Assembly: GCA_040756435.1 (NCBI GenBank) | Contig: JBFLZD010000005.1 | Coordinates: 1 to 64,000, forward strand | Direction of reading: 5' to 3' | Source of the DNA: Spirochaetota bacterium | GTDB lineage: Bacteria > Spirochaetota > UBA4802 > UB4802 | Length of the DNA stretch: 64,000 nucleotides | Shown here: piece after piece, positions 1 to 64,000 of the stretch | Numbering within the stretch: position 1 is the first letter of the stretch | Layout of the letters: each line of letters opens with the position of its first letter | Translations under genes and position numbers: made by a program | The notes under the pieces: generated by a model | Database searches by the model: none | Seen by the model: only the letters and a program-made list of their open reading frames with translations | Told to the model about the DNA's origin: nothing

Positions 1-89
1 GATGGTATTCCTTAAATACTGGTATTGTTGGTTTTCGTTGTTTTTTCATGCGACAATTTTATGTCGCATTAATTGCTTGTAAATTAATT

Positions 90-125
90 TTTTTAAAAAA
101 AGAGGTGTCTTTTGGGACACCCCCT
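90..125 (-). terminator. Rho-independent terminator of the leuA-ygiQ operon
   Basis: Arms GGTGTC (104-109) and GACACC (116-121) form a hairpin. Read on the minus strand it is followed by a run of seven T. It lies about 165 bases past the ygiQ stop codon. Part of it (102-119) is repeated at 37888-37905 in the opposite orientation. Confidence 0.7.
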
Positions 126-178
126 ATTTTATATTTTGTTCAAATTTCAACATTATAGGAATAATTAATGATAAAAAA
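120..178. repeat. Copy A of a ~50-bp dispersed intergenic repeat
   Basis: This segment, running through TTCAAATTTC and GGAATAATTA, aligns with 56031-56088 with about six differences. In both places the repeat directly follows a hairpin. No coding potential is seen. Confidence 0.65.
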
Positions 179-287
179 TCAAAAATTAGAACCAATCAAT
201 AAAATCAACTTGTTGTATTTTTTACTATTTATTTGCAAATAATTTATAGATGTTGATAGTATAACAATACCTCTCAATATTATTGTG

Positions 288-1937
288 TTATTTTTTTGGG
301 GTGTCAATTAATATCCCATGCTGTCTTCTGCGTTTTACTGCATTTCTTTCCACAAAAAACTGTTCCCCTGTTAAGGGGTCAGAGCCTGTGTAATACTGTA
401 TGGACGAGAGTGTCATGGGCAATGGTATAAATGCCTGGCACTGATACGGCACATAGCCAAATAATGCAGCAATGTCACTGCGCATCCTGTGCACAGAGCT
501 ATTAGTACTTCCAGGATGGCAACTCATCAAATACGGCACCAGGTAATACTCCCTGCCTAAGCGTTTGCATGCAGCATTAAAAGCCCCAACAAATTCTTCA
601 AGTGGTATAGCACTTATTTTGCGCATGGCTCTGAGCACTGTTATATCCGTATGTTCGGGAGCAATCTTAAGCTGACCGCTGACAAAATGTTTCACAAGAA
701 ATTCCAGGTTTTGTTTAGCGTTGTTTCCCTGCATAAACAGATCATACCGTATACCAGAGCCAACAGAAACCTTCTTCACAGTGGGTAGGGTCAGAGCATC
801 CTCCATAAGACCAAGCCATCTATCTGTTGCAAGCTTTAAGTGTTTGCACACAGCAGGAAACACACAGCTTTCACGGTTACATCCACCTATTGCACATGCA
901 AACCCATACATGTTTGCCGATGGTCCGCCAATATCGCTTATATGCACTTTGCGCCTGGACACAGTAACTATCTCCCGTTTTATTGAATCAGGCGTGCGCC
1001 AAACCACCAACTTGCCCTGATGCAGGGTAAGCGAACAAAACGAGCATCCTCCCGCACATCCACGATGCGCATTGATAGAATACTTAATCATTTCATACGC
1101 CGGTATAGTTTCTTTGTAGATTGGATGAGGTTTGCGCTCATACGGCAGTTCATAATATGCATCAAGCTCTTTTTGACTTAAAGCAGGCGGTGGCGTATGA
1201 ATGATGTACCTGCCACCACTTTTCTGTGCTATTACTTTTGTACTGAAATTGCGGTAAAAAATTTTGTACATAGCACGCAATGAATCCATGTTTTCCATTG
1301 CATCTTCTTCCGGTGGCAGTTCAACAGCATCATCAGGTTTTTGTTTGGCGATAGTTACTGTGCCAGGAATCCCTTCCAGGCTCTGACCCCCTGCTATGCG
1401 CCGTGCTATCTGTACAACCTGATATTCGCCCATGCCATAGACAAGGATATCAGCACGGCTATCTACCAAAATGCTACGGCGCAGTTTGTTCTGAACAAAA
1501 TCATAATGAAGGAGCCTGCGCATGGATGCTTCAATACCACCAATGACGATGGGGACATCCTTAAAACGCTGTTTTATAAGATTACAGTAGGTAATAACCG
1601 CATGAGAAGGTTTTATGCCGCCTTTGCCACCGGGTACATAGGGGTCATCATTTCGTATTTTTTTAAACGCCGTAAAGCGTGAAAGCATTGAATCTATGTT
1701 GCCGCTACTTACGCCAAAAAAAAGATTGGGTCTTCCAAATTCTTCTATGGAGGATGGATCTAAAAAGTTGGGCATTGGAATAATCCCAACACTAAAGCCT
1801 GCTTTTTCTAAAACACGGCCAATGACAGCAATACCAAATGACGGGTGATCAACATAAGCATCACCCGTCACCAGGATTATATCAACGTTCTTCCAGCCTC
1901 GTTTTAAAGCTTCATCTTTTGTTACTGGCAAAAACAA
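288..1937 (-). CDS. ygiQ: YgiQ-family (UPF0313) radical SAM protein
   Basis: A 549-residue radical SAM protein of the YgiQ/UPF0313 family, whose reaction is not established. The N-terminal part resembles a cobalamin-binding-like Rossmann domain (VTGDAYVDHPSFG near residue 24). The [4Fe-4S]-binding CxxxCxxC motif is C294, C298, C301 in RGCAGGCSFC. Homologues usually exceed 600 residues, so this one has a short C-terminus. The best start is TTG at 1937, preceded by AGGA. Upstream of it in frame there is only a stop four codons away, and the nearby ATG is out of frame. The start lies 9 bases after the leuA stop, so the two genes should be co-transcribed and share the leu attenuator, although no functional link to leucine synthesis is known. 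Confidence 0.9.
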   Translation of the reverse strand: MFLPVTKDEALKRGWKNVDIILVTGDAYVDHPSFGIAVIGRVLEKAGFSVGIIPMPNFLDPSSIEEFGRPNLFFGVSSGNIDSMLSRFTAFKKIRNDDPYVPGGKGGIKPSHAVITYCNLIKQRFKDVPIVIGGIEASMRRLLHYDFVQNKLRRSILVDSRADILVYGMGEYQVVQIARRIAGGQSLEGIPGTVTIAKQKPDDAVELPPEEDAMENMDSLRAMYKIFYRNFSTKVIAQKSGGRYIIHTPPPALSQKELDAYYELPYERKPHPIYKETIPAYEMIKYSINAHRGCAGGCSFCSLTLHQGKLVVWRTPDSIKREIVTVSRRKVHISDIGGPSANMYGFACAIGGCNRESCVFPAVCKHLKLATDRWLGLMEDALTLPTVKKVSVGSGIRYDLFMQGNNAKQNLEFLVKHFVSGQLKIAPEHTDITVLRAMRKISAIPLEEFVGAFNAACKRLGREYYLVPYLMSCHPGSTNSSVHRMRSDIAALFGYVPYQCQAFIPLPMTLSSIQYYTGSDPLTGEQFFVERNAVKRRRQHGILIDTPKK

Positions 1938-1946
1938 TGGTGCATC

Positions 1947-3533
1947 CTACAACTTTACTTCAATCTTTTCTCCAATATGGTTGCGCTGCTTTATATATTC
2001 AAGCTTATTTAACGCATCAACAAATGAAAGGATACCTGCCACCGAAATGTCAATATTAACACCATTGCCAAATACTTTGAGCTGTCGCCCATTTATTTCT
2101 TCAACCACTGTTACCGTTACCTCACACAATGCATCTGATCCGCCAGTGATAGCAACTAAATTGAAAGATTCTATCTTTGCCGTAGTACCGGTAATCTTTT
2201 TAACAGCATTAATACCGGCATCTACACCACCGTTGCCATGAGCCACATCAAATGTTTCAACACCATCATTGTAGCGGTCTTTAATGGTTACCAGCGTCAT
2301 TGGTGGCGAATACATACCGGTTGAAATCTGTACATTGGTAACTTTATAGCGCCCCTTCATCTTGTACACTGCTTCGCCTACCAGTACTTCTAAGTCTTCA
2401 TCAAATATCTGTTTCTTTTTATCAGCAAGCACCTTAAAGAGTTTGAAGAAACGTTCTAATTCCTCATCGGTGAGGTTATAGCCCAAACTGTTCAACCGCG
2501 CAATAACTGCATGGCGGCCTGAGTGTTTTCCCAGTACCAGCGTTGATCTGGTAATTCCTACATCTTCAGGTTTCATAATTTCATACGTCATTGCATTTTT
2601 CAGTACACCATCCTGATGTATACCTGATTCATGGGCAAATGCATTGGCACCCACAATCGCCTTATTTGGCTGCACCCCAACACCGGTAATATGTGTCAGA
2701 AGCTTTGATGTTGACATGATTTGTTTTGAATTGATATCAGTATACACCTGAAATTTTTCACCCCGTGTTTTCAATGCCATTACCAGCTCTTCCATGGCGG
2801 TATTGCCTGCACGCTCACCAATACCATTAACAGTACACTCCACCTGCCGTGCACCGGCTTCTATTGCAGCCAGCGCATTTGCTGTGGCAAGCCCTAAGTC
2901 ATTATGGCAATGCACTGATATAATTGCCTTATCAATATTTGGTACGGTATTGAAAAGAAATTTTATAAACTCATGAAACTCCGATGGGATTGCATATCCC
3001 ACAGTATCAGGGATGTTCACAGTTGTAGCGCCAGCTTTAATAACTGCTTCCACCATCTGTGCTACATAATTCCAGTCGCTTCGTGTTGCATCCATTGGCG
3101 AAAATTCAACATTAGAGGTGTATTTTGCAGCATGCTTTACTGCATCAACAGCTATCGCCAAAACTTCTTCACGAGTCTTTTTAAACTGATACTGAATATG
3201 AATATCCGAGCTTGAAATAAAGGTATGAATACGTGGATTTTCCGCATACTGCAATGCATCCCATGCCACATCAATGTCTTTGAAGTTGGCACGCGCAAGC
3301 CCTGCCACCTGAACCCCTTTTACTCTTTCGGCAATGCGTTTTACCGCTTCAAAATCACCCGGTGATGAAATGGGAAATCCAGCTTCAATAATATCCACTC
3401 CCAATTTTACAAGCTGGTCAGCAAAATGAAGTTTTTCATCAATGTTCATGCTGAAACCCGGCGCCTGTTCACCATCACGCAATGTTGTATCAAATATAAA
3501 TACTTTATTTTGTTTTGATTTTGTTACTGTCAT
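1947..3533 (-). CDS. leuA: 2-isopropylmalate synthase
   Basis: Condenses acetyl-CoA with 2-oxoisovalerate to form 2-isopropylmalate, the first committed step of leucine synthesis. The 528-residue protein has the HMGL-like barrel with [15 protein letters not shown] near its start and the metal-site segment [14 protein letters not shown]. It also has the C-terminal LeuA regulatory domain (about residues 380-520) that gives leucine feedback inhibition. ATG at 3533 is preferred because AAGGAGATAAGGAT precedes it; an upstream in-frame ATG at 3566 lacks such a site. It is the first gene of a leuA-ygiQ transcript and is preceded by a leader peptide and terminator typical of transcription attenuation. 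The other leu genes (leuB, leuC, leuD) are not in the window. Confidence 0.95.
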
Positions 3534-3644
3534 ATCCTTATCTCCTTTACCTGTAGTTGATATCATAATTTAGAGGATAATTTCATGATAATAATTTTTT
3601 GTAGTAATCGTTGGGGATTCATCCCTCTACACCTCCAGTGCATA

Positions 3645-3678
3645 TAAAATAAAACCGCCACGGGGTTTCCGTGGCGGC
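3645..3678 (-). terminator. leuA attenuator terminator
   Basis: On the minus strand, arm CCGCCACGG (3677-3669) pairs perfectly with CCGTGGCGG (3663-3655) around a 5-base loop and is followed by TTTTATTTTA. It sits between the leader peptide and leuA. The preceding segment GGGGTTTCGTG (3716-3706) can pair with CACGGAAACCCC of the terminator's 5' half. An earlier segment, TCACGAACCC, can pair with that segment in turn. This is the 1:2 / 2:3 / 3:4 arrangement of amino-acid attenuators. Confidence 0.85.
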
Positions 3679-3704
3679 ATACAATTTCACTATACCAATA
3701 CCTC

Positions 3705-3797
3705 TCACGAAACCCCTGTTGCGGTTTTTCCCAATAGTAGTAGTCCTAAAAGGTTAGCTATGTTATAAAGGGTTCGTGAAATCATAGTAGATGTCAT
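3705..3797 (-). CDS. leuL: leu operon leader peptide
   Basis: A 30-codon frame on the minus strand starting at ATG 3797, with an alternative ATG at 3785. Its core reads NLLGLLLLG, with leucine codons CTT, TTA, CTA, CTA, CTA and TTG, three of them the same codon in a row. A stop at 3705 falls about 30 bases before the terminator hairpin. Slow translation at the leucine run would favour the antiterminator pairing and let RNA polymerase reach leuA. No strong ribosome binding site is visible, so which ATG is used is uncertain. The leucine run, terminator position and mutually exclusive pairings make the assignment strong. Confidence 0.85.
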   Translation of the reverse strand: MTSTMISRTLYNIANLLGLLLLGKTATGVS

Positions 3798-3824
3798 AAT
3801 AGTAAATACACCAGTTTTGAATTC

Positions 3825-3853
3825 CAATTAATCACACAATGCATAATTGTCAA
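3825..3853 (-). promoter_or_regulatory. Candidate promoter of the leu leader
   Basis: Minus-strand TTGACA (3853-3848), a 17-base spacer and TAATTG (3830-3825). The -35 box is perfect and the -10 box is weaker. It lies about 30 bases before the leader-peptide ATG. Confidence 0.55.
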
Positions 3854-4107
3854 TATATTTTAATTATTACATAATAAAATTTTACTCACTTATTACGTTT
3901 CGGTAAAATCCAGGTAAATGAATACACTTTTATTGTACTTCTATACCGTTTCACCTGTATCTTTTCACTGATAAACAATCTATTTATAAACCTGTTTGCG
4001 TTTAACTAAATTTTTATAAATAATTTAACACTTGCCATTATTGCCACAATACTATAGACTCCATTTCCAGCAGGTTATACTATTCATACTATGGGAGCAC
4101 ATACTTT

Positions 4108-5286
4108 ATGAAAAAAGCCAACTCCTTCATTCAGCAGTTTTTGGCAATGGAATCTGCAAGTGGAATTTTGATGATCATTGCCACCATACTGGCTATGATT
4201 ATTGCCAATTCACCTTTCAAGCTGTTATACACCATGATGCTTGAGCTTCGTTTTGCAGTGTCAATTGGTACTTTTGCAATCGATAAACCTCTTTTGCTCT
4301 GGATTAATGATGGGCTCATGGCAATATTTTTCTTCATGATTGGCCTTGAACTTAAAAGAGAACTTATTGAAGGGGAACTATCGAACATAAAAAAAGTAGC
4401 AATGCCAGCTATTGGCGCAGCTGGAGGCATGATCCTTCCTGCTCTTATCTATGCAGCATTTAATTACAATGACGCGCAAGCGTTAAAAGGTTGGGCAATA
4501 CCTGCAGCCACCGATATTGCATTCTCGTTAGGTATTCTTTCATTACTGGGCAACCGTGTTCCACTAAGTATCAAGATATTTTTAACTTCGCTTGCTATCT
4601 TTGATGATCTGGGTGCTATCATTATCATTGCATTTTTTTATACTGCAAATCTTTCTTTTACCGCCCTTGCTGTATCGCTTCTTTGTATTCCGGTATTATT
4701 GTTCATCAACAAAAAAGGCATTACCTCAAAAAGCATATATGGTATCATAGGAATAGTAATGTGGGCAGCCATGCTAAAATCAGGTGTTCATGCAACACTG
4801 GCAGGTGTTATACTGGCATTATGTATCCCTTTAACATCAGAAGATGGAACTTCACCACTGAGAGAATTTGAACATGATGTACATCATGCTGTAGCTTTTA
4901 TTATATTACCACTATTTGCATTTGCCAATACTGGAATTGATTTTAGTGGGATGACAGCTCTCAAGCTTTTTCATGGGGTGCCCATTGGCATTGCAGCAGG
5001 TCTTTTTATTGGCAAACAGGCAGGCATATTTATGTTTTGCTACACTGCATGGAAACTTGGTATAGCATCGCTGCCATCTCAAACCAACTGGAAGATGCTG
5101 TATGGCACTGCACTACTATGTGGTATAGGTTTCACCATGAGTCTTTTTATTGGCTCACTGGCTTTTGAAGAAACTGGTAGCAATCTTTTATTTGATGAAC
5201 GCGTCGGGATCCTGGCAGGGTCACTGCTGTCAGGGATTTTTGGGTATTTTGTGTTACATAGAACACTTCCTGAAAGGCAAGTGTAA
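4108..5286 (+). CDS. nhaA: Na+/H+ antiporter NhaA
   Basis: Inner-membrane antiporter that exports sodium in exchange for protons. The 392-residue length and about 12 hydrophobic segments are normal for NhaA. The ion-binding aspartates are present as D166-D167 in SLAIFDDLGAI, with D136 in ATDIAFSLG (D163, D164 and D133 in E. coli NhaA). The start is supported by GGGAG about 10 bases upstream. It is a single gene with no co-directional neighbour. The 5' region shows no GC-rich structured RNA of the nhaA riboswitch kind. A second sodium antiporter of the NhaC type is at 24206. Confidence 0.95.
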   Translation: MKKANSFIQQFLAMESASGILMIIATILAMIIANSPFKLLYTMMLELRFAVSIGTFAIDKPLLLWINDGLMAIFFFMIGLELKRELIEGELSNIKKVAMPAIGAAGGMILPALIYAAFNYNDAQALKGWAIPAATDIAFSLGILSLLGNRVPLSIKIFLTSLAIFDDLGAIIIIAFFYTANLSFTALAVSLLCIPVLLFINKKGITSKSIYGIIGIVMWAAMLKSGVHATLAGVILALCIPLTSEDGTSPLREFEHDVHHAVAFIILPLFAFANTGIDFSGMTALKLFHGVPIGIAAGLFIGKQAGIFMFCYTAWKLGIASLPSQTNWKMLYGTALLCGIGFTMSLFIGSLAFEETGSNLLFDERVGILAGSLLSGIFGYFVLHRTLPERQV

Positions 5287-5523
5287 AAATTCATTGCAAA
5301 GATTTCCAACTATATTGTGAAGGCAGAGCACTCTATTTTTTAAAATTAAGATTGCCACACCCCAATTTCATCAGGACTGGTAATGACATCATGAGCTAAT
5401 TTTTATTAGTTTAGCTGGTAACTTTTACATTCAGGAGCAACCCGCTAAATACTACATTATTACCAGGTAAAGCTATCAATAATTTTTTTCTTAAAAACTC
5501 TCTGAAAATCCTTTCTTAAATTA

Positions 5524-5554
5524 TTGACAATGTATGCATTTTCGTAATTATATT
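5524..5554 (+). promoter_or_regulatory. Candidate promoter of bpt
   Basis: TTGACA at 5524-5529 and TATATT at 5549-5554 are separated by 19 bases. The predicted start of transcription falls at about the ATG at 5561, which would give an almost leaderless message. Confidence 0.4.
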
Positions 5555-5560
5555 AGATCC

Positions 5561-6262
5561 ATGGAAATTTCAGCAAAATCATTTATAGCCAATCCTGAAG
5601 AATGCCCCTATCTTCATAATAAAACAAAGACATACCGCTATTCCGTACTGTATAACCTCTCGCCTGAAGAACACAACACACTTTTAGCACAGGGATGGCG
5701 ACATTTTGGCTATACATTTTTTCAGCCAGCCTGCTATTCATGTATGCTCTGCATCCCGGTCAGGATTAAAACATTTGATTTTAAGCCCACAAAAAGTCAG
5801 CGCAGGACTTTACGCAAAAATGTAAACACACGTGCCTGCATCAATGAACTAACCCTTACACGGAAAATTTACAGCATATATGAAGACCATTCCATATCCC
5901 GTTTTAAAGAGCTGCCATCACTGCAATTTTTATTGTCAAATGTACTTGATGTATGTTCTAACACCTACCAGATAGAATACTATTGCAGGTCACAATTGTT
6001 TGCTGTCGACTACATCGATGAAACACATGAAGCATTAAGTTCCATTTACTGCATCTATCACTCAGATTTTGCTTACTTAAGTCCAGGAATTTACAGTATC
6101 CTCTATGCCATTGAATTAGCCCATCAAAAAGGGCTTCCCTACCTATACTTAGGCTACTATGTTCCTGGCTGCAAGGTTATGGAATATAAAATATCTTTTC
6201 ATCCCTATCAATGGTTTAACTGGGAAAAACAACAGTGGTGCGATGAGCCAGTTACTCTTTAG
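5561..6262 (+). CDS. bpt: Aminoacyl-tRNA--protein transferase (Bpt/Ate family)
   Basis: Transfers leucine or arginine from tRNA to the N-terminus of proteins, marking them for the ClpAP N-degron pathway. The family signature is clear: C15 in EECPYLHNK, then FFQPACYSCMLCIPVR with C58, C61 and C64, followed by the basic KSQRRTLRKN stretch. The 233 residues match the usual length of bacterial Bpt. ATG at 5561 is chosen because the conserved protein begins here and a promoter-like pair ends at 5554. An in-frame ATG at 5534 would sit inside that promoter. The amino acid transferred cannot be told from the sequence. It converges with the sigma/anti-sigma unit, and a GCGATAGTT-family motif fills the 2-base gap and the neighbour's end. 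Confidence 0.85.
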   Translation: MEISAKSFIANPEECPYLHNKTKTYRYSVLYNLSPEEHNTLLAQGWRHFGYTFFQPACYSCMLCIPVRIKTFDFKPTKSQRRTLRKNVNTRACINELTLTRKIYSIYEDHSISRFKELPSLQFLLSNVLDVCSNTYQIEYYCRSQLFAVDYIDETHEALSSIYCIYHSDFAYLSPGIYSILYAIELAHQKGLPYLYLGYYVPGCKVMEYKISFHPYQWFNWEKQQWCDEPVTL

Positions 6263-6271
6263 AACTATCGC
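6263..6271 (-). repeat. GCGATAGTT motif at convergent gene ends
   Basis: The motif begins directly after the bpt stop codon. On the minus strand it supplies the final CGA codon and TAG stop of the opposing gene. Confidence 0.6.
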
Positions 6272-6600
6272 TCAAGTAATGCTGTATCAATGATGTTTGT
6301 CACATGCTCATCAATATAACTGTACGTCAAATCAGTAGGTTGTGCTTCTGGAAAAACATTTTTAAACACACCATTAGCCTGCGCATGGATAAAGCTATAT
6401 GCACTATCAGAATAATCGTGTGAACTTTGCCATAATGCAACCCCCACCACAAGTAGTACTACTGCAGCAATAGACCCAAAGGAAATATACAATCTATTTC
6501 GTTTTTTTACGCGTGCTACTACCACTGCAGCAATTTTTTCATCCCACGCGTTACTTTCCAATCGCTCGTTGATTGCTCTATCAAAATGTGTAGTATTCAT
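6265..6600 (-). CDS. Small single-pass membrane protein, candidate anti-sigma factor
   Basis: A 111-residue protein with a charged N-terminal cytoplasmic part (about 1-36), one hydrophobic segment (about 38-58, LYISFGSIAAVVLLVVGVALW) and a C-terminal extracytoplasmic part. It lacks an obvious zinc HxxxCxxC motif. Its start overlaps the sigma-factor stop by four bases (ATGA), so translation is probably coupled. Short single-pass proteins encoded directly after an ECF sigma gene are commonly anti-sigma factors, and CnrY and related metal-response anti-sigma proteins have this layout. The function is inferred from context and topology only. Confidence 0.6.
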   Translation of the reverse strand: MNTTHFDRAINERLESNAWDEKIAAVVVARVKKRNRLYISFGSIAAVVLLVVGVALWQSSHDYSDSAYSFIHAQANGVFKNVFPEAQPTDLTYSYIDEHVTNIIDTALLER

Positions 6601-7088
6601 ACTTCCTCCTGTAACAACTTATAAAGAATCAGTTTGCCTCGGGATAAGCGCGATTTTACCGTACCTTTGGGAATACCAAGCTTACCTGCAATCTGTGTTT
6701 CATCATTGCCCAGGGCTTTCAGTTTTATAACATCTTTATACTTTTCAGGGAGCTTTTCAATAACAGGCATGAGCGATAGTTCATCGTAGTGAATCTCAGG
6801 AGGATAATAATCTATACTATGTGAAAGCCTTTGAAGTTTTTGCTCCTGTCGCAGTAGCTTCTTGTTCATACGTTTTGCCTCATTTGCCGCTATGCGATAC
6901 AGCCACGTCTCAAGTGATGACTTTTCCTTGAATTTTCCTGCAACTAAACTTCGGTAAGCCCGTATATACGTTTCCTGGACTACATCATCAATTGCCTCAT
7001 AAAACTGTGCTGCAAGATGCCTGTGAACAGCTTGCAGCACAACTGCCTTTGTTTGACCAACAATTATTGCAAATTCTTTTTCGTTCAT
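6597..7088 (-). CDS. ECF-type RNA polymerase sigma factor
   Basis: A 163-residue sigma-70 family protein of the extracytoplasmic-function group. Region 2 (about residues 10-75) holds VVQETYIRAYRSL and the promoter-melting segment LETWLYRIAANEAKRM. Region 4 (about 105-155) ends with the helix-turn-helix ETQIAGKLGIPKGTVKSRLSRGK. It is the middle gene of a three-gene unit: a Spy/CnrX-like protein lies 17 bases upstream and the membrane protein overlaps downstream. This arrangement suggests that a periplasmic signal releases the sigma factor to transcribe stress genes. The regulon is not visible here. Confidence 0.9.
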   Translation of the reverse strand: MNEKEFAIIVGQTKAVVLQAVHRHLAAQFYEAIDDVVQETYIRAYRSLVAGKFKEKSSLETWLYRIAANEAKRMNKKLLRQEQKLQRLSHSIDYYPPEIHYDELSLMPVIEKLPEKYKDVIKLKALGNDETQIAGKLGIPKGTVKSRLSRGKLILYKLLQEEV

Positions 7089-7105
7089 GGTGCACGCTTC
7101 ACCGC

Positions 7106-7597
7106 TTACATCATTGGTTCGTCAAATCCCATTGGGCCATGTGGGCGCATCTTTTCCATTCTTTGCATTTCCATCTGCTTGTATGCTTTGAGCTTTTTTA
7201 ACTGGTCTTTGTTGAGCTGTTTTTCAATATCCATAACATGCTGTATTCTTAGTATATGAAGCTCAATCCGTAAATCGCCTATCTCTTTCAGTTTAGCTCG
7301 CACTGCATTAATGTCAACTTCATCTTCAAGTAAAAGCTTTTTTAATTGTACCATTTTTGGAGCTAATTTTTCCCGTATATCAAGCATACGCTTTTCATAC
7401 AGATTATTGATTTCAACTATCTTATCAACCTGTGCATCGGAAAGCCCCAATTCCTGCTTAAGCCGCTCTACATCGCCAAAGATTGGACCCTTTTTCATGG
7501 GCATATCACAACATTGCCCTTTCCCTTTTGGCCCTTGTGCAAATGCAACCGTTGTAACAAGTGTCAGAGCCAGAGCATACATAAAAACTTTTTTCAT
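7106..7597 (-). CDS. Spy/CpxP/CnrX-like periplasmic protein
   Basis: A 163-residue exported protein with a clear Sec signal peptide (MKKVFMYALALTLVTTVAFA) and an almost entirely helical, charged mature part. It resembles the LTXXQ (Spy/CpxP) and heavy-metal resistance (CnrX/ZraP) group. LGLSDAQVDKI and QLNKDQLKKLKAY stand in the positions of the two LTxxQ repeats. A QCCDMP segment follows the signal peptide, and the C-terminus is rich in Met and His (QMEMQRMEKMRPHGPM), suggesting binding of copper or another soft metal. It is the first gene of the unit with the ECF sigma factor, like CnrX in cnrYXH. It may be the periplasmic sensor, or a chaperone induced by the system. Confidence 0.75.
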   Translation of the reverse strand: MKKVFMYALALTLVTTVAFAQGPKGKGQCCDMPMKKGPIFGDVERLKQELGLSDAQVDKIVEINNLYEKRMLDIREKLAPKMVQLKKLLLEDEVDINAVRAKLKEIGDLRIELHILRIQHVMDIEKQLNKDQLKKLKAYKQMEMQRMEKMRPHGPMGFDEPMM

Positions 7598-7720
7598 ACT
7601 AATCCCCCTTCAAGTATAGTAGCTTCTCAAATTTTGACCATTAGACCCTTATTTAAAACATTTAGTTCCATTTTTTCTTTGGTAGATAAATAAAATTTCA
7701 TTGACTTTTTTACATTATAT

Positions 7721-7762
7721 AATTAGTTTACTATCAAACTAATTTAGTTTTGTACAAAACTA
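7721..7762. promoter_or_regulatory. Two adjacent palindromic operators before marR
   Basis: AATTAGTTT (7721-7729) and AAACTAATT (7736-7744) form a perfect 9-bp inverted repeat. They are followed by the perfect 18-bp palindrome TAGTTTTGTACAAAACTA (7745-7762). Both contain AGTTT/AAACT half-sites, and the second ends one base before the marR ATG. A -10-like TATAAT lies at 7718-7723, so binding would block transcription and initiation. Confidence 0.75.
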
Positions 7763-7763
7763 T

Positions 7764-8195
7764 ATGAAAATCACCAGCCAAAATTTTATATATTCTTTAT
7801 CACGGATCAGACACCTGGCACATACATTTTTAACTGAAGAGTTAAAAAAAGTTTCAATTACCGATATACCACCTTCATTTGGCGACGTATTTGTTATCGT
7901 AACCTTTAAAGGCCCCCTCTCATTAAAGGACATCTCATCATATACCTATAAAGATAAATCAACAATCACGCTTATTGTAAAACATATGGAAAAACATGGC
8001 TATTTTAAACGCATTGTCAATCCACAGGATAAACGAAGTTTTCTAATTGCCCCTACAAATAAATCTCTGGCTTTAAAAAAATCTTTTAAAACTATCTCTG
8101 AAAAAATGAATAAAAAGCTTTTCTATAATTTATCAGAGCAAGAACAACAACATCTTTTTATACTCTTAGAAAAGGTTATGGCAAATATTAAGTAG
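7764..8195 (+). CDS. MarR-family transcriptional regulator
   Basis: A 143-residue winged-helix regulator. The central part (about residues 45-105) has the MarR pattern: a recognition helix in YTYKDKSTITLIVKHMEKHGYF and a wing ending in VNPQDKRSFLIAPTNKS, equivalent to the DxRxxxxxLT motif of the family. The N- and C-terminal helices form the dimer interface. The gene is preceded almost without a leader by two palindromes, so it is probably self-repressing. The next gene downstream, a ferredoxin-like protein, is about 190 bases away with its own ribosome binding site and may be a target. The ligand is unknown. Confidence 0.85.
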   Translation: MKITSQNFIYSLSRIRHLAHTFLTEELKKVSITDIPPSFGDVFVIVTFKGPLSLKDISSYTYKDKSTITLIVKHMEKHGYFKRIVNPQDKRSFLIAPTNKSLALKKSFKTISEKMNKKLFYNLSEQEQQHLFILLEKVMANIK

Positions 8196-8388
8196 CATGT
8201 AATCAATCACGGAAGGAGTTATTCATATCTCTGCTGATGGTTCTCATAATGAATGGAAATTATAGGTAACACATGGTATTCTGAATGTATTTTAAGAATC
8301 TTTTTCTGACAGTATATGCCTAAAACATTCTGGCTCCTGTGAAAGTGAAGATATAGACTTGCTATTTATATTTTTAAGGAGGTTCCAT

Positions 8389-9471
8389 ATGGATAGTTAT
8401 GAAACATTACAGCAGATACTTGACTCACACCCATCCACCGCTCCAAAAACCAAAACATTTATGGAAATTTTACACATATTGTTTACACCGCAGGAAGCTC
8501 AACTTGCAACGTATATGAGTTTTAAAGGTAAAACCGTGAAAGATATTGCAGCAGCTTCGCATATGGACATGGAATTAGCACGCCAGATACTGGAACAGAT
8601 GGCAAATAAAGCCATTATTTACACTGCAAAAAAGGATAACGAAATACTCTATGGGCTTGTTCCAACCATACCAGGATTATTTGAATTTCCTTTTATGAAA
8701 GGCATGACAACCGAAACGCATAAAAAGCTTGCACAGCTGTGGGAAAAGTACCATCATGAAGCATTAGGTAATTCATTCAGTGGCAATCCCACACCGCTCA
8801 TGCGAGTATTGCCCGTTGATACTGCTATAGAACCTGGCATTGTTATTCATCCCTTTGAAGAAGCACGAAAACTCATTGAAAAAGCTCATTATATTGCTCT
8901 TACCAACTGTGCATGTCGTGTAAGTGTCCATAAATGTGATAAACCACTTGATGTGTGCATGATATTTGATGGCGCTGCTGAATTCCTTGTTGACCGAGGA
9001 TATGCCTGGAAGGCAAGTGTTGACCAAACAATCAATGCATTAATGAAAAGCGAGAAAGCCGGGCTGGTTCATACCAGTAATAACAGCAAAGACCGAGCCA
9101 CAGTTATTTGCAATTGCTGTCCATGTTGCTGTACTGTGCTTAGAGGAAGAACTCAAGCTGGGAATATCAATGCATTCAGCACAAGCCGCTTTGAAGCAAA
9201 AATTGATATAAACAATTGCTCTGGCTGTGAAGCATGTGCAAATGGCCGATGCCCAATGAATGCTATAAGCATGGATAATGGTATGGCTTCCGTAGATGCA
9301 TCACAATGTATTGGATGTGGCCTTTGTGCAAGTGTCTGCACTTCACATGCAATTACATTAATTGAAAGAACATCAACACCTGATATACCAGCTACCGTAA
9401 CAGAGATGGGAATTAAAGTAGCACAGGAAAAAGGAAGATTGGATAGATTTATTGAAGTTATGAAGAAATAA
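8389..9471 (+). CDS. Ferredoxin-like protein with two [4Fe-4S] motifs and extra Cys clusters
   Basis: A 360-residue soluble iron-sulfur protein. The N-terminal 100 residues look helical and winged-helix-like (GKTVKDIAAASHMDMELARQ). The middle has NCACR and CDKPLDVC segments and an unusual NCCPCCC cluster near residue 235. The C-terminus has two ferredoxin motifs: C277, C280, C283, C288 and C307, C310, C313, C317. The start at 8389 follows AAGGAGG; an upstream in-frame ATG at 8359 lacks such a site. Related proteins in anaerobes are annotated only as 4Fe-4S binding proteins. An electron-transfer or redox-sensing role is likely, with the partner unknown. The gene ends in a long inverted repeat. 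Confidence 0.75.
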   Translation: MDSYETLQQILDSHPSTAPKTKTFMEILHILFTPQEAQLATYMSFKGKTVKDIAAASHMDMELARQILEQMANKAIIYTAKKDNEILYGLVPTIPGLFEFPFMKGMTTETHKKLAQLWEKYHHEALGNSFSGNPTPLMRVLPVDTAIEPGIVIHPFEEARKLIEKAHYIALTNCACRVSVHKCDKPLDVCMIFDGAAEFLVDRGYAWKASVDQTINALMKSEKAGLVHTSNNSKDRATVICNCCPCCCTVLRGRTQAGNINAFSTSRFEAKIDINNCSGCEACANGRCPMNAISMDNGMASVDASQCIGCGLCASVCTSHAITLIERTSTPDIPATVTEMGIKVAQEKGRLDRFIEVMKK

Positions 9472-9476
9472 CATAA

Positions 9477-9520
9477 TGCATGTAAACTCTGCTCCTTGAC
9501 GTCAACAGAGTTTACATGCA
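9477..9520. terminator. Bidirectional hairpin between convergent genes
   Basis: TGCATGTAAACTCTG (9477-9491) and CAGAGTTTACATGCA (9506-9520) are a perfect 15-bp inverted repeat with a 14-base loop. It lies between two convergent stop codons and can terminate from either side, although the T tracts are poor. Confidence 0.65.
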
Positions 9521-9532
9521 CTTTGCTTTCAA

Positions 9533-10093
9533 TTACATTCCTAACATTGCCTTCTTGAGGCTTTCCTGAACTGGCTTTGGTCCAAGCCATATTGCAAACA
9601 ATGCTTTCTTAAGATCAAGCCCTGCAACAGAACCCAATGTGGTTGTTTTCTTTGTTTCTGTTTTAGTAAACACTGCTGTAATTCCTGCTTTGGGGTCATA
9701 TCCCAACTGGATTACATCACCTTTCTTGAATTCAACAGCATCAAAAAGCTTTAAGAAAGCGTCCTGTTTGGCAGTTGCATACCCACTTGATGCAGCCTGT
9801 GCAAAACCCTCTTTGGTTGCTTCTAAAAATCTTTCTTTGTTTAACAATACCGAATCTATAACCAGTACTACTGCCATTGGCTCATCAGCTTCAACAATGG
9901 CTTTTGCATCAGCTGTTTTAAGGCTTTCAGGTACCCAAAGTGTTGCATAATACACAGTACCTAATATCCCTTTTGTTCTTTTGCCAGTACCTTTTTTTAC
10001 CAGCTCCTTGCCTCCAATACTCAGCGAAAAAACATCTGACATCATGCAAACGGCAACCAGTAATGCTATAACAACTACCACACTTTTACGCAT
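9533..10093 (-). CDS. Exported chalcone isomerase-fold protein
   Basis: A 186-residue protein with a Sec signal peptide (MRKSVVVVIALLVAVCMMSDVFS) and a single domain of the bacterial chalcone-isomerase-like family. The typical start LSIGGKELVKKGTGKRTKGILGTVYYATLWVP and the C-terminal ALFAIWLGPKPVQESLKKAMLG are both present. In bacteria these proteins are periplasmic and lack proven flavonoid isomerase activity; binding of small hydrophobic ligands such as fatty acids is the usual suggestion. A good ribosome site (AAGGAGG) precedes the ATG at 10093. The gene has its own leader, which contains the palindrome TATAGTAACTATA. Confidence 0.85.
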   Translation of the reverse strand: MRKSVVVVIALLVAVCMMSDVFSLSIGGKELVKKGTGKRTKGILGTVYYATLWVPESLKTADAKAIVEADEPMAVVLVIDSVLLNKERFLEATKEGFAQAASSGYATAKQDAFLKLFDAVEFKKGDVIQLGYDPKAGITAVFTKTETKKTTTLGSVAGLDLKKALFAIWLGPKPVQESLKKAMLGM

Positions 10094-10179
10094 ATTAACC
10101 TCCTTGTGTTATTATAATTTTTTTAATATAGTTAGTTAATGGTTATATAGTAACTATAGTCTATTTATACAATAGTCAA

Positions 10180-10833
10180 TTAAAAAATTTTCTGTTCTAG
10201 TATAATCGATAATGTATCCATAACATCAAAAAAATCATCCCATTCATAGTATTCTTTATCTTTTGGTAAAAACTTTTTTAAAAGGCCCCGGGCAAACACT
10301 ATATCAGCATACTTTGCCATCTCAATATCAGTAGGACCATCACCAATAGCTATTTTGCACGGGTGGCGATAGTTACTCATAATGGCAGCCTTTGCCACCA
10401 GTTCACCTTCATGCTCATACTCAGAATATACTTTGAGATACTCACCGCTTGCATCAATCTTTGCTGCATAGACTGCGGTTACGTATTCTTTCAGATTGCC
10501 TAACTTTCGCACCACGCTATCGTATAATCCGCCAGATATAATAATAACAGGGATGGATCTATTATTGCAATATTCCAGAAACTCTCCAAATCCCGGCCGT
10601 ATTTCTTTATCATCGATGTATGCCAGCATATCTTTATATAATGAAGAGGGTAAAGATTCAAGTAACTGTCGCACACCCTGTCTGATGGTAAGCTCTTTAT
10701 TCCACATCTTTCTGCCAATTTCATCAAATAAATCCGGAGCAAAGGTTTTACACATTCCCACAAATGTCTCAACGGTAGTTATAGTGCCATCAAAGTCACA
10801 GAATATGCTGTATGTAGTATTGTTTTGTTGCAT
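10180..10833 (-). CDS. HAD-IB phosphatase, MtnX-like
   Basis: A 217-residue haloacid dehalogenase-type phosphatase. Motif I is FCDFDGTITT, with the nucleophile Asp and the acid Asp two residues later. Motif II is IIISGG, and motif IV is IAIGDGPTDIEMAKYAD. The cap region and length match the MtnX group (2-hydroxy-3-keto-5-methylthiopentenyl-1-phosphate phosphatase of methionine salvage) and related phosphoserine phosphatase-like proteins. No other methionine-salvage gene is nearby, so the substrate is not certain. It lies 30 bases downstream of the chemoreceptor gene on the same strand. Confidence 0.8.
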   Translation of the reverse strand: MQQNNTTYSIFCDFDGTITTVETFVGMCKTFAPDLFDEIGRKMWNKELTIRQGVRQLLESLPSSLYKDMLAYIDDKEIRPGFGEFLEYCNNRSIPVIIISGGLYDSVVRKLGNLKEYVTAVYAAKIDASGEYLKVYSEYEHEGELVAKAAIMSNYRHPCKIAIGDGPTDIEMAKYADIVFARGLLKKFLPKDKEYYEWDDFFDVMDTLSIILEQKIF

Positions 10834-10863
10834 TATATAATAGTTTTGAAAATAAGTTAGATA

Positions 10864-12444
10864 TTAATCCAATGAACTATCGCCCTGCGATTTTTCTAAA
10901 AGCGCTGTTGCATTGTTCAAAATGCTTCGGGAAGTATGCGCAAGCTGCTGGATTTCATCAACCATCTGAGAAACAACCTCATTCATATGTTCAATGGCTT
11001 TTGCGCTTGCTTCAATTGCTGCTTTTTGCTCTTCAGTACCAGCACCAATATTTTTTGCCAATTCAACGTTTTTTTCCATCTGGTCAATGATATTTTTTAT
11101 GTACCGCTCTTCAACAGTTACACTATCCTGCAGTATTTTAATCTTTGATGAGCTTTCGGCCATACGAGCAATCAGATCCTTTAACATCTCAGCAGTAGTC
11201 CTGATAACTTCCACACCAGTTTCAGTAGTTTTTGTGCTCTGTATCAGCACCTTTTCAATATCTTTGATACTCTCAGATGTTTGAAAGGCCAGTTTGCCAA
11301 TTTCATCCGCTACCACTGCAAATCCCCTACCATACTCGCCTGCACGCGCAGCCTCAATGCTAGCGTTAAGTGATAGTAAATTTATTTTATCAGCAATATC
11401 AACTATTACGTTAATAGTGTCACCAATTTTCTGACTTTGCTCACGTATCTGATTGATGGTTGCCTCCACCTCTTTGATTCTTTCGTTAGCATTGCCTGTA
11501 CGCGCAACAACATTTTCAACTTCCTGAATTGTTTTATCTAAATTTTGCCGTGTTTCGTTTTTTATAACTTTGAACTCGCTAACAATGGTTTCCATCATCT
11601 CATTGCCACCCACCTGCTCTTCGGAAATGCGTGCAATGCTTTCCGCTGAACCCAGCAGTTCTTCCAGTGTTGCGGATATTTCTTCAAAGGTTGAAGCCTG
11701 ATTCTGCATCTTTTCGTTAAATTTTACAGTGAGTATGTCCTGCTGTTTAACCTGTTCCAGTAAATCTGCTACCTTTTCTTTGATAGTTTCGTTGAGTTGT
11801 CGTTGTACATCCGATTGTTCCTGAATAATAGATAGTTGTTTGGTGGAGCGGTCATCATACTGCTGAACTACTTTTATATTCCGTGAAGCTAATATACCAA
11901 ATACAGCAGTAATCATGATAAAGAAAATCTCGCGAAATATTATAAAACCGTGGACCGGCTTGCCATCAAGTGTTGCATCCCAGTGTATGACTGCTCCATG
12001 AGCTATCGCCACTAATACAAACGCAGTCCATGTTACTACCGTATAGCCAGTGTAAAAGGCCATAAGCCGCCGATTGAAGTATAGTTGCAGCATTACCAGT
12101 AATATAACCATAAGAACTGAGCTATTATACGACTCAAGCGCAAATGTCCAGTCATACTTTTGTGCATAGGCAAACTTGGCTGCTAAGGGTATATTAACAC
12201 TGATAAATCCCAGAATCCATTCAAAAACGCCAGTTGATTTTAGTAATTTTTTTCTTTTATAGATGAAATATGCCAGTAATATACAAATGGTACTGATAAA
12301 CGATAGCCGTAAAATTTCCAGAATATCAACTTTCCCCAATATCTGGAATATATGGGCAATGACCGCTATTATTATAAATAGTATAATATATGTTCCACTT
12401 GATTTTATTTCCAGAACCTGTCGTGCTGTATATTTTGTTTCCAT
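10864..12444 (-). CDS. Methyl-accepting chemotaxis protein with a multi-pass membrane domain
   Basis: A 526-residue chemoreceptor. The first ~205 residues hold about six hydrophobic segments and no periplasmic ligand domain, so it probably senses a membrane-related or intracellular cue. No HAMP domain is obvious. A coiled coil from about residue 205 leads to the signalling hairpin with the conserved tip [20 protein letters not shown]. This form lacks a C-terminal pentapeptide for CheR. The gene ends with GDSSLD, where GDS is encoded by a GCGATAGTT motif. It probably heads a transcript with the MtnX-like gene. Confidence 0.9.
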
Positions 12445-12987
12445 AGGAACCTCACAAAATGTTATTCAAAGGCTCTAAGTACTTATAGTATACAATGTAA
12501 GCAGCAACATCAACAATAATACTATGTTAGTAACAATAAATTGCTATAAAAAAATAATAATCCTATCAGTACAAATTAGCATAATCATATTTTACATTAT
12601 ATATAGTATAGCTCATACCGTCTATTTATCCTTATGGGCATCTAAAAAAACTACTTATTTCCGAAATAATTCACATAATAGAAAGCAGTTTTAACCTATA
12701 TATAGTCCCACAAGGGAACATCCTATCGTAATATCCACATGTACGGTGCAAGGAAAAATATGATATACACTCCATTTGCCTTTAGAGGTGGGATGATGTT
12801 GCATTGTTGGCCTTAAAAAAGTTAAGGGATAAATACTGAAAATTTTTTATAAAAACATTTGCATTTTTATATTACCTATAACCCACTATTAGCAAATATT
12901 CAAAATGATTATTCCTTAAAAGTATTCCATCCTCTCCATGGTTGGAATATGAATGAAATTTTATTTATCAATTAAGGCAGTCCTGGC
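12445..12987. other. Divergent intergenic region with a repeat copy
   Basis: This 543-base AT-rich gap between the chemoreceptor (minus) and the MFS gene (plus) holds one copy of a dispersed repeat at 12661-12723. No open frame with a ribosome binding site and no cobalamin riboswitch core was found. Confidence 0.5.
12661..12723 (+). repeat. Copy C of a ~63-bp dispersed repeat
   Basis: Aligns with the minus strand of 34854-34918. The shared blocks are AGAAAGC(A/G)GTTTTA and CCCACA(A/G)GGGAACATCC, with a variable A/T-rich spacer between them. Confidence 0.6.
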
Positions 12988-14250
12988 ATGAATACTATTA
13001 ACATTGCAACATTAAACAAAAAACGCTATCTGCATGTATTACTCCCTCTTTTTGCTGGTTCAATTATTGCATATTTAGATAGAGTTAATATAGCATACGC
13101 AGCTCTTACCATGAATACGGATTTAGGTTTCTCTGCCGAAATATTTGGCATAGGTGCCGGCATTTTTTTTGTGGGCTATATACTCTTTGAAATTCCCGGG
13201 GCAATCATTGCTGAAAAGTGGAATCCCAAAGGGTGGCTCATGCGTATCATGATTACCTGGGGAATAGTATCTTTTTTCATGGCATTTATCACCAAACCAT
13301 GGCATTTTTATCTGTTGCGCTTTTTACTGGGCAGTGCTGAGGCAAGCTTTTACCCGGTATTATATGCAAGCATGATACCTCGCTGGTTTACACCAGAAGA
13401 GCGCCCTAAAGCCATTGCCCTTATGCTTACATCACTTCAGGTTTCAGCAATAATTGGATCTCCTCTTGCAGGGCTTTTACTGGATATATCAGCGTTTGGC
13501 CTTAAAGGCTGGCAACTTTTATTTATATGCGAAGCAATACCAGCACTGTTATTTGGAATACTTCTATACTTTATTCTTTCAAATGACCCACAGCAGGTCA
13601 GCTGGCTCACTGATGCTGAAAAGAAGTATTTGAAGGATGAGCTATCGCATGAGCAAACACAAAAAGGGCAGCATTACACAGTATGGCAGGCACTCAAAGA
13701 TAAAGAAGTATTGAAGCTTGCACTCATCTATTTTCTATGGATAACCGGCTTCTGGGGTTTCAATTACTGGATGCCAACAGTCATTAAGGAGTTATCCGGC
13801 TGGTCAAATATTGCCATTGGCCTTCTTTTTGCCATTCCCATGACATTGTCTCTTATTGTCATGGTGTATATTGGTCACTCATCCTCAAAAACTGGTGAAA
13901 AGCGCCTCCATGGCGCAGTTCCGCTTGGCATTGCTGCTATAGGACTGGGTGCTGGTGTTTTTATCAAAGACCCAGCAATTAACATGATTTTTGTATCCTT
14001 AGCAGCAATTGGTGTTTTTGGTCCTTTTGGAGTATGGTGGTCATACCCAACAACATTTCTGTCCGGGGCAGCAGCTGCCGGAGCTATTGGCCTTATCAAT
14101 TCATCCGGAAATATTGGTGGGTATGTTGGCCCTTATCTTATAGGCATTATTAAGGATATTACCAACTCATTTGAAATATCATTTGTTATCCTTGCATGTA
14201 TGGTGCTGACATCTGGCATCATGATGCTCACACTGAAAAAGAAGGTGTAA
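12988..14250 (+). CDS. MFS transporter of the anion:cation symporter (ACS) type
   Basis: A 420-residue inner-membrane transporter with about 12 hydrophobic segments. It has the early AYLDRVNIAYAALTM segment and the RFLLGSAEASFYPVLY segment typical of ACS-family carriers of organic acids such as glucarate, hexuronates or phthalate. The central loop (about 205-240) is charged. Its stop codon is 2 bases before the cobO start, so the two are co-transcribed and probably translationally linked. That makes uptake of a corrinoid-related or cobamide-dependent substrate thinkable, but the substrate is not shown by the sequence. Confidence 0.85.
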   Translation: MNTINIATLNKKRYLHVLLPLFAGSIIAYLDRVNIAYAALTMNTDLGFSAEIFGIGAGIFFVGYILFEIPGAIIAEKWNPKGWLMRIMITWGIVSFFMAFITKPWHFYLLRFLLGSAEASFYPVLYASMIPRWFTPEERPKAIALMLTSLQVSAIIGSPLAGLLLDISAFGLKGWQLLFICEAIPALLFGILLYFILSNDPQQVSWLTDAEKKYLKDELSHEQTQKGQHYTVWQALKDKEVLKLALIYFLWITGFWGFNYWMPTVIKELSGWSNIAIGLLFAIPMTLSLIVMVYIGHSSSKTGEKRLHGAVPLGIAAIGLGAGVFIKDPAINMIFVSLAAIGVFGPFGVWWSYPTTFLSGAAAAGAIGLINSSGNIGGYVGPYLIGIIKDITNSFEISFVILACMVLTSGIMMLTLKKKV

Positions 14251-14252
14251 CC

Positions 14253-14771
14253 ATGAAAGGTTTTGTGCAATGCTATACCGGCAATGGAAAAGGAAAGACA
14301 ACTGCGGCAATAGGGCTTGCTATCCGGGCAGCTGGCTGGGGCAAGCATTCAATTATCATTCAATTTTTAAAGGGGCAAAAGTCCGGTGAACAGATAGCAC
14401 TTAAGCGATTTAACGATTTAATAACAATTGAAACATACGGTACCAAAAACTTTTATATTCCCGGCAACAATGATGCTGAATATAAAGCATTAGCACACAA
14501 AGCATACAACCGCTGTATGGAAGTTTGTGGCGATAGTTTTTACGAGATAATTATCTGTGATGAAATACTGACAGCGCTCCATTTCAAGCTAATTACCATG
14601 AAAGATATCATTGCATTGATAAAAACCAGGCGAAATGATGCAGAATTAATACTAACCGGTAGAGGGCTTCCCAAAAAACTGCATCCATACTGTGACCTTA
14701 TAACTGAGATGAAAGATATCAAACATTATTATGAGAAGGGAGTTAATGCACGAAAAGGAATAGAATGGTGA
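14253..14771 (+). CDS. cobO: Cob(I)alamin adenosyltransferase, CobA/CobO type
   Basis: Transfers the adenosyl group of ATP to the reduced cobalt of corrinoids, making adenosylcobalamin or its precursors. The 172-residue protein has the P-loop GNGKGKTT near residue 9, the conserved FLKG and the IIICDEI Walker B-like segment. The start at 14253 is set by the conserved N-terminus directly before the P-loop; upstream in-frame codons overlap the MFS gene. It is the second gene of a two-gene unit with the MFS transporter and ends in a strong terminator. No other corrin-synthesis gene is in the window, which suits salvage. Confidence 0.9.
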   Translation: MKGFVQCYTGNGKGKTTAAIGLAIRAAGWGKHSIIIQFLKGQKSGEQIALKRFNDLITIETYGTKNFYIPGNNDAEYKALAHKAYNRCMEVCGDSFYEIIICDEILTALHFKLITMKDIIALIKTRRNDAELILTGRGLPKKLHPYCDLITEMKDIKHYYEKGVNARKGIEW

Positions 14772-14779
14772 GTATATAA

Positions 14780-14822
14780 TCTAACGGCGAAGTTTAAGCT
14801 TCGCCGTTAGATTTTTGTTTCT
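14780..14822. terminator. Strong terminator between cobO and acs
   Basis: TCTAACGGCGAAG (14780-14792) and CTTCGCCGTTAGA (14799-14811) form a perfect 13-bp stem followed by TTTTTG on the plus strand. It lies directly between two convergent genes and may serve both. Confidence 0.85.
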
Positions 14823-14823
14823 T

Positions 14824-16806
14824 TTACTTGCCCTGAAGTTTCTTTGCATCATTGATGAGTGTATCAACAACAGTTGGATCTGCCAGTGTTGAAGTGTCAC
14901 CCATACCTGATTTATCAAATTCTCCTGCTGCAATCTTCTTTAAGATTCGGCGCATTATCTTACCTGAACGGGTCTTGGGAAGTGCATCTGCCCACTGTAT
15001 CATTTCAGGAGTTGCAATTGGTCCAATCTCCTTACGAACGTGAGCAACAAGCTCTTTTTTAAGCTCATCAGATTTTTCCACACCAGTCTTAAGAGTTACG
15101 AATGCATAGATTGACTGACCTTTAATTTCATGTGGGTAGCCAACAACAGCAGATTCAGCTACTTTTGGATGAGCTACAAGAGCTGATTCAATTTCAGCAG
15201 TTCCCATACGGTGGCCGGATACGTTGATAACGTCGTCAACACGGCCAGTGATCTGGTAGTAACCATCTTTATCACGTTTACAGCCGTCACCGGTGAAGTA
15301 CTTGCCAGGGAACTGTGTAAAGTAGGTATTGAAGAATCTTTCTGGATCCCCGTATACACCTCGCATCTGGCCTGGCCATGATCGCTTGATGCACAGGTTG
15401 CCTGTGCATACACCTTCAAGTTCAGTGCCATTATCATCAACAATACATGGTTCAACGCCAAAGAATGGAACAGTAGCCATAGCTGGCTTAATGTCAATTG
15501 CACCTGGTAGTGGAGTAATGAGGATTCCACCAGTTTCTGTCTGCCACCATGTATCAACTATTGGACACTCACCCCTGCCTATCTTATGATAGTACCAGTT
15601 CCATGCTTCTGGATTCAACGGTTCACCAACTGAACCAAGCAGCTGTATTGATGAAATGTCATGCTTTTCAACCCAGCTGTCGCCTTCTTTTGCCAGTGCA
15701 CGGATAGCTGTTGGAGCTGTGTAGAAAATATTAACTTTATATTTTTCAACGATTGCCCAGAATCTTCCAAAGTCCGGGTATGTTGGAACACCTTCAAACA
15801 TAATAGTGGTTGCACCATTTGCAAGTGGTCCATATACAATGTAAGAGTGACCGGTTACCCACCCAATGTCAGCAGTACACCAGTAGATGTCACCATCATG
15901 GTAGTCAAAAATCATCTTGTGTGTAAATGCAACATAGGTTAAATATCCACCGGTTGTATGCATAACACCTTTTGGTTTTCCGGTTGATCCAGAAGTATAC
16001 AGAATGAATAGTGGGTCTTCAGCATCCATTTCTTCTGGTGGGCAATTGGCATCAACCTTTGCCATTTCTTCTTCATACCACTTATCCATTTTGTCATTCC
16101 AGTTAACCTGGATCTTATCGCCAACCCGTTTTACAACGATGTGCAGGCGAACAGTTGGACATTCAGCAATAGCTTTATCAGCATTGTCTTTCTGTGGAAC
16201 AGCCTTTGCCCCACGGAATGTACCGTCGCAGGACACTACAACTTCTGATTTACAGTCCTGAATTCGGTCACGAAGCGCTTCAGCAGAGAAACCACCAAAT
16301 ACTACCGAGTGGATAGCACCAATTCGTGTACATGCCAAAATACCAATAGCAAGCTCAGGAATCATAGGAAGGAAGAATGTAACGCGGTCGCCTTTTTTTA
16401 CACCATTCTTCTTCAATACATTGGCAAACTTACATACCTGCTCGTGCAGTTCTTTGTAGGTGAACTTTTTGTCTTCAGTGGGCTCATTGCCTTCCCAGAT
16501 CAGCGCAACCTGGTTGCCGCGTTTTTCCAGATGTCTGTCAAGACAGTTGTAGGATACGTTTAACTTTCCATTGACAAACCAACGTACCCACAGATCCTTA
16601 GCGGTAGTTCCATAGTTGCAATCCATTACCTTGTCCCATTTCTTGAACCAGGTAACATACTCTTCGGCAATTTTTCCCCAGAAGCCTTCTGGATTTGCCA
16701 GTGATTCTTTCCACATCTTTTCGTACTCTTCCCGGCTCTTTATATACGCTTTCTTGCGGAATTTCTCAGGAACCGGGTAAATCTCTTTTAATGTAACTTC
16801 TGCCAT
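14824..16806 (-). CDS. acs: Acetyl-CoA synthetase (AMP-forming)
   Basis: Activates acetate to acetyl-CoA through acetyl-AMP. The 660-residue length and full domain set match Acs: the phosphate-binding loop [12 protein letters not shown], the adenine-site segment [11 protein letters not shown], the hinge region [29 protein letters not shown] and the C-terminal [11 protein letters not shown]. The lysine in that last motif is the regulatory acetylation site in homologues. ATG at 16806 follows GGAGGTAAT. It lies 66 bases downstream of the IMP cyclohydrolase gene, with a small hairpin between. The enzyme fits a cell using acetate or scavenging it beside the thiolase operon at 53-56 kb. Confidence 0.95.
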
Positions 16807-16848
16807 CTATTACCTCCGATGTTTATATTATAGTATGAGTATTATGGG

Positions 16849-16866
16849 CACCGCTATATTGCGGTG
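16849..16866. terminator. Weak hairpin after the IMP cyclohydrolase gene
   Basis: CACCGC (16849-16854) and GCGGTG (16861-16866) pair around a 6-base loop just past the stop codon. There is no T tract, so termination may be partial or the site may only mark the message end. Confidence 0.35.
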
Positions 16867-16872
16867 TAACCC

Positions 16873-17472
16873 CTACGCATTCTTAAATTGTTCTTTCAAA
16901 TATGAAGCAATCATTGAATCATAGTTTGATGTCAACTCAAAAACCTTAATTGCCAATCTGAAATTTGTCTTTTCTGAAACAGCACCATTATTTGCTTCCA
17001 TGTCTTTAAGCACAGCTTCATAATCAGATGGGTCCACGATAACGGTAACATATTTATAATTTTTTGCTGATGAGCGCAGCATTGCCGGGCCGCCAATATC
17101 TATATTTTCTATGGCTTCTTCCAGCGTACACCCTTTTGCCACTGTCTGCTTAAATGGATATAAATTGATGACAACCATGTCAATGGGAATAATACCATGT
17201 TTCTGCATTGCAGCAATATGTTCAGGATTATCACGCAATCCTAAAAGTGCTCCATGTATCTTTGGATGCAATGTTTTAACCCTGCCATCCATCATTTCAG
17301 GAAAACCAGTGTAGTCTGAAACTTCTGTAACAGCAATACCAGAATCGCGTAACAGTTTTGCTGTGCCTCCGGTAGATAAAATATCAACTCCAAACTCTTT
17401 AAGCTTTGATGCAAACGGTACTATTCCTGATTTATCTGATAAACTTATAAGCGCTCGTTTAATTACTGACAT
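16873..17472 (-). CDS. purH: Stand-alone IMP cyclohydrolase (N-terminal half of PurH)
   Basis: Closes formyl-AICAR to IMP, the last step of purine synthesis. The 199 residues correspond to only the MGS-like cyclohydrolase domain of the usual ~520-residue bifunctional PurH. The family start ([18 protein letters not shown]), [31 protein letters not shown] and [16 protein letters not shown] are all intact. The frame closes with a proper stop after YLKEQFKNA, near the natural domain boundary, so this looks like a split gene and not a truncation. No AICAR transformylase domain follows in any frame downstream, where acs begins. That activity must be encoded elsewhere, as a separate PurH C-terminal domain or PurP. 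Confidence 0.9.
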
Positions 17473-17752
17473 TTTAACCTTATTTAACTATTTTAATTAT
17501 ACTAAAATTCGTTTTTATTATCATACTACGGTTATGACCATTTGAATAAGCACCTAAAAAAATACAAGCATTTTTTAAATCTGAACAAAATGACTGTATT
17601 TTAACAATAATCCAGACAACGAATAGCATATTTTTGTGAATGTTATTACCATGATAACCATCAATTCTTCATCATTATTGATATATTTATAATAGTTAAT
17701 ATGATACAATGAAACTAAACATCGGATTATCCGTATTGCACTTTTCACTACA

Positions 17753-17876
17753 CTATACTGCTCTGACCCCAACAACCAGGAATTCTGTCATATCCCCAGC
17801 ATTCTTCGCGTGAACCCCTATATTTTCTTATGCAGAGACACAGCAAACACAGGATTTGATATAGTGCTCTGACCCC
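17753..17876 (-). repeat. Direct repeats of GGGGTCAGAGC bounding a ~90-bp segment
   Basis: GCTCTGACCCC occurs at 17760-17770 and 17866-17876, each preceded by TATA(C/G)T. Similar GGGGTCAGAG words are common beside REP-associated transposase (RAYT, IS200-like) genes in other genomes. Here only the flanks and a short core remain, with no transposase frame. Confidence 0.5.
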
Positions 17877-17898
17877 ATTTCCCACACGTATGGTTTTT

Positions 17899-17913
17899 AC
17901 CGGTAACTATCGC
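17899..17913 (-). repeat. GCGATAGTT motif with the CCGG extension, intergenic
   Basis: Reads ACCGGTAACTATCGC on the plus strand. The same 14-base core occurs in the other orientation at 32388-32401 and at 55249-55262. Confidence 0.6.
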
Positions 17914-17972
17914 TCATAATTTAAAAAAATTACTTACTCCAAAAAATTTTTATTGTCATTGAGAATAAATTA

Positions 17973-17988
17973 TAGTATTTTTATACTA
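17973..17988. promoter_or_regulatory. Candidate TetR operator
   Basis: TAGTAT (17973-17978) and ATACTA (17983-17988) form an inverted repeat around TTTT, with a further TAGTAT half-site at 17992-17997. It lies 24 bases before the tetR ATG and would suit self-repression. Confidence 0.5.
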
Positions 17989-18011
17989 AAATAGTATAAA
18001 AGTATAAAACT

Positions 18012-18584
18012 ATGATTAAACGAAAACAACAACAGATTTTAACCACAGCCGAAGCAATGTTTAACCGTTTTGGCATAAAAAAAACAGCGGTTGATGACAT
18101 AGCCCGCGATGCCAGGGTTGCCAAAGCCACTATCTATAATTATTTTGGCAACAAAGAAGGTTTGCTTAAGGCCTTAATTACACAAAAAATACAGCAATTT
18201 GAATCGCGTTTACTGAAAACTGCTGAAACAGCCATAAATCCTGTAGATGTAATCAAATCATTAATCCAGGAGCACATACGCCTTTTTATCACCAACCCTT
18301 TCATTAACGACCCCGCGCTGCAGGATAACGAATTAAAAGAAGAACTCAGTCAAAAGGAAGAACATCTTTTACAAAAAATAGTACAGCAGGCATCCGTAAA
18401 AGGATTATTAAAAAGCGGCGATAGTAACCAGATAATTCATACACTGCTACTACTACTCAAAGGCATGGAATCATCCATTAAAAACATCTCGTTTTCAATG
18501 GATTCATTGAATAACAGCATCAATTTTATTTCAGAGACATTCTTTAAAAATAAGGCAAAGGAGGAACATAATGGCACAGCTTAA
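18012..18584 (+). CDS. TetR-family transcriptional regulator
   Basis: A 190-residue regulator. The N-terminal helix-turn-helix is canonical (ILTTAEAMFNRFGIKKTAVDDIARDARVAKATIYNYFGNKEGLL, about residues 9-52). The rest is a helical ligand-binding and dimer domain. Inverted repeats lie directly upstream, and no ribosome site is obvious before the ATG. The last 14 bases overlap the following membrane-protein gene, so the regulator and its neighbours form one unit. It most likely controls its own operon. The ligand is unknown. Confidence 0.85.
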   Translation: MIKRKQQQILTTAEAMFNRFGIKKTAVDDIARDARVAKATIYNYFGNKEGLLKALITQKIQQFESRLLKTAETAINPVDVIKSLIQEHIRLFITNPFINDPALQDNELKEELSQKEEHLLQKIVQQASVKGLLKSGDSNQIIHTLLLLLKGMESSIKNISFSMDSLNNSINFISETFFKNKAKEEHNGTA

Positions 18585-19311
18585 TGTGATGCTGTTTGAA
18601 TTCATTGTTTTTTCGGTTGCAGGATGGATGCTTGAGGTTGTTTACCGCTCACTAACCAATAAACGTTTTGTAAATCCTGGCTTTTTAACAGGGCCATACC
18701 TGCCTATCTATGGCACCGGCGCTCTTGTTATTACCTCTATTGCGTATGCCACCACACATCTTCCCGTACTCTATAAATTTGCCATTTATTTCATAGCATT
18801 AAGCCTGCTTGAATACGTAACCGGTGCTATCCTGTATATAATAACTGGCAAACGATACTGGGATTACACCGATGAACCCCTGAATATACAGGGACATGTA
18901 TGCTTACCATTTTCGGTTATATGGGGTATGTTAGCGTTAGCATTTGAATTTGCTATTTTGCCCCTGTTTAGCTATTTTGTTGCTTCACTGAATACGGTTA
19001 TCATTAATACAGCAATAAGCTTTGGCATAACACTCATGATTATTGATTATATGGTAACTCATACTATTGTACAAAAATTACTCCATGCACGATTGCCTGT
19101 TTTTAATCCCATCCAGTATAGGTTGGGACTTATTAAACTTCAGAATGATGCTCTCATCTCATTGCGCGGTTTTGTGGATACGGCTCTTTCATACAGAAAA
19201 AAATTTTCTATTATAAAACCTCTACAAGCAAATAAAATTATGAGATTATTCAAAAAGAGATATACTGCACTAATCAGCACCATTCGTAATAAAAACGAAA
19301 AACACAACTGA
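18571..19311 (+). CDS. Membrane protein of the putative ABC-transporter type IV (CmpB-like) family
   Basis: A 246-residue integral membrane protein. The N-terminal FIVFSVAGWMLEVVYRSLTNKRFVNPGFLTGPYLPIYG and the later YWDYTDEPLNIQGHVCLPFSVIWG are hallmarks of the family annotated as putative ABC-transporter type IV. No partner ATPase is encoded nearby, and true transport has not been shown for the family. About five or six hydrophobic segments precede a basic cytoplasmic tail from about residue 175. AAGGAGGAACATA precedes the start. It is the middle gene of the tetR unit, followed 20 bases later by an HD-domain gene, an arrangement also seen in Firmicutes. Confidence 0.75.
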   Translation: MAQLNVMLFEFIVFSVAGWMLEVVYRSLTNKRFVNPGFLTGPYLPIYGTGALVITSIAYATTHLPVLYKFAIYFIALSLLEYVTGAILYIITGKRYWDYTDEPLNIQGHVCLPFSVIWGMLALAFEFAILPLFSYFVASLNTVIINTAISFGITLMIIDYMVTHTIVQKLLHARLPVFNPIQYRLGLIKLQNDALISLRGFVDTALSYRKKFSIIKPLQANKIMRLFKKRYTALISTIRNKNEKHN

Positions 19312-19331
19312 TACTTGCATACAGGAGAATT

Positions 19332-19856
19332 ATGGAAAATAAAAGGTTGTTCTTGCTACCATTTATACAGGATATACTTCACAATGAGGATTTTCAATCC
19401 CTGCAGCATTACACCCATCATGGGACAATATCATGCTATCATCACACGCTGGAAGTAGCATGGTTAGCGTATAGATTAGCTGTAGCTTTAAAACTTGACT
19501 ACGTTGCAACAACACGCGGTGCATTGCTGCATGATTTCTTCATGTACAATTGGCGAACGGGTGGCCCCAGGCTCCATGGATTCAGGCACCCGCGCATTGC
19601 ACTCAACAATGCATCAAACCATTTTGTGCTGGGCCCAAAGGAAAAAGACAGTATACTGCGACACATGTGGCCCCTTACACCACTTCCACCCCGCTATCCT
19701 GAATCATGGATAGTAATGGTAGCTGATAAGATAGTATCAACCTTAGATTATATTCGATTTGTAATAAGTAAAGTAGCTTTGATGTACAATTACATACACA
19801 CCTCTATGTGGTTACCATTACAATCGCGATTCAATCGTCAGAAGCAATATTCTTAA
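19332..19856 (+). CDS. HD-domain phosphohydrolase
   Basis: A 174-residue protein with one HD domain. The first metal histidine is probably in CYHHTLEVAW (about residue 37), the HD pair is in GALLHDFFMYNW, and the later helix has ADKIVSTLDYIRF. HD proteins hydrolyse nucleotides or other phosphate esters; the substrate here is unknown. Homologues often stand next to CmpB-like membrane proteins, as here. An AGGAGAATT site precedes the ATG, and the gene is the last of the tetR unit. Confidence 0.8.
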   Translation: MENKRLFLLPFIQDILHNEDFQSLQHYTHHGTISCYHHTLEVAWLAYRLAVALKLDYVATTRGALLHDFFMYNWRTGGPRLHGFRHPRIALNNASNHFVLGPKEKDSILRHMWPLTPLPPRYPESWIVMVADKIVSTLDYIRFVISKVALMYNYIHTSMWLPLQSRFNRQKQYS

Positions 19857-19951
19857 ATTACATAATCGTGCTTACTGTTTTGTCCAAACGCAAGTGTACT
19901 ACAGTGGGCCATATTAGCAGCCAGGATGATATTTACACCAAATGTTTACCG

Positions 19952-21109
19952 TTAGTATCGCCCCCTGTATACAATCAAAGCAGTAATGGGCAGCCCTCCA
20001 TGGTTGAAATATATTTCCTTATCAGCAGGAATTGTAAATACTTCTTTAATCCTTGAAGGGATTAACACGCAAAAACTCCATGTTGGATACCAATGGGTAA
20101 AAATATATGTAAGGCGTTTATATAGTTTTATAGTATCAATAGTTTTAATACGCTTCCCATAAGGTGGATTGATAGTGCATAAAACTTTTCCACTGATTGC
20201 TTTCTTCTCTTTTAAAAAATCACCGGTATAGGTTTGTAGGTGAGCGCCAACTTTCATGCTGTTTTGCTGTGTTATAGCAACCACGTCGGGGTTACTGTCA
20301 CCAGCTATAATAGTTATATCCCTGTGCTCACATGGTTTGTTACATATAATGTTAGTAAATATTTGCTTGCGAAATGATGGCCAGTTCATAAAAGCAAAGG
20401 TGCGGTGAGCTCCGGGTGGAACATTCTGAAGCATGCACCATGCCTCAATGGGAAATGTGCCACTGCCACACATGGGATCAATGATGGTATTGTAGTCGTA
20501 TATATTGGATTCATATAACAGTGCTGCTGCTACTGTTTCGCGAAGTGGTGCCTGGCTGATATGCTGCTTATATCCCCGCTTGTATAATGGCTCTCCGCTT
20601 GAATCCAAACTTACCATGCACTCGTCATGGTCAAAGCGCACAAGTACCTTTTGCACTGAAGTTGCATTGCATGGTATGCCAAACATAGACATGCGCTTTT
20701 CTATTGCTTTTATTACCTCCTGGCTAATTCTTTCAGTATGGTGCAGTTTTGATTTATGGACGCTTACCTCAACATCAATTGTCTGCCCCTGTATATATAG
20801 CTCCCACGGGAATTCTTTTAATGTTCTATAGATCTCATTAAAATGATATGCCCTGAAATGGGTAAGGCGCATAAGTATACGCGTTGCAACCCGTGAATAG
20901 TAATTTGCTGTATAACAGTGTTCTAAGGTCCCCCTGAATGTAATTCCACCTTTTGTAACAGTACACCCCTGTATACCTAATAGCTCTAATTCTTTTTTGG
21001 CTATTTCTTCAAAACCTGGCTGTACCACTGCAAAAAACGTATGGGGCCTGTGGATTACATGCTGAGCTATTCGGCGCTGTATGGCTTTCTGTGAGGTGCT
21101 GTAATGCAT
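19952..21109 (-). CDS. THUMP-domain RNA methyltransferase (RlmL-like)
   Basis: A 385-residue RNA guanine-N2-type methyltransferase. A THUMP RNA-binding domain fills about residues 40-160. The Rossmann domain follows, with the SAM-site motif DPMCGSGTFPIEAW and the catalytic NPPYGKR, a (N/D)PPY motif used for methylation of exocyclic amines. It matches the first half of E. coli RlmKL (m2G2445 of 23S rRNA) or related single-domain enzymes. It starts 2 bases after the stop of the uracil methyltransferase gene, so both are probably translated together. Confidence 0.85.
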   Translation of the reverse strand: MHYSTSQKAIQRRIAQHVIHRPHTFFAVVQPGFEEIAKKELELLGIQGCTVTKGGITFRGTLEHCYTANYYSRVATRILMRLTHFRAYHFNEIYRTLKEFPWELYIQGQTIDVEVSVHKSKLHHTERISQEVIKAIEKRMSMFGIPCNATSVQKVLVRFDHDECMVSLDSSGEPLYKRGYKQHISQAPLRETVAAALLYESNIYDYNTIIDPMCGSGTFPIEAWCMLQNVPPGAHRTFAFMNWPSFRKQIFTNIICNKPCEHRDITIIAGDSNPDVVAITQQNSMKVGAHLQTYTGDFLKEKKAISGKVLCTINPPYGKRIKTIDTIKLYKRLTYIFTHWYPTWSFCVLIPSRIKEVFTIPADKEIYFNHGGLPITALIVYRGRY

Positions 21110-21111
21110 GG

Positions 21112-22251
21112 TTACTTTTTGTCAAACACAGCTAGTAATTCCAGATGGGGTGTTTGGGGAAACATATCATATGCCTTACACCATGCAAGTGTATACCTGT
21201 CAACAAGCATTGCTGCATCCTGTGTAAAGGTTACAGGATTGCATGACATATACACAATTCTGCCAACACCCGATTCCATAAGCTTTGTAACAACCTTAGG
21301 ACCAAGTCCGGTGCGCGGAGGATCAACCACAACCACATCATAGTGAACACCATAGGTGTTAAGATATTCCAGCGCATCACCCTCCACAAACAATACATTG
21401 TTCATCCCGTTAAGTGTGGCATTGTGCCCTGCTACCCTAACAGCTTCATGGTTTGTTTCAACACCAGTAACACATTCCACCTGTTTAGCAATATAAAGGC
21501 TTATGCTCCCCACACCACAGTACATATCAAGCACATTTCCATAGACTTGTTTTGCAATTTCTCTGTACATTATCTGTGTTATACATGTATTTGCCTGAAA
21601 GAATGAATTAGGTGTTATTTGATAGATGATGCCATCCAGTGATTCTTCAATATATCCTTTCTTTATATCCTCAAATACTCTCCCGTAACTGAGATCTGCC
21701 AGCCCATCACTCAAAATAAGTGATATGGAATCAACATCACTGTACACGGCATTAATGACTGCTTCAAGATTGTTCTCTTGCCGCGCCACAACAAAATTTA
21801 CCATTACCTGGCCTGTATTAAATCCCTGCCGTAATACCACATAGCGCAGGTACCCTTTATGGACCAGATAATCATAATCCTGCACACCGGAAAGTTTTTC
21901 ACGTATTGTGGCAAATATACGCCTGCTGGTATTCTGCAAAAGAAAGCAATCGTGCAGGTCAACAACGTGTTTGAAGCTTCCTTGCCTGCGTAAACCAATC
22001 TTTCCAAAGGCTGTTACATAATCCATACGGTTTCTATACCCCAGCGGTTTGGAAGGTTCAACTGTATCAACACAAGCTACCGTATTCAGCAGAGTATTAC
22101 AATACTCTTTCTTTATTTCAAGCTGTGTATTGTAATCAAAATGCTGAAGTGCACAGCCACCACAGTGGCCTGCATACATACACGGTGGGGCAATACGTTT
22201 ATCTGTAAACCTGTCAGCAATAGATAATAAAAGCTTCCTATGTTTTTTCAA
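21112..22251 (-). CDS. RNA uracil-C5 methyltransferase of the RlmD/TrmA (RumA) family
   Basis: Makes 5-methyluridine in 23S rRNA or tRNA. The 379-residue protein has the N-terminal [4Fe-4S] cysteines (PPCMYAGHCGGC, a further Cys being C50 of KKEYCN), the substrate motif FFQANT, the SAM site DMYCGVGSISLYIA, DPPRTGLG, and the nucleophilic cysteine in YMSCNP. It lacks the TRAM domain of E. coli RlmD, making it shorter than usual. Whether its target is U747/U1939 or tRNA U54 cannot be told. It is the middle gene of a minus-strand operon between the DUF4139 protein and the THUMP methyltransferase. Confidence 0.85.
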   Translation of the reverse strand: MKKHRKLLLSIADRFTDKRIAPPCMYAGHCGGCALQHFDYNTQLEIKKEYCNTLLNTVACVDTVEPSKPLGYRNRMDYVTAFGKIGLRRQGSFKHVVDLHDCFLLQNTSRRIFATIREKLSGVQDYDYLVHKGYLRYVVLRQGFNTGQVMVNFVVARQENNLEAVINAVYSDVDSISLILSDGLADLSYGRVFEDIKKGYIEESLDGIIYQITPNSFFQANTCITQIMYREIAKQVYGNVLDMYCGVGSISLYIAKQVECVTGVETNHEAVRVAGHNATLNGMNNVLFVEGDALEYLNTYGVHYDVVVVDPPRTGLGPKVVTKLMESGVGRIVYMSCNPVTFTQDAAMLVDRYTLAWCKAYDMFPQTPHLELLAVFDKK

Positions 22252-22257
22252 GGGCTA

Positions 22258-23820
22258 TTACTCCAGACCAGTAACCTGTAAAGATTCAGGGTATTCCACT
22301 GCAAAGTGTATTGTTAATTCTTTTTTCTGATTAGGGGGAAGCTGTACCTGCCACGTTGCTTTTCCCTCATTATCAATATTAGCACCAATGCTGTTTTTGT
22401 TAATAAGGGTAACAGTTATCTTTTCATTTTGCGAAACAGGAATTGCATCCTGGACTGTAACAGTAACATCACGCTTTTTCCCATTGGCAAGTTTTATGGA
22501 ATATATATATTCTATGCGCCTGGTTTTACTCACCAGACCTTTATATTCAGTCTTTTTGCTTAAAAGTTTTCTTTCAACCAAAAGACTTTCATCAACACCC
22601 AGTGCTGTGGTTATTGAATCCTTTGGTATGAAGAGTTTATTAAGATTAAATGAATTTACATATTTGCCATCTAGATACACATTCATTTTTCCACCCTGCA
22701 TAGGAAAATCAAATGGATTGGGGAATTCACCTTCAAGCATAACATACGGAAGCACTTTGGGAACAGTTGCATAACGCACTGTACAATCCGTTGTTGCCGT
22801 TGCTACAGGTATTTTATAGGCATTGCCATCGGATGGAATGGTTTTTGCACCCTTTACCTGAAATGAAAATGCAATACGCTCTTCCTGCATTTCGGGCATT
22901 TCTTCAGCCTCCTGTGGTGCTTCTGCATCCTCACTCCTGAGTTTCATACTTTTGGCTGATTCTTTATAATAATACGAGGGCTGGTAAATATCTAAATACC
23001 ATGGATTCAGTGTGGGCTTTTGAGTTGCAACAAAAGGCTTTGAAGTCGATAGCTCTAAAGAAACATCCTTCCAGTCTTCACCAGTTTTTTGATACACCCG
23101 AGCATTGCATATAACTTCAATTGTCTGTGTTTCAGTATTTGCACGCGCATCATATTCCATATTCCATCCTGCATTTCCTGTAATATACTGGATTTGTACC
23201 ATTGCACTATCCTGACCAGTATGCACAATAACCAACTGTAATGATTTTGTAGCTTCATCTCCATTAAGAAGCGACAGCTCTTTTTCCAGCCGCTCTTTTT
23301 CTTCTTTATGTTTTTGCAGTTCCTGCTGCAACGTAGCTATCTTTTTATAGCTCTGGCTACTATGCTGTTCAATTAATTGCAGTATTGATTGCATCTGCGC
23401 TGCAGTCATGGCAACCGTAAATGGCGATGTGCTACCTTTTTTTATATACTCAAGGACTATGCTCAACGCCTGAATCTCATTTTGCTTTGCATTAATCTGG
23501 GCATTGATTGATTCAAGCTTTTCCTTGAGTGTGGTAATGCGTTGGGCATCCCCTTTTTTAAGATAGGTTGTTTGGACAGAAACATTATGCAACATAGCAC
23601 CTTTAACAACCACCTGTACTGATTCATTAACCAATGATGCAGGTAGCCCCTCTATGGTTATCAAATTTTCACCTTTATGCAAATTTACCTTAGCTTCTTT
23701 CTTAACCAGTGCACTGTCATAATAAACAATAACTTTTGTAATTTCTGGTTTAATGGTTTGGGCAAGAACTGACGTAATGCCTGTAATAAACACCACTATT
23801 GTCAGTATGGTTTTTTTCAT
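22258..23820 (-). CDS. Exported DUF4139 (MuiA-like) protein
   Basis: A 520-residue protein with a Sec signal peptide (MKKTILTIVVFITGITSVLAQ). An N-terminal beta domain precedes a long coiled coil (about residues 80-185, rich in K/E/L/Q), and a C-terminal DUF4139 region follows (from about residue 205). An acidic, Glu/Pro-rich insert lies near 300-315. Homologues are called mucoidy inhibitor MuiA-like in eukaryotes and are widespread in bacteria, with no known activity. AAGGAAGG precedes the ATG. Six bases separate it from the methyltransferase genes downstream, an association without an evident functional reason. Confidence 0.75.
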   Translation of the reverse strand: MKKTILTIVVFITGITSVLAQTIKPEITKVIVYYDSALVKKEAKVNLHKGENLITIEGLPASLVNESVQVVVKGAMLHNVSVQTTYLKKGDAQRITTLKEKLESINAQINAKQNEIQALSIVLEYIKKGSTSPFTVAMTAAQMQSILQLIEQHSSQSYKKIATLQQELQKHKEEKERLEKELSLLNGDEATKSLQLVIVHTGQDSAMVQIQYITGNAGWNMEYDARANTETQTIEVICNARVYQKTGEDWKDVSLELSTSKPFVATQKPTLNPWYLDIYQPSYYYKESAKSMKLRSEDAEAPQEAEEMPEMQEERIAFSFQVKGAKTIPSDGNAYKIPVATATTDCTVRYATVPKVLPYVMLEGEFPNPFDFPMQGGKMNVYLDGKYVNSFNLNKLFIPKDSITTALGVDESLLVERKLLSKKTEYKGLVSKTRRIEYIYSIKLANGKKRDVTVTVQDAIPVSQNEKITVTLINKNSIGANIDNEGKATWQVQLPPNQKKELTIHFAVEYPESLQVTGLE

Positions 23821-24205
23821 ATAGAACCTTCCTTATAAAAATAAAAATCTATAACACCATGTACGATAGCTCATAGTAACAACTTTTGCCATTAAAATAT
23901 TTATTTCTGAAAACGAACCTGTGCCTTTACATTTTCCAGGACTTACCTTAACAAGGCTGATATCATTATCTAAAACATGCATATACTACCTCTGGCAACA
24001 GGTTTTGTGTAAGAATACTGTATACATATAAGGAATTCAATCACTTAATATTTTATTCAAAATAATCACAAGATACCATTATAATTATATTTGACAATTT
24101 TATTGCATCAACACTACTCTTAGCACACTTTGCATTAGGAACATGGAAGCTTTCCATAATGCCAATAGAGCAAGGGATTTATTCAAGTACAATAACCAGG
24201 ATATC
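23821..24205. other. Divergent intergenic region
   Basis: 385 AT-rich bases between the DUF4139 gene and the NhaC-type antiporter. A -35-like TTGACA at 24090-24095 with a poor -10 may drive the antiporter. No repeats or open frames of note are seen. Confidence 0.4.
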
Positions 24206-25585
24206 ATGAAAAAAAAATTACCATCATTTTTTGACTGCATTGCACTTTTAACCATTACCATAATTCTTTTGTTTACGGGGACAGTATTATTCAAAATACC
24301 CATCCCGCTACTGCTTATCATTGCTGCAACGCTAGCAGGCATAAAAAGCTATCTTTTGGGACACAACTGGTCTGAGATTGAAGGCAGTATTGTTAATGGT
24401 ATAAAAGGCACATTGCCAGCCATCATGATCCTTTTAACTGTAGGAATATTATCAGGCAGTTTCATAGCATCAGGAACTATTCCTCTGCTTATAGATTATG
24501 GCTTAAAGCTTATTCACCCATCATGGATACTTCCGGCAGCATACATCGTATGCTGTATAAGCAGTCTGGTCATTGGAAGTTCCTGGACAACTGCAGCTAC
24601 TATTGGTGTAGCGCTTGTTGGCATGGCTGGTGCCATGCATGTATCTCCAGCTATCTGTGCTGGTGCTGTTGTTTCAGGCGCATATTTTGGCGATAAGCTC
24701 TCCCCTTTATCTGATACAACAAACCTGGCACCAGGTGTTTCTGAAACCGACCTTTTTTCCCATATACGGGCCATGATGGCAACTACCATTCCGGCATGGG
24801 CAATTGCATTAACAGGCTTTATTGTGTTAAACATATACATTGTACCCGATACGAATACCCGCATAGAACATATTGAATCATTATTACAAACATTAGAATC
24901 ATCATTTAACCTGCACCCGGTAACCATACTGCCTCTGGCAATAGTTTTCATCATGGCACTATTGCGTTTCCCGGCAGTGGTTATATTACTATCAGGAAGC
25001 ACTGGAGCAATACTGGTAGGATGGCTGGCACAATCACAAAGCCTGCTTTCGGTACTTCAGTATGCATATTCAGGCTATACCATACATACCAACAATGAAA
25101 TTATTAATAATCTTTTAAACCGTGGTGGTATAGTAAGTTTTTTAGAAACAACACTTATTATCCTCTGTGCTACAGGTTTAGGTGGTATCTGGGAAAGCGG
25201 AGGTTATATAACATCATTACATGATAATCTGCTCCATAAAATCAAAACCAGCAGGATGCTCATCATAGCAACTGTTATTACCGCTGTGATTTCAAATATC
25301 ATTATGGCTGAACAATATTTATCCATTGTTATGACAGGAAGAATTTATAAAGACGCATACAGGCGGAAAAAACTGCAGCCATTTATGCTTTCTCGTTCGC
25401 TGGAAGATGGTGGAACTGTCACTTCTCCACTGGTACCATGGAATTCATGTGGAGCATTTATGAGCTCTGCGTTGGGTGTGCCTACACTGCACTATCTGCC
25501 CTATGCTTTTTTTAATCTTGTGATGCCGGTTGTTGCAATTGTGTTGACAGCCTTTGGCCTCTTTATTTACAGAAAGGATGATTAA
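24206..25585 (+). CDS. nhaC: NhaC-family Na+/H+ antiporter
   Basis: A 459-residue inner-membrane carrier with about 11-12 hydrophobic segments. Family features are visible: VIGSSWTTAATIGVALVGMA, GAYFGDKLSPLSDTTNLAPG and, near the C-terminus, RSLEDGGTVTSPLVPWNSCGAFMSSALGV. NhaC proteins exchange sodium, or malate/lactate with sodium in some members, for protons. The ATG at 24206 is preferred, with AGGATAT upstream; an in-frame ATG at 24143 would add a charged, unconserved stretch. Together with nhaA it gives the cell two unrelated sodium exporters. Confidence 0.85.
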   Translation: MKKKLPSFFDCIALLTITIILLFTGTVLFKIPIPLLLIIAATLAGIKSYLLGHNWSEIEGSIVNGIKGTLPAIMILLTVGILSGSFIASGTIPLLIDYGLKLIHPSWILPAAYIVCCISSLVIGSSWTTAATIGVALVGMAGAMHVSPAICAGAVVSGAYFGDKLSPLSDTTNLAPGVSETDLFSHIRAMMATTIPAWAIALTGFIVLNIYIVPDTNTRIEHIESLLQTLESSFNLHPVTILPLAIVFIMALLRFPAVVILLSGSTGAILVGWLAQSQSLLSVLQYAYSGYTIHTNNEIINNLLNRGGIVSFLETTLIILCATGLGGIWESGGYITSLHDNLLHKIKTSRMLIIATVITAVISNIIMAEQYLSIVMTGRIYKDAYRRKKLQPFMLSRSLEDGGTVTSPLVPWNSCGAFMSSALGVPTLHYLPYAFFNLVMPVVAIVLTAFGLFIYRKDD

Positions 25586-25615
25586 AAAATAATTATTTTT
25601 AGGTGAAATTGCACT

Positions 25616-27433
25616 ATGCAAAAAAATGCAAAGAAAATACCAACACGCAATGAAATACCAGCTGAACATAAATGGGATTTAACGCCATTGTTTGTGTCCG
25701 ATAGTAACTGGGAAGAAATTTACAGTAAAATAGAAAAATCAATCCCTGAATATAAAAAGTATGAAGGGAAGCTGGCAGAATCCTTTGATGCATTTTTACA
25801 GGCAATTGAATTTGATCTTTCCATAGGACGCGATATTGACAGGCTCTATACGTACGCTCATCTAAAAAGTGATGAGGACACCACCAACCAGAATGCACAG
25901 GCCATGCTGCAGAAAGCTCACTCTTTAGCCCAGCGTGCAGCTGAAGCTTCAAGCTTTTTAGTACCTGAAATTCAATCATTGCCTGAGACTGTTATCAGTA
26001 ACTATCTGAAAAACAATAAAATTTCTCCGTATGTTTTTTATATAGAAAAGATACTTCGCTACAGGGAGCATACATTATCCAAAGAAATTGAAGAAATTTT
26101 AGCAATGGCTCACGAGGTAGTGATTGCACCAATGGAGTTTTTTCGCAAACTTGATAATGCCGATATGCGCTTTGGCACCATTACCGATGAAAAGGGCAAT
26201 ATGGTTGAGTTGAGCCATGGCAATTTTATAACATTTCTGATGAACTATTCGCAGGATGTACGCAAAAATGCTTTCCACACCTATTACCAGGCCTACGACA
26301 ATCACAAATATAGTATTGCACAGTCCCTGGCAAGCTCTGTAAAGAAAGATGTGTTTTTTTCGCGCGTACGAAAGTTTAAAAGCTGCCTGCACCAGGCACT
26401 GTTTCCGGATAATATTCCTTCCACCGTGTACCATACATTAATTGAAACAGTCTCTGGCAACCTGCAACCGCTCTTTAAATATCTTTTATATCGTAAAGAG
26501 GTATTGGAGCTACCTGAATTGCACTTTTATGACACCTACGTTCCCCTTGTTGCTGATATTCCATTCAGCATGGAATATGAAAAAGCCTGTGACGTATGCA
26601 CGCAGGCTCTGCACATTCTTGGTGATGAATATGTTTCTACGTTGCATAATGGACTGCTTGGTGGATGGGTTGACCGCTATGAAAACAGGGGCAAGGTTAG
26701 TGGTGCTTACTCATCAGGCTGCTATGATTCACCTCCGTATATCCTTTTAAACTATGATGCTAATACCATAAATAGCCTGTACACACTCATACATGAATCA
26801 GGGCACTCCATGCATTCATATTATTCACGGAAAAATCAGCCGTATGTATATCATGAGTACACTATATTTGTTGCCGAGGTTGCATCTACCCTCAATGAAA
26901 TTCTTTTAAGTCACTATCTTTTGCAGCAATACAGTGATAATCCGCGTATGCAGGCATATATACTCAACCGTGAAATTGATGAAATCCGTGGCACACTATT
27001 CAGGCAAACCATGTTTGCTGAGTTTGAGCTACTGGTGCATACCATGGCAGAGAATAACAAGCCCCTGACATTTCAAACAATGACAGAAACATATGCAGAT
27101 CTATTACACAAGTATTTTGGCAATACCATTGTCATTGATAGTCAGCTACACCTGGAATACCTTCGTATTCCACATTTTTACTCAGCGTTTTATGTTTACA
27201 AATATGCAACAGGGATTGCTGCCGCACTTTCATTAGCCAAACAGATTATAAACAATCCCGCTGCATCACAGCGTTATTTGGAATTCTTATCGCTTGGTGG
27301 AAGTAAATTCCCGTTAGATGAACTACGTATTGCTGGTGTTGATATGGAATCGCCACAACCTGTCATTGACGCCTTACAGTATTTTGACAGCCTTGTAGAC
27401 AGGTTTATTGCTGTTCACAAAAAAATTCATTAA
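25616..27433 (+). CDS. pepF: Oligoendopeptidase F (M3 family)
   Basis: Cytoplasmic zinc metallopeptidase that degrades peptides of about 6-20 residues. The 605-residue length is typical. The catalytic HExxH is HESGHSMHSYYS, with the third ligand expected in FVAEVASTLNEIL further on. The N-terminal PepF domain fills about 110-180. It starts 30 bases after the antiporter gene. Its last 4 bases overlap the stop of the convergent phosphatase gene, with no terminator between. Confidence 0.95.
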   Translation: MQKNAKKIPTRNEIPAEHKWDLTPLFVSDSNWEEIYSKIEKSIPEYKKYEGKLAESFDAFLQAIEFDLSIGRDIDRLYTYAHLKSDEDTTNQNAQAMLQKAHSLAQRAAEASSFLVPEIQSLPETVISNYLKNNKISPYVFYIEKILRYREHTLSKEIEEILAMAHEVVIAPMEFFRKLDNADMRFGTITDEKGNMVELSHGNFITFLMNYSQDVRKNAFHTYYQAYDNHKYSIAQSLASSVKKDVFFSRVRKFKSCLHQALFPDNIPSTVYHTLIETVSGNLQPLFKYLLYRKEVLELPELHFYDTYVPLVADIPFSMEYEKACDVCTQALHILGDEYVSTLHNGLLGGWVDRYENRGKVSGAYSSGCYDSPPYILLNYDANTINSLYTLIHESGHSMHSYYSRKNQPYVYHEYTIFVAEVASTLNEILLSHYLLQQYSDNPRMQAYILNREIDEIRGTLFRQTMFAEFELLVHTMAENNKPLTFQTMTETYADLLHKYFGNTIVIDSQLHLEYLRIPHFYSAFYVYKYATGIAAALSLAKQIINNPAASQRYLEFLSLGGSKFPLDELRIAGVDMESPQPVIDALQYFDSLVDRFIAVHKKIH

Positions 27434-29673
27434 TGCGACAGCTTCTGTAACAGCTTTTGCGCCTTGATGTTGCCAGAATCAGCTTCAAGAATTTTGTTAC
27501 AGTACTCAATGGCGTCACTGGTTTTATGTAAGGAAGCACATATAGCAGCCATTACATAGAGCGCCGGTACGTATGAAGGCTGTAAGGCAAGCGAATCTTC
27601 TGCAGCTTTATATGCTTCCTCATAATTGCGTAACTTATAATGAGCTATCGCCAGAAAATATTGAGCCATGCTGTCATCAGGAATTTTTGCCACATACTCT
27701 GTTAAGTGAACCACAGCATTGCTGTACCGGTGTGTGTATATATATGAACGGGCTAACAGCAATAATGAAGTCATATCCTCAGGATTCATAACGACTGCCC
27801 GCTTTAGTTCATCTATTGCCAGAGCGTATTTCTTTTCGGAAAAAAGCTGTTGTCCTTTTTCACGATGCTGCAGAGCACTATGCATGATGGGATCAAGTTC
27901 AAGCAACACAAATGTCATGTCATCCCGTGGTGGCGTGCCACCTAAAAATTTTTCCCACTGTTCAATTATGTACTCTTTTGCATCATCAATGGGCATATCA
28001 AGGGTCTCCATCAGAATTTTTTCAACCCGTTCATCACCAAACTCTTCATTATTCCAGTTGCGAGATTCAGGCAGCCCATCAGTATACAAGAAAACACGGT
28101 CACCAGGTTCCAGTATCCCAAAGTTATCCTCAAAAAGCCCACCAATCTCTTCATTGGGAAGAGCACCTAAAAATATTCCACCAGTATCCCAGTATTCCAG
28201 ACGACCGGTGTTTCGTTTACACACAAGCGCTTTACGATGCGATCCATTTGCATAGATGACATCATACGTTGGAAATATTACCATGAAAAATACTGTTGCA
28301 TATTCCTGCGTGCGAATAATATTAACAAGCTGTTTGTTAACATCAGCAAAAATGCGCCTTGGAAGCATGTATTTTCGACATGATTCATGGAAGCTAATTT
28401 TAACCATAGTACTGATAAGTGCAGCAGGGATACCATGTCCGGACACATCGGCAATTAAAACTCCCAGGCAATCATTCGGCATGCGGATTATATCATACAA
28501 ATCCCCGCCAATATCACTTGAAGCCCGGTTGTATGCAATAACCTTTATTGCATTAAACACTACTGGTGTGTGTGGCAATATGCCCTGTTGAATGCTGGCA
28601 GCAATCTTTAACTCTTTTGCAATTAAATCATTTTTTTCCTTCAATGCCATCAGGGCCCGATTCAATTCTTTTGTCCGCTCTTCAACCTTTTGTTCCAAAT
28701 TTCTTCGTATGTCATTAACCTCATATGCAGCAGCCAGGAAGCCTTTGCTGGTATTGATAAGTTCTTTATCCAGATAGGGAAGAAACAGTGAACCGCTACC
28801 ACCTCGAGCAAGATCTATTGCAGCAGACTCAATTTCACTCAACGATTCTTCTATAGACAGCAGGTAAAAGAACAAAATGATAAATACTATAAATCCAGTG
28901 ATACTGATAAACAAAATGGGTATAGGTGAAAATATGTCATAATTGTTGTAGTATACCATAAGCCCTAACTCAAGCATTGCCACAAGAACCATGATATTAA
29001 TGAATATAAATTTTCCCCGTATGCTTAAGATATATCGTTCATTAAATGAAATGCTACGTTTTACTAAAAGCCACTTTACCTTACGGCGCATCCTGCCCGA
29101 TAAAAGCTCTGCAACAATATAGGTCAAAAATACATAGATGAATATTGCCGAAGAAATGCCAAGTAAAAGAAACAATGCATTAGTAAAAGCTCCTTTTATG
29201 GCTTCATACACGCAAACTCCGGTCATCACAATTGAGGGATAAATTAATGCTGCTGTCATGTTATCACGCGGCAGATGTTCAAGTGCCTCCAGCAAGCGTA
29301 CTGCTTCAGTATCATCAATTGTCTGATGAAGTGTATTATTTGCTATATATCTATTAATGAGAGAAAGCCGTTTTGTAAAGCAGGGAACCCCAACTTTTTC
29401 CAATAACCCAAAATGTATATAATATAATGGAGCATATATAAAAATCGTCATGCCTGAAAAAAGAATAACAAAATCCATGCCTGTATTGCTGACATCAAAC
29501 CTGACAGTTGCATACAAAAAAAGTGCTATGTATGCTGCAATAATAAAACCACCCAAACTTGTGGTAAATGCTATAGCAAAGGTATAGGTAATCCGTTCAC
29601 TTATCAAATTAAATATGGCAAAAAAAGGCTTTAGTACCCATGTTTCAAATTTTTGTATGGATATCATCACCAA
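27430..29673 (-). CDS. Membrane SpoIIE-type serine phosphatase with TPR tail
   Basis: A 747-residue signalling protein. The N-terminal ~300 residues have about six hydrophobic segments in two groups. A HAMP-like stretch and coiled coil lead to a PP2C/SpoIIE phosphatase domain (about 355-560) with SDIGGDLYDI, VLIADVSGHGIPAALI, YTDGLPESRN and PRDDMTFVLLEL, which carry the metal-binding aspartates. Three or four TPR units (about 590-745) follow. Such RsbU-like phosphatases usually act on anti-sigma-factor antagonists in partner-switching systems; no RsbV or RsbW gene is in the window. The membrane-phosphatase-TPR layout is common in spirochaetes. Confidence 0.85.
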   Translation of the reverse strand: MVMISIQKFETWVLKPFFAIFNLISERITYTFAIAFTTSLGGFIIAAYIALFLYATVRFDVSNTGMDFVILFSGMTIFIYAPLYYIHFGLLEKVGVPCFTKRLSLINRYIANNTLHQTIDDTEAVRLLEALEHLPRDNMTAALIYPSIVMTGVCVYEAIKGAFTNALFLLLGISSAIFIYVFLTYIVAELLSGRMRRKVKWLLVKRSISFNERYILSIRGKFIFINIMVLVAMLELGLMVYYNNYDIFSPIPILFISITGFIVFIILFFYLLSIEESLSEIESAAIDLARGGSGSLFLPYLDKELINTSKGFLAAAYEVNDIRRNLEQKVEERTKELNRALMALKEKNDLIAKELKIAASIQQGILPHTPVVFNAIKVIAYNRASSDIGGDLYDIIRMPNDCLGVLIADVSGHGIPAALISTMVKISFHESCRKYMLPRRIFADVNKQLVNIIRTQEYATVFFMVIFPTYDVIYANGSHRKALVCKRNTGRLEYWDTGGIFLGALPNEEIGGLFEDNFGILEPGDRVFLYTDGLPESRNWNNEEFGDERVEKILMETLDMPIDDAKEYIIEQWEKFLGGTPPRDDMTFVLLELDPIMHSALQHREKGQQLFSEKKYALAIDELKRAVVMNPEDMTSLLLLARSYIYTHRYSNAVVHLTEYVAKIPDDSMAQYFLAIAHYKLRNYEEAYKAAEDSLALQPSYVPALYVMAAICASLHKTSDAIEYCNKILEADSGNIKAQKLLQKLSH

Positions 29674-29841
29674 TTATCCTGACAGCATAAGTATTTTAGA
29701 TATTTAGTATATTCTTGTAAATTGTAGTATATCATACTAAAAAAATCAATTAAAAAAATTTTTATATTTCATAATACGTACACTCCCTATGACTGGGGTG
29801 TGTTTTTATGGTATAAACCGTAAATTTATTAAATTTTCCGG

Positions 29842-29871
29842 TTGACTCAGTAGTATTTATAGTGCTATACT
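29842..29871 (+). promoter_or_regulatory. Candidate promoter of the HD-GYP gene
   Basis: TTGACT (29842-29847), an 18-base spacer and TATACT (29866-29871), placed about 28 bases before the start codon. Confidence 0.6.
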
Positions 29872-29898
29872 TATGACATTGAATACTCTTATATAAAT

Positions 29899-31509
29899 AT
29901 GGTTATACCCATGCATCAAATTGTAAATCCTAAATCATCAATCGCTGTATTAGTGGTAGATGATGAAGAATCAATCCGAACTATATTATCCCGCTATCTT
30001 TCATTGAAAGGGTATACGGTACTTACAGCTCCTGATGGCAACCTGGCAATAGAGATTCTTCATTCACAGCCAGTTGACCTTGTCCTTACCGATTTAATGA
30101 TGCCCAATGTCAATGGCCGGGAACTTCTTCAGAAGATGGCAGCGCTTTTCCCTGAAATTCCTAAAATAGTGTTAAGTGGCTATGGCACCAATGAAGACAT
30201 GCTTGTGGCTCTAAAAACAGGAGCATATGACTTTATTCAGAAGCCGCTTACCGATTTTGAAATACTGGATAAAGCTGTTGAACGAGCTATTGAAAGTAAA
30301 CTTCTCAAGGAAGAACGTGACCGCTACATACAGCAGTTAACTTATCTTAATGACATCATTGGTTTTTTAAATAAAGGCGTTTCACTTGAGCAAATCTTTG
30401 ATATTATAGCAAGCCGCATGAAAAAAGCTATCCCCTTTAATCGGTTGGCGATAGCTCTTATTAATGATGCAGGGCTGGTAGAAACTACATTGGTTTCTTC
30501 TGATAAACCAATATTAATTAAACCTGGTTCAACATTCCCCCTGGAAGAATCATCACTGGTAATAGTGGCACAAACAAAAAAATACGATATTATCAATGAT
30601 TTAGAGGAATATAGTAGAAAGCACCATTCTGAAAAGGCCAAATTACTATTACAGGAAGGCATGCAATCAACCATGACAATACCACTTATAGCCGGAGGAC
30701 GGCTCAAAGGCTTCTTACTATTTGCATCCTGCAACAAAAATGCATTTTTACCGGAACATGTTCAATTTGCTGAAACCATAAGTGGCCATATTATTTTTAG
30801 CCTGCAACGAGGTGAACTGTTACATCAGCTTGATATGTACAATAAAAAATTAGAAGAGATAGTTAAGATACGTACCCATCAGTTATTAAAAACACAAAAA
30901 GCCACAATATTTGCCTTGAGCAGTTTAGCAGAGCTCCGCGACCCTGAAACAGGCTTTCACTTAGAGCGCATCCGTGGGTATTGTATGTTGCTGGCACAAA
31001 TTGCCAAATATTCTGGTGGTTTTTTAGAAATTAATAATCAGTTTTTACGAGACCTTTATGATTCTTCAATTTTGCATGATATTGGCAAAGTTGGCATTCC
31101 TGACAGCATACTCTTGAAGCCAGGTAAGCTGACCCATGAAGAATTTGAAATCATTAAAACACACACTACTATTGGGTATAACTCTTTAAAACGTGCATCT
31201 GAAGAAATGGGACGGGATTCATTTCTCAATATGGCCATGGATGTAACATTGTACCACCATGAAGCATGGGATGGTTCAGGATATCCCTGCGGATTGTCAG
31301 GTGAGGATATACCCCTTGCTGCCCGCATTGTAACCATTGCTGATGTATACGACGCCCTTACCACCATACGCCCATATAAGGCAGCCTTTGACCACGAAAA
31401 AGCAATTGCCATTATGAATGAAGAATCTCACCGTTACGATCCAAAGCTGTTTGAATTGTTTATACAAAATGCAAACGATTTTGATGAAATTCGTACAAAG
31501 TATCAGTAA
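29899..31509 (+). CDS. Response regulator with GAF and HD-GYP domains
   Basis: A 536-residue cytoplasmic protein. Receiver domain (about 14-130) with acidic pair DDEE and phospho-acceptor D65 in LTDLMMP; GAF domain (about 150-310); short coiled coil; then an HD-GYP domain (about 335-530) with H393-D394 in LHDIGKVGIP and the GYP signature in WDGSGYPCGL. HD-GYP proteins cleave cyclic di-GMP to pGpG or GMP. Phosphorylation by an unlinked histidine kinase would control activity. It is 20 bases upstream of the rhomboid gene. With the GGDEF cyclase at 40383 it gives both synthesis and breakdown of c-di-GMP in this window. Confidence 0.9.
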   Translation: MVIPMHQIVNPKSSIAVLVVDDEESIRTILSRYLSLKGYTVLTAPDGNLAIEILHSQPVDLVLTDLMMPNVNGRELLQKMAALFPEIPKIVLSGYGTNEDMLVALKTGAYDFIQKPLTDFEILDKAVERAIESKLLKEERDRYIQQLTYLNDIIGFLNKGVSLEQIFDIIASRMKKAIPFNRLAIALINDAGLVETTLVSSDKPILIKPGSTFPLEESSLVIVAQTKKYDIINDLEEYSRKHHSEKAKLLLQEGMQSTMTIPLIAGGRLKGFLLFASCNKNAFLPEHVQFAETISGHIIFSLQRGELLHQLDMYNKKLEEIVKIRTHQLLKTQKATIFALSSLAELRDPETGFHLERIRGYCMLLAQIAKYSGGFLEINNQFLRDLYDSSILHDIGKVGIPDSILLKPGKLTHEEFEIIKTHTTIGYNSLKRASEEMGRDSFLNMAMDVTLYHHEAWDGSGYPCGLSGEDIPLAARIVTIADVYDALTTIRPYKAAFDHEKAIAIMNEESHRYDPKLFELFIQNANDFDEIRTKYQ

Positions 31510-31529
31510 TGTCTTTTTAGGAGAACTAT

Positions 31530-32381
31530 ATGCAATCATATTATAGCTTTGGCAGTCCTATTACCCCATCAGTAAAAAAAATAATAATTTTTACATCAGT
31601 CATTTATATTATACAGCTTTTTGGAAATATCATCAGCCCTGGATTTGTTGAAACAACATTTGGAATACATCATATTGGCTTTATTCAACAATTAAAATTA
31701 TGGCAACCTTTAACGTACATGTTTCTTCATGGCAATTTCTTCCATATATTTTTTAACATGTTTGCCCTGTGGATGTTTGGCAGTGATTTAGAAGAACTTT
31801 TTGGCAGCAGGAATTTTATCAAGTTTTATCTTTACAGTGGTTTTGGAGCTGGATTGTGTATAGCATTAATGAATAATTATCTTTTTACACATTACTCGTT
31901 AAACCCTATAACAGTTGGAGCCTCAGGTGCTATATATGCACTCCTTTTAGCCTATGGCATGATATGGCCAAATAGAGAAGTGCTTTTATACTTTCTATTC
32001 CCCATCAAAATGAAATATCTCTTATTAATATTTGGTGGAATTGAGTTTTTTGGCACATTAGCTTCAACTTCTGGTGGGGGAGGTAATATCAGTCATATAG
32101 GACATTTAGGTGGCCTTATTACTGGATTTATTCTTTTAAAATCAAAATTCTGGTATAGCAAAAAAGCCTTCTTTCATTCATTTGATACCATCATCAGGAA
32201 CTATCGCCTGGCACGTCACAAAAAAAGAATTGAGGAGCGCATAAAAGCCAAAGAGATCATTGACACACTATTAGATAAAATTACCCACTATGGCTATGGG
32301 TCATTAACACCTGAAGAAAAACGTCAGTTAGAATGGGCTCGTAAACACTTCTATCCCAGCAATAATGACACCATCCATTAG
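31530..32381 (+). CDS. Rhomboid-family intramembrane serine protease
   Basis: Cleaves transmembrane segments inside the inner membrane. The 283-residue protein has six hydrophobic segments with the catalytic dyad S132 (GASGAIYALL) and H192 (ISHIGHLGG). The L1-loop WQPLTYMFLHGNFFHIFFNMFALW shows the conserved HxxxHxxxN pattern. A basic helical C-terminal tail (about 215-283) is cytoplasmic. AGGAGAAC precedes the start. Its substrate is unknown; the upstream signalling gene is in the same unit. Confidence 0.9.
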   Translation: MQSYYSFGSPITPSVKKIIIFTSVIYIIQLFGNIISPGFVETTFGIHHIGFIQQLKLWQPLTYMFLHGNFFHIFFNMFALWMFGSDLEELFGSRNFIKFYLYSGFGAGLCIALMNNYLFTHYSLNPITVGASGAIYALLLAYGMIWPNREVLLYFLFPIKMKYLLLIFGGIEFFGTLASTSGGGGNISHIGHLGGLITGFILLKSKFWYSKKAFFHSFDTIIRNYRLARHKKRIEERIKAKEIIDTLLDKITHYGYGSLTPEEKRQLEWARKHFYPSNNDTIH

Positions 32382-32387
32382 GTATGG

Positions 32388-32401
32388 GCGATAGTTACCG
32401 G
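32388..32401 (+). repeat. GCGATAGTT motif with CCGG extension after the rhomboid gene
   Basis: GCGATAGTTACCGG lies 6 bases past the rhomboid stop codon. It is the reverse complement of the copy at 17899-17913. Confidence 0.6.
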
Positions 32402-32473
32402 GGATAAATTACTTCTTGACAACAAGCTCAGATATGGGAACATCGTTGTATTATTTTTGCCATGAGGTGCCCC

Positions 32474-33769
32474 ATGTACTGGAATAAGGAGATTGAAACA
32501 ATCAGCCGTAAAGACTTAGAAGATTTACAACTCAAAAAATTGCAGAAAGCATTACAGGCTGCCCGTACTACCCCATTTTATAAAAAAGTTTTTGAAGAAC
32601 ATAAGATCAACATTGATAAAATCACAACTCTTGACCATATCAAAGACCTGCCATCTACCTCTAAGAACGACCTTCGTTTAAGTTACCCTGATGGGATGGT
32701 AGCCGTCCCAAGGAAAGAAATAGTACGCATGCATGCCTCATCGGGAACAACCGGCAAATCCACAGTTATATTCTATACGGCAAAGGATATAAAAGACTGG
32801 GCTGACTTGGTTGCACGGTGCATGGTTGCAACTGGTGCAACATCTGATGATGTATTCCAGAACATGATGGGATACGGGCTTTTTACCGGTGGATTGGGAT
32901 TGCATTACGGTGCAGAACTTTTAGGTTGCATGGTTATACCTGCAGCTTCAGGGAATACACTGCGTCAGATTCAACTGATGCAAGATTTTGAAACAACAAT
33001 CATCCATATTACCCCAAGCTATTGCCTGCACCTGGTAGAGGTAATTAGAGCTGAAGGAATTGACCCCTATGCATTGACCGTCAAAAAAGCATATTTAGGA
33101 GCCGAGCCCTATTCGGAAGCAACCCGCAAAAAGATTGAAGAGCAATTTGGCATTGATGCCTATAATTCGTATGGACTCAGTGAGATGAATGGTCCGGGGG
33201 TTGCGTTTGAGTGTACCTATAAAAATGGTATGCATATATGGGAAGATTACTATATTGTTGAGATAATTAATCCTGAGACTGGCGAAGTACTTCCACCTGG
33301 TGAAGAAGGTGAACTGGTCCTTACGCACATCAATCGCCAGGCAATGCCTATCATCCGCTACCGCACACGAGACCTTACCCGTCTTATACCCGAGCCTTGC
33401 CCGTGTGGCAGAACTCATTACCGCATTGACCGCATTAAAGGACGTACTGATGATATGCTGATAGTAAGCGGCGTTAACGTATTCCCATCACAAATAGAAA
33501 CGGTACTCATGAAATTCCCTGAGGTTGGCAACAACTATCAGATAATTTTGGACAGAGAAAATAACCTGGACAGGATGCATATTAAAGTTGAGTTGTATTC
33601 AAAGCTTTTCCATGGCGATATTAAGGAAATTGAACGAATTAAAAACAGGCTTAAAGAAGCATTGAAAGCACTGATCACCATTAATCCCCGCATTGAGCTT
33701 TTAGAACCAGGTTCGCTGCCACCAAGTGAGGGGAAAGCAAAGCGTGTTATTGATAACCGTATGCTCTAA
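32474..33769 (+). CDS. paaK: Phenylacetate-CoA ligase (PaaK family)
   Basis: Activates phenylacetate or a similar aryl acid to its CoA thioester through an adenylate. The 431-residue protein has the short PaaK form: ASSGTTGKSTVIFYT phosphate loop, NSYGLSEMNGPGVAFEC, YRTRDLTRLI and the C-terminal GRTDDMLIVSGVNVFPSQIE. ATG at 32474 is chosen for its GAGGTG site; an in-frame ATG 12 bases earlier has none. The next gene encodes a tandem ACT protein. This pair is frequent in anaerobes, where the ligase is thought to serve oxidative amino-acid metabolism (indolepyruvate oxidoreductase products). That oxidoreductase is not in the window. Confidence 0.9.
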   Translation: MYWNKEIETISRKDLEDLQLKKLQKALQAARTTPFYKKVFEEHKINIDKITTLDHIKDLPSTSKNDLRLSYPDGMVAVPRKEIVRMHASSGTTGKSTVIFYTAKDIKDWADLVARCMVATGATSDDVFQNMMGYGLFTGGLGLHYGAELLGCMVIPAASGNTLRQIQLMQDFETTIIHITPSYCLHLVEVIRAEGIDPYALTVKKAYLGAEPYSEATRKKIEEQFGIDAYNSYGLSEMNGPGVAFECTYKNGMHIWEDYYIVEIINPETGEVLPPGEEGELVLTHINRQAMPIIRYRTRDLTRLIPEPCPCGRTHYRIDRIKGRTDDMLIVSGVNVFPSQIETVLMKFPEVGNNYQIILDRENNLDRMHIKVELYSKLFHGDIKEIERIKNRLKEALKALITINPRIELLEPGSLPPSEGKAKRVIDNRML

Positions 33770-33790
33770 AACTTTAAGGGGAGGTGTCAT

Positions 33791-34219
33791 ATGGCATTTC
33801 AGGTATCAGTATTTGCTGAGAATAAACCCGGTAAAATTGAAAGAATAACCAGTATATTGGCAAAGCACACTATTAATATCAGGGCTATCACCATAAATGA
33901 TTCCGGCGATTATGGTATTATCAAACTGCTGCTTGACAGGCCTGAAGATGGATGCACTGCCCTTAAGGAAGAAGGTGTTGCTGCAACATTGAAGGAGATA
34001 GTAGCTGTTAAAATAGGCGATAAGCCGGGCAGTCTTCACAAAGTAGCAGCAATCCTTAAGGACCATGCAATCAATGTTGATGATGCATATGGCTTTACGG
34101 TAAAGCCACATGAAGAATCTGTTTTTGTATTTCAGGTTGATAATCCAAAAGCAGCAGAGAAAGTCCTTAAAGATGCAGGGTATCAATTACTGGCTGATAA
34201 GGAATTATATTTGCTGTAA
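33791..34219 (+). CDS. Tandem ACT-domain protein
   Basis: A 142-residue protein made of two ACT domains (about 3-68 and 72-140), each starting with the beta-strand/helix pattern around KPGKIERITSILAKHTINIRA and KPGSLHKVAAILKDHAINVDD. ACT domains bind amino acids, so this is a likely amino-acid-sensing partner or regulator of the ligase. It follows paaK by 21 bases with a good GGGGAGG site and is the last gene of the unit. Confidence 0.9.
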   Translation: MAFQVSVFAENKPGKIERITSILAKHTINIRAITINDSGDYGIIKLLLDRPEDGCTALKEEGVAATLKEIVAVKIGDKPGSLHKVAAILKDHAINVDDAYGFTVKPHEESVFVFQVDNPKAAEKVLKDAGYQLLADKELYLL

Positions 34220-34317
34220 TATTAGCTCAAAGCACCTTGAACTTGATTTAAGTATCAATAACTATTGGTTAAAATTGGAATTACATTGATTAAATTCTAA
34301 TTTTAGGAGTATTATCC

Positions 34318-34680
34318 ATGAAAAGAATAACTATTATATTTACCATTGGCGTTGTTCTTTTTTTCATTTCATGTTCACAGCAGATCAGCATACAGGGGAA
34401 GCCAGATGTACTGGTAAAAAAATACCTTAAAGATGATTCCACGTATGTCATCATGTGTAAGGGATATCCAAAACCAGATACCACAGGTATTCAGGCAACC
34501 GAAACAGCCAAAGAAGCTGCTTTACTCAATGCCCAGTATATTGCACGTGGCATTTTTTCTGAAGAAGTTGACGTTATCAAAGATGGTATTGTAGATGGTT
34601 TTTCAATCAATCCGGATTATGTGGTTATCACCTATTCAATACGCCATCCCAACATTAAGCGCTATATCCTGGAAGAATAA
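34318..34680 (+). CDS. Small lipoprotein (LPP20-like)
   Basis: A 120-residue lipoprotein. The signal peptide MKRITIIFTIGVVLFFISC ends in a lipobox with C19 as the lipidated residue. The mature part carries a short conserved-looking core (GIQATETAKEAALLNAQYIARGIF) similar to the helix of LPP20/FlgP-type lipoproteins, whose members occur in the outer membrane or with the flagellum. The assignment is by pattern only. It has its own leader and an AGGAGTATT site. Confidence 0.6.
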   Translation: MKRITIIFTIGVVLFFISCSQQISIQGKPDVLVKKYLKDDSTYVIMCKGYPKPDTTGIQATETAKEAALLNAQYIARGIFSEEVDVIKDGIVDGFSINPDYVVITYSIRHPNIKRYILEE

Positions 34681-34853
34681 TGTTTTACCATTCCACTGTT
34701 TATTCTTCAATCTAAACATTTGGCTATTGTTCAATGTAATTACTGTGCCATACTATGCGTATGAATACATCCCACATGAAAGCCATAGAAGATGTATTCT
34801 ATTTGGTATATATTAGTTTTACATATAAGGGAACTTCTACAAACTGTTTTTAC

Positions 34854-34918
34854 GGATGTTCCCCTGTGGGCACAATGTATTTTGATAAAACCGCTTTCTT
34901 TTAGATTAATAATTCCAG
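34854..34918 (-). repeat. Copy D of the ~63-bp dispersed repeat
   Basis: The reverse complement aligns with 12661-12723. GGATGTTCCCCTGTGGGC (34854-34871) and TAAAACCGCTTTCT (34886-34899) are the matching blocks. Confidence 0.6.
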
Positions 34919-35138
34919 AAGAAAGCAATTTTTAAAAGTGCCATAATTTTGATTATTTCTTATTATCTAATTATACCTAATAGCTTGATGAAAAATAGTA
35001 TTGTTAAAACATTTTGCTTCACCCTGCTTTGATTATCGATACTATACATTACACCATAGTTGCCCCATCACAGGCAATGTACTATCCTTATGATATACGA
35101 TTATTTGCCTGGCAATAATGGAGTAAGATAAATAATGA

Positions 35139-35172
35139 AAAAAAGAGGGACACAAGCAGGTCCCTCTTTCTT
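35139..35172 (-). terminator. Terminator of the small lipoprotein gene
   Basis: GAGGGAC (35146-35152) and GTCCCTC (35161-35167) pair, extended by flanking A/T pairs. On the minus strand a run of T follows. It is about 20 bases past the stop codon. Confidence 0.85.
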
Positions 35173-35192
35173 TGGAAGGAAGATAAGTGTAA

Positions 35193-35339
35193 TTACTTCT
35201 GTGCTGGAGCCTGTTCTGCTGGCTGTTCCTGAACTGGCTGATCAGTAGCAGGAGCTGGAGCTTCTTCTTTTTTGCAGCCAACAAATGCTACAGCAACTGC
35301 GAAAACAGCAATAAGAATAAGAGATGCGAATTTCTTCAT
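35193..35339 (-). CDS. Very small Pro/Glu/Ala-rich lipoprotein
   Basis: A 48-residue precursor: signal peptide MKKFASLILIAVFAVAVAFVGC with the lipid-carrying C22, followed by a 26-residue tail of KKEEAPAPATDQPVQEQP type, with no domain. ATG at 35339 follows AAAAGGGGTAACGCC; a longer frame upstream has no initiation signal. A strong terminator follows. Such tiny abundant lipoproteins are known in several diderm groups, but the function is unknown. Confidence 0.8.
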   Translation of the reverse strand: MKKFASLILIAVFAVAVAFVGCKKEEAPAPATDQPVQEQPAEQAPAQK

Positions 35340-35431
35340 GGCGTTACCCCTTTTATAATATAAAAATTTATTGTAGTATTTGAATATGGCTTTACCAATA
35401 AGCACAGCCATATAAAAAAATCAAGTATATA

Positions 35432-35827
35432 TTAAAAAAATTTTTTTTGATATGTTGAACGGCATGTTGCTGATTCCCATACAGTAACGCTGTGTACATT
35501 AATGTGTGTTGAATTATTGATAGAATATTGTTTTAACATTTTTTCAATTTTTTGATATATAATTTTAGATAGCAATTCTGAACTGGGGTTCTGTTGGGTA
35601 AACTCCTTTATATCATTTAAATTTTTATGGTCAAACTCTTGCAGCACTGCTTTCAGTATGTCTTTCAGATCATGAAAATCAATTAATATCCCTATATCAT
35701 TAAGTTTTTGCCCATACACCGATACTTCTACTTTCCAGTTGTGACCATGAATATTTTCACATTTTCCTTTATACCCTTTTAACTGATGGGCTGCTGAAAT
35801 ATAATCTTCTATTGTTAAAATGTACAT
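35432..35827 (-). CDS. queD: 6-carboxy-5,6,7,8-tetrahydropterin synthase (QueD/PTPS family)
   Basis: Converts dihydroneopterin triphosphate to 6-carboxytetrahydropterin in queuosine/7-deazaguanine synthesis. The 131-residue protein has the zinc-site histidines in SAAHQL and IHGHNW, with the catalytic Cys in KCENIHGHN, then VMIDF-type LIDFHDLK and the C-terminal VWES. The start at 35827 is placed 7 bases after AAGGAG; ATGs further upstream overlap the DegT-family gene. No queC, queE or queF is near. Co-transcription with the DegT-like gene hints that the pair may work in a different pterin or modified-base route. Confidence 0.9.
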   Translation of the reverse strand: MYILTIEDYISAAHQLKGYKGKCENIHGHNWKVEVSVYGQKLNDIGILIDFHDLKDILKAVLQEFDHKNLNDIKEFTQQNPSSELLSKIIYQKIEKMLKQYSINNSTHINVHSVTVWESATCRSTYQKKFF

Positions 35828-35849
35828 CCCCATGCTCCTTAATAATCTT

Positions 35850-36884
35850 TTATGCAAACATGGTCAACACTCTGCTTACCTTTTCTATCTCACGTTTGGT
35901 GAGTGTGGGATAGATTGGCAACGAAAAAAGTTTTTTTGATAGCCTGTCACTGTGCGGATAATCAAGATTCCTGCGTTTACAGTACTGATGCAATGGAACT
36001 TCAATCGGATGAAATATCTCTATGCCATTCTTCTTAAAAAATTTTTCTGCTATATCAGGTTGTGCATCAAAGAGTACCGGGAAAGCCTGATACGTGCAGT
36101 GGTCGTTATAGGCATATAATGTGCTGTGATGTGTTTTGTTTAACGCATCATAGTATATACGTGCAATATCACGTCTTCGCCTGACAAAATCTTTCAGTTT
36201 AAGCAACTGGTTTAATCCAAGAGCTGCATGCAAATCACTCATACAATAATCAAAGCCAGGAATATGGGAATGTGGCACACCGGCCCGCACATCGCGTATG
36301 TATGAATAATGGCGCGAATTATTGGTAAATATCATTGCACCCATTTCAGTTGTAATCATCATCGATGGCGAAAATGATGCAATGGCAATCGATGGTGATG
36401 GCAGGAAGATGTCAGCAGTATCCATACCTATGGCATGTGATATATCAAGGATTACTGGAAGGGAACTATCGCCTAAATCAAAACCCAGTGGTATGCCAAA
36501 CATGTGGCCTAACACAATTGCCTTAGTTTTTTGTGTAATAGCCTTCTGGATTAATTCGGGTGAAGGATGATATGCACCTTCGGCAATATCAATTAACACA
36601 CAAGTTGCGCCAACCAGATGACATGCCTGTAATGGCGCTTCATGAAAAAAAGATGGCATTATTATTTCATCACCCACTGTAACACCCAGTGCCATAAATG
36701 CACAGTGATATGCTGCCGTTACTGAATTGGTTGCCAGAGCATATTTCATTCCCAAAAGATTTCCCAGTGCCTGCTCAAACTGCTTCACAACAGCACCAGA
36801 AGCCAGAGTATCCTGTATAAGGCAATCAAGAACGCCTTCCAGTTCCTTTCGTGTAATGGTTGGTTTGCTTGAAACTATTTTCAT
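35850..36884 (-). CDS. DegT/DnrJ/EryC1/StrS-family protein lacking the PLP lysine
   Basis: A 344-residue member of the sugar aminotransferase family. The N-terminal ALATNSVTAAYHCAFMALGVTVGDEIIMPSF matches the PLP-phosphate region, and ILDISHAIGM holds the Asp that contacts the PLP ring nitrogen. In the SFxxxK site the sequence is SFSPSMMITTEMGA: Met175 (ATG) stands where the Schiff-base lysine should be, a one-base change from AAG. The rest of the frame is intact and well conserved, with the usual C-terminal LPIYPTLTKREIEKV. It therefore cannot be an ordinary transaminase. It may be a pseudoenzyme, or act like ColD, in which another residue replaces the lysine. queD follows 22 bases downstream. 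Confidence 0.8.
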   Translation of the reverse strand: MKIVSSKPTITRKELEGVLDCLIQDTLASGAVVKQFEQALGNLLGMKYALATNSVTAAYHCAFMALGVTVGDEIIMPSFFHEAPLQACHLVGATCVLIDIAEGAYHPSPELIQKAITQKTKAIVLGHMFGIPLGFDLGDSSLPVILDISHAIGMDTADIFLPSPSIAIASFSPSMMITTEMGAMIFTNNSRHYSYIRDVRAGVPHSHIPGFDYCMSDLHAALGLNQLLKLKDFVRRRRDIARIYYDALNKTHHSTLYAYNDHCTYQAFPVLFDAQPDIAEKFFKKNGIEIFHPIEVPLHQYCKRRNLDYPHSDRLSKKLFSLPIYPTLTKREIEKVSRVLTMFA

Positions 36885-37044
36885 GGTTCCTTATCGCTTA
36901 CTATTAATGTTCAAATGAAACGTACATGTGAATACTATTAAAAATTGGTCAAGCATCATTTGGCAAGAATAAAAATTAAATCAAGCAATGCTTATGTTGT
37001 TCCGATACTACACATAGTATAGGTATTATCAAAGGAGGCATTCA

Positions 37045-37872
37045 ATGCGTAAATTTTTTTTAATACTGGTGGCGATAGTTATAGTAGCAGCTTTTGCTAT
37101 TTCATGTGCACCTAATAATGTCATGACGAAACGTGACGAAACATATACATTTGACCAGGCCAGCGGTCAGGATGAAACCCCGGTATATTCTGATATGGAA
37201 ACAGCTCAAATATCTTCAAATAGCAGCGATAGCTCATATTATCAGGTTGGCATAGCCAGCTGGTATGGACGGGAGTTTCAGGGAAGGCTCACCGCATCGG
37301 GCGAACCATTTGACATGAATAAATATACTGCAGCACACCGCACACTTCCATTTGGCAGCGTTATACTGGTCACAAATCTTGAAAATGGGAAAAAGGTAAA
37401 ATGTACTGTTAATGACAGAGGACCATTCAAGAAAAACCGCATTCTTGATGTATCATACAAAGCTGCAAAGGACCTTGACATGCTTGTCACTGGTGAAGCT
37501 AAAGTGGGCATTACCGTTCTTTCATACGGCAACGATACGCAGCCAGGAACAAAGTCACATGATGTTGGAGTATTTGGCCAGCCTGTTGATAATTACAGTG
37601 ATAGTTCCAGTACTACAGACATGGATTCAAAACAATTCAGTGGACTGGCACTGCAAACAGGTGCATTTTATTCAAAATCAAATGCATTGAAACTTAAAGA
37701 AAAGATTGAAGGACTTGTTGACAAACCTGTTACTGTAGTACAGGAAGGTTATTATTATAAAGTACGTATAACCAATATGAATGAAAATGAAGTTTCACGT
37801 TATATTAAAATTTTGAAAAAAAATGACATCCCTTCATATAAAGTAACAGGTAACGAAAACATGAATGATTAG
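37045..37872 (+). CDS. rlpA: RlpA-family lipoprotein with SPOR domain
   Basis: Septal-ring lytic transglycosylase or binder that acts on peptidoglycan denuded of peptide side chains. The 275-residue precursor has a lipoprotein signal (C21 in FAISC), a low-complexity Ser/Asp/Gln linker, the double-psi barrel (about 70-160) with GIASWYGREFQGRLTASGE and the catalytic-region VNDRGPF, and a C-terminal SPOR domain (about 200-270, LALQTGAFYSKSNALKLKEKI) that targets septal glycan. AAAGGAGG precedes the ATG. A GCGATAGTT motif encodes part of the signal peptide (VAIV). Confidence 0.95.
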   Translation: MRKFFLILVAIVIVAAFAISCAPNNVMTKRDETYTFDQASGQDETPVYSDMETAQISSNSSDSSYYQVGIASWYGREFQGRLTASGEPFDMNKYTAAHRTLPFGSVILVTNLENGKKVKCTVNDRGPFKKNRILDVSYKAAKDLDMLVTGEAKVGITVLSYGNDTQPGTKSHDVGVFGQPVDNYSDSSSTTDMDSKQFSGLALQTGAFYSKSNALKLKEKIEGLVDKPVTVVQEGYYYKVRITNMNENEVSRYIKILKKNDIPSYKVTGNENMND

Positions 37873-37887
37873 ATATATACAGGAGGA

Positions 37888-37905
37888 TGTCCCAAAAGAC
37901 ACCTC
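37888..37905 (+). repeat. 18-base repeat also found in the ygiQ terminator
   Basis: TGTCCCAAAAGACACCTC is the exact reverse complement of 102-119. Here the stem is reduced to TGTC/GACA and no T tract follows. Confidence 0.7.
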
Positions 37906-37927
37906 ATTGCAATTACTTTACACCCGC

Positions 37928-38011
37928 GTCATTGCAAGGAACGAAGTGACGAAGCAATCTCGCCTTTCGTGACACCGGGATTGCTTCCCCTATACATAGG
38001 GTCGTAATGAC
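37928..38011. repeat. Imperfect inverted repeat of the GTCATTGC...GCAATC type
   Basis: The left arm starts GTCATTGCAAGGAACGAAG and runs to GAAGCAATCTC. The right arm starts GGGATTGCTTC and ends GTCGTAATGAC. This is a degenerate copy of a palindromic intergenic repeat seen in many bacterial genomes, with no coding capacity. Confidence 0.7.
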
Positions 38012-38383
38012 ATACGTCAACAAGAGACCGCCACAGGGATTACACCCTTCGCGGTGATAGCAAATCCGTCATGGCGAGCTCCATAGTTTGTTTTGATACA
38101 TCTCCATTTGTTTTATCCAAAAAGCTGATGTAATAAAGTTACAGCTATTTTAATAAATATGTACGTATCTACAGTAAGCCCTCAATATTTACTCCATACA
38201 TTATCTTACATGTATGATTTTTAGCATTCAAAATATATCCAGAATAATTATTGATTTTTACAGCATATATTCCAACTGGTATACATTTATGATTGGTACA
38301 TGCCATAGCGTATAAGCATATAACCAATTATGTTTATACTATGTCAATTGCAAGCCATTACATCCCTGTATTATGCAAATACT

Positions 38384-39511
38384 ATGAGCAGTTCACGAGC
38401 ACATCACATCGATTATCTGAAAGCATGGGCAGTCATTGTTATGATAGAAGTCCACGTTGTTAATTGTTTCCTCAATCCATCATTGCAAACAACATGGTGG
38501 TTTGATATACTAAATTTTATAAACGGGCTTGTAGCTCCAGTTTTTATATTTACTGCTGGTTTTTCATTTGTTTTATCGGTAATGAAAAAGAGAGAAGAGC
38601 TTATTAATTTTTCAGATCTTTTTTTGAGAAGAGCAGGCAGGATACTATTAATTTTTCTTGTTGGCTATCTCATCCATGTTCCCTATTTTTCTTTAAAAAA
38701 TATTGTCATCTATGCTTCACAATCTGAACTCAAATCCTTTTATTTAACTGATGTCCTTCAATGTATTGGCTCGGGATTGCTGGTGTTGTTATTGCTACGA
38801 ATGGCAATTAAATCAAATACGCTGTATCATAGCATCATCACTGCTATTGGCTTGTTGGTTGTTTTTATAACCCCCTTTGTATGGAGGATTGACTTTTACC
38901 AATGGTTTCCTTTGCCAATTGCTACATATTGTAATGAAATACATGGTTCATTATTCCCGGTGTTTCCATGGCATGGATTTTTGTATTTAGGCGCATCGTA
39001 TAGTATTGTTCAAATAAACAATACCAATAATAACCATGCCGCTATGTCTTCAAACCTATTGATGGCAATTTCTTCTATTATTAGCATTTTTGGTATAGTC
39101 ATTATGCATTTCCTGTCCAAAAATCCAGCATACACTATCAAGACAAGCGCAATTTTCTTCTTTACACGATATGCACTGGTCATTGTGTTGCTGCATGTAT
39201 CCCAGTGGTATCTTCAAGAAAAAAATAATCAGTGTGGATTATTCATTGATATTGGGAAGGAATCACTGCTTGTTTACTGGTTACATCTTCAGATATTGTA
39301 CAGGCATATTTTCAATGGGAAATCACTTGAAAGAATTGTTGCTCATAAATTTAACCTGGTAGAGTGTTTGACAGCTTTTCTTTTGCTTGCAGCTTTGATG
39401 TTTGCTGTAGCAATTATGTGGAATAAATTAAAACAACATTATCCTGCAGTTTCCCGGAAAATATTTACTGGAACAATACTCATTGGATGGATAAAATTTT
39501 TATTTTTTTAA
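38384..39511 (+). CDS. Multi-pass membrane acyltransferase-like protein (DUF1624/HGSNAT type)
   Basis: A 375-residue membrane protein with about 10 hydrophobic segments. The N-terminal HHIDYLKAWAVIVMIEVHVVNCF resembles the HGSNAT/DUF1624 start with its catalytic-type His. INGLVAPVFIFTAGFSFVLSV is the family hallmark. Members move acetyl groups from cytoplasmic acetyl-CoA to a glycan or lipid outside the membrane; OpgC-like acyltransferases look similar. ATG at 38384 is preferred because the conserved part begins here, although no clear ribosome site is seen; an in-frame ATG at 38330 is possible. It is a single gene after a repeat-rich gap. Confidence 0.7.
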   Translation: MSSSRAHHIDYLKAWAVIVMIEVHVVNCFLNPSLQTTWWFDILNFINGLVAPVFIFTAGFSFVLSVMKKREELINFSDLFLRRAGRILLIFLVGYLIHVPYFSLKNIVIYASQSELKSFYLTDVLQCIGSGLLVLLLLRMAIKSNTLYHSIITAIGLLVVFITPFVWRIDFYQWFPLPIATYCNEIHGSLFPVFPWHGFLYLGASYSIVQINNTNNNHAAMSSNLLMAISSIISIFGIVIMHFLSKNPAYTIKTSAIFFFTRYALVIVLLHVSQWYLQEKNNQCGLFIDIGKESLLVYWLHLQILYRHIFNGKSLERIVAHKFNLVECLTAFLLLAALMFAVAIMWNKLKQHYPAVSRKIFTGTILIGWIKFLFF

Positions 39512-39513
39512 TC

Positions 39514-40329
39514 TTAATCTGCTTTTGTGGCCTTTGCCAGGTACTGCAACGCTGTTTGATTGTTCCCAACAAATAAATGGCATAGACTTAACGATATTAA
39601 TGCCTGTGGTGTAGGCTCTTTTTGTATTTCCTGTTCCAACTGCAGTATCTTTGTATCGATAGTCCCCTTACTGTCATTGAAGATGGTGGGTGGTATTGTT
39701 GCAATATACTCATTAAATTGCTTGAATCCCTTTTTCTGCAATGAATGGGAAATCAGCTTTTCATCATTATACTGTGCACACTGTAGAATTATATCTGAAG
39801 TAATTTCCCTAAACCTGAATGAGTCATGATACTTATCATATTGGTGTAAATAGTGTAAAGCATCAGTATAATTTTTTTGTTCATAATATAACAGTATAAT
39901 TGCTGTTAGAGCAACTTTATTGGCAGGGTCCTTTTTTATAACTTCTTTAAAACATCCAAGAGCTGCTTTATAATTATTGAGTTTGCTGAAAGCAATGCCT
40001 TTAACAAGAAGAGCAATAAAGAAATCTTTATTACATGTAGTACACTGATTCAGGGTAATAATGGCTTTTTTATATTCACCCAACCTGAAATAGAGGCTTC
40101 CGATGTTAAATAATACAATATAATCTTCTTTCAGTTGCAGTGCACGTAAAAAACAATCAAGAGCATGCTTAAATTGTTGCATGCGATAATACAACGAACC
40201 TAAATTGATTAATGCAGCCCTGTAGGAATTATCAATTTTCAGTATCTGTGTATATAATTGTAGCGCTTCATTAATCTTGCCCTGCTCTTCCAGCTGAAGT
40301 GCTTCCCTGAATTGTTCCTGTATAGTCAT
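39514..40329 (-). CDS. TPR-repeat protein
   Basis: A 271-residue soluble protein without a signal peptide. At least four TPR units cover residues 1-165 (for example AALINLGSLYYRMQQFKHALDCFLRAL and YIVLFNIGSLYFRLGEYKKAIITL), and the C-terminal TPR-like pair is LISLSLCHLFVGNNQTALQYL. TPR arrays bind other proteins; the partner is unknown. It lies 53 bases downstream of the GGDEF gene on the same strand and may be its partner. Confidence 0.85.
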   Translation of the reverse strand: MTIQEQFREALQLEEQGKINEALQLYTQILKIDNSYRAALINLGSLYYRMQQFKHALDCFLRALQLKEDYIVLFNIGSLYFRLGEYKKAIITLNQCTTCNKDFFIALLVKGIAFSKLNNYKAALGCFKEVIKKDPANKVALTAIILLYYEQKNYTDALHYLHQYDKYHDSFRFREITSDIILQCAQYNDEKLISHSLQKKGFKQFNEYIATIPPTIFNDSKGTIDTKILQLEQEIQKEPTPQALISLSLCHLFVGNNQTALQYLAKATKAD

Positions 40330-40382
40330 TCAATCAACCTTTTTAAAAACAAATAGGCATTCTATTGCTTACTATCGGCATT

Positions 40383-41447
40383 TTATTTTGCAAGGGCAAC
40401 TTTATTTCGTCCCATCTCTTTTGCCTTATATAACGCTTTATCCGATCTGGCAACAAATTCCTTTATAGAAGTATCTCGGGCAGGATCATACTGAGCAACT
40501 CCTATGCTTATCGTTACATGCAATGTTTTGTCCTGACCCTTAAACGGATGCTGTTCAACAATCTTACGTAACCGTTGCGCCACAATACCAGCTTGATTAA
40601 GTCGCGTCTGGGGCAATATCACCGCAAATTCTTCGCCTCCATATCGGCAGGCTATATCCATTTTACGAAGGTCTTTTAAAAATATTGCAGCCACTTCTTT
40701 CAGTACACTATCGCCCTGCAAATGCCCATAGGTATCGTTGAACCGCTTAAAATGGTCTATATCACACATTAAAAGCGAAAGGGGGGTGTTATACCGCTGG
40801 CTCCGTTTCATTTCTTCAAGCAGCCGTATTTCAAAATAATGGTGAATATACAACCGTGTCATCCTATCAAGGGTTGACATTAAATAGAGGCGTGAATTTT
40901 CAACAGCCACAGCGCCAAACCGTGCAACATAATGTAAAAATTCCTTTTCTGAATTAGAAAAACCGCCACCCGTTATTTTTTCCCCTAAAAGCAGAACTCC
41001 CATAAGTGAATTTTTTGATTTAAGTGGGACCACTATGTATGGATTTAAAAATGCTATCAATTTAAGGTCATCAGCCAGGTCGGGTAACTCAAGGAGCGTT
41101 TCATATTCAATTGGGTATGGATTATTTTCTAAAAATCCAACAAGCGGACTTGTTTCATGCAATATCACATTTTCCTCAAAATCACTATCATACCCTTTGG
41201 CCATGTGTATATAAAAATCATTCACATCAATGTCTTTTTGCAACAACAACGCTACCTGTTCAACGAACATTTGCCCAATACAGCTGTATAAAAGGGATTC
41301 AACCAGGCTTTCAAACTGCAAATTTGAGGAAAGGCTTATTCCTAACTCAAGCAGGTTGCGCAGGTCATAAATCTTTTTTTCAAGGCCTTCTATACCTTCC
41401 GGGGTAAGTTCAGTTTCATCAAAAAAAGTTAACCCATTGTCATCCAT
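40383..41447 (-). CDS. GAF-GGDEF diguanylate cyclase
   Basis: A 354-residue cytoplasmic protein with a GAF domain (about 30-185) and a GGDEF domain (about 190-350). The active site is RYGGEEFAVILP, intact, and the inhibitory I-site RxxD (RKMD) lies exactly five residues upstream. It should make cyclic di-GMP from two GTP and be product-inhibited. The GAF domain would sense a small ligand. Its counterpart in the window is the HD-GYP protein at 29899. Confidence 0.95.
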   Translation of the reverse strand: MDDNGLTFFDETELTPEGIEGLEKKIYDLRNLLELGISLSSNLQFESLVESLLYSCIGQMFVEQVALLLQKDIDVNDFYIHMAKGYDSDFEENVILHETSPLVGFLENNPYPIEYETLLELPDLADDLKLIAFLNPYIVVPLKSKNSLMGVLLLGEKITGGGFSNSEKEFLHYVARFGAVAVENSRLYLMSTLDRMTRLYIHHYFEIRLLEEMKRSQRYNTPLSLLMCDIDHFKRFNDTYGHLQGDSVLKEVAAIFLKDLRKMDIACRYGGEEFAVILPQTRLNQAGIVAQRLRKIVEQHPFKGQDKTLHVTISIGVAQYDPARDTSIKEFVARSDKALYKAKEMGRNKVALAK

Positions 41448-41626
41448 ACATACCCTTTTTAAAATAATTCTTGCGTTTTTATTACCATTGCCCGTTTATG
41501 ACGTTATGCACTGTACCAGTAAAAAATAGATAGTTTAAAGTACATAGCAGAATTTTATACTATTTACAAAAAATGTCAATAATTATATCGTTACTGTAGA
41601 AATTCAATAGATAAATAGTTACTAAT

Positions 41627-42061
41627 ATGCAGACTATAAAAGTAAAATTACACCCTGGCGCTAAACTGCCGGATTATCAAACCATCCATTCATCAGGTGC
41701 TGATCTGTATGCCTTACTGGATACACCGGTAACCCTGCAGCCACTGCAACGTGCTCTTATTCCCACCGGCATTTTTATTGAACTTCCCCCCGGTTATGAA
41801 GCACAAATAAGACCTCGTAGCGGTCTTGCCATTAATCATGGGATCACACTTCTTAATACTCCTGGCACCATTGACGCTGATTATCGTGGAGAAATTAAAA
41901 TAATTGTGATAAACTTAGGTGATAAACCATTCACAATTGAAAACAATATGCGAATTGCCCAGATGGTCATTTCGCATACTTTGCAGGTTACATTTGAAGC
42001 GGTTCCAGAATTAACCCCTACAAAACGAAATGACGGAGGCTTTGGACATACAGGCTTATGA
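41627..42061 (+). CDS. dut: dUTP diphosphatase
   Basis: Hydrolyses dUTP to dUMP, keeping uracil out of DNA and supplying thymidylate synthesis. The 144-residue trimeric-type enzyme shows all five motifs: SSGADLYA, PRSGLAINHG, GTIDADYRGEIKI, RIAQMVI and the C-terminal GGFGHTGL, which closes over the active site. The stop overlaps the ribonuclease J start by 4 bases. It begins a run of four genes (dut, rnj, uppP, ftsK). Confidence 0.95.
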   Translation: MQTIKVKLHPGAKLPDYQTIHSSGADLYALLDTPVTLQPLQRALIPTGIFIELPPGYEAQIRPRSGLAINHGITLLNTPGTIDADYRGEIKIIVINLGDKPFTIENNMRIAQMVISHTLQVTFEAVPELTPTKRNDGGFGHTGL

Positions 42062-43704
42062 AAGAAAAGAAAATACGAATTATACCAATAGGCGGTCTTC
42101 ATGCTATTGGTGGCAACATGATGGCCATTGAATATGACAATGAAATGATTATAATAGACTGCGGCATTACCTTCCCTAACGGTGAAACACCCGGCATTGA
42201 TTTTATGATACCGGATTTCAGCTTTATACTTGAGAATAAAACTAAAGTGAAAGGCATCATCATTACCCATGGTCATGAAGATCATATTGGAGCAATACCA
42301 TTTTTACTACAAAAGATAAATGTACCGGTATATGCCACAAAACTTACCCTTGGGCTGGTAACAAGCAGGCTTGCCGAGCGACCGGTAAACATACCTACAT
42401 TCATTGAAATAGAACCGCGTGATGTAATCCATATTGGTTCATTTGTCATTGAATTTTTGCGGGTAAACCATTCAATCATTGATGGTGTTGGGCTTGCCAT
42501 AAAAACTCCCATTGGCACTATTATCCATACTGGCGATTATAAGATTGACTACTCACCTATAGATGGTAATGTTGCTGATCTTCACCGCTTTGCTGAATAT
42601 GGTCAGCAGGGGGTGTTGCTTTTAATCAGTGACAGTACCAATGCAACCAATCCCGGTTATACCCCATCTGAGATAGTTTTGAAAAAGAAACTACTGGAAA
42701 TATTTGCAAAATCCAGGGGGCGCATTTTCGTAGCAAGCTTTGCTTCTAACATACACCGAATCCAGCAGGTTCTGGAAGCTTCACAGAAATATAACCGTAA
42801 AGTTGTTATTTCCGGTACCACCATGCAAAAAAATATTGAGATAGCAACCGAATTAGGGTACCTGAAATACAAAAAAGACCTTATCATAGATGCAAAAGAT
42901 ATTGGTAAATATACCCATAAAAAATTGGTAGTTTTGTGTACCGGTTCGCAGGGTGAACCCATGTCAGCACTTTCCCGTATGGCTGCCGGCACGCACAAAC
43001 ATTTCAGGATAGGTGCTGGCGATACTGTTATCATTACCGCATCGGTTATACCGGGAAATGAACGCATGGTGTACAGTGTCATTAATTCCCTGATGCAGAT
43101 GGGCGCAGATGTATTCTACGAACAGGATGAAGAAATTCATGTGTCGGGGCATGCTTCGCAGGAAGAGCTTAAGCTTATGATTACCCTGACTCAGCCAAAA
43201 TACTTTTTGCCGGTACATGGCGAATATCGTCACCTCAAAGCACATGCCTCACTGGCCGAATCACTCAACATAAAACCACAGAATATCATTGTTGCCCGTA
43301 ATGGTGATATCATAGAGCTAACACCAAACCGCTTTGAGAAGAAAGGTAATATCCCTCTTTCGACAGTATATGTTGATGGCACCTATATTGGCGATATCAC
43401 TGATGACATCATTGCTGAACGCAAAACATTAGCTTCTGATGGTGTTATTGTTATCAGCATTGTTATTGGAGATGGATTGCTACTGTACCCACCAGTTATT
43501 ATTGCCAAGGGTTTTATTGGTGTAAAGAATGATAGATTTATTCAGGTGCTTCAAAAGGAACTATCGAACACTATTGAAAAGCAGCTTTTACAGAATGCCT
43601 CACCGGAACACTTAACTGTAGCAGTAAAAAAGCTTGCCAAAATGATTGCCCACCGCTTTACCAACAATACGCCACTCATTGAAACTATCATTCAGGAGAT
43701 TTAA
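42058..43704 (+). CDS. rnj: Ribonuclease J
   Basis: Metallo-beta-lactamase-fold RNase with endonuclease and 5'-3' exonuclease activity, central to mRNA decay and rRNA processing. The 548-residue protein has the zinc motif THGHEDHIGA (about residue 76), the HTGDYKID segment and the beta-CASP domain with GSQGEPMSALSRMAAG. The closing histidine is in HVSGHASQEE, and the C-terminal domain is intact. Presence of RNase J supports a non-enterobacterial mRNA-decay machinery. It is coupled to dut by an ATGA overlap, and uppP starts 1 base after its stop. Confidence 0.95.
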   Translation: MKEKKIRIIPIGGLHAIGGNMMAIEYDNEMIIIDCGITFPNGETPGIDFMIPDFSFILENKTKVKGIIITHGHEDHIGAIPFLLQKINVPVYATKLTLGLVTSRLAERPVNIPTFIEIEPRDVIHIGSFVIEFLRVNHSIIDGVGLAIKTPIGTIIHTGDYKIDYSPIDGNVADLHRFAEYGQQGVLLLISDSTNATNPGYTPSEIVLKKKLLEIFAKSRGRIFVASFASNIHRIQQVLEASQKYNRKVVISGTTMQKNIEIATELGYLKYKKDLIIDAKDIGKYTHKKLVVLCTGSQGEPMSALSRMAAGTHKHFRIGAGDTVIITASVIPGNERMVYSVINSLMQMGADVFYEQDEEIHVSGHASQEELKLMITLTQPKYFLPVHGEYRHLKAHASLAESLNIKPQNIIVARNGDIIELTPNRFEKKGNIPLSTVYVDGTYIGDITDDIIAERKTLASDGVIVISIVIGDGLLLYPPVIIAKGFIGVKNDRFIQVLQKELSNTIEKQLLQNASPEHLTVAVKKLAKMIAHRFTNNTPLIETIIQEI

Positions 43705-43705
43705 T

Positions 43706-44536
43706 ATGGCCTATATTATTGTTGTTTTCTGCATCCTGGGGATTATCCAGGGTGTAACTGAATTTTTACCTGTATCATCATCAGGTCATCTGGCACTTTT
43801 AGAGGCAGTACCCCAGGTTCACGCTATCTTTGGCTCAATGGATAGTAGTGCTAAACTTTTTTTTAACGTTGCACTGCACCTGGCAAGCCTGGTGGCAATA
43901 ATCATATTTTACTATAATGACATCATTAAGCTTGTCACCGGAACTATCGCCGAAATTACAAAAAAACACTATGGCACCCATTGCCAGTTTACCTGTAATA
44001 TCCTCATTGCATCTTTACCTGCTGCTTTGATTGGTTTGCTTTTCAATGATTTTGTTGAAGCATCAATTTCCAGCCCCGCAATGGTTGCAGGCCTTCTGAT
44101 AATTAATGGTATTATGCTCATTGCATCTAATAAATTACCCAAAAAAAGCCGAAAATGTGAAGAGATGGGAGTACTGCAAGCATTACTGGTGGGGATTTTC
44201 CAGGCAGTTGCAATTTTGCCGGGCATATCACGTTCGGGGAGCACTATTGTTGGCGGTCTTTTAACAGGGTTGGAGCCTGAAGAAGCAGGGAAATTTTCTT
44301 TTTTAATGGCAATACCGGTTATTGCCGGTGCAGGACTGCTTGAATCGAGGAAGTTAGGAGCCATCAATGCTTTTGAATTTGGTATTCCCGTTGTGATTGC
44401 TATGGCTGTAACATTTATCGCAGCACTTGCCTCATTGAAGCTGCTTGTGGCAATGCTCAAATCGTTGCACCTGCACTATTTTGGGTACTATACCATTGTA
44501 GCGGGGGTGACAGCATTAATAATTTTACTGGTATAA
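43706..44536 (+). CDS. uppP: Undecaprenyl-diphosphatase
   Basis: Integral membrane enzyme of the UppP/BacA family that dephosphorylates undecaprenyl pyrophosphate, recycling the lipid carrier of cell-wall synthesis. The 276-residue protein starts MAYIIVVFCILGIIQGVTEFLPVSSSGHL, the classical (E/Q)xxxE motif and active-site Ser/His. The second signature, GIFQAVAILPGISRSGSTI, is near residue 180. ATG at 43706 follows CAGGAGATTTA; an earlier in-frame codon would overlap rnj. A GCGATAGTT motif codes for TIA near residue 80. Confidence 0.95.
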   Translation: MAYIIVVFCILGIIQGVTEFLPVSSSGHLALLEAVPQVHAIFGSMDSSAKLFFNVALHLASLVAIIIFYYNDIIKLVTGTIAEITKKHYGTHCQFTCNILIASLPAALIGLLFNDFVEASISSPAMVAGLLIINGIMLIASNKLPKKSRKCEEMGVLQALLVGIFQAVAILPGISRSGSTIVGGLLTGLEPEEAGKFSFLMAIPVIAGAGLLESRKLGAINAFEFGIPVVIAMAVTFIAALASLKLLVAMLKSLHLHYFGYYTIVAGVTALIILLV

Positions 44537-44565
44537 ATTTATAATTACAGGATCACCAAGCGTGT

Positions 44566-47007
44566 ATGTCCAATCGTGTTACTGAAATACTGTGTGTTGT
44601 ACTGTGGGGATTTGCTGTTATTGTTTTTCTTTCACTGGCAACATTCCACATATCTGATTATGATGCTCTGTTTACCATGCCGGTACAAAATATTCTTGGC
44701 CCTGCAGGCGTAGTACTTGCTCAGATACTCAGAATCTCGTTTGGCATAGCATCATATTTTGTTGTTGCAATACTGCTTTTAACCGGTTGGGGGCTCATCA
44801 AATACAAATCACTGGAACCTGTCCTGGAACACATCTTTGCCATTACCTTTGCAATGGTTTCAGCCTCACTTCTTGTAACCATTATACAGCCTGAAACAAT
44901 TGCCCCCTTTGCAGGAGGAGTGGTTGGCTTAGCGTTATACCACGTACTTACTTCAGTAATGGGTTTTACCGGAGCATGGATTGCAACAATACTGCTGGTA
45001 CTTATTTCACTTATACTGCTTGGGATAGTGTCAATTAGCTATCTCTTTGATAGCCAGCGGTTTAACTCTTTAGCAAAAGTTGCAGCGCTGCTGTATACAA
45101 AGATTATTCTTTTTAAGCACAGGGATTCCATACCTCTTCTTGACATTCAATCATTCAATACTGAAAAAAAGTTACCCTGGATTACAAGAACCAAAATTAC
45201 TCTCTATGGAAAAACACCTGTGCACAAACCAAAGCTCATTGAATATGACAACATTCTTACGTATAAGGGCGATAGTTCCTATTATAGAAACAATGACTAT
45301 CCAGATGACCTTAAGATAATCAATACCCATACCGCTTCTGCTGAAAGCACTACCATGCATAATTCAAATCATTCTGTCATAGATAGCTCTACCACGGAAA
45401 GCAAAGAAGCTACCACACAGGTTGCTACTGTAACCAATGCAGTGATTGAACTGCCACAGGAAAACGATAAACAGGATGAACATGTACCGATAGTTATTGA
45501 AACGAATAGCAGTGACATCGATGAACATACTGACGAAGATGAAGAGTATGAATATGATGATGAAACAATTACTGAAGAAGACATGGTTGCCCGCAACATT
45601 TTTGAAGAAATACCAATCAATCAGAAATACAGTATACCTGTAGACTTTTTAAAGCAATACAACGTGCCTGATGAAACAGGCTATAAACAGGAGATAGCAA
45701 AAAATTCTGAACTATTGGTTAATACACTGCGGGACTTTGGTATTGAATCAAAAGTTGTCAATGTGAACCGTGGGCCGGTCATTACATTGTATGAACTGCA
45801 GATAGCTCCGGGTATTAAAGTTAATAGAATTGTTGGCCTTGCTGATGATATTGCTATGGCACTTGCCGCTTCTCGTGTTCGAGTGGTGGCACCAATCCCT
45901 GGCAAAAAGGCCATTGGCGTAGAGATCCCCAACAAAGTGCGCGAGACAGTGACATTGAAAGATATTATTGCCTCACCTGAATATGCCCATCAACAGGGGC
46001 GACTCAAAGTGGGACTGGGCAAGGATATCATGGGAAAACCGGTGGTCATTGATATAAAAAAATTGCCACATCTGCTTATTGCCGGAGCAACGGGAGCTGG
46101 CAAATCCGTATGTGTCCATTCCATCATAACAAGTTTGGTGTATAACTATGATCCAAACTATGTGCGCTTTATCATGGTTGACCCAAAACTTGTTGAGCTA
46201 CAGATATACAATGGCATTCCCCATCTGCTTACCCCGGTTATCATTGAGCCATTCATGGTACCAAAAGCACTTAAGTGGACCATGATGGAGATGGAACGGC
46301 GCTACTACCTTCTTTCGGAATATAACACTCGTGACATTGATCGCTACAACCAGATGGTTGAGCGCAATAAGACCGGCGAATACCTGCCCTATATTGTCAT
46401 CATCATGGATGAGCTAGCCGATTTAATGATGGTTGCTGCCAAAGAAATAGAAGGCTACATTACCCGCATTGCACAAAAAGCCCGCGCAGTGGGTATTCAC
46501 TTAGTGCTGGCAACCCAGCGTCCATCGGTTGATATCATCACCGGCATCATCAAAGCAAACTTCCCTGCCCGCATTGCATTTCAGGTTGCACAGAAGACTG
46601 ACTCACGTACCATCATTGATCAGAATGGGGCCGAAAAGCTTTTAGGTAAGGGCGATATGCTCTATCAGTCGCCAATGAGTTCTTTTCCTATTCGTATTCA
46701 GGGAGCATTTATTTCAGAGGATGAGCTATCATCAATAGTTGCTTTTCTTAAAAAGATAGCAAAGCCACGGTATGTTGATATTGAACAAAGCCTGGTAGAA
46801 TTTGAAGATGATGACGAAGAAGGCGAAGATGAGCTTTTCATTGAAGCGGTGAAGATAGTTGAAACCACAAAAAAAGCTTCGGCTTCATATCTTCAGCGCA
46901 GGCTTTCCATTGGTTACAATCGTGCTGCACGTATCATTGAGCGCATGGAAGAGTTAGGCTATATTGGCCCTCAGCAGGGAAGCAAGCCTCGTGAAGTATA
47001 TATATAA
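44566..47007 (+). CDS. ftsK: DNA translocase FtsK/SpoIIIE
   Basis: Septal DNA pump that moves chromosome ends to the dif/XerCD site before division. The 813-residue protein has four N-terminal membrane segments (about 5-170) and a low-complexity acidic linker (about 230-355). The motor domain has Walker A AGATGAGKS (K513), Walker B IIMDELADLM and QRPSVDIITG. The C-terminal winged-helix gamma domain (about 750-813, ASYLQRRLSIGYNRAARII) reads polar KOPS sites. The linker contains a GCGATAGTT copy (GDSS). It ends the dut-rnj-uppP-ftsK run. Confidence 0.95.
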   Translation: MSNRVTEILCVVLWGFAVIVFLSLATFHISDYDALFTMPVQNILGPAGVVLAQILRISFGIASYFVVAILLLTGWGLIKYKSLEPVLEHIFAITFAMVSASLLVTIIQPETIAPFAGGVVGLALYHVLTSVMGFTGAWIATILLVLISLILLGIVSISYLFDSQRFNSLAKVAALLYTKIILFKHRDSIPLLDIQSFNTEKKLPWITRTKITLYGKTPVHKPKLIEYDNILTYKGDSSYYRNNDYPDDLKIINTHTASAESTTMHNSNHSVIDSSTTESKEATTQVATVTNAVIELPQENDKQDEHVPIVIETNSSDIDEHTDEDEEYEYDDETITEEDMVARNIFEEIPINQKYSIPVDFLKQYNVPDETGYKQEIAKNSELLVNTLRDFGIESKVVNVNRGPVITLYELQIAPGIKVNRIVGLADDIAMALAASRVRVVAPIPGKKAIGVEIPNKVRETVTLKDIIASPEYAHQQGRLKVGLGKDIMGKPVVIDIKKLPHLLIAGATGAGKSVCVHSIITSLVYNYDPNYVRFIMVDPKLVELQIYNGIPHLLTPVIIEPFMVPKALKWTMMEMERRYYLLSEYNTRDIDRYNQMVERNKTGEYLPYIVIIMDELADLMMVAAKEIEGYITRIAQKARAVGIHLVLATQRPSVDIITGIIKANFPARIAFQVAQKTDSRTIIDQNGAEKLLGKGDMLYQSPMSSFPIRIQGAFISEDELSSIVAFLKKIAKPRYVDIEQSLVEFEDDDEEGEDELFIEAVKIVETTKKASASYLQRRLSIGYNRAARIIERMEELGYIGPQQGSKPREVYI

Positions 47008-47371
47008 AAAATTTTAAGTGACTTTTTTTTCCCCATATATTATTATATCTTTATACTATCACTTTTATAAATGATAGTATATACATGGTATTGTATGTGT
47101 TTACCATGCGGGCTTATGGTATAGGCAATTTGATAATCCTTTTATAAATGATGAATATGAAAAAGTTGTTAACCTTACCCATAGCACCTCTTCTACACGG
47201 GGAGACGGTTGCTTAGCCTATCGAAGCATGGTTGCTGAGCCCTTCGATAAACTCAGGGACCATCTATCGAAGCACGGTTGCTCATATTGTTCAAAGCAGG
47301 TGATGAAGTGAATCTATATTGTTTCAGGTAATAATTTAAAGACGTTCATTACATACTATGTGAGGCGCTGT
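47008..47371. other. Intergenic region with inverted and direct repeats
   Basis: TATACTATCA (47052-47061) and TGATAGTATA (47072-47081) form a perfect 10-bp inverted repeat just after ftsK. CTTTTATAAATGAT occurs at 47062-47075 and again about 80 bases later. A further repeat pair lies at 47219-47282. No gene is seen. Confidence 0.5.
47219..47282 (+). repeat. Direct repeat pair around a CCTTCGATAAACTCAGG word
   Basis: TATCGAAGCATGGTTGCT (47219-47236) recurs as TATCGAAGCACGGTTGCT (47265-47282), one difference in 18. Between them is GAGCCCTTCGATAAACTCAGG-like sequence, a common palindromic intergenic repeat type in bacteria. Confidence 0.65.
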
Positions 47372-49033
47372 ATGAAATATACCAAACAAATCACTTTTAT
47401 TGTCATTATTATTATGGCAATAGCCCTTTCTGTCAGTGCAATACCTGGCAAGAAAGTAATAGGCGTTACTGCATTTACCAATCTGTCAAAAGACAAAACG
47501 TTTGACTGGCTGTGTATTGGTATTGCTGATACCATATCCTATAAACTGCGTAATGTTCAGGAATATATACTGGTAGACAGAGTAAACGTTGATAAAATTA
47601 TTGGCGAGCTACAGCTTTCCCAATCCGGGCTCATTGATGAAAATACTGTTGAGGCCGGTAAAGCCTTAGGTGCCAATATTCTTGTTGTTGGCAATTTCCA
47701 GAAATTTGGCAACCAGATACGCATCACAGCAAAGATCGTAGATGTACAATCGCACGCTGTCATCAATCAGGTTCAGGTTACAGGCTCATTGAATGATATA
47801 TTCAACCTGCAGGATTCGCTGGCACTGGGAATCATTGAAAAGAATGATACTACTATCACAACCGAAACAAAAACAAAAATTGTACAGAACGATACCAATA
47901 ACATCAGTGCATACGAATACTTTGTTCGTGGGCAAAAGTTTTTGCTATATCAGTTAGATTATTCTAAAGCCATAGAAATGTATCAGAAGGCAATATCTAT
48001 TGACCCCAACTATGCAATAGCCTATGCAGGTTTGGGTAAAGCATATTCGCTGCGTTCATGGGAACTCAGGGAATATCATAACACCACCGATCCCACACTC
48101 ATTGAAAAATCCTTTCAGAGTAGCAAAAAAGCTTTATCCCTTAATCCAAATTTAGATGAAGCCCATCTGTCACTTGCCCGCTATTATCAGGAAGTGGACC
48201 AGGGGAAAGTACCCAATAAATGGACTTTGTGTGAAGATGAAACCCGCAAAGCACTAGAAATTAACCCCAATAATGGCGAGGCATATCTGCTCTTGAGCAA
48301 AATTTATGCCTACGATATACCCAAATCAGAAATGTATTTAAAGCAGGCAATTGAAAAGAACAAATTTTTAGTAGATGCCCACAACAATTTAGGGATTATT
48401 TATTTAGACCGTGGCGATTTAGACACTGCTTTTTCATATATTAAAAATGCCATCGATATAGATGAAAATTACGTTATTGGCTATATGAATTTAGGCGTTA
48501 TATATGAAAAACGAGGCCAGTATGATAAGGCACTGGAAATGTATAAGATGGCAGTATCAAAATACCCCAATTATATTCTGGGACTGCGTAACTTAGGTAT
48601 AGGCTATCGCAATTTAAACAGGCTTGATGAAGCGTTAGATGCCTTTAACAAAGCGTTGAAACTAAAAAAGGATGATGCACAAACATTAAGCGAGATTGGG
48701 TATGTGTATCTGTTAAAAGCTGATTACACTAAAGCTATCGATTACTTTAAACAATCGCTAAAGTATGATCCTTCATATCGTTATAGCTTAGCTAATTTAG
48801 GATGGTGTCTGGTGCAGCAAGGTAAATACAATGATGCCATCCCGTATTTAGAGAAAGCACACAATGACAACAGAGATTATGCGTGGCCGGCAGGATATTT
48901 AGGATGGTTGTATGAAAACAAATTTCAGGATTACAATAAGGCCCTTTATTGGTATGGCGAGGCATTAAAGCGTGATCCCAATAATCAGGACTATCGCAAT
49001 GCATATAACCGTTTATCAGGTTACTATCGCTAA
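47372..49033 (+). CDS. Exported TPR protein with CsgG/FlgO-like N-terminal domain
   Basis: A 553-residue protein with a signal peptide (KQITFIVIIIMAIALSVSA) and no lipobox. Residues 25-150 resemble the FlgO/CsgG nucleotide-free beta-alpha domain (KVIGVTAFTNLSKDKTFDWLCIGIADTISYKL, then GANILVVGNFQKFGNQIRITAKIVDVQ). About eight or nine TPR units follow from residue 175 to the end. Such proteins are common in spirochaetes and act in the cell envelope as adaptor or assembly scaffolds, but no specific role is known. ATG at 47372 has GAGG 6 bases upstream. The gene ends YYR with TACTATCGC, a near-match of the 9-mer motif. Confidence 0.8.
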   Translation: MKYTKQITFIVIIIMAIALSVSAIPGKKVIGVTAFTNLSKDKTFDWLCIGIADTISYKLRNVQEYILVDRVNVDKIIGELQLSQSGLIDENTVEAGKALGANILVVGNFQKFGNQIRITAKIVDVQSHAVINQVQVTGSLNDIFNLQDSLALGIIEKNDTTITTETKTKIVQNDTNNISAYEYFVRGQKFLLYQLDYSKAIEMYQKAISIDPNYAIAYAGLGKAYSLRSWELREYHNTTDPTLIEKSFQSSKKALSLNPNLDEAHLSLARYYQEVDQGKVPNKWTLCEDETRKALEINPNNGEAYLLLSKIYAYDIPKSEMYLKQAIEKNKFLVDAHNNLGIIYLDRGDLDTAFSYIKNAIDIDENYVIGYMNLGVIYEKRGQYDKALEMYKMAVSKYPNYILGLRNLGIGYRNLNRLDEALDAFNKALKLKKDDAQTLSEIGYVYLLKADYTKAIDYFKQSLKYDPSYRYSLANLGWCLVQQGKYNDAIPYLEKAHNDNRDYAWPAGYLGWLYENKFQDYNKALYWYGEALKRDPNNQDYRNAYNRLSGYYR

Positions 49034-49057
49034 ACTATACTGTATGTATTGTGAGTT

Positions 49058-50056
49058 ATGAAAGAGGCTCTGTATTATACAAAACACGGTGAGGATGCGG
49101 TGCAATGTGTGCTGTGTCCTCACAACTGCATTATAAAAGAAGGAAAGAGTGGTATTTGCAATGCCCGACAGAATACAGGGGGGAAATTATATTCATTAAT
49201 TTATGAAAAACCCTGTGCTACCCATGTTGACCCAATAGAAAAAAAGCCGCTATACCATTTTCTGCCGGGAAGCAGATCCTTTTCCCTTGGCACAGTTGGC
49301 TGTAATTTAAAATGCATGCACTGCCAGAACTGGGAACTATCAACTAGCTCCCCCAATGATGTGTACTGTCATACGCTCACAGCAGATGACTGCGTTAAAT
49401 TGGCAATTCAGTATGAATGCCAGTCAATATCGTACACCTACAATGAACCCAGCATAAACATTGAATACGTTCTTGAAACAGCTGTCAAGGCTCATGATAA
49501 GGGAATTAAGAATGTCATGGTTACCAATGGATTTATCAACGAAGAGCCATTACGTGATCTTTACAGACATATTGATGCAGCAAATGTTGATCTGAAAGCT
49601 TTTGATGATGACTTTTATAAAAAAATTTGCAAGGCACGCTTAGAACCGGTATTAAAAACATTAACTATTCTTAAAGAGATGAATGTATGGATTGAGGTTA
49701 CCAACCTGGTTATCCCCACACACAACGATGATGTAACCATGATTCAAAAGCTTGTGGATTGGTTTGTTCACAATTTAGGTACCGATGTCCCGCTGCATTT
49801 CACAGCCTTTTACCCTGCACACAAATTGACAAATGTCCCCCCTACACCTTTCAGGGTGTTGAAACAGGCGTATGACATTGCGTATAAAGCCGGTATTAAA
49901 TTTATATATTTAGGCAATGTCCGCGAACGCTCGGTTACCCGCTGTCCATCGTGTGGCCGTGACCTTGTTGTACGTAGTGGATTCAACGTGATGCGCACCA
50001 ACCTTCATGACGGGAAATGTATATGCCAAACACCCATACCAGGGGTGTGGCGATAG
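49058..50056 (+). CDS. amrS: Radical SAM enzyme of the AmmeMemoRadiSam (AmrS) system
   Basis: A 332-residue radical SAM protein related to pyruvate-formate-lyase activating enzymes. An N-terminal zinc-like motif, CVLCPHNCIIKEGKSGIC, precedes the [4Fe-4S] motif C82, C86, C89 in TVGCNLKCMHCQNW. Another Cys group, CPSCGRDL, is near the C-terminus. The family is defined by neighbourhood with AMMECR1 and Memo proteins, but neither lies beside this copy, so the substrate is unknown. Its last codons and TAG stop are formed by a GCGATAGTT motif (W-R-stop). Confidence 0.85.
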   Translation: MKEALYYTKHGEDAVQCVLCPHNCIIKEGKSGICNARQNTGGKLYSLIYEKPCATHVDPIEKKPLYHFLPGSRSFSLGTVGCNLKCMHCQNWELSTSSPNDVYCHTLTADDCVKLAIQYECQSISYTYNEPSINIEYVLETAVKAHDKGIKNVMVTNGFINEEPLRDLYRHIDAANVDLKAFDDDFYKKICKARLEPVLKTLTILKEMNVWIEVTNLVIPTHNDDVTMIQKLVDWFVHNLGTDVPLHFTAFYPAHKLTNVPPTPFRVLKQAYDIAYKAGIKFIYLGNVRERSVTRCPSCGRDLVVRSGFNVMRTNLHDGKCICQTPIPGVWR

Positions 50057-50058
50057 TT
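50050..50058 (+). repeat. GCGATAGTT motif forming a stop codon
   Basis: The motif supplies the last CGA codon and TAG stop of the radical SAM gene. This phase cannot occur inside a gene. Confidence 0.6.
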
Positions 50059-50059
50059 A

Positions 50060-50344
50060 CTATGAATGAGCTTCAACCTGGTACAACTCATCCTTGACGG
50101 GCAAGGCTTTCCGTAGATTCTTTATATATGGATAAAGATCCCCTGCTTCAACATAATAATCACATTCATCCATTGTACGCCGTGCAACGGTAAAATATTT
50201 GTGAACCTTTTCTTCGCCAGATCGCTTCAGCCACTGTTTCTTATTGCATCGTACACGTAACACAAAGGTTTTATTATCACCTTCATAATGCCTGAAAACA
50301 GTACAGTGCATGCAATTGGCACAAAAGACCTTATTTTCTTCCAT
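50060..50344 (-). CDS. Small Cys-rich protein of unknown function
   Basis: A 94-residue soluble protein with C8, C11 and C14 in CANCMHC, then C33 (VRCNKKQW) and C61 (DECDYY). The CxxC pattern suggests a zinc or iron-sulfur site using four or five Cys. No known domain is recognised. It begins with a good context for initiation and converges on the radical SAM gene, its stop 3 bases from that gene's stop. It may be a small metal-binding protein conserved in the lineage, since the gene's codon use is like its neighbours'. Confidence 0.7.
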   Translation of the reverse strand: MEENKVFCANCMHCTVFRHYEGDNKTFVLRVRCNKKQWLKRSGEEKVHKYFTVARRTMDECDYYVEAGDLYPYIKNLRKALPVKDELYQVEAHS

Positions 50345-50548
50345 GTATCAACTCCTGACAGGTATAGTATCTATATGTATGAAAATACTTCAACTGGTAT
50401 GTTTTAGTTAATATAGCATATTTTGAAAAAAAATCAAGCATTGTATTGGTGGTTTATGACAATTGTCAGCATGGGTTTTTTTTGCAAGCATTTTTTTGGG
50501 GAATCTTGAATCTGCAATATTTTTTACCGGTGTATGTTGCATCTATTC

Positions 50549-50576
50549 TTGACAAATAGTAATTGTAGATAATACT
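50549..50576 (+). promoter_or_regulatory. Candidate promoter of pncA
   Basis: TTGACA (50549-50554), a 16-base spacer and AATACT (50571-50576), 24 bases before the ATG, which has GAAAGGGGG ahead of it. Confidence 0.55.
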
Positions 50577-50599
50577 TTCTGGTAGAAAGGGGGTACACT

Positions 50600-51277
50600 A
50601 TGACAACGCTTACTACCTTGCATAATTACGGCAGCACAACAATTTTGCTGACAGATGCGCTTCTGGTAATAGATATGCAGTACGACTTTATGCCGGGTGG
50701 CTCATTGCCAGTTGCGGAAGGCAACTCTATAGTAAAGTCTATAGCACAGTTAATGGAAAAATTCTTTGCAAAAGGTGCCACCGTTGTATGCACACAGGAC
50801 TGGCATCCCAAGAATCACCGCTCATTTGCATCATCCCACGGCAAACAACCCTACGACCCTATACAGGAGGCTGGCCTGGGACCGGTGCTGTGGCCTGATC
50901 ACTGTGTCATAGGCTCAAAAGGGGCAGAGCTTCATCACGATCTTTCTGTACAATACTGCCACCTCATTGTGCGAAAAGGCTACAACATACACATTGATAG
51001 CTATTCAGCTTTTCTTGAAAATGATAAACAAACACCAACGGGGCTATCGGGATATCTTTCAAGCCGAGGTGTAAAACGTATATTTTTGTGTGGACTTGCG
51101 TTTGACTACTGTGTGCATTTTAGTGCGGTTGACGGCGCCAGTGCAGGTTTTGAAGCAGTGGTAATTACTGATTGCACAAAAGCAGTCAACTCACCAGCTA
51201 CAAGCGTGGATGACGCCATTGCTAATATGAAAGCTCACAATGTCAAATTTTGCACATCAGCTGACCTGTCATTCTAA
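50600..51277 (+). CDS. pncA: Nicotinamidase / isochorismatase-fold amidase
   Basis: Hydrolyses nicotinamide to nicotinate in NAD salvage. The 225-residue protein has the catalytic triad of PncA: D25 (LVIDMQYDF), the basic residue in IVRKGYN, and nucleophile C171 (GLAFDYCVHF). The metal site is probably in TQDWHPKNHRSF. Gene-length and motif order match PncA better than other isochorismatase-like hydrolases. Its 3' end overlaps the convergent histidine kinase gene by 9 bases. Confidence 0.9.
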   Translation: MTTLTTLHNYGSTTILLTDALLVIDMQYDFMPGGSLPVAEGNSIVKSIAQLMEKFFAKGATVVCTQDWHPKNHRSFASSHGKQPYDPIQEAGLGPVLWPDHCVIGSKGAELHHDLSVQYCHLIVRKGYNIHIDSYSAFLENDKQTPTGLSGYLSSRGVKRIFLCGLAFDYCVHFSAVDGASAGFEAVVITDCTKAVNSPATSVDDAIANMKAHNVKFCTSADLSF

Positions 51278-52531
51278 TGGCAACTCAACGGTAAACTCAG
51301 CATACTGCCCCACCGCTGAGTTTGCATAGATTCTGCCATTGTGCAGGTACACAATATTCCACGTCACAAAAAGCCCAATGCCCGATCCTTTGCGGGCAAG
51401 GAGTTCGTCCGTTTCAATGCGTGAAAATCGTTTGAATAATTTATGCTTCTCTGTTTCAGGAAATCCAGGGCCAGTATTCCACACGCTGATTCTGCATAGA
51501 GTGCCTTCTTTTTTTACGGTTATGCGCACAGTACCGCTATCACTATTGTACTTAATGGCATTGCTTAAAAGATTGTGCATTACAATCTTCATAGCATCGG
51601 GATCGCACTGTAGCTGTACATCCTCGTAGTGTTTTTCAACTGTTATATGTTTTGCATCAGCCTGGGGCTGCACAATGGCAAGTGCAGGTTCAATAATATC
51701 ATGTGCGATAGTTACTGTTGATTTGCGTATTGGCATTGAACCAGTCTCAAGACGGGCTAAGTTCAAATATTCATTTACTATCGTTAACAGATATTCTGCT
51801 TGCACAAGAATACGATCAATGGTGTTTTTGCAATGCTCAGGGATTTCCCCAAAATACCCCTGCTTGAGTGTGGTACCTAACGTTACTATAGATGAAAGCG
51901 GACTTTTTAGCTCATGGGTTACAAACGATAGCATCTCCATGTATGCGTTTATTGCCTGGGTCAATTGCTCTATACGGTATGCTTTTTCAACAGCCTGGCT
52001 CAACCGCTCTATCATTGCCTGATGCAGTGCAATTTCCCTTTTTCCATACATATTCTTTTTACGGGAACTTCTGAACAACACTCCCACAATGCGCCCTTCC
52101 ACATACAGGGGGCAGGTCATGCTTGACATCACTCCTTCTTTTAAAAGCAGCCATGTTGACTGGCTTTCAGGATTTTTTTTGTAATATTCTTCTAAGTCAT
52201 TGATGATTCGTGGCATTTTATCCTGAAATATTTTTTCAAGAGAACTTCCCTTAAGGTCGGCAGTATATCCTTTATCTAAATACAGAGGGCTGTATGATGC
52301 TACCACGTGATACAGTGTTAACCGTTTACCATCATCTGAAAATGCAATGCCAATCCTGTCGCAGGGCATAATATGTTGTGTTTCTTTAAAGAAATATTCT
52401 ATGATGTCAATCAGTGACTGCCCTGAAGCTATCTTTTGATTTATTGTATCAAGGGCTTTAACTTCTTCTGGTGTTAAAACAATTTCTTCACCTTTATCCT
52501 GTATATAAGAAATTGTGTCACGCTTCTCCAT
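51269..52531 (-). CDS. GAF sensor histidine kinase
   Basis: A 420-residue soluble kinase. A GAF domain (about 30-180) precedes the HisKA helix pair with H-box FVTHELKSPLSSI, then the HATPase domain (about 290-420) with N-box HNLLSNAIKYN, DxGxG-like WNTGPGF and GSGIGLF. No transmembrane segment or receiver is present, and no response regulator is adjacent, so it is an orphan. It senses a cytoplasmic signal. The HD-GYP response regulator at 29899 is a possible but unproven partner. Confidence 0.9.
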   Translation of the reverse strand: MEKRDTISYIQDKGEEIVLTPEEVKALDTINQKIASGQSLIDIIEYFFKETQHIMPCDRIGIAFSDDGKRLTLYHVVASYSPLYLDKGYTADLKGSSLEKIFQDKMPRIINDLEEYYKKNPESQSTWLLLKEGVMSSMTCPLYVEGRIVGVLFRSSRKKNMYGKREIALHQAMIERLSQAVEKAYRIEQLTQAINAYMEMLSFVTHELKSPLSSIVTLGTTLKQGYFGEIPEHCKNTIDRILVQAEYLLTIVNEYLNLARLETGSMPIRKSTVTIAHDIIEPALAIVQPQADAKHITVEKHYEDVQLQCDPDAMKIVMHNLLSNAIKYNSDSGTVRITVKKEGTLCRISVWNTGPGFPETEKHKLFKRFSRIETDELLARKGSGIGLFVTWNIVYLHNGRIYANSAVGQYAEFTVELPLE

Positions 52532-52630
52532 GCATATTCCTCATTGTTTTTTTAGCTACTCTTACAGGAGCTATACAATTATGCAAGGTTTTTATGTATT
52601 CGTATGCCCTTCTTATTCTATTCAATTAAT

Positions 52631-53803
52631 TTATACATTTGATGGTATTGGTGCGGTATCCATATAGTGCTTTGCAATGATGAGGCGTTGTATCTCGCTT
52701 GTCCCTTCGTAGATAGTAGTGACGCGCACATCACGGTACAGACGCTCAACAGGATATTCTTTGGTGTAGCCATAGCCCCCCAGTATCTGCATGGCATCAT
52801 AACAGGCTTTATTTGCCGCCTCAGTGGCAAAAAGTTTTGCCATTGAAGCTTCCTTCATAAACGGCATACCATGTTCTTTTTTATATGCAGCCTGAAGTAA
52901 CAATAGGCGTGCGGCTTCAAGATGAGTGTAGTTGTCGGCAATCATCCACTGTATTGCCTGATTGTGTATAATGGGTTTGTCAAACTGTATGCGCTCCTTT
53001 GCATAGCTGGTTGCATAATCCATGGCAGCAAGACCAATCCCCAGTGCCATAGAACCAATGCCAATACGCCCGCCACCTAACTCACGCACCGCTATCCTGA
53101 ATCCATCATTGAGTGTACCTAATAGATTTTCTTTTGGAACTTTGCAGTTATCAAGAATTATCTCATTGGTAGAAGAGCCCACTTGTCCCATTTTATGTTC
53201 ATCCCTGCCAACAATAAATCCTTCAAAATGTGGCTCCACTAAAAATGCACTGATGCCCCTACCTTTAGGTGCATTTTTATTGGTAACAGCCCACACCACA
53301 AATACCCCTGCATACTCAGCACTGGTTATGAATACCTTTTTTCCATTGAGCATCCAAAAATCTCCACTATCCGTTGCCGTTGTTTTCATTGCTGCAGGGT
53401 CAGAGCCTGCCTCTGCCTCAGTCAGGCCAAAGCTCCCTGCATAAAAGCTACCATTGCAAAGTGGAGGAATATACCGTTGCTTCTGCTCTTCTGTCCCCAC
53501 TGATTGTATTACCTCTGCCACCATATTGGTTACCGAAGTTGTCACAGCAGTAGCTGCACAAGCTTTGCCAAGTTCTGTCATCACCAGTGAAAATGCAACA
53601 CTACCTGCGCCCGTGCCCCCATACCGTGGGTCAACAGCAATGCCGTTAAAACCTAACGCCGCCAGTTTTTTCAGGTTGGATTTCAAAATCTTTCTGTCTT
53701 TTGATGTATCCAGTGTGGAAGCAACTGGTTCAAGTTCCTGTTTTGCAAATTTAGCAGCTGTTTCCTGAATGATTTGTTGTTCCTGCGTTAAACTGAAATT
53801 CAT
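52631..53803 (-). CDS. acd: Acyl-CoA dehydrogenase
   Basis: FAD-dependent oxidation of short-chain acyl-CoA (butyryl-CoA type) or its reverse with electron-transfer flavoprotein. The 390-residue protein has all three domains: LTEAEAGSDPAAMKTTA, the FAD-binding WVTSAEY-like GKKVFITSAEYAG, and the catalytic-base segment YEGTSEIQRLIIAKH (catalytic Glu in the YEGT region). ATG at 53803 is preceded by AGAGGTGAGCC; the longer upstream frame overlaps hbd. It is the third gene of the thiolase-Hbd-Acd operon. EtfAB genes are not in the window. Confidence 0.95.
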   Translation of the reverse strand: MNFSLTQEQQIIQETAAKFAKQELEPVASTLDTSKDRKILKSNLKKLAALGFNGIAVDPRYGGTGAGSVAFSLVMTELGKACAATAVTTSVTNMVAEVIQSVGTEEQKQRYIPPLCNGSFYAGSFGLTEAEAGSDPAAMKTTATDSGDFWMLNGKKVFITSAEYAGVFVVWAVTNKNAPKGRGISAFLVEPHFEGFIVGRDEHKMGQVGSSTNEIILDNCKVPKENLLGTLNDGFRIAVRELGGGRIGIGSMALGIGLAAMDYATSYAKERIQFDKPIIHNQAIQWMIADNYTHLEAARLLLLQAAYKKEHGMPFMKEASMAKLFATEAANKACYDAMQILGGYGYTKEYPVERLYRDVRVTTIYEGTSEIQRLIIAKHYMDTAPIPSNV

Positions 53804-53816
53804 TGGCTCACCTCTT

Positions 53817-54677
53817 TTATGTGTAATCGTAAAACCCTTTGCCGGTTTTTCGCCCCAACCAGCCTGATTCAACATAGCGCCTGAGGAGCGGGCACGGCCT
53901 GTATTTTGAATCCTTAAACCCCTCATAAAGTGTTTCCATAATAGCTAAACATGTATCAAGCCCAATTAGGTCAGCCAGTGCCAGTGGCCCCATAGGATGG
54001 TTCATTCCTAATTTCATCACCGTGTCTATGGACTCCCGTGTTCCTACCCCTTCGTACAGGCTATATATGGCTTCATTAATCATTGGCATGAAGATGCGGT
54101 TAGAAATAAATCCCGGATAATCATGAGCTTCAGCTGGTGTCTTCCCTAATTTGAGCGATAGTTCCCATGTTACATCAAATGTTTCCTGCGATGTGGGTAA
54201 CGCCCGTATAATCTCAACAAGCTTCATGACCAGTACTGGATTCATAAAATGCATCCCAATAACCTTATCCGGGCGCTTTGTCACTGCAGCAATTCGGCCT
54301 ATGGGAATTGAAGAAGTATTGGTGGCACATATAACATGAGGCCTGCATATGGTGTCTAAATCTTTAAATATTTTTAATTTGATCTCCTGATTTTCGGTTG
54401 CAGCTTCCACAACAAAATCAGCACGTGCAAACTCTTTAAACTCACTTGTTGCTCTAACCTTCTCCATTATGTTTTGCATAGCATCCTGCGTTATTTTTCC
54501 TTTTGTAACATCTTTGGAAAGTACCCCGTTAATATACGTTATACCTTTTAACGCCAATTCTTCTGTTACATCATACAGAATAACCGAGAATCCACTTACG
54601 GCTGCAACACAGGCAATCCCTGAGCCCATCTGCCCTGCACCTGCAATACCAATGGTTTTTATATCATTTATTTTCAT
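53817..54677 (-). CDS. hbd: 3-hydroxybutyryl-CoA dehydrogenase
   Basis: NAD-dependent interconversion of acetoacetyl-CoA and 3-hydroxybutyryl-CoA. The 286-residue protein has the N-terminal dinucleotide fold GIAGAGQMGSGIA, the catalytic-site motif HFMNPVLVMKLVEI with His and Glu, and SNRIFMPMINEA. It is the middle gene of the operon. A GCGATAGTT motif encodes ELS inside it. With acd and the thiolase it covers C4 acyl-CoA metabolism; a crotonase for the remaining step is not encoded here. Confidence 0.95.
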   Translation of the reverse strand: MKINDIKTIGIAGAGQMGSGIACVAAVSGFSVILYDVTEELALKGITYINGVLSKDVTKGKITQDAMQNIMEKVRATSEFKEFARADFVVEAATENQEIKLKIFKDLDTICRPHVICATNTSSIPIGRIAAVTKRPDKVIGMHFMNPVLVMKLVEIIRALPTSQETFDVTWELSLKLGKTPAEAHDYPGFISNRIFMPMINEAIYSLYEGVGTRESIDTVMKLGMNHPMGPLALADLIGLDTCLAIMETLYEGFKDSKYRPCPLLRRYVESGWLGRKTGKGFYDYT

Positions 54678-54689
54678 ACCTTTCCTCCA

Positions 54690-55859
54690 TTATCGTTTCA
54701 CAATTAATGAAACCGCTTCGCCACCACCCAAACACAGCGATGCCAATCCCACACGTTTATTCTGCCGAATCATTTCATGAAGCAATGTTACCAGGATACG
54801 CGCTCCACTTGCACCAATGGGATGCCCTAATGCTACACTTCCGCCATTAACATTGACCTTTGCACTATCAAGACCCAGCTCTTTGAGCACGCCAACTGTT
54901 GATCCACTGAATGCTTCGTTGATCTCGTAAAGGTCTACATCCTGCAAAGATATCCCTTCTTTTTTAAGGCATTTAGGAATAGCCAAAATAGGTGCCATCA
55001 GGACATATTTCATGTCAATACCTGCTGAAGCCTGTGCACCAATGGTTGCTAAAACACGGCATCCCAACTCTTTTGCTTTTTTCTGTGACATCACCACCAC
55101 CGCCGCAGCACCATCGCTTATTATAGAAGCATTGCCTGCAGTGGTAACACCACCCTCTTTAAATGCAGGCTTCATTTTCGTCAGTGCTTCATACGGTGTT
55201 GGTTTTGGGCACTCATCAGTATCAAACATTAGTTCCTTTTGTTTGTGGGCGATAGTTACCGGAACTATCTCCTCCTTAAATTTCCCTGCCTGTATTGCAT
55301 TTAAGGCCCTTTCATATGAAAGCGCAGCATACCTGTCCTGCTCTTCCCTGCTCACATTATATTTTTCACAGCACAATTCATTAGACATACCCATATGAAA
55401 ATCATTGACCACATCCCACAACCCATCATGAACCATATGGTCTTTGAGCTGACCATCACCCATGCGGTAACCAAACCGTGCCTTTTCAAGATAGTATGGT
55501 GCCATACTCATATTCTCCATACCACCAGCCACCACTACATCAGCATCCCCACAAGAAACAGCCTGTTCTGCAAGCATAACCGCTTTTAGACCAGAGCCAC
55601 ATACTTTATTTATAGTTAAGCATTCTACTTCCCAGGGAAGATGTGCTTTGATAGCAGCCTGCCGTGCCGGGTTTTGCCCATAACCACAGGGAAGAACCTG
55701 CCCCATTATGACTTCATTGACATCTTCTTTTAAAATTCCTGCACGCTTAATGGCTTCTTCAATGACAATGGCTCCCAGGTGCGTTGCGGGTATGGTAGAT
55801 AAAGAACCATTAAAATTTCCCAGAGCAGTTCTTACAGCACTTACAATAACAGCATTCAT
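54690..55859 (-). CDS. atoB: Acetyl-CoA acetyltransferase (thiolase)
   Basis: Condenses two acetyl-CoA to acetoacetyl-CoA or cleaves it. The 389-residue protein has the nucleophilic Cys in NKVCGSGLKA, the GHPIGASG histidine and the second Cys in SLCLGGGEA. ATG at 55859 follows TGGAGGTTGCC; a longer frame adds an unconserved leader. First gene of the operon with hbd 12 bases and acd 13 bases further on. The pathway could run as beta-oxidation or as butyrate/polyhydroxybutyrate synthesis. A long hairpin and repeat lie upstream at 55992-56090. Confidence 0.95.
   Translation of the reverse strand: MNAVIVSAVRTALGNFNGSLSTIPATHLGAIVIEEAIKRAGILKEDVNEVIMGQVLPCGYGQNPARQAAIKAHLPWEVECLTINKVCGSGLKAVMLAEQAVSCGDADVVVAGGMENMSMAPYYLEKARFGYRMGDGQLKDHMVHDGLWDVVNDFHMGMSNELCCEKYNVSREEQDRYAALSYERALNAIQAGKFKEEIVPVTIAHKQKELMFDTDECPKPTPYEALTKMKPAFKEGGVTTAGNASIISDGAAAVVVMSQKKAKELGCRVLATIGAQASAGIDMKYVLMAPILAIPKCLKKEGISLQDVDLYEINEAFSGSTVGVLKELGLDSAKVNVNGGSVALGHPIGASGARILVTLLHEMIRQNKRVGLASLCLGGGEAVSLIVKR
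55248..55272. repeat. Palindromic pair of GCGATAGTT motifs inside the thiolase gene
   Basis: GGCGATAGTT (55248-55257), spacer ACCGG, and AACTATCTCC (55263-55272) form an inverted pair with one mismatch. Exact GCGATAGTT copies on the plus strand start at 1348, 6773, 10366, 14530, 32388, 37072, 45269, 50050, 51705, 54155 and 55249. Exact copies on the minus strand occupy plus-strand positions starting at 6263, 10875, 17905, 32199, 36464, 43942 and 63366. Confidence 0.75.
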
Positions 55860-55991
55860 TGGCAACCTCCATTTTTTGTATGTCAACAAAACACAAATTT
55901 AATTCTTAAAAATATAATCAAAATGTCAAAAATATTTTTTAATACATGATGATTTTTCAGCAATAATTCCTTAAAAAATTTCATAATGAAT

Positions 55992-56036
55992 ATAGTGTAC
56001 ACCCTCGCCGCCGAAGGCGGCGGGGGTGTACACTAT
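55992..56036. repeat. GC-rich 21-bp stem hairpin between divergent genes
   Basis: Left arm 55992-56012 and right arm 56016-56036 pair along 21 positions (one G-T) with a GAA loop. The inner part CGCCGCC/GGCGGCG is far richer in GC than the surroundings. Both flanking genes point away, so it is not needed as their terminator. Confidence 0.8.
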
Positions 56037-56090
56037 TTTATACTTTATTCAAATTTCCACATTCAGGAATAATTAGTGATGATTTTTTAT
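56031..56090. repeat. Copy B of the ~50-bp dispersed repeat
   Basis: Matches 120-178 through CTATTTTATA, TTCAAATTTC and AGGAATAATTA with about six differences. It again adjoins a hairpin. Confidence 0.65.
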
Positions 56091-56308
56091 TACTCATATC
56101 ATTTGATAATCAATTTCTTAAGCTATTGCATAATAATTATATTGTAAAATGTAGTTTTATCCCATAATGATGGAAACCCCTCATGATTAAACAAAACACA
56201 TGATAATTGAAAATCAGTTTAAATTATTGTATGCGCCCAAATTTTGCTTGAAAAATATATTTATTATAATCACTTTAAAAAAAACCACATAAACTTTGGG
56301 AGGATTCC

Positions 56309-56779
56309 ATGAACATCGAAACCACAACGTGCATTTCGTATGATCATCTTGAAATTATGAAAGAATATGCACATCAACACAACATGTCTCTCAGAACATT
56401 CCTATCGGCACTTATTAGCTTTGCTGCTAATTATGAAAAGTTGGATGTTCAGTATTTTAAACAGATTAAATACAGAAAACGTAACACCACTCAGTGGAAG
56501 CGCTTTCATATAGTACTGTATGATGATGAATATGAGTTTTTTATGGATGTAAAAAAATTATACAAAATGTCTCTGGCAAGGATCATTGAATACTGTTTAG
56601 ATAATATCCTGTATGAATTTTTAGAATTTTTATCAAAGGAAGAACAAAAAGAAGACTTCTATACCGATAACTATCGGTACAGCGTATATGCTTTTGAAAC
56701 AGGCACTAAAAAAGATATATTTTATTTAACAGTCTATTGGGGACCTCACCCCGAAATATTGGAAAAAGCAACAACCTGA
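56309..56779 (+). CDS. Unknown protein, candidate tandem ribbon-helix-helix DNA-binding protein
   Basis: A 156-residue soluble protein of no recognised family. Two similar modules are visible: residues about 3-47 (TTTCISYDHLEIMKEYAHQH, then MSLRTFLSALISFAANY) and about 66-105 (KRFHIVLYDDEYEFFMDVKK, then MSLARIIEYCLDNIL). Each reads as strand, helix, turn with MSL(R/A), helix, the order of ribbon-helix-helix (MetJ/Arc) monomers. A tandem would fold as a pseudo-dimer. GGGAGGATTCC precedes the ATG. The fold is inferred from pattern only. The C-terminal 45 residues are charged and aromatic. Confidence 0.6.
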   Translation: MNIETTTCISYDHLEIMKEYAHQHNMSLRTFLSALISFAANYEKLDVQYFKQIKYRKRNTTQWKRFHIVLYDDEYEFFMDVKKLYKMSLARIIEYCLDNILYEFLEFLSKEEQKEDFYTDNYRYSVYAFETGTKKDIFYLTVYWGPHPEILEKATT

Positions 56780-57026
56780 ACATGAAACAAAAAAATATGT
56801 TCAAAATTATTCACCATACCCCTTAATACATTGTATGTGGTAATGTTTTTGTATTCCATAGAGATTCATTTTTTTAATTTTTAAATTGACTAAATTGAAA
56901 ATACTATCACATACTAAAAGTGATTACTTTCATTAAATTATTGACTTCACTATGATGCACCTCATGTGCATCCATTAAAGGAATGGCGCAGTTAAATATT
57001 TGAAAATTAATACTAGAGGGACTATC

Positions 57027-57764
57027 ATGAATATAAAAGCGTATAAACTATCAGTTACTTCTATTTTGTTATGTATAGTACTATTATTCATATCATGTAC
57101 ATCTGTTGAGTTTGTTAAAACCGGGGGAGAATATCCTGCACTCAATGAAACCGATGAAGTTCAGGTTTTGCTTACCATAGATAAAAATCAATATGATGAG
57201 ATAGGCATCGCTGACATTGGTGGAGTATCATTACCTGTACGTATTGATAAAGCCAAACAGATTGCCCGCAGCAAAGGTGGGAATGTGATTGTTCCTGTGA
57301 CAATGTGTACTGAAGAAGCACAGAAGAGAATGCGCAGCGGATATATTATTCAGAGCTTTTATATACTCAAAACAAAAACAGCAGCTATCGCCCCCCAAGA
57401 GGCAGTTGAATCAAAACAGATAGCACCACCTGTTGAAGAAGAATTTATACCCGAAAAGCAAGCTGCAACATTTACACAACTGTTACAGGACTACCCGTCA
57501 TTGCAGGGTAATGAATTTACAAACACCATGGTACCACTGAGATTTTATAAAATTCCTCCATCACTTCTTGTATATGGATTGTCAGAATATAAGCTTTGTT
57601 TAATGCAGTTTGACACTGATAATACGGTACTGGTATTTATTCCCAAAGAAAAAATCACTGTTATAAAAAAGTCTATTGATAAGAAGAGTACTATAGCTGT
57701 TGATTTTACACCTTTAGGTGTTTACAAGGAAAAATATCCTGTTTTAAAAATGCTGTCAGAATAA
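57027..57764 (+). CDS. Lipoprotein of unknown function
   Basis: A 245-residue lipoprotein with signal peptide and lipobox (LLFISC, C24). Residues about 30-105 form a small alpha/beta domain (VQVLLTIDKNQYDEIGIADIGGVSL, KAKQIARSKGGNVIVPVTMC), followed by a Pro/Glu/Ala-rich linker and a C-terminal beta domain (about 150-245). ATG at 57027 follows AGAGGGA; a TTG 27 bases earlier is less likely. It ends 19 bases before the glycogen synthase fusion gene and may be co-transcribed with it, without an evident link. Confidence 0.8.
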   Translation: MNIKAYKLSVTSILLCIVLLFISCTSVEFVKTGGEYPALNETDEVQVLLTIDKNQYDEIGIADIGGVSLPVRIDKAKQIARSKGGNVIVPVTMCTEEAQKRMRSGYIIQSFYILKTKTAAIAPQEAVESKQIAPPVEEEFIPEKQAATFTQLLQDYPSLQGNEFTNTMVPLRFYKIPPSLLVYGLSEYKLCLMQFDTDNTVLVFIPKEKITVIKKSIDKKSTIAVDFTPLGVYKEKYPVLKMLSE

Positions 57765-57783
57765 TACAAAAAGGCACCGCATC

Positions 57784-60700
57784 ATGTTACAGAAAGTTTC
57801 TACCCAGAGTAGCCTTTGCAGATTTGCTCTTAGCGATGAGGAAAAATTATGTGATGAAAGGGTAAAAGAGGAAATACGCAAAGCTTTTCAAGAGCTCAGA
57901 GCATTCCCCTTTGTTGTAAATTCAGGTATTATCGATTCATTAAAAAAAGGTGCCGACCCTTCATCGTTGAAAGATTTATTTGTTGCTATCCGAAATGATA
58001 TATTTGCTGCAATTACCGATAGCCCGCAGGCAAAGGAAAAAATAGTATCCGACATCCGTTTGCAGGAGAGAATTTTAGATGCAATTATCACAATCCACAG
58101 TGCTATAGCCAGGGGTGATTTTACATCGATCATAAACCGCCGTTTTGTGCTTATCAAAGAAAGACCTGCCTGGCCAACACTATACTATCTTTCACCGCAA
58201 AGTGCTGTATTATCACATGTTGGACAGGGCCCGCAGTGGACAGAAATTCCTACAATTTATCTGGGCCTTAATATCTTCAATGTGCTTGCCCTTGATAAAG
58301 ATCAAAAATTTGACAGAGCATTTTACTGGTTATTACGGGTTGAAGAGCGTGCGATAGAAACTGGATATTCGCACATTGAAGTGTACCCACCTCATGTATC
58401 ACGTGCTCTCAATGAATTGCTTGATGAAGTCATACGCATTGCAACTATCTCAGAAGTTGAATTTAAAGAAATTCCTGCCCGCAAAAAAATACGTGCCTTT
58501 ACTGCCCGTAACCGTGAAAGCTTTTTAAAAATGCTCAACGCCCGTCGTGATGATGGCAATTTTGATTTTGAAAAAAATTTGAAGGCAATACGATCACTTG
58601 AAAGGTTAGCACGCCGTTACAAAAAAGGCAACGATTTCAATTCATTGCGTGAAATTGTACGCCTTCTGGTGGCTGCATCAGGACATGATATTCATGAAAT
58701 CCGCAATAACGCCAATATACTCTTAGAGCGCATCTTTGCACCTAAAGAATTTGATGCACCACTGGCTACTTCCTTTGTCAACTGCGCTGCTGGTAGTATT
58801 CATACATTTGAATTTTCCATACCGGAAGAAGGGAACTACTTTGTACGTATAATGTATAATGCAGGTACAAACCCTTACCCTCTGGAACAGGACATTGCAT
58901 ATACTGACATTGATTTGGTCTTCAATGAAACAAAAGGTGTTTACACTGCACACTACACATTCAACGAATTAGGCCACTATGACTTTCTTGTCTACAGGAA
59001 ACGAAAAAAACGCTCCCAGTGGGTAGCATATGAAAGCTGCAGTGGTAGAATTAACGTCATCCCTGATGTGCGTGGCGAAATTGTTCTTGAAATATTTCCT
59101 GATATTTACGGGCATACCCGTATCTACTGGATGGATGAAGAACATCCAGGATTGGTGTACAATGAGCATGGCGAAGTAATCCGTTTAGGCCGCTTCAGCG
59201 ACATTACCGCTCATTTAGAGGATTTAAAAGAGCGCTATCACATCACTGCGCTGTACCTTTTAGGTGTCCAAAAACGTGGCACCAACCGTGAAGACTGGGC
59301 ACCCGAAGCTACATCCCCTTCACCATTTTCACCGGTTAGTTTAGTTCAAATAGAAGACTTTTTAGGCGGTGAAAAAGAGTTCTTAGAGCTCGTAGCTAAA
59401 GCTCATGCAATGGATATAAAAATCATTATTGACGTGGTCCCACACCTTAACCGCCGTAGCACAGAGCTTTCCGATGAGTACGCTGTTAAATGTTACGACG
59501 ACAGCGGAAATCTGGTTATTCGTGCTTCAACTGATGGCCGTTACGGAAGCTGGAATGATGGGAAACTACTCAACTACCGCAAACTGGAAGTATGGGAATG
59601 GCTCATCAATAGTGTGTGTACATTAATTGAAAAATATGACATTGATGGCATACGTTTTGATTCAGCTCATGCGGTCCCCATCATGATGAAGAAGAACAAC
59701 TATCCGTTTATTTGGGGGCAGTACCGTTCACTGGAATCGCTTGTTGAAGGTGAAATTATTGTTAATGACCGTGAAGACGGGCATTTTATCACAACAGGTT
59801 ATTTTGACAGTGCCTGCAGAGATCAGATTGCCATACCTTTTCACTATCTTTTAATGAGTCGCATAGCACAAAAGCTGAAAGAGAAAAACAAAACGTTTTT
59901 TGTGCATTTAGCCGAATGTTACTGGGGACATGAGCGCTATCTTACCCGCAGTGGAATTATCCCTTACAATTCAGCTCTTTTTAAAATTTGCGAAGGGATT
60001 ATCCATGGCACCACTGATGTCCGTGAAGTGTATCACTTTTACGATAACTATCTGCCATACGCCCTCCCACCGGGTACTGAGCTTTTAGGTATACTGGGAA
60101 ATCATGACGAACGACGCGCACTCAATACGTTTGGGCACAGGGGACTCAGAGCTGCTATTGGGCTTACCATCTTTATGAATAACATCATCATGGATTATGA
60201 GGGAAGTGCCGAAGGCGAAAGCTGGAAAGTATTTCTGGATAATATCTATGTGAACTGGAATCAGTTTGAGTATGTTGCTCACCGCAGCTTAGAGTCATTT
60301 TATCGGCAATGGTATCGTTTTCACCGCAACAATAAAGGCAAAGGGTATTTGATATGGGCCAATAATACTCAGGTTGCAGCATCCATTAAATTTACCGAAC
60401 ATACCATATGGATTGGAGTTTTCAATTTTGCCGATAGCTCTCAGAATGTGGCATTGCAGTTTGACAACCCGCGACTGCCCATTGCTGATGATACCTTTTT
60501 TAAAGTAGTTGATCCTGTATATTCACCTATTACCAAACATTATAGTTACTTCACAGGGAAGGAGCTTAAAGCTTCAAAAATCTATTCGGTTGTTTCATAC
60601 ACTGACAGGATCAAACTGTTAAAATTAGAGCCGGTCAGTGATATTGCGCCATTGTACAGTGAATTCTTGCGAGATTCACTTTTCAGGTTATATTCAATCA

Positions 60701-62625
60701 GCAACCCCGAAAACTTTAAATCAAATTTCATGTTCCTTGAAACAATTGCACATTCTTCCACTTTTGAAGGATTTATTGCATTTTTGAAGAATCACATTAT
60801 TGCACAATTTTATCCGCAGTATAAAAATTTCATTGAGATAGGTTTTAAACGAATCCTCTTTTACATGTTTAAGTTTGGGTTCAAATCCGGCAACGACATT
60901 GTGCAATTAATTGAGGATCTTGCCGCACATGATGATACAAATATATCTGACCTTGGCAAAAGCATTAAGTTTCATAACCGACCAGGCCCCATTATATTTG
61001 TATCTGCCGAGGCAGAGCCATTTTCCAAAAGTGGAGGCCTTGCTAATGTTGTGTATGAGTTGCCGCGTGAGCTTGTAAGTCTGGGTGAAGAAGTAATAGT
61101 AATAACCCCAAAATATCGCCATGGCGATGAAAAGGCTATGGAAAAGATGAACAACGCATTAAAAAAATACAATGTACGGTACACTGGTAAAAATGTGCGC
61201 TTCATGATAGAACATGCTACCTATGAAGCTGGTGTACATTATGCACAGGTTGATGGTATTCATTATTATCTACTGGATCATCACGAGTTCTTTGATGGTT
61301 TGTACTGGGGATATACTGGTCAGGAAAAGTTACGTCGCCGTATTGCGTTTGCCCGTGCTACAGCTGAGCTTATCACCACCTTTGGCCTGTACCCACTTTT
61401 TGTCATCACCAATGATGCATATACTGGTATTTTTAACGGCATTGTCCGCAGTGACCATGTGTACTATGATAATCCAAACTTCAAAAGAACATCTTTCTTT
61501 CACATTATACACAACGGAGGCTGGCAATATTTTGATTCATATCACCGGTATGAAGATGGCAAAGACCTATTCTCTTTATTTAATCTTCCGCACTGGCGCT
61601 ACACTGATTTTTCTGACCCCAATGATTACAACAAGATAAATTGTATGGCTACCGGCATACGATTTGCCGATAGAGTCGTTACGGTGAGCCCTTCATATGC
61701 AAAGCAGATAGAAAAAGCCTGTGATGGTCTTGAAAAGATTTTACATAATGTTATTGGTATAAGCAATGCGCTGGGAGTTGATTTTAAAAACAGAATTCTT
61801 ATGCGTTTTCACAATTCAGGTTTTATTGATGAATATTATCCCGGAATGGTTGAATCTCTAACTTCTAATCCTGGAATATTTACAACGGTTCAGCATCGTT
61901 ATCCTGAAATACTTGAAGGTATCCGTAATTGTGAAAAGATCACAGATCCTCTGCGCAGGGAGTATGTAACCCACATACGGAACAAACTGTGTTTGCAATT
62001 TAAATTAGGTTTTGAAATTAATCCTGATGCCATTCTGTTTTCCATGATTCACCGTATAGCTGAGCAAAAAGGTTTTCAGCTTCTTCTGGATGCTTCATAT
62101 GGGATATTTACTACACTGGGATTTCAGGGGGTTATTGGCGGTGCAGTAGCCTGGGGGGACCAGCGTGGCAGCGAGTTAGCCACCGGGCTGCTACATTTGC
62201 AGGGATATTATCCAAAAAATGTGCATGTTAATTTAGGCTTTCAGGATATCAGCATCCCTCTTCTGTGCAGTGATGTTTTTTTAATGCCATCATTGCATGA
62301 ACCTGGTGGCATTTCACAGCTTGAAGCACTGGCATGCGGATGTTTGGTTGTTGCACGTGCAACAGGAGGTCTGCGTGACACCGTCATCCCCATACGTATG
62401 AAAGATTCTTCAGTTGAAGGTAATGGATTTTTATTTTCTGATTTTACTCCTACATCATTCTATGATGCTATGCAACGCTGTGCAGAATTCTTTCGCACTG
62501 GCGATGATACAATAAAGGCACTGGCACGCAAAAATGCCATGCAGTCAGTCTATTTCTGGGATAAACCAGCAAAAGAATATATTGATGTCCTGTATTCGCA
62601 TAAGGAAATTGTAAGGGTAGTATAA
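57784..62625 (+). CDS. GH13 alpha-amylase-like / GT5 glycogen synthase fusion
   Basis: A 1613-residue protein joining two carbohydrate enzymes. Residues about 1-330 are of unknown type, and 330-430 form a beta-sandwich like the N-domains of GH13 enzymes. The GH13 barrel (about 435-890) has IIDVVPHLNR, D626 (GIRFDSAHA, nucleophile), E711 (HLAECYWGHE, acid/base) and H774-D775 (LGNHDERR). The GT5 half (about 1070-1613) is full length with the ADP-glucose site K1082 in KSGGL and E1506/E1514 in HEPGGISQLEA. The GH13 part also resembles GlgE maltosyltransferases. The fusion should build and trim or transfer glucan in one polypeptide. Which GH13 activity it has is open. Confidence 0.85.
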   Translation: MLQKVSTQSSLCRFALSDEEKLCDERVKEEIRKAFQELRAFPFVVNSGIIDSLKKGADPSSLKDLFVAIRNDIFAAITDSPQAKEKIVSDIRLQERILDAIITIHSAIARGDFTSIINRRFVLIKERPAWPTLYYLSPQSAVLSHVGQGPQWTEIPTIYLGLNIFNVLALDKDQKFDRAFYWLLRVEERAIETGYSHIEVYPPHVSRALNELLDEVIRIATISEVEFKEIPARKKIRAFTARNRESFLKMLNARRDDGNFDFEKNLKAIRSLERLARRYKKGNDFNSLREIVRLLVAASGHDIHEIRNNANILLERIFAPKEFDAPLATSFVNCAAGSIHTFEFSIPEEGNYFVRIMYNAGTNPYPLEQDIAYTDIDLVFNETKGVYTAHYTFNELGHYDFLVYRKRKKRSQWVAYESCSGRINVIPDVRGEIVLEIFPDIYGHTRIYWMDEEHPGLVYNEHGEVIRLGRFSDITAHLEDLKERYHITALYLLGVQKRGTNREDWAPEATSPSPFSPVSLVQIEDFLGGEKEFLELVAKAHAMDIKIIIDVVPHLNRRSTELSDEYAVKCYDDSGNLVIRASTDGRYGSWNDGKLLNYRKLEVWEWLINSVCTLIEKYDIDGIRFDSAHAVPIMMKKNNYPFIWGQYRSLESLVEGEIIVNDREDGHFITTGYFDSACRDQIAIPFHYLLMSRIAQKLKEKNKTFFVHLAECYWGHERYLTRSGIIPYNSALFKICEGIIHGTTDVREVYHFYDNYLPYALPPGTELLGILGNHDERRALNTFGHRGLRAAIGLTIFMNNIIMDYEGSAEGESWKVFLDNIYVNWNQFEYVAHRSLESFYRQWYRFHRNNKGKGYLIWANNTQVAASIKFTEHTIWIGVFNFADSSQNVALQFDNPRLPIADDTFFKVVDPVYSPITKHYSYFTGKELKASKIYSVVSYTDRIKLLKLEPVSDIAPLYSEFLRDSLFRLYSISNPENFKSNFMFLETIAHSSTFEGFIAFLKNHIIAQFYPQYKNFIEIGFKRILFYMFKFGFKSGNDIVQLIEDLAAHDDTNISDLGKSIKFHNRPGPIIFVSAEAEPFSKSGGLANVVYELPRELVSLGEEVIVITPKYRHGDEKAMEKMNNALKKYNVRYTGKNVRFMIEHATYEAGVHYAQVDGIHYYLLDHHEFFDGLYWGYTGQEKLRRRIAFARATAELITTFGLYPLFVITNDAYTGIFNGIVRSDHVYYDNPNFKRTSFFHIIHNGGWQYFDSYHRYEDGKDLFSLFNLPHWRYTDFSDPNDYNKINCMATGIRFADRVVTVSPSYAKQIEKACDGLEKILHNVIGISNALGVDFKNRILMRFHNSGFIDEYYPGMVESLTSNPGIFTTVQHRYPEILEGIRNCEKITDPLRREYVTHIRNKLCLQFKLGFEINPDAILFSMIHRIAEQKGFQLLLDASYGIFTTLGFQGVIGGAVAWGDQRGSELATGLLHLQGYYPKNVHVNLGFQDISIPLLCSDVFLMPSLHEPGGISQLEALACGCLVVARATGGLRDTVIPIRMKDSSVEGNGFLFSDFTPTSFYDAMQRCAEFFRTGDDTIKALARKNAMQSVYFWDKPAKEYIDVLYSHKEIVRVV

Positions 62626-62632
62626 AATAAAA

Positions 62633-62671
62633 GAGCCTTCCACAAACACCATCAGTACAAGTGGGAGGCCC
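62633..62671 (+). terminator. Imperfect hairpin after the glycogen synthase fusion gene
   Basis: GAGCCTTCCAC (62633-62643) can pair with GTGGGAGGCCC (62661-62671) with two irregular positions and a 17-base loop. No T tract follows, so it is a weak call. Confidence 0.35.
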
Positions 62672-62739
62672 TGGAGTGTAAAATGATCTGGTAATTTAAT
62701 CGGAATGGTAATGTTAAAACTTGAATGTTTTATTGTGTT

Positions 62740-63312
62740 ATGAAAAAAAAATATATCATTGCAGTAGCATTATTATTGCTACTATCCTGTTCCTCAAATG
62801 ACAAAGCAGAGTTGGGGAATATTGTTGGATCTATTAATGGACAGCCGGTTATACCGTATACTGCTAACAAACTCTACATATTACCCTTTACTAATCAGAC
62901 CAGTATCCCCGGCTATGAAGAAAAGATAAAACAACGGATAACAGAAAAAATCATAACAGGTGGCAGGTTAGCGATAGCTCCGGTACAGGCTGATAGCGAT
63001 GTAATACTTACAGGCACCATTCAGTCATTGCAGGTGCAGCCAATAGTAATTGACAGCGCAGGTATAATTAAAAAAAAGCGATTATTAATAATTGCTGTGA
63101 TAAGCTTAATAAATAATCAGACTAAAAATTACATTTTTCACAATATCACTGTACAGGCATTTAAAGAGTATTCCGACATTGAAGCACCTGTTACACCAAT
63201 TAACATTGTCCAGGACGATGTGGAGCAGATGTTAGCTTCTCGGATTGCTTTACAGGTTGAAACAGGCTGGTATACTACTCTTAAAACAGGGGTGGAAAAA
63301 GGAAGAAAATAA
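62740..63312 (+). CDS. lptE: LPS-assembly lipoprotein LptE
   Basis: Outer-membrane partner of LptD that plugs the pore and delivers lipopolysaccharide to the surface. The 190-residue precursor has a lipobox (LLLLLSC, C17) and the family pattern: KLYILPFTNQTSIPGYEEKIKQRITEKI, then DVILTGTIQSLQVQP. Its place directly before holA matches lptE-holA gene order in many diderms, which supports the call. The presence of lptE implies an LPS-bearing outer membrane. The stop is 1 base before the holA ATG. Confidence 0.8.
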   Translation: MKKKYIIAVALLLLLSCSSNDKAELGNIVGSINGQPVIPYTANKLYILPFTNQTSIPGYEEKIKQRITEKIITGGRLAIAPVQADSDVILTGTIQSLQVQPIVIDSAGIIKKKRLLIIAVISLINNQTKNYIFHNITVQAFKEYSDIEAPVTPINIVQDDVEQMLASRIALQVETGWYTTLKTGVEKGRK

Positions 63313-63313
63313 T

Positions 63314-64000
63314 ATGACACAAAAGGCATTAAAGGTTAGTGATCTGCAATTGGCCATTCAAAAGGAACTATCGCACATATACTGCTTTTGTGGAAATGAT
63401 GAAAACCAGAAAGAAGAAGCCCTTACGCTCATTGCATCACGACTATGGAAAAACAGCAAACCTCACGATTATAAAATAACAACGTACTTTGCTGAAGATG
63501 CACTTGAGCAGGCTCTTGCTGCCATAGCGTCAGTTTCACTTTTTGACGATACTGCTTTATATATAATCAAACATTGTGAACAGGTAAGTGCTTCAAAAAA
63601 AATTCATACAATGGTACTTGACTGTATTAATAATCTGCCCAACTGTGCCTATGTTATTTTTGATACTCAGGAGAATAAGCTACCTTCATTGCTCCCTTCA
63701 CACATTCACACACACATTCCCGTTATCCAGTTTTATAGACCCTTTGAAGAAAATTGCAAATCATATATACTGAAAAAGTGTAAGGCTTTATCATTAACTA
63801 TCTCACAGGAAGCAACAGAACTTCTTGTTGAATTAACAGCAAGTAACATCAAAGAGATTGATGATATTCTTACCACCATATCTTTTTCTGGACATACTGA
63901 TATCTCAAAAGATTTCCTTGAAGGTTTTGTCATAAATGAAAGAGAAGCAATAGAATTTGAATTTGTCGATTGCTTCTTTTTAAAGGATAAACGTGCATGG
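63314..64000 (+). CDS. holA: DNA polymerase III delta subunit, 5' part (runs off the window)
   Basis: Clamp-loader subunit that opens the beta sliding clamp. The frame starts at ATG 63314, 1 base after the lptE stop, and stays open for 229 codons to the window edge. The first part (IYCFCGNDENQKEEALTLIASRLW, then ALAAIASVSLFDDTALYIIKHCE) matches the HolA N-terminal AAA-like domain with its degenerate nucleotide site, and VILLxD-type YVIFDTQEN follows. The C-terminal collar domain lies outside. A GCGATAGTT motif encodes ELS near residue 18. Confidence 0.85.
   Translation, partial: MTQKALKVSDLQLAIQKELSHIYCFCGNDENQKEEALTLIASRLWKNSKPHDYKITTYFAEDALEQALAAIASVSLFDDTALYIIKHCEQVSASKKIHTMVLDCINNLPNCAYVIFDTQENKLPSLLPSHIHTHIPVIQFYRPFEENCKSYILKKCKALSLTISQEATELLVELTASNIKEIDDILTTISFSGHTDISKDFLEGFVINEREAIEFEFVDCFFLKDKRAW

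Follow-up and report, generated by a model that had tools for sequence, protein, structure and literature searches.

The window, a 64,000-nucleotide stretch of DNA from a Spirochaetota bacterium, carries on its minus strand the gene leuA (1947–3533) followed by a gene of the ygiQ family (288–1937). It belongs to a 3.6-Mb draft genome, and the relatives with which it is compared here are genomes from the same genus, family, and order. The leuA product is a 2-isopropylmalate synthase of 528 aa, scoring above the curated cut-offs of both NF002086 (746 bits, cut-off 532) and TIGR00973 (683 bits, cut-off 599). It is therefore an enzyme of the leucine pathway, and the gene behind the leader described below makes the very amino acid that the leader would sense. 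The closest named homologue is 89% identical and derives from 'Spirochaetia bacterium UBA2205', while the next ones, at 70–80%, all come from Spirochaetota metagenome assemblies. The start of leuA is preceded by a good Shine-Dalgarno sequence, AAAGGAG. The second gene encodes a radical SAM protein (TIGR03904, 648 bits, cut-off 462) and begins with a TTG located 9 nt past the leuA stop codon, which is overlapped by the AGGA Shine-Dalgarno motif of this TTG.

Upstream of leuA, on the same strand, lies a small open reading frame of 30 codons plus TGA (ATG at 3797, TGA at 3705; 3705–3797), which encodes the peptide MTSTMISRTLYNIANLLGLLLLGKTATGVS and has a weak Shine-Dalgarno sequence. Within the stretch NLLGLLLLG, six of nine residues are leucine, a density reached by three of the 843 short ATG frames in the 64-kb window. 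The control codons CTT TTA GGA CTA CTA CTA TTG occupy 3732–3752 and contain three CUA codons in succession. Around and behind this run, four segments can be arranged in mutually exclusive pairings. Segment 1, the protector arm TCACGAACCCTTT (3767–3779), pairs with segment 2 as TCACGAACCC/GGGGTTTCGTGA. Segment 2, CAGGGGTTTCGTGAGAGG (3701–3718), is the 5' arm of the antiterminator and has the leader stop codon inside it; it pairs alternatively with segment 3 (3662–3673) as GGGGTTTCGTG/CACGGAAACCCC. Segment 3 is in turn common to the 5' arm and loop of the intrinsic terminator (3:4), which spans 3644–3678 together with its T tract. The terminator stem CCGCCACGG/CCGTGGCGG at 3678–3654 has nine perfect base pairs, or ten when a G-T pair is counted, with the loop AAACC, and is followed by the T tract TTTTATTTTAT. 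Its G-C pair count is the highest among 11 terminator-like sites within 6 kb, and its end lies about 111 nt before the leuA ATG at 3533. The initial annotation had placed just such an arrangement at 3645–3853, that is, a 30-codon frame with six leucine codons in nine, exclusive pairings, and a perfect 9-bp terminator with T tract shortly before leuA; all of these elements are confirmed in the sequence, and the limits given are right, as a TTGACA box begins at 3853.

This box forms part of a putative leader promoter at 3826–3853 of the minus strand, composed of TTGACA (3853–3848), a 16-nt spacer, and TTAATT (3831–3826), the latter a weak match to the −10 consensus. Of the 32 loci, 22 have a TTGAC motif 28–66 nt 5' of the leader start, compared with 1.1 expected from shuffled sequences. 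The −35 box also sits in a longer conserved stretch, CGTAAATAATATTGACA, found at 3848–3870 in the window as well as in several of the loci L006–L018 and in L071, which represent several families; this stretch may act besides the attenuator, as an UP element or regulator site. Additionally, there is a weak promoter-like match at 3591–3562, between the terminator and leuA. Such matches are no commoner than in shuffled sequences, and this one, if real, would bypass the switch.

The arrangement is conserved throughout the order. The comparison covers 32 leader loci, comprising 30 leuA loci of the order, the window's included, and two from a public genome collection. A leucine-rich leader frame with 5–7 leucines per nine residues precedes leuA in all 32, so that the leucine codons predicted for the leaders of relatives are present in every leader examined. 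Six leucines in nine residues are reached by 27 of the 32 real leaders versus 2 of 1920 dinucleotide-model shuffles of the upstream regions, and the leucine-rich frame is therefore not a product of chance. Only the leucine run and the C-terminal residues dictated by segment 2 are kept in the peptide, which otherwise varies freely. In the RNA, the leader stop UGA and its adjoining bases are almost invariant, most loci have TCGTGATGT around the stop codon and GGCCGTCAC as the 5' arm of the terminator, and the terminator begins 22–29 nt past the stop codon in 32 of 32 loci. Moreover, the terminator helix covaries. Two-sided changes are found at 6 of its 14 pairs, 93.7% of the cells are paired (none of 500 shuffles is as high), and 32 cells carry two-sided changes as against 8.0 in shuffled alignments (again 0 of 500). 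For the antiterminator helix, whose 5' arm runs across the stop codon, the share of paired cells is 82.9%, compared with 26–55% when it is slid. Nearly all sequences keep its core paired, with two-sided changes at two pairs; covariation is only moderate here because the core hardly varies. Thus, the comparative evidence supports the leader peptide, the attenuator, and leuA as its target, all three of which had been proposed from the window sequence alone.

The choice of leucine codons provides a further signature. CUA accounts for 64 of the 248 leucine codons in the leaders (26%) versus 10 of 1063 (0.9%) in the leuA genes behind them (p about 5e-39), and for 48 of 2089 (2.3%) in 62 flanking genes. 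A rare control codon is what would be expected of a sensitive stalling sensor. The control codons of the enteric leu leader, leuL, are likewise biased towards CUA.

Folding of the leader RNA is consistent with a switch that is decided while the RNA is being made. The 180-nt leader of the window folds at −51.4 kcal/mol (z −3.8 versus shuffles), and its 3' piece, beginning past the leucine run, refolds into the antiterminator (z −4.0). A ribosome was represented by deleting all sequence as far as its downstream edge; the nascent RNA was then folded to the terminator loop, with the last arm absent. For a ribosome halfway through the leucine run, the 2:3 pairing has a mean of 0.78 (0.89 in the window), compared with 0.37 for shuffles, whereas with the ribosome at the leader stop codon it falls to 0.10 (0.08 in the window). 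This nascent-fold pairing exceeds that of shuffled controls at p<=0.05 in 27 of the 32 loci. In the ribosome-free leader of the window the 2:3 pairing is 0.09, consistent with a protector pairing 1:2, which can be seen in the fold of this leader. Across the loci, 1:2 complementarity measured by the longest run is above shuffles in 9 of 32, the window not among them, and the corresponding energy z-scores are weak (mean −0.8). As 1:2 is weak in many relatives, this third, translation-independent state is perhaps not a general one, and it is not claimed here as conserved. A ribosome stalled late in the leucine run would, besides, not directly cover segment 1. When folding is carried to equilibrium after a ribosome stall, the completed terminator beats the antiterminator in most relatives, and 6 of the 32 leaders, including that of the window, switch. 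Since the terminator is favoured at equilibrium in most relatives, the switch would have to be kinetic and decided during transcription.

A covariance model of the part from stop codon to terminator (R1) was searched against 59 whole genomes. Strong matches (E 2e-11 to 1.3e-5) occur in 37 genomes, exactly the 37 that encode this leuA, and every one of them lies directly 5' of leuA. Five of the matched genomes (G020, G023, G033, G039, and G041) had been excluded from the training set. Among the 59 genomes, those of the order without this leuA and those of other Spirochaetota yield no strong match, and matches away from leuA are weak, with E above 7e-4. Likewise, no convincing leucine leader was found upstream of 20 leuA genes (45–53% identical) in other families of Spirochaetota. 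In several other Spirochaetota (G049, G054, G067, G073, G077, and G082; loci L189–L191 and L193–L195), the LeuA frames contain one or two TAA or TGA codons within the matched part, which are perhaps frame ends or pseudogenes. Within the window's own genome, no convincing leader was found at the ilvB and leuC-like genes, and none at hisG and pheA. As to gene content, the f3 genomes G007, G012, G016, and G024 are without this leuA, and the f5 genomes G018, G026, G030, and G032 have leuA and give no trpE match. The distribution of amino-acid pathways in the order looks patchy, although several assemblies are incomplete.

These features very probably represent a classical ribosome-mediated transcription attenuator of the leu type, responsive to charged tRNA-Leu and controlling leuA as well as, in the window's genus, probably ygiQ. 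In the proposed mechanism, transcription would start behind the putative promoter and the leader frame would be translated as it emerges. When leucine is plentiful, the leading ribosome would reach the leader stop codon inside segment 2 and thereby cover this segment; segment 3 would then be available for the 3:4 terminator, and transcription would halt near 3645. When leucine is scarce, the ribosome would stall in the leucine run, and the uncovered segment 2 would pair with segment 3 ahead of the synthesis of segment 4. This 2:3 pairing would pre-empt the terminator, allowing leuA to be transcribed. If the leader were not translated at all, 1:2 and 3:4 would form together and transcription would again halt.

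Other explanations of a structured leader deserve consideration. Strong conservation of structure and sequence is also a property of riboswitches, T-boxes, and protein-binding leaders, in which a ligand or an RNA-binding protein would control the terminator and the leucine-rich frame would be incidental. Such a reading is very unlikely here, as it does not account for the leucine run and the frame in which it is read, for a stop codon inside segment 2, or for the CUA bias, and a large aptamer would fit nowhere between promoter and terminator except in the frame itself. Searches of the window and six other loci gave no Rfam family at threshold, neither the Leu_leader nor the T-box models among them, and no credible one below it. 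The matches obtained at permissive thresholds lie far below the gathering scores of their families and look like chance. It is also highly improbable that the region is a short constitutive leader in which a plain terminator causes partial termination, or that it encodes a hydrophobic leucine-rich small protein acting in trans. The peptide is indeed short and hydrophobic, but it is free to vary outside the leucine run and the C-terminus imposed by segment 2, while the antiterminator pairing is kept; furthermore, the element is found only before leuA, which argues against both versions.

The position of ygiQ raises the question of which gene the attenuator serves. The gene follows leuA by 9 nt in the window and is close to it in two further genomes of the genus, as might be expected if the element primarily controlled ygiQ. 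This reading is contradicted by synteny and is extremely unlikely: the leader is also found before leuA in the order's other families, where ygiQ is not adjacent and occupies another place in the genome. As ygiQ neighbours leuA only in the window's genus, it is a late neighbour, and the leucine attenuator belongs to leuA. Within the genus, adjacency is found in all three genomes with an assembled junction; of the other members, G001 has a contig end that truncates ygiQ, and G003 is without leuA and ygiQ. The 9-nt gap, the overlapping Shine-Dalgarno motif, and this adjacency make co-transcription likely, and the two genes probably share one transcript in this genus only. Accordingly, the suggestion of the initial annotation that the attenuator also governs ygiQ is plausible for the genus and does not extend to the rest of the order. 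The adjacency is a local arrangement and tells little about the function of YgiQ.

Leucine is apparently not the only amino acid handled in this manner. Before trpE of the window genome (L148, G000:C67, at 12191, minus strand) there is a leader peptide, MKITLLTFAINNSWWWWTNMMST, with four tandem tryptophans (WWWW), and two GC-rich terminators lie 3' of it. Frames with at least three tryptophans in seven residues precede 20 of the 30 trpE loci of the order; besides L148, these are L152, L155, L158, L160, L161, L163–L171, and L174–L178. From such sequence features, a trp attenuator before trpE is likely in this order too. With tryptophan-run leaders standing beside leucine leaders, the lineage seems to use attenuation habitually. 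That leucine and tryptophan attenuation arose independently in the order, and that the extension to ygiQ reflects a real link of the uncharacterised radical SAM enzyme YgiQ to leucine or translation status, is nevertheless an unlikely combination.

Comparable leaders are known from several other groups of bacteria. The enteric leu attenuator (leuL-leuABCD; Rfam Leu_leader) and other proteobacterial leu leaders likewise consist of a short frame with a leucine run and exclusive antiterminator and terminator helices directly before leuA. Unlike them, the Spirochaetota element has its stop codon inside the antiterminator core; its target is leuA alone or leuA-ygiQ rather than the leuABCD of the enteric operon, and it has no Rfam match. 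Leaders of alphaproteobacterial type (for instance at L085, L087, L093, L108, L111, and L112) are short leucine-rich frames at about −150 to −220 relative to the leuA motif, with a peptide other than that of the Spirochaetota, such as MAYAPTLFGLLLRLTRP. Upstream of a Fibrobacteres leuA (L077:3010-3065), a short leucine-rich frame, MTQTIQQSLFLLLQLHKG, lies at about 240–290 nt, and a clear T-tract terminator is not seen in this leader. In Staphylococcus aureus, a member of the Firmicutes, the ilv-leu attenuator combines a leucine-responsive leader peptide with a downstream intrinsic terminator; it is located before ilvD, includes isoleucine codons as well, and has been tested in part with mutants (PMC5794164). 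The mechanism proposed for it is the same as that proposed here. The LEU element of Actinobacteria is a frame with a run of leucine codons 5' of leuA, in which the leucine codons and the leuA Shine-Dalgarno sequence are predicted to pair as a pseudoknot (PMC1262725), whereas the Spirochaetota leader has a clear intrinsic terminator 111 nt before leuA instead.

According to a 2010 survey, leader-peptide systems for amino acids had been known only from Proteobacteria and Actinobacteria, to which the survey itself added Firmicutes (PMC2965389). No earlier report of an amino-acid attenuator in Spirochaetota was found in the open-access literature. The mechanism is thus that of the textbook, and its conservation throughout one Spirochaetota order is new to the phylum as far as that literature goes. 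The leader set from 37 genomes represents an Rfam-ready family that current annotation has missed. Moreover, since the element is conserved throughout the order and was found at none of 20 leuA genes elsewhere in the Spirochaetota, the origin of the switch, by repeated invention or by transfer, is open to test.
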